NCBI RefSeq assembly: GCF_024693525.1
Contig: NZ_JAILKR010000066.1
Coordinates: 1 to 12,270 of the forward strand
Direction: 5' to 3'
DNA length: 12,270 nt
Source of the DNA: Selenomonas sp.
Lineage (GTDB): Bacteria > Bacillota_C > Negativicutes > Selenomonadales > Selenomonadaceae
The position numbers were made by a program, and so were the translations under genes. Below are positions 1 through 12,270 of the stretch, one piece after another (the stretch's first letter is position 1; each line of letters opens with the position of its first letter). Below the pieces are notes generated by a model. The model had not been told where the DNA came from. It did not search any database and worked only from the letters and a program-made list of their open reading frames with translations.

Positions 1-149
1 CGCGTTTAACTGTTTTCCAACTCTTAATTAAAAGGCAAAAATTTCTTGTAGCGGGTTGTCACCGGTGGAGCGTTGGTACTGGGGCCCCCGCCGCCGGCGA
101 TTTACCTCGAACACGAACTGGGTACTACTCCCCTGCAAACTATAATTTT
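1..149 (-). repeat. Left copy of a diverged non-coding repeat, cut by the window edge
   Basis: Read on the minus strand, this stretch aligns in order and spacing with plus-strand 12080-12221. Matching blocks are 132-148 with 12080-12096 (16 of 17 identical, core AGTTTGCAGG), 70-81 with 12141-12152 (10 of 12), a GC-rich GCCGG/GCCACCGC block near 89-100, 23-45 with 12177-12198 (GAAATTTTT followed by TTAATTAAG, one indel and two substitutions), and the end AAACGCG at 1-7. It has no open frame of note. It lies beyond the terminator of the neighbouring minus-strand gene and continues past the window start. The function is unknown; it could be an interspersed repeat (REP- or MITE-like) or a structured RNA. 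Confidence 0.7.
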
Positions 150-157
150 CTTATACC

Positions 158-192
158 AAAAGACCCGCTGTCTTTTCGACAACAGGTCTTTT
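158..192 (-). terminator. Rho-independent terminator, possibly bidirectional
   Basis: An 8-bp stem, AAAAGACC (158-165) with GGTCTTTT (185-192), encloses a second short stem TGTC (169-172) with GACA (178-181). On the minus strand the stem ends in GGTCTTTT, 17 bp after the stop codon of the 209-901 gene. The A/T flanks are symmetric, so it could also work on the plus strand. Confidence 0.65.
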
Positions 193-208
193 CTATCGCA
201 AACTGCTT

Positions 209-901
209 TTATTTGACTTTTATCACGCCGGGCTGGATGATTTTCCAGTTGTCATTGCGATTCTGGAATTTGGCTGGCAGGCGGACTTTGATTTCTTTGC
301 AGGTACCCGCTTCGTAGTTCGAGGCAAAGGTCTCTTTCATACCGCCTTCCGTATGGAGCTTTTCATCGTAGTCATGGAGTGGATTCGGCACAACGACGAA
401 GGCCCCGCCTGTCTCGGGAACTGGCCACGCCCAGTAGGTGCCCTCAGTCAGCTGCTTGACCTCGGCGAACTTTGGCGATACCATGCCATTTTCCTGTGCC
501 GCATGGTCAAGGCAAATCAAAAACGTAAGCTGATGGGTGCCGGCAAAGGTTTCGCAGGCCTCCAAAGCCTTTGGCACATCCATGCTAGCCGCCAGATTGT
601 TATAATCCTTCAAAAACTCCGCCCAGACTTCCTCAGCTCCTGTCGATTCCAACGGGTCGGGCTCCGGCGGCACAATCGCCACCGGCTGCGATTCCTCAAC
701 CGGCAGCTGCTTACGTTTTAGTTCCTTAATTTCCTGCTGGAGTTTTGCGATATCCTGCTCCAAGACTTCAATCTTCAAGAACTGCCTGCGGCCACTGATA
801 AGTATCGAACTGTTATAAGCACCTACCACTAAGCTCACAATTCCAATGACGCCTACTAATACCAACATCACTTGCGCTACTAACGGCGGGAATAACTCCA
901 T
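209..901 (-). CDS. Membrane-anchored coiled-coil protein of unknown function
   Basis: The product is 230 aa and its family is not recognised. Residues 8-28 form one hydrophobic helix (MLVLVGVIGIVSLVVGAY) with no clear signal-peptidase site, so it is probably an anchor. Residues about 42-66 are a charged heptad-like segment (EVLEQDIAKLQQEIKELKRK), a likely coiled coil. A Pro-rich linker (about 67-85) follows, then a soluble C-terminal domain of about 140 residues rich in aromatic and acidic residues, with a GGMKETF stretch and the phrase VVVPNPLHDYDEKLH. The ATG at 901 follows AAAGGA at a long spacing of about 10 nt. It lies 27 bp downstream of the 929-1645 gene, which has the same anchor plus coiled-coil layout, so the two are probably one operon and may be partners. 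It ends at the 158-192 terminator. Confidence 0.8.
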   Translation of the reverse strand: MELFPPLVAQVMLVLVGVIGIVSLVVGAYNSSILISGRRQFLKIEVLEQDIAKLQQEIKELKRKQLPVEESQPVAIVPPEPDPLESTGAEEVWAEFLKDYNNLAASMDVPKALEACETFAGTHQLTFLICLDHAAQENGMVSPKFAEVKQLTEGTYWAWPVPETGGAFVVVPNPLHDYDEKLHTEGGMKETFASNYEAGTCKEIKVRLPAKFQNRNDNWKIIQPGVIKVK

Positions 902-928
902 GACATTCGCATCCTTTCTGAGGGAATT

Positions 929-1645
929 TTATTTTGTCTTGCCATTCAGCCGGTCAGCCAAATCGAGGATATTGCGGATACGCATGGCCTCGGTGGCTGT
1001 CAGCATGCGGTCATCATTCGAACCGTTAACGCCGAGCATGCTGATTTTTGCAGCCAGAACGGCTGCAACTTCTCGCATGGCCTTGCCTGTCTCCGCATCG
1101 ACGGGCTGGTCACACCATTCCATGATACCCGTATCCGTCTGGGTCGTTGTCACCGCCCCCTGGGCCCGGATATGGAACAGCTGGTCATCGGTGGGCTGCA
1201 AGTCTACCCCCTGGAACCCCATGGGCCGGCCGCCGCGATGGCGCAGAATTACATGCATGACAGCCACACCATCTGTACCGCGGACGAGATAGGGCTGGAA
1301 GAAAATCCCGTCTTCCTCCGGGTCTTCATAGCGGTATGTGGTGGAGCCATCCGCTTCCTGTGTGACCTTCATATCGGCAATGAGCCCACGGATGACCTGA
1401 TCCGGTTCCTCACTGCGCCCCAAACGCTGGTCGAGAAGTTCCTGTTTCCGGCGGGCCTTTTCCCTGGCCGCCGCTTCCTTGGCTTCCCGTTCCTGTATGG
1501 CCGCTAGTTTTGCGGCCTCCTGTTTATCCTTTTCCGCCTGCACTACCGCCCGGGTTTCATTGTAATGAATCGCTGCGACAGCACCTGCACCACCGGCCAC
1601 AGCTATGACCAGCAATCCCGCTACTGCATAGGATATCTTGCCCAT
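929..1645 (-). CDS. Membrane-anchored Ala/Lys/Glu-rich coiled-coil protein of unknown function
   Basis: The product is 238 aa and no family is recognised. A single N-terminal hydrophobic helix (residues about 6-26, AVAGLLVIAVAGGAGAVAA) is followed by a highly charged Ala/Lys/Glu/Arg segment (about 32-72, with AAKLAAIQEREAKEAAAREK), very likely one long helix or coiled coil. A globular C-terminal domain of about 160 residues follows, with a YRYEDPEEDGIFFQPYL stretch and a C-terminal helical part. The ATG at 1645 has a good ribosome binding site (GGGAGG, 4-5 nt spacer). It is the first gene of a two-gene unit with the 209-901 gene. The 120-bp gap to the upstream sua5 stop shows no convincing terminator, so read-through from the translation operon is possible. 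Confidence 0.8.
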   Translation of the reverse strand: MGKISYAVAGLLVIAVAGGAGAVAAIHYNETRAVVQAEKDKQEAAKLAAIQEREAKEAAAREKARRKQELLDQRLGRSEEPDQVIRGLIADMKVTQEADGSTTYRYEDPEEDGIFFQPYLVRGTDGVAVMHVILRHRGGRPMGFQGVDLQPTDDQLFHIRAQGAVTTTQTDTGIMEWCDQPVDAETGKAMREVAAVLAAKISMLGVNGSNDDRMLTATEAMRIRNILDLADRLNGKTK

Positions 1646-1765
1646 GATGCCTCCCCCTTACCTTTACATCGAAATCTTCTTGCGAAGAAACTACTTTCCC
1701 ATACTCTTCCTAATTCTCATATACGACAAACAGAATTTTTTTCCTGCTCATTCGATAGATTTTGC
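1646..1765. other. Intergenic gap without a clear promoter or terminator
   Basis: AT-rich spacer between sua5 and the two-gene membrane-protein unit. I see only a small hairpin (TTCTT-gcg-AAGAA, around 1679-1691) and a run of seven T on the plus strand near 1736. No sigma-A pair with good spacing was found on the minus strand. Confidence 0.4.
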
Positions 1766-2836
1766 TTACGCTTTAATCGTGCGAAAGCCGCTGGCCTTGT
1801 GGAGCCGGTTCATGATAGCCAGCCCCAAACCATCGCTTACCGTCCCTTCTCCCAAAAGGACGTCTGCCGGTTTGTCATCAAAGCTTCGGAGGGCTTCGTA
1901 GATATTGGCGGCAATGGCTGGCAAGTCCTGCTGATGTCCGTAGTCGGCCATTAAGTCCTCGGCCACCACGCCTTTTAAGTCCTGCAGGACTTCGTGGCTG
2001 GCCACTACCCCCACGGTATGTCCCTGGGCCTGCAGCCGTTCAATTTCCCGCTGGAACGCCCTCGCCATGCGGGTGGGCATGCCTTCAATCAGCGTCATCG
2101 GCGCCTTGGGGGCATAATGGGTGTATTTCATACCGGGCGCCTTCGGCACTACTTTTTCTCCGACCAGCGCCGGATCAAGGTCCACATTTTCCTCACCGAG
2201 AAGTTCCCCCAGCATTTCCCGAGTCACGGCACCAGGGCGCAGGATAACGGCCTTCTCTCCCGTGCAATCGACAATTGTCGACTCGACACCGAAATGACAG
2301 GCGCCACCATCGAGAATCAACGGAATGCGGCCATCCATATCCCGGGCAACGGATTCAGCCGTAGTCGGACTCGGACGACCGGAGATATTGGCCGAGGGCG
2401 CCGCCACGGGCACACCGGCCTCTTTAATCATCGCCCGGGCCACATCGTTTTCCGGCATGCGGATGCCCACGGTATCAAGCCCCCCGGTGATGCGGTCGGG
2501 CACAATGCTTCGCCGCTTCATGATAAGGGTAATGGGCCCGGGACAGAAGGCCGCCATGAGTTTTTCCGCCATCGGCGGGATGACCGCCGCAATCTGGTCT
2601 ACCATCGACCGGTTGGCCACATGCAGAATCAGCGGATTGTCTGACGGCCGCCCCTTGGCGTCGTAAATCTTGGCGCAAGCATCGCCGTCAAGGCCGTTGG
2701 CCCCCAGGCCATAGACCGTTTCCGTCGGGAAGGCCACCAGTCCCCCCTGCCGGAGGATTTCCCCGGCTCGTTGCAAGTCTTCTTTCTGTTCTTTTATCCG
2801 TTCTATCTTTACGATTTCCGTCTGCAAGTCACTCAC
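1766..2836 (-). CDS. sua5: L-threonylcarbamoyladenylate synthase (Sua5/YrdC/YwlC family)
   Basis: The product makes threonylcarbamoyl-AMP from Thr, bicarbonate and ATP, the first step of t6A37 formation in ANN-decoding tRNAs. The full Sua5 layout is present. An N-terminal YrdC domain (about 25-210) carries AFPTETVYGLGAN, YDAKGRPSDNPLI and PSANISGRPSPTTAE. A linker with APGMKYTHYAPKAP (233-246) follows, then a C-terminal Sua5 domain ending GLGLAIMNRLHKASG. The chosen start is GTG at 2836: it overlaps the prmC stop as GTGA and has GGAG six bases upstream, giving 356 aa. An in-frame GTG at 2848 lies inside prmC and has no ribosome binding site of its own. Translation is probably coupled to prmC. 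The gene is also called ywlC or tsaC2 in some genomes. Confidence 0.95.
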   Translation of the reverse strand: MSDLQTEIVKIERIKEQKEDLQRAGEILRQGGLVAFPTETVYGLGANGLDGDACAKIYDAKGRPSDNPLILHVANRSMVDQIAAVIPPMAEKLMAAFCPGPITLIMKRRSIVPDRITGGLDTVGIRMPENDVARAMIKEAGVPVAAPSANISGRPSPTTAESVARDMDGRIPLILDGGACHFGVESTIVDCTGEKAVILRPGAVTREMLGELLGEENVDLDPALVGEKVVPKAPGMKYTHYAPKAPMTLIEGMPTRMARAFQREIERLQAQGHTVGVVASHEVLQDLKGVVAEDLMADYGHQQDLPAIAANIYEALRSFDDKPADVLLGEGTVSDGLGLAIMNRLHKASGFRTIKA

Positions 2837-3708
2837 TTCTTTCTCCACGCCACGACTACGCGGTCGATGCCGGCATAGTCCTTGATGATTTCCGTCCGCT
2901 CAATCAGTGGATGTTCCTTGGCTAGGTTTGCTACTGCTTCGGCCTGATGAATCCCCACCTCAAAGGCCATGAAGCCGCCTGCCTCCAGCATAGCCGGAGC
3001 CTCGGCACAGAGGCGGCGATAAAAGTCCAAGCCATCCGCGCCGCCGCAGAGGGCTGTCATGGGCTCTTTACAGCGCACCTCCGGTGCCAGCGTCTCAATA
3101 TCGGCCTGGGGGATATAGGGAGGATTGGAAAGAATCGCCGTATAGGTATTGCCCTTGATGGGTTCCAGCAAATCCCCCGTATGGAAGGTAATGCGCTCCA
3201 CCAGCCCCAGGGATTCCGCATTCTGTTCCGCCACAGCCCGAGCGGCGGGGCTGATGTCGACGGTGTCGGCCTCGGTACCTTCCGTGAAATGCAAAACCGA
3301 CAGGCAGATAGCACCGCTCCCCGTACCGATATCGGCAAAGCGATGATTCCCTCCCGGCAGCCCCTTCAAGGCGTCGACAGCGGTCTGAACCAGTATCTCT
3401 GTATCCGGTCTTGGCACCAGCGTATCCGAAGTGACCCGGAAGGTCAATCCCATAAATTCCTTTTCGCCCAGGATGTAGGCCACGGGGACATGGGCCACGC
3501 GTTTTTTTATCATTTCCCGATAGGCAGCCAGCTCCTCAGCCTGCAGGGGTTCATCAAAGTGAACATAGAGGTAAATGCGCTGCTTCTTGAGCAGATGGGA
3601 AAGCAGTACCTCCGCGTCAAGGCGCGGGGATTCCACGCCTTTCTGCTCAAAGTACTGCTCGGTCCACTTGAGTATCCTGCCTATCGTCCAGATTTCGTTA
3701 TTTGCCAT
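2833..3708 (-). CDS. prmC: Peptide chain release factor N5-glutamine methyltransferase
   Basis: A SAM-dependent enzyme that methylates the Gln of the GGQ motif of release factors. The length of 291 aa is normal for PrmC/HemK. Residues 1-90 form the helical N-terminal release-factor-binding domain, with SPRLDAEVLLSHLL and the family phrase VAYILGEKEF. The junction VPRPDTE (98-104) follows. The methyltransferase domain has motif I DIGTGSGAI (126-134) and the catalytic NPPY at 195-198. The ATG at 3708 is preceded by AGGTGA at about 8 nt and lies 3 bp after the stop of prfA, whose product is its substrate. The last codons overlap the sua5 start. No key residue is missing. Confidence 0.97.
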   Translation of the reverse strand: MANNEIWTIGRILKWTEQYFEQKGVESPRLDAEVLLSHLLKKQRIYLYVHFDEPLQAEELAAYREMIKKRVAHVPVAYILGEKEFMGLTFRVTSDTLVPRPDTEILVQTAVDALKGLPGGNHRFADIGTGSGAICLSVLHFTEGTEADTVDISPAARAVAEQNAESLGLVERITFHTGDLLEPIKGNTYTAILSNPPYIPQADIETLAPEVRCKEPMTALCGGADGLDFYRRLCAEAPAMLEAGGFMAFEVGIHQAEAVANLAKEHPLIERTEIIKDYAGIDRVVVAWRKK

Positions 3709-3711
3709 ATC

Positions 3712-4779
3712 TTATTTCACCTGTTTCAGCCGTTCTGCCTGATCTGCCGTGATAAGTGCGTTTAAAATCTCCTCGAGTTCCCCATTCAGCACGGCATCGA
3801 TTTTGTGCAGGGTCAAGCCGATGCGATGGTCCGTGACACGCCCCTGGGGGAAATTGTAGGTGCGGATGCGCTCACTGCGGTCACCGGAACCGACCTGGCT
3901 CCGGCGGTCAGCAGCCACAGCATCCTCCTGCTCCTGGCGCGCCTTGTCGAGGATTCGCGCCCGCAAGACCTTCATGGCTTTTTCCTTGTTCTTGAGCTGG
4001 GATTTTTCATCCTGGCACTGCACGACGATACCCGTCGGCAGATGGGTGATGCGAATGGCCGTTTCCGTACGGTTTACGTACTGGCCGCCGGCACCGGAGG
4101 CACAATAGGTGTCAATGCGAAGCTCATTGGGGTTGATGTCCACCTCCACATCCTCCACCTCTGGCAGGACAGCCACCGTAACCGCCGAAGTATGGATGCG
4201 CCCGCCAGACTCCGTGGCCGGCACCCGCTGGACGCGATGGGTACCGCTCTCGTATTTGAGGCGGCTGTAGGCGCCAAAACCCTTGACCATGAAGGATACT
4301 TCCTTGAACCCGCCGATTTCCGTAGCGTTGGCATCGAGGAGCTCCGTGCGCCAGCCCTGTTTCTCGGCATAACGCGAATACATGCGGAACAAATCGCCGG
4401 CAAACAGTGCCGCTTCCTCGCCGCCGACACCGCCGCGAATCTCCACGATGACATTTTTATCGTCATTGGGGTCTTTCGGGAGGAGCAAAATCGGCAATTC
4501 CTGGTCCAGGGCCTCTTTTTTTTCCATAAGGTCCGCCAGTTCCTCTTCCACCAGCTTGCGCATTTCATCGTCTAGGGATTCTTCAAACATTGCCCTGTCT
4601 TCTTCGATGCCCTTGACCACCTGCTTGTATTCGCGGAACTTTTCCACGATGGGCGTAAGGGAGGCATGCTCCTTGTTGTAGCGCTGCCAGCGGTCAATAT
4701 CGGCGATGTTGGCGGGGTCACTTATCAGCGACTCCAATTCCAAATATTTATCTTCAACGGCCTGGAGTTTTTCCAGCAC
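3712..4779 (-). CDS. prfA: Peptide chain release factor 1
   Basis: RF1 reads UAA and UAG stop codons and triggers peptide release on the ribosome. The PAT tripeptide in [10 protein letters not shown] (about residues 187-189) is the stop-codon recognition motif that distinguishes RF1 from RF2. The catalytic GGQ (about 231-233) lies in [17 protein letters not shown], with Tyr where many RF1 proteins have His. The N-terminal helical domain is complete. The chosen start is GTG at 4779, which gives the typical RF1 opening [12 protein letters not shown] and a normal length of 355 aa. The ribosome binding site AGAGGTG lies 6 bases upstream. The in-frame GTG at 4788 is itself part of that ribosome binding site and so is unlikely to be used. 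It lies 16 bp after the DUF1385 gene and 3 bp before prmC. Confidence 0.97.
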
Positions 4780-4795
4780 GTAATTCACCTCTTCT

Positions 4796-5710
4796 TTAGG
4801 GTACTAATACTTCTTCCGTCTTGCGGTATTCACCGGAACCCGCTTTGATTTCTTCTTCCGGCAATACGGCCTTTAACGACTCGATGGCCACCTCTACCAT
4901 CTCATCCTCCGGCGGACGCGTGGTGAGGTACTGGAGCCACAATCCCGGCTTGATTGCCGTCTGGATGATGGCATTTTGACTGCGTCCTGCCAGGCGGATA
5001 ATCTCGTAGGAAATTCCCGCTACCACTGGCAGCAGCAGGATGCGGCTGGCAATGCGCTCCCACAGGGACGGCCAACCCAAAAAGGCAAAGACAAAAATCG
5101 AAACCAACATGACAATGAGCAGAAAGTTGGTGCCACAGCGCGGATGCAGCCGCGAGAACTTCTGCACATTCTCCACCGTCAGCGGCAAGCCGGCCTCGTA
5201 GCAGTGGATGGTCTTATGCTCAGCACCGTGGTATTGGAACACCCGGCGGATATCCTTCATGCGCGAAATTCCCCAGATATACAGCAGGAAAATCGCCAAG
5301 CGCAGAAATCCTTCCATGAGATTCAAAAAGAACGGATCCTCTGTGATGTCATGGAATAACTTCGCCGCCCCCGTGGGAATGGCGATAAAGAGAATGCTGG
5401 CCAATACCAGCGCAAACACGATGGTCCCCGCCAACTCCTTATCGGTCAGCTTCTCATCCTCTTCGCCAGCCATCTGGGCCGAATACGAGAGGGATTTCAT
5501 GCCGATTATCAGCGACTCGACCAAGGAGACCGAACCGCGCAGCATCGGTTTCTTTAGGATGGGGAAGCGCTCGGTGATGGAATGCACCGGATTCGCCTCG
5601 ACCTGAATCTCGCCCTGCGGGTCACGAACGGCCGTAGCCGTCAACTTGGGCCCGCGCATCATAACGCCTTCTATGACGGCCTGGCCGCCAACCATCAATC
5701 TATTCTGCAA
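4796..5710 (-). CDS. DUF1385 family membrane protein (YqhQ-like)
   Basis: A 304-aa multi-pass membrane protein of the DUF1385 family, whose biochemical role is unknown. The N-terminal signature [16 protein letters not shown] and the motif [15 protein letters not shown] (160-174) are family hallmarks. HPRCGTNF (189-196) precedes a hydrophobic segment. The His, Glu and Cys residues suggest metal binding, which is inference. Membrane segments lie at about 93-115, 132-148, 193-213 and 222-242. Translation starts at TTG (5710): a strong AGGAGG lies 7-8 bases upstream, whereas the next ATG (codon 6) is too far from it. Its place between rpmE and prfA is common in Clostridia and Negativicutes. It appears to open the DUF1385-prfA-prmC-sua5 operon, because a terminator separates it from rpmE. 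Confidence 0.92.
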
Positions 5711-5783
5711 AGGTAATTCCTCCTATTCTTTTTGGAAGTACCGATTATTTCCCTAATCTTATGAATTGCCTTAATCGGCTCAC

Positions 5784-5822
5784 ATAATAAAATAAGCAGA
5801 ACAGATTGCTCTGCTCTGCTTA
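5784..5822 (-). terminator. Rho-independent terminator after rpmE
   Basis: On the minus strand TAAGCAGA pairs with TCTGCTTA (5793-5800 with 5815-5822). A G-U pair and a CAGA/TCTG extension follow, closed by a GCAA (GNRA) tetraloop. The stem is followed by TTTTATTAT. It starts 12 bp after the rpmE stop and separates rpmE from the DUF1385 gene. Confidence 0.85.
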
Positions 5823-5834
5823 CTTGTCGTTCGA

Positions 5835-6035
5835 TTATTTCTTGGCGAGACGCTTGTTGAACTTCTCGATACGACCACCTGCCTGAACGTCACGCTGACG
5901 ACCCGTGAAGAACGGATGGCATTTGGAGCAAACATCGATACGAAGATCTGCAACCGTAGAACCCGTTTTGAACGTGTTGCCGCAGCCGCAGGTTACCGTA
6001 GCCTCGTGGAATTCCGGATGGATACCCTTTTTCAT
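5835..6035 (-). CDS. rpmE: 50S ribosomal protein L31, zinc-binding (type A)
   Basis: At 66 aa this is the usual size for L31. It has the zinc-binding cysteines of the C+ form, C16 and C18 (TCGCGNTF) with C36 and C39 ([12 protein letters not shown]). The typical opening [16 protein letters not shown] and the C-terminal [14 protein letters not shown] are both present. L31 bridges the 50S and 30S subunits, and C+ forms can act as a zinc store that is replaced by C-minus paralogues under zinc limitation (family knowledge). The ATG at 6035 has GAGGTG 5 bases upstream. It is monocistronic by sequence: a strong promoter lies at 6181-6209, a leader of about 139 nt follows, and a terminator lies at 5784-5822. 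Confidence 0.98.
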
Positions 6036-6174
6036 TATTACACCTCGCTTTCACCCCAAGAAACTGGGAATTGATACAAGCTCACTATGCGCAAGCTTGG
6101 TTTAGACCTAGCTCCCCGTCGGGGTAAAGCCAGTCAATCTTTGACTTGGAAACAGACGTCATTACGTCCATTAC
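6036..6174 (-). promoter_or_regulatory. Long structured 5' leader of rpmE, candidate L31 leader
   Basis: About 139 nt lie between the predicted transcription start and the rpmE ATG. The leader can form a row of short stems: GACGT/ACGTC (6155-6168), AGTCAA/TTGACT (6132-6146), CCCC/GGGG (6114-6124), CAAGCT/AGCTTG (6077-6099) and CCCA/TGGG (6055-6068). Ribosomal-protein leaders that control their own gene are known, including ones in front of L31 genes in several phyla. Whether this one belongs to such a family cannot be told by eye. Confidence 0.4.
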
Positions 6175-6180
6175 TGCATT

Positions 6181-6209
6181 ATTATATCACGGCACCGTAC
6201 ACTGTGCAA
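6181..6209 (-). promoter_or_regulatory. Sigma-A promoter of rpmE
   Basis: On the minus strand TTGCAC (6204-6209), a 17-bp spacer and a perfect TATAAT (6181-6186). The -35 box starts only 7 bp after the stop codon of the perR-like gene. The predicted start point is near 6174. Confidence 0.8.
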
Positions 6210-6216
6210 GGGAATT

Positions 6217-6669
6217 TCAATGTTTTCCCCCCTTGCCAGCTTTCTGGCACTCCGGACAAATCCCAAAGAAATAATATTGATGGTCCGTAATCGCATAGCC
6301 AGTCTCGACGGCAGCCTGCTGCTCCATCGCCTCTGAGGACAAGTTCCCCATAATGTCATCTACACGCCCGCAGCAAGTGCAGCGGACATGGGGATGATGC
6401 GACGTGTTGGCATCGTAACGAAAGGCCTCTTCGCCAAGGTTGAGTTCCTGTGCCAGGCCAACTTCGCAGAGAATCGCCAGCGCTTTGTAGACCGTGGCCA
6501 GACTCATGGTCGGATAATAGGGCTGAAGCTCTTGATAAATTGTCTCCGCATTGGGGTGCGCTGTCGTATGAGCGAGCACATCATAGACAGCCAACCGCTG
6601 CGGAGTAACCTTAAAACCGTGCTCCCGCAAAAGGGCCGTTACTTCTTTGGGTTTTAACCTTGTCTTCAT
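6217..6669 (-). CDS. perR: Fur-family transcriptional repressor, PerR-like
   Basis: A 150-aa metal-dependent repressor. The N-terminal winged helix contains VTPQRLAVYDVL and the recognition-helix phrase SLATVYKAL. The structural zinc site is C97-x2-C100 with C138-x2-C141. Residues matching the regulatory metal ligands of B. subtilis PerR are all present: H38, D86, H92, H94 and D105. The Asp at the last position, where Fur has Glu, favours peroxide-sensing PerR over Fur or Zur. The ATG at 6669 has AAAGGA upstream. Its promoter (6725-6754) and a palindromic box at 6699-6719 suggest autoregulation. No PerR target such as a catalase or peroxiredoxin gene is in the window. No clear terminator follows, and the rpmE promoter begins right after the stop. 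Confidence 0.88.
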   Translation of the reverse strand: MKTRLKPKEVTALLREHGFKVTPQRLAVYDVLAHTTAHPNAETIYQELQPYYPTMSLATVYKALAILCEVGLAQELNLGEEAFRYDANTSHHPHVRCTCCGRVDDIMGNLSSEAMEQQAAVETGYAITDHQYYFFGICPECQKAGKGGKH

Positions 6670-6698
6670 GACAAATTCCTTTCTTGATGACAGGGTAA

Positions 6699-6719
6699 CA
6701 AATAATGATTATCTATTTG
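6699..6719. promoter_or_regulatory. Fur/PerR-type operator in the perR promoter region
   Basis: ATAAT-G-ATTAT (6702-6712) is a perfect inverted repeat close to the ATAAT-N-ATTAT core of Fur and PerR boxes. A second, offset pair CAAATA/TATTTG flanks it (6699-6704 and 6714-6719). It overlaps the region just after the predicted transcription start, where a bound repressor would block initiation. Confidence 0.6.
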
Positions 6720-6724
6720 TATTT

Positions 6725-6754
6725 ATTTTATCTGATTACCGGCCCTTCTGTCAA
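6725..6754 (-). promoter_or_regulatory. Sigma-A promoter of the perR-like gene
   Basis: On the minus strand a perfect TTGACA (6749-6754), an 18-bp spacer and TAAAAT (6725-6730). The -35 box is separated by a single base from the T-run of the upstream terminator. Confidence 0.75.
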
Positions 6755-6755
6755 T

Positions 6756-6791
6756 AAAAAAAACACCACCACCGGTCTCCCGGCAGTGGTG
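6756..6791 (-). terminator. Rho-independent terminator of the 48-aa gene
   Basis: On the minus strand CACCAC pairs with GTGGTG (6786-6791 with 6764-6769). A 2-bp mismatch and then CCGG/CCGG with a GAGA loop follow. Eight T residues (6756-6763) come directly after the stem. Confidence 0.9.
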
Positions 6792-6810
6792 CCTCGGCTG
6801 CTCCTCGAAA

Positions 6811-6957
6811 TCAAGCAACCTCTGTTTTCTTATCAGCCTTTGGTTCAACTACAACGCCAGCATTCCGCAGCAGCTCAGCTGCGCGGCGAATCTGTACCGT
6901 GCGCTCAAAAAAGACGCACTCTTTGTTCCAGTTGATGCTAGTACGGGTCTTTTTCAT
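6811..6957 (-). CDS. Small protein of 48 aa, unknown function
   Basis: The family is not recognised. The frame opens at 7020, but the ATG at 6957 is chosen because AGGAGA lies 7 bases upstream and the longer form would begin upstream of the predicted transcription start. The protein is basic at the start (MKKTRTSINWNKE), has a central amphipathic stretch (RTVQIRRAAELLRNAG) and a Lys/Glu-rich tail. There is no signal peptide, membrane segment or cysteine pair. Its own promoter (7011-7039), strong ribosome binding site and strong terminator (6756-6791) make it a complete monocistronic gene rather than a chance frame. Confidence 0.75.
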   Translation of the reverse strand: MKKTRTSINWNKECVFFERTVQIRRAAELLRNAGVVVEPKADKKTEVA

Positions 6958-7010
6958 GATAGTCTCTCCTTTGCGATAAATATAAGATAAGTTCAAGATA
7001 ACTTTATGGT

Positions 7011-7039
7011 ATTGTAACACATTTCTTACGTTATGTCAC
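7011..7039 (-). promoter_or_regulatory. Sigma-A promoter of the 48-aa gene
   Basis: On the minus strand GTGACA (7034-7039), a 17-bp spacer and TACAAT (7011-7016), each matching five of six consensus bases. It starts 8 bp after the DUF4127 stop. The predicted leader is about 47 nt and carries two TTATCTT copies. Confidence 0.7.
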
Positions 7040-7047
7040 CATAAAAA

Positions 7048-8646
7048 TTAGTAATGAAAGTCCGCTTCAAACATACGATGCCAGGGCAGTGAAACCTGCA
7101 GTTTGTCCAGTCCCGGATAAGGCGGCAGATTCTGGTAAACAAACTGGCGCATGAGGCTGGTGATGCGATGGCTTACCCCCTGCTCGTGGCCACCAAGGTT
7201 TTCGTAGACATCGTTCCGGCGGAACAGCGCCACACTATCCGCCACGCTAGTCCGCACGTTGGCCTGATACCCCCAGTCCTCCAAATAACGGCGGGTCAGC
7301 AGCCGATCGCAGGCATCATTTTCCATACGGTTGGATAAGAGCCCCGTTCCGATGACAAAGCCCGTGCTGTTGGTCGGCGTATTCCAGCCAGCGTAGGCCC
7401 GGATCTTATAGAGCAGATCTTTGTCCCGCAGCTGATTCATCAGGGCATTATCCGCGCCGTTGGCAAAGGCAATATCGGCAATGCCTACGGCATAGCCCTT
7501 ATCCACATAGTTCGTCACCAGATTCACAAAGCCCTTGGTGGTGTTGCGGGGCGCCCCGTTATTGCGCAGGGGCACGCCTGGGGCCACGTCGTTGGCTTCA
7601 CCAGTGCGGCCATTCTTATTGGTGTTCACCAGCAGCACGAAGTCCGCTTTCTCCGGCTGGGTCACCATCATGCCGCCAGCTACCAGTACCGAAGCGCGAA
7701 TGGTATCGCCAATGGGGTTATCGGAATAACTGGGCACGGTGCCCGCCCCGGTTCCTTTATTATATTTGACGTAAATAAAGGGAATCTGATGCTCCAAGTC
7801 ATTGACAGCACGGCTCAAAAGCAGCATGCCGAATTCATCAATGCCGGCCAGCATCTGGAATTTCGTTTCGGGAATATTCTTGGCATAGGCCTCCAGCTGG
7901 CGGCTTTCGCGATGGGTCTGGGAAAGGGGGGCATTATCGTCCTTGCCGATGACCAGATAGCTAAACGTCCCCTGCCGGGTCAAATCCAGCAGCTTTTTGG
8001 TAAGGACGAGATTTTTCTGACGGCGGGCTTTCCAATCCTGCCAAACCGCCTTAGGAACAGCCGCCTTATGCCGTTCCATAGCCGCCATTTCGTCACGGCT
8101 CAGCCCTTGGACCTCGGCCTTGTCCTGCAGCGACGTCGCTTGGAAAATGTCGCCGCCATACTGCTGATAGTAGGCCGGCTCCTCATCGCCAGCATGGGCA
8201 CCATCTATCGGCGTACGCATCAGGGAACTAAACACATAGAGCTTGAGCCCCGGATTTTCCCGATGAATCCTTTCAAATTCCTGCACCCGTTCTGCAAGTT
8301 TTTCTGCGGGAATCTCATGCTTACGGGAATTAATGAGTCCGCCGTATAGCAAAGCATCGGAGGAAACCATCGCCGCCTTGGCCCCGCGGATATTCGCATG
8401 AGTCCACTGCCAAAGCTTATCCGGATCCCCCGGCTGGTTGGTCCCGCGATTTAAATATTCCTCTGGTGGCATTACCACCTCATAACCGAGACTGCGCACC
8501 ACATCGGCTGTCTCTTCCCCCGAAATGGGACGGTTATCCTGCGGGATAAAGAGCAATTTGCCCTTGGCCGCCTCAGCATTATGCCCCGGCCATACGCAAA
8601 ACAGCCCCCACAGGAGCAGCCCCAAAACCATTATGATCCGTTTCAT
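7048..8646 (-). CDS. Exported DUF4127 family protein
   Basis: A 532-aa protein of the DUF4127 family, whose function is unknown. The N-terminus is a signal peptide: Lys-Arg at 3-4, a hydrophobic core (about 5-20) and a likely cleavage after AEAA near residue 27, so the mature protein acts outside the membrane. The mature start KLLFIPQDNRPISGEE is the typical family opening. Conserved-looking stretches rich in Asp, Asn and Gly include SSLMRTPIDGAHAGDEEPAY, VIGKDDNAPLSQTHRE and IADIAFANGADNALM. The ATG at 8646 has AGAGGTGG about 5 bases upstream. It lies 85 bp after the 94-aa gene with its own candidate promoter. No terminator is evident before the next promoter. Confidence 0.88.
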   Translation of the reverse strand: MKRIIMVLGLLLWGLFCVWPGHNAEAAKGKLLFIPQDNRPISGEETADVVRSLGYEVVMPPEEYLNRGTNQPGDPDKLWQWTHANIRGAKAAMVSSDALLYGGLINSRKHEIPAEKLAERVQEFERIHRENPGLKLYVFSSLMRTPIDGAHAGDEEPAYYQQYGGDIFQATSLQDKAEVQGLSRDEMAAMERHKAAVPKAVWQDWKARRQKNLVLTKKLLDLTRQGTFSYLVIGKDDNAPLSQTHRESRQLEAYAKNIPETKFQMLAGIDEFGMLLLSRAVNDLEHQIPFIYVKYNKGTGAGTVPSYSDNPIGDTIRASVLVAGGMMVTQPEKADFVLLVNTNKNGRTGEANDVAPGVPLRNNGAPRNTTKGFVNLVTNYVDKGYAVGIADIAFANGADNALMNQLRDKDLLYKIRAYAGWNTPTNSTGFVIGTGLLSNRMENDACDRLLTRRYLEDWGYQANVRTSVADSVALFRRNDVYENLGGHEQGVSHRITSLMRQFVYQNLPPYPGLDKLQVSLPWHRMFEADFHY

Positions 8647-8699
8647 TCGTCCACCTCTTCTGGCGAAACAATCTCACGCCGCTATTTTTATTCTAAGTA

Positions 8700-8728
8700 A
8701 TTCTACACCATCCCGCTTCGCCCTGCAA
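8700..8728 (-). promoter_or_regulatory. Candidate promoter of the DUF4127 gene
   Basis: On the minus strand TTGCAG (8723-8728, three of six matches), a 17-bp spacer and TAGAAT (8700-8705, five of six) with a TG extension. It sits just after the stop of the 94-aa gene. Confidence 0.5.
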
Positions 8729-8731
8729 TCC

Positions 8732-9016
8732 TTAACGCTCCAGCTGTTTCCGCGCATAACAGTCCGTTGCAAAATCAATCATTTCCTTCCAGCTGCCAAA
8801 GCGGGTGGTCTTTTCCACATGCCGGTCCATCTGCTCTTCGGGCAGGTCTTCAAAATCCTGCTGGGACTCGATACAGAACCTGCCCCCCTGCAGGAACTTT
8901 TCAAAGGTGCGATAGTTCGTATACTTGCGCATAAATGACTTGTCAAATAAATCCGCAAAATCCACCGGCTGCGGCATCGCTCCCGGTAGCTGGTAATAGC
9001 CCGTCAGTTTTACCAA
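8732..9016 (-). CDS. Small soluble protein of 94 aa, unknown function
   Basis: No family is recognised. The chosen start is TTG at 9016, because GAGGTG lies 6 bases upstream. The GTG at 9025 is part of that ribosome binding site and is an unlikely start. The protein begins MVKLTGYYQLPG, is acidic and aromatic (FADLFDKSFMRKYTNYRTF), and ends in a charged helix (SWKEMIDFATDCYARKQLER). It has no membrane segment or export signal. Candidate promoter boxes exist upstream (TTGCGG with TAAGAT at 17 bp, about 9047-9075), but they are weak. The DUF4127 gene follows 85 bp downstream and may be partly co-transcribed. Confidence 0.7.
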   Translation of the reverse strand: MVKLTGYYQLPGAMPQPVDFADLFDKSFMRKYTNYRTFEKFLQGGRFCIESQQDFEDLPEEQMDRHVEKTTRFGSWKEMIDFATDCYARKQLER

Positions 9017-9076
9017 TCCAATCACCTCAATTTGTGTTTATCCTTATCTTAACGCAACCATTGCAATCCCGCAATC

Positions 9077-9117
9077 AAAAAAGACTATTGACTCGTTCCC
9101 TGAGCCAATAGTCTTTT
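9077..9117 (-). terminator. Strong Rho-independent terminator after the zinc-ribbon gene
   Basis: A perfect 12-bp stem, AAAAGACTATTG (9079-9090) with CAATAGTCTTTT (9106-9117), extends inward by a G-U pair and CTC/GAG. On the minus strand it ends in six T residues. It begins 11 bp after the stop of the 9129-9929 gene. Confidence 0.9.
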
Positions 9118-9128
9118 GCTAGTTGTCG

Positions 9129-9929
9129 TTATTCCACCAATACCGTCGGTTTACTGCTGCCCTTGAACATCAGGAAGTCATAATCCTGGAAGTTGATGCA
9201 GCGAAAGGTTACCTTGTATTTCTCAGCCTTTGGCAGCTCGGCCAGCGGGATGATATCGCTCGCCGTAGTCGAGCCTCCCGGTGGTACAAGCTGCTTTGCC
9301 TCGACGCTCTGGAAATCGCGCCCCGTTACCGGGCTCTTCATGGGCTCGCCTGCCTGGTCCAATGCCCGGACGGAAAGCTCAATGCTTGAAAATCCCTTGG
9401 ACATCTGATTCGTATAGAGCAGGCAGAGCTGCGGATGACCGGCAGCATCCATCGTAATCTGCGCATCCTTAAGCATCAGAATGAGTTCATTCGTCTCGTT
9501 GTTGATGAGCTTGCGATCCTTGTGCTTGAGCGACAGGACACCTGCCTGAGGTGCGTCCACAGACGGTTTATCCGTGCTCTTTTCCGCCGGTTCCGTCTGT
9601 GTCGGCTGCGGTACGTCGTTAGCACTCGACGAGTTATGAACTGCCATGATGCCAAGGCCCAGCACCGCCACTACGCCCAGCGTAATCGCCACAATCTTAG
9701 CCGTCGAAGAACGGCTCTGGGGCTGCTGGTAATAGCCGCCCTGCAGCCCCAGCTGCCCATTGGGGGGCATCGTCATTCCCTGGGGCTGCGAAACTGTCCC
9801 CATCGGCTGTGCCGGCTGTTGTGCTGGCTGCGGAGCAGCAGTGGCAGCTTCCGGCGTTACCCGGGCACCACAGTTCTTGCAAAATGTCGCATTATCCGGC
9901 AATTGAGTGTTACAATTCTTGCAAAACAT
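9129..9929 (-). CDS. Single-pass membrane protein with N-terminal zinc ribbon
   Basis: A 266-aa protein. Residues 1-24 are a zinc ribbon with C3, C6, C17 and C20 (MFCKNCNTQLPDNATFCKNC). A Pro/Gln/Gly-rich linker (about 25-74, with a GGYYQQPQ end), one membrane helix (about 78-97, KIVAITLGVVAVLGLGIMAV) and a C-terminal domain of about 165 residues follow; the latter begins with a Pro/Glu/Thr-rich stalk. With the ribbon in the cytoplasm, the C-terminal domain lies outside. The ATG at 9929 is chosen for GGGAGGA 7 bases upstream and because it matches the MFC start of the two neighbouring ribbon proteins; the frame stays open to 10058. It follows the PrsW-like gene by 58 bp in the same direction. 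The role is unknown; its topology would suit a substrate or partner of that protease. Confidence 0.85.
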   Translation of the reverse strand: MFCKNCNTQLPDNATFCKNCGARVTPEAATAAPQPAQQPAQPMGTVSQPQGMTMPPNGQLGLQGGYYQQPQSRSSTAKIVAITLGVVAVLGLGIMAVHNSSSANDVPQPTQTEPAEKSTDKPSVDAPQAGVLSLKHKDRKLINNETNELILMLKDAQITMDAAGHPQLCLLYTNQMSKGFSSIELSVRALDQAGEPMKSPVTGRDFQSVEAKQLVPPGGSTTASDIIPLAELPKAEKYKVTFRCINFQDYDFLMFKGSSKPTVLVE

Positions 9930-9987
9930 AATATAATCCTCCCTCAATCCATATCGTCCAAGGTTCCCTTCGTCTCCCATACAATCA

Positions 9988-11139
9988 TCAGGAAAGCGGC
10001 TGCGTGCCAGCCGCTTTCGCCTGCTGCTGTATCGTTGAAATCTGCCGTAGTCCCGCATGAAGCATGACCAGCAGGAAAATCCAAACGACTGCCATCAAAC
10101 CGACTTGGGTGATAAGCGGCATGATATGGGAAAGCAGCGGCATATCCCAAAGTCCATGGAGCACAATGCTGACCGCCAGGAACTTCAAAAAGCGCATATC
10201 CATCAGATGGTCTATCCGCAGGGGCTTATCCCCTTTGACCATGGCCAGCGCAGCCCCCGTGAGTCCAGCCCAGGCCACATGACCGCCCAGTGCCAGAGCC
10301 CCGCGCAGGTAGAGCACCGTCAAACTGTTGCTCTTGGCGATATACCCCGCCGTTTCAAATACGGCAAAGCCAGCGCCAACGGCGGCTCCAATCAGCAGGC
10401 CATTTAAAATAAACTTCTTTTCCTGCCCCCGCAGGAAGTAGGCAATGACCATGACTTTTCCCACTTCTTCCGCCAACCCCACCAGGAACGTACTGGTATT
10501 GTTGAGCTTGTCAAAGCCGATAAAGCCATAGACAAACATTGTCATAATCAGCGACATAACGCCGCCGATAAAGAAAACCTGGGTCGTCTCAAAGATACTG
10601 ATATTTCGCGGTGCATTGACCTCAAAAAAGAAAATCAAGGCCGAAAAAGGTACCGCCAACGCTCCGATGAAGATTACGCCCGGAGCCGCCAATTTATTGC
10701 CCAGCATCTGATTCATAAACAACAGCCCCAGCATGGTTACCGCCAGCACCAAAAACACCCGCGAATAAAGCCATGGATGCGGCCAATCGGTAGAAATCTG
10801 TTCCTCTGGCGGCGTTGTTGCCGCCGTTCCATAGATGAAGATTTGTTCCGCTTCCTGTTTCGTATGCTTGCGGAATACATTCTCCACCAAGTCTTTCATC
10901 TTTAACTCAACGTGTTCCGTTCCACCGGTCATACGGTTGACGTTATCGATGAGGGAATCCAGCGTTCCCTTCTGCGGCGGCAAGCGCCGTCCATAATAGG
11001 GCCGCTGGTACATCGGCTGTCCCTGAAAGCCCGCGGCCATCCCCGGCCGCCCCAACGGTGGTGCGACTACTGGCTGGCCGCACTTCGTACAGAAGCGTTC
11101 ATCCCCCGCCAGCTGTGTCCCACAATTCACACAGAACAT
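9988..11139 (-). CDS. PrsW-type intramembrane protease with N-terminal zinc ribbon
   Basis: A 383-aa protein. Residues 1-25 form a zinc ribbon (C3, C6, C17, C20). A Gly/Pro/Tyr linker (about 26-55) and a charged helical stretch (about 60-100) follow, then seven to eight membrane helices from about 124. The PrsW signatures are intact: EEVGK (224-228), FAVFE (258-262), GGHVAW (285-290) and HGLWD (328-332). These Glu and His residues form the active site of the PrsW/CPBP glutamic protease superfamily. B. subtilis PrsW cleaves the anti-sigma factor RsiW, but no sigma or anti-sigma gene is seen here. The ATG at 11139 has a strong GGGAGGG. It is probably co-transcribed with the 9129-9929 gene. A 10-bp hairpin occupies its last codons (9993-10017). 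The substrate is unknown. Confidence 0.88.
   Translation of the reverse strand: MFCVNCGTQLAGDERFCTKCGQPVVAPPLGRPGMAAGFQGQPMYQRPYYGRRLPPQKGTLDSLIDNVNRMTGGTEHVELKMKDLVENVFRKHTKQEAEQIFIYGTAATTPPEEQISTDWPHPWLYSRVFLVLAVTMLGLLFMNQMLGNKLAAPGVIFIGALAVPFSALIFFFEVNAPRNISIFETTQVFFIGGVMSLIMTMFVYGFIGFDKLNNTSTFLVGLAEEVGKVMVIAYFLRGQEKKFILNGLLIGAAVGAGFAVFETAGYIAKSNSLTVLYLRGALALGGHVAWAGLTGAALAMVKGDKPLRIDHLMDMRFLKFLAVSIVLHGLWDMPLLSHIMPLITQVGLMAVVWIFLLVMLHAGLRQISTIQQQAKAAGTQPLS
9993..10017 (-). other. Hairpin in the last codons of the PrsW-like gene
   Basis: A perfect 10-bp inverted repeat, AAAGCGGCTG (9993-10002) with CAGCCGCTTT (10008-10017), with a 5-nt loop, ends inside the last sense codons. No T-run follows, so it is not a normal terminator. 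It may tune expression or mRNA stability between the two genes. Confidence 0.5.
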
Positions 11140-11175
11140 GGTTCATCCCTCCCTAAATTCCATATTCTGATAGAT

Positions 11176-11204
11176 ACCATATCATGGAAAAAATACAAGT
11201 TCAA
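11176..11204 (-). promoter_or_regulatory. Candidate promoter of the PrsW-like gene
   Basis: On the minus strand TTGAAC (11199-11204), a 17-bp spacer and TATGGT (11176-11181), each four of six matches. Just upstream (11203-11221) short AATC/GATT units repeat, which could be a binding site. Confidence 0.45.
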
Positions 11205-11286
11205 TCCAATCGAATCCGATTTAACGGACCTCTAATTGAAGATTAACGATTATCAAACAATTCATGCGTAACATGTACAAAGAGAA

Positions 11287-11298
11287 CGTATATATACG
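11287..11298. promoter_or_regulatory. Perfect 12-bp palindrome in the divergent promoter region
   Basis: CGTATATATACG is a perfect palindrome 55 bp upstream of the plus-strand zinc-ribbon start. It contains TATATA, so it could be a -10 region, an operator or both. I see no matching -35 box at good spacing. Confidence 0.35.
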
Positions 11299-11304
11299 AT
11301 GCAA

Positions 11305-11335
11305 AATCAGGTATCTGGATTAAAGATACCTGATT
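11305..11335 (+). promoter_or_regulatory. 12-bp hairpin directly before the ribosome binding site
   Basis: AATCAGGTATCT (11305-11316) and AGATACCTGATT (11324-11335) form a perfect stem with a 7-nt loop. It ends about 7 bp before the GAGGG of the 11353 gene and has no T-run on the plus strand. It could be an operator, a translation-control hairpin or a transcript-stabilising 5' structure. On the minus strand it is followed by TTTTGC, so a weak minus-strand terminator is possible. Confidence 0.55.
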
Positions 11336-11352
11336 GAGAAATGAGGGATTTT

Positions 11353-12063
11353 ATGTTTTGCATGAATTGTGGAAAAGAGATGCCAAACGACTCGAAATTC
11401 TGTATAAACTGCGGTGCACCAGTTGACACGGCAGAGCCTACCCCACCAGTCCAGGATCAGCCATCGGTACCGCAGCCGCCCCAAGAACCACAGCCCGTTA
11501 TCCAAGCAACGGCCCAACAGCCGCAACCGCAGGCTCAACCGCAACCGCAGCCACAGCCGCAGGCTCAACCGCAGGCACAGCCACAGCTACAGACGCAAAC
11601 ACAACCGCAGTCCGTCCAATTTGCGGCCGCAGCGCCTAATCCGAATTACTCCCTGCCCTACGGTCCGGCAGCCAGTGGAATGGCGCCAGCCTATATGGGA
11701 ATGGGCCCAGACTTCACGGCCGAAGAGATCTCCCTTATTAACAAGGGGTGGACCTTCTGCAAAGCAGCCGCTATTATGCCGATTGGCTACGGACTATTAC
11801 ACGGCTTTTTTAACTTTCCCGATATCACGCGAATTCTATCGATAGTCGCGGCCATCCTGCTCTGCATCGACAAGAGTTATTTGAGCCGTGTCGGCATTTT
11901 TATGTCGGCTTGGTACTACCTGGCAATTTTCGCCTGTCCACCGATTTACTTATACCATCGTGAAAAATTGACCGGTCACGGTCACGCCCTCTCACTGATC
12001 TACGGTGCGCTTTTTGCCATTGGAGTTTTAATAATCGCAGTAGCTATTGCTAAAATATCCTAA
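11353..12063 (+). CDS. Multi-pass membrane protein with N-terminal zinc ribbon and PQ-repeat linker
   Basis: A 236-aa protein and the only plus-strand gene here. Residues 1-24 are a zinc ribbon with C3, C6, C17 and C20 (MFCMNCGKEMPNDSKFCINC), closely like those of the two minus-strand neighbours. Residues about 30-87 are almost wholly Pro, Gln and Ala, with PQAQPQPQ-type repeats. The C-terminal part (about 122-236) has roughly four hydrophobic segments (137-152, 158-172, 178-200, 211-233) and short loops. No known family is recognised for that part. The ATG at 11353 is chosen because GAGGG lies 5 bases upstream and the start matches the MFC of its neighbours; an in-frame ATG at 11341 lacks a ribosome binding site. 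The PQ linker probably keeps the ribbon away from the membrane. The gene is divergent from the PrsW-like gene. Confidence 0.82.
   Translation: MFCMNCGKEMPNDSKFCINCGAPVDTAEPTPPVQDQPSVPQPPQEPQPVIQATAQQPQPQAQPQPQPQPQAQPQAQPQLQTQTQPQSVQFAAAAPNPNYSLPYGPAASGMAPAYMGMGPDFTAEEISLINKGWTFCKAAAIMPIGYGLLHGFFNFPDITRILSIVAAILLCIDKSYLSRVGIFMSAWYYLAIFACPPIYLYHREKLTGHGHALSLIYGALFAIGVLIIAVAIAKIS
11518..11615 (+). repeat. In-frame low-complexity repeat coding for Pro/Gln/Ala
   Basis: A run of CCGCAA, CCGCAG, GCTCAA and CCACAG hexamer variants codes for alternating Gln with Pro or Ala. The codons vary, so selection on the protein sequence is likely, but the tract could also change length by slippage in steps that keep the frame. 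Confidence 0.7.
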
Positions 12064-12079
12064 CGAAAAAGCGGCTGTG

Positions 12080-12270
12080 AAATTACAGTTTGCAGGTTAC
12101 AAAAATCTCATTCGAAGCAGCTCTTCGCCACCGCTAGGGACAGTGCCAACACTACGCGGGAGATGTTTTTCTAAACGAAATTTTTATCTTTAATTAAGCA
12201 TCGAAAAAGTTGCAAAACGCGCTTCGCTTGAACGGTAGCAATTTTTCGACGAACGGTGAGGATAAAAATT
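12080..12270 (+). repeat. Right copy of the diverged non-coding repeat, running to the window edge
   Basis: This copy starts 17 bp after the stop of the plus-strand zinc-ribbon gene. Positions 12080-12221 match the left copy (1-149, minus strand) block by block with nearly the same spacing: 80 against 86 nt between the two best blocks. The part after 12221 has no counterpart because the left copy is cut off. That part holds an inverted repeat, 12201-12213 with 12238-12249 (TCGAAAAAGTTGC and GCAATTTTTCGA), nested inside another, AATTTTTATC (12179-12188) with GATAAAAATT (12261-12270). GAACGGT occurs twice (12230-12236 and 12251-12257). No coding frame is apparent. Confidence 0.7.

Follow-up and report, generated by a model that had tools for sequence, protein, structure and literature searches.

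A dispersed double-hairpin repeat with a conserved tip in Selenomonadaceae, a putative structure-dependent mobile element

Genes and repeat copies in the window

The window (the whole 12,270-nt stretch analysed here, from contig NZ_JAILKR010000066.1 of Selenomonas sp.) is mostly 91–93% identical at the DNA level to loci L001–L004, with shorter pieces of L002 at 87–88%; L002 is from S. ruminis (genome G001), the closest named genome among those searched. The Sua5 protein encoded in the window has 96–98% amino-acid identity to its counterparts in Selenomonas contigs (best four). Positions 9129–12063 hold three adjacent genes for zinc-ribbon proteins (one PrsW-like membrane protease), and the last zinc-ribbon gene contains a proline/glutamine-rich repeat at 11518–11615. 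Both ends of the window are occupied by copies of a repeat, referred to as copy A and copy B, with the following features.

1..148, minus strand: copy A, outer arm of hairpin 2 and terminal inverted repeat (from alignment to the complete element)
132..148, minus strand: terminal inverted repeat of copy A, AAATTATAGTTTGCAGG (repeat finder)
158..192, minus strand: terminator-like hairpin and T-run of gene 209–901, adjoining copy A (found by eye, not counted as a terminator by the strict scan described below)
12064..12079, plus strand: conserved outer flank (P end) CGAAAAAGCGGCTGTG, which recurs at other copies
12080..12096, plus strand: terminal inverted repeat of copy B, AAATTACAGTTTGCAGG
12080..12270, plus strand: copy B, made up of the 5' arm and tip of hairpin 1 and the first part of its 3' arm, truncated at the window end
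12179..12188, plus strand: 5' side of a stem, AATTTTTATC, partner 12261–12270
12202..12213, plus strand: 5' side of the inner stem, CGAAAAAGTTGC, partner 12238–12248
12215..12230, minus strand: intact tip motif CAAGCGAAGCGCGTTT, GCGNAGC class
12238..12248, plus strand: 3' side of the inner stem, GCAATTTTTCG
12261..12270, plus strand: 3' side of the stem, GATAAAAATT, cut by the window end, pairing with 12179–12188

An earlier note on this DNA had read the two ends as one repeat in inverted orientation, and the reading held against shuffled sequence, the comparison it had proposed: positions 1–160 (minus strand) and 12061–12270 (plus strand) align locally with a score of 80, as compared to a mean of 24.9 (sd 4.3) and a maximum of 44 for 2000 dinucleotide-shuffled pairs of the window ends (0/2000 reach 80), which rules out chance similarity. 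The block singled out as the best one is indeed complementary at 16 of 17 nt (94%; 132–148 with 12080–12096, by repeat finder), two further blocks are common to both ends according to the repeat finder, and each copy lies 3' of a gene end as claimed (genes 209–901, minus strand, and 11341–12063, plus strand). The second copy does start at 12080 on the plus strand, and its proposed end at 12221 has to be moved, as copy B reaches the window end at 12270. Copy A is cut at position 1 within the tip motif, CGCGTTT (plus strand, 1–7) being the last 7 nt of the tip. Contigs of these genomes often end within copies of the element, and the repeats at its two ends are probably why assembly of this contig went no further; the element thus helps explain why such assemblies are fragmented.

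The complete element and its sister type

The type found in the window (type 1) is about 570 bp long in S. ruminis and has 17-bp terminal inverted repeats; complete copies measure 562–568 bp or 688–706 bp. Its borders are AAATTACAGTTTGCAGG (in varying forms) and the complement of this sequence, and the interior consists of two long imperfect hairpins, each about 160–220 nt (about 200 nt in S. ruminis), with a common 16-nt tip. The tips lie on opposite strands (in the orientation of locus L084, the tip of hairpin 1 is on the minus strand and that of hairpin 2 on the plus strand). The 575-nt copy in L084 has a computed DNA folding energy of −158 kcal/mol, as compared to −85.8 (sd 5.1) for 100 shuffles (z −14.2). 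Judged from reading frames only, this copy contains no transposase gene: its longest stop-free frame, about 120 codons, spans the palindrome. A short 337-bp form (L252) was discarded, as it contains a run of N.

Against the complete element, copy B scores 218 to hairpin 1 and 65 to hairpin 2, and copy A scores 240 to hairpin 2 and 70 to hairpin 1. The two copies look diverged because B is an arm of hairpin 1 and A an arm of hairpin 2, and their resemblance comes from the element being similar to its own reverse complement (about 63% in alignment). In S. ruminis we found at least 16 places matching copy B at 150 bits or more (40 of 48 candidates were scored) and many partial ones, with identities to copy B of up to 97%. 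The earlier note was partly right: the repeat is real and interspersed, with many copies per genome, and the stems do covary (see below); its alternative wording, old diverged copies of one segment, is replaced by different arms of one double-hairpin element.

Sequence outside the terminal repeats is also conserved at many type 1 copies, with either AAAAAGGGACTGTG on the one side or, on the opposite one, a hairpin about 115 bp long. This hairpin (GAAGCCTCCATAAG..CTTATGGAGGCTTC) and AAAAAGGGACTGTGAAA recur on the Q side (L252 before 3721, and L082), and from these Q-side flanks the element may be part of a larger composite with inverted ends of its own. The two 700-bp copies of L249 (5895–6599 and 15170–15876) carry another repeat between the hairpins, which is GC-rich and palindromic (CCTTCCCC..GGGGAAGG with GCGAAGCGC).

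A sister type (type 2, the G026 group) lacks the type 1 terminal inverted repeat and has just a variable outer stem. The covariance model R1, for which only type 2 units were used, matches type 1 hairpins over their full length (L084: 40.3 bits, E 1.5e-8) and the window at 12194–12249, minus strand (27.4 bits, E 5.5e-5, much of this score coming from the tip). Judged from these model matches, types 1 and 2 are one family. Inside one type 2 copy (L256:19518-19685) sits a second repeat of about 167 bp with CTAG on either side and inverted ends GGAATCGCTGATAAA / TTTATCAGTGCTTCC; it has dozens of copies of 89–96% identity in related genomes and looks like an ordinary MITE.

Stem pairing, tip and gene context

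Three alignments of hairpin units were used. In the type 2 alignment (A2, 43 copies; only units with the 5'-arm marker, L112 being absent and L318, which has a foreign 3' half, being kept), 97.1% of cells are paired, as compared to 87.1% in shuffles and 28.0–44.9% when the partners are slid by 1–3 columns. In type 1 units from several genomes (A3, 25 of 29 listed units, the other 4 being left out as sister type), 94.1% of cells are paired (74.6% shuffled, 38.1–53.6% slid). The compensatory changes that the earlier note had looked to as support are found: both sides have changed in 26 of 45 pairs in A2 (226 such cells, 70.1 in shuffles) and in 35 of 45 pairs in A3 (211 such cells, 56.3 in shuffles), counts that overstate the number of events because the rows are related and not independent. 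A1 holds 29 of 32 listed units, with L147 and L158 (chimeric 5' halves) and L037 left out. By eye, these three units have one arm replaced by another common sequence, CTGATTGG..AACAGGTCG..CCCAAGA..GATTGG; replaced-arm units occur in G026, G029 and a contig labelled Mitsuokella.

In A3 two GCGNAGC shoulders are opposed to each other. Pairing across the stem (97/98 cells) fits better than a separate mini-hairpin at each shoulder (86/98 cells within shoulders), which favours reading the shoulders as an internal loop in which G faces A and N is free.

Mismatches are biased between strands, with 111 A.G against 13 C.T, and with G.T to A.C ratios of 55:16 and 42:15 (pairs with a G.T consensus left out). 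In A2, wobbles take up 55 of 1803 cells at Watson-Crick consensus, or 145 of 1932 when three pairs with a U.G consensus are included. The mismatch bias suggests that it is probably the tip-bearing strand whose fold matters, be it as RNA or as DNA. It also bears on the idea of a selfish palindrome, whose arms would be kept paired only by template switching during replication, without recognition by a protein. In its favour, wobble intermediates between pair types are few, and in L254 (around 15008–15108) the tip segment of hairpin 1 faces the opposite way from that in the other type 1 copies read, as if one arm had been copied onto its partner by template switching in a palindrome. We consider it improbable as the whole explanation, since it accounts neither for the strand bias of mismatches nor for a nearly invariant 16-nt tip (one free base) in genomes whose stems differ widely.

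The tip, CAAGCGNAGCGCGTTT, was searched without mismatch in 380 genomes of the class, giving 551 matches in 34 genomes: 550 in 33 of the 189 family genomes and a single one among the 191 others, with 64 in the richest genome. The same pattern read backwards, as a control, gave 4 matches. With one mismatch to the A form allowed, 42 of the 189 family genomes match, a few of them probably by chance. All four bases are found at N; among 92 hairpin units, position 7 is A in 73, C in 14, T in 4 and G in 1, and the other 15 positions are identical in at least 90 of 92, in a census that takes only units with a pairing stem and is biased to the consensus, as tip-pattern or BLAST searches were the source of most loci. 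The motif is also present in 45 viral stretches, none of which matches the structure model at E 0.01, and we take these as chance; single tip matches such as L128 and L130 do not match the structure model either. Type 1 has no match at E 1e-5 in plasmids and phages, and type 2 none at E 1e-5 in plasmids.

The tip contains GCGNAGC, with N as its free base. The available parts of PMC4686876 describe d(GCGNAGC) mini-hairpins as having a GNA or GNNA loop (N any base) and at least two G-C pairs, as resistant to nucleases, and, for GCGAAGC, as having a Tm of 78 °C; such mini-hairpins are also treated in PMC10527192. That fold is known from synthetic DNA, and the tip of the element is known here from its sequence.

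A structured ncRNA family in many copies (or an RNA-guided element), with pairing selected in the transcript, would go well with strong covariation around conserved internal loops, and with the tip strand being more tolerant of G.U than of A.C. The scarcity of wobbles at Watson-Crick consensus in A2 speaks against it, and so does the gene context. Out of 39 listed type 2 copies, 6 lie too near the locus edge; the other 33, with genes called by a simple ORF rule, are 12 sense, 6 antisense, 8 convergent and 7 divergent. Such mixed orientation does not point in any obvious way to a 3'-UTR-type RNA, and the context does not look like that of an RNA tied to one transcript orientation. The window has 0 matches to Rfam above gathering scores, in line with the earlier note, which had recognised no named family; among 13 loci with copies the best hit is MIR8007, a microRNA (E 0.053, 29.1 bits as compared to a gathering score of 195), and HEARO and omega RNA gave no Rfam match above threshold. 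Of the 33 tip-bearing family genomes, 26 were tested for TnpB and reverse transcriptase (RVT_1); TnpB is found in only 11 of the 26 and reverse transcriptase in only 3, which rejects either as a general partner. On balance we rate the RNA reading as rather unlikely.

Adjacency to terminators is suggestive: the strict scan finds one at 8 of 30 flanks without a P or Q end (the 8 include a Q flank of L254 that was misfiled, and the 30 include a spurious one in L250) and at 39 of 2000 random positions, which are mostly coding.

Occupied and reversed sites, candidate partners and interpretation

For the type 2 sites 11 relatives were searched, and with the aligned ones picked for holding or missing the site (L269 and L275 were not aligned), one G026 copy is absent from 6 of 6 aligned relatives, a second is present in G026 and G038 and absent in G036, G029 and (other sequence) G032, and a third site is complex. 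Three type 1 copies of G151 are absent at two sites in G001 and at one site in G161 and G164, with ragged flanks at some empty sites. Several element sites are common to different species (e.g. other sites in G001 and G151), so movement would be slow. By eye, we saw no constant target duplication at occupied sites or in comparison with empty sites, some of them ragged. The empty sites show that the outer stem of type 2 belongs to the insertion, and we dropped the idea, raised by copy-specific inverted flanks, that type 2 had inserted into palindromes. We infer gains from these presence/absence differences, and mobility as such rests on the same comparison; losses could also explain single sites.

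Orientation differs between relatives as well. At the copy A flank, the hairpin 2 arm comes first in the window and in L004 (whose arm is 96% identical), and the hairpin 1 arm in L001 and L003; at the copy B flank, the window starts with hairpin 1 and L003 with hairpin 2. Because the contigs end inside elements, the reversal between the window and L003 could mean that an exchange inside the repeats inverted the entire 12-kb segment. The second L249 element is a case in which the element itself is reversed: both of its unique flanks are present and collinear in G001 and G151 (94% and 88% identical), and the order is hairpin 2 then 1 in G001 and hairpin 1 then 2 in G151. Either a flip between the terminal repeats or loss of the element followed by re-insertion at the same site would produce this arrangement. 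For the first L249 element, whose orientation was looked up in L350, no repeat end was found there.

Any mobilising enzyme is putative, and two known transposase groups can be weighed as sources. According to the available parts of PMC3733652, REP/REPIN are palindromic and extragenic with a hypothesised mobility; like them, our element is palindromic, mostly intergenic and without a visible target duplication, as would be expected if a RAYT (Y1) transposase moved it. Its units of about 160–220 nt instead of 20–40, the GTAG tag, which was not seen, and the distribution of the enzyme differ: of the 189 family genomes, 72 have Y1_Tnp (E 1e-3), namely 13 of the 33 tip carriers and 59 of the 156 tip-free genomes, which shows no association, and G001 and G026 are among the 20 carriers that lack it. 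The Y1 transposase as general partner is thereby rejected and the REP/REPIN reading contradicted as a general explanation; we give it very little weight overall. In L236 (near 2817) the P end of the element adjoins a remnant of an IS3-family insertion sequence that ends in the same sequence, which would suit a MITE cross-mobilised by such an insertion sequence. The relatives of this remnant in G151 and G161 (L282, L284, L285, L288, L291) were compared on one side, the one following the 3' end of the transposase, where they terminate in TGAACTGCTCCCCGTCAAGAGGACA or a near variant instead of the element's repeat; the join looks accidental, and an IS3-family origin is highly improbable. No partner insertion sequence with the element's ends was found, one candidate (the IS3 family) having been tested.

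Open-licence papers on Selenomonas repeats and structured RNAs gave no description of the element, and as far as these literature searches reach, the repeat family is real and previously undescribed. The closest likenesses are to folded intergenic repeats of Streptococcus (BOX, RUP and SPRITE), which in the available parts of PMC3049150 share strong folding, intergenic location, some nested insertions, past proliferation and slow new insertion. BOX is described there as modular, with 67–637 bp, and target duplications are reported for BOX and RUP; the Selenomonas element differs from these in showing no target duplication and in a tip conserved across the family with free stems. Bacterial MITEs such as Bcr1, NEMIS and ERIC (70–300 bp in the available parts of PMC3733652) are likewise non-coding, present in many copies and bounded by terminal inverted repeats, and the element is longer and has two hairpins, neither a target duplication nor a partner insertion sequence having been found. 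The lack of a visible target duplication is our reason for not filing it as a MITE. An analogy only is offered by the promoters of the phage N4 virion RNA polymerase, where the recognised form is a short DNA hairpin extruded by supercoiling and non-conserved stem bases are free (PMC4496689, available parts); those are phage promoters and not dispersed repeats.

Our preferred reading, to which we give a probability of about 55%, is a non-autonomous, structure-dependent mobile element of Selenomonadaceae, MITE/BOX-like and recognised as a folded single strand. Its unit would be a long imperfect hairpin in which nearly any stem sequence is allowed as long as it pairs and in which the tip is fixed; selection would act on pairing and tip and not on stem sequence. 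An enzyme acting in trans would recognise the folded, tip-bearing strand and move, copy or flip the element, and insertions would survive mainly between genes. Our guess is that the recognised form would be single-stranded or cruciform DNA rather than RNA. A bolder reading, possible and put forward only tentatively, is that the one family represents a new class of mobile, invertible hairpin, with a putative enzyme that reads the folded DNA strand via the GNA-loop tip, and with copies that flip in place.

The element comes in hundreds of natural variants, all of one folded structure and within a single bacterial family, and these separate the parts that would be recognised (tip and loops) from those that are free (stems), making the movement and flipping of such repeats directly testable. 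If the new class were true, its free stems would let the element persist in genomes whose copies have little in common beyond the tip and short loops.
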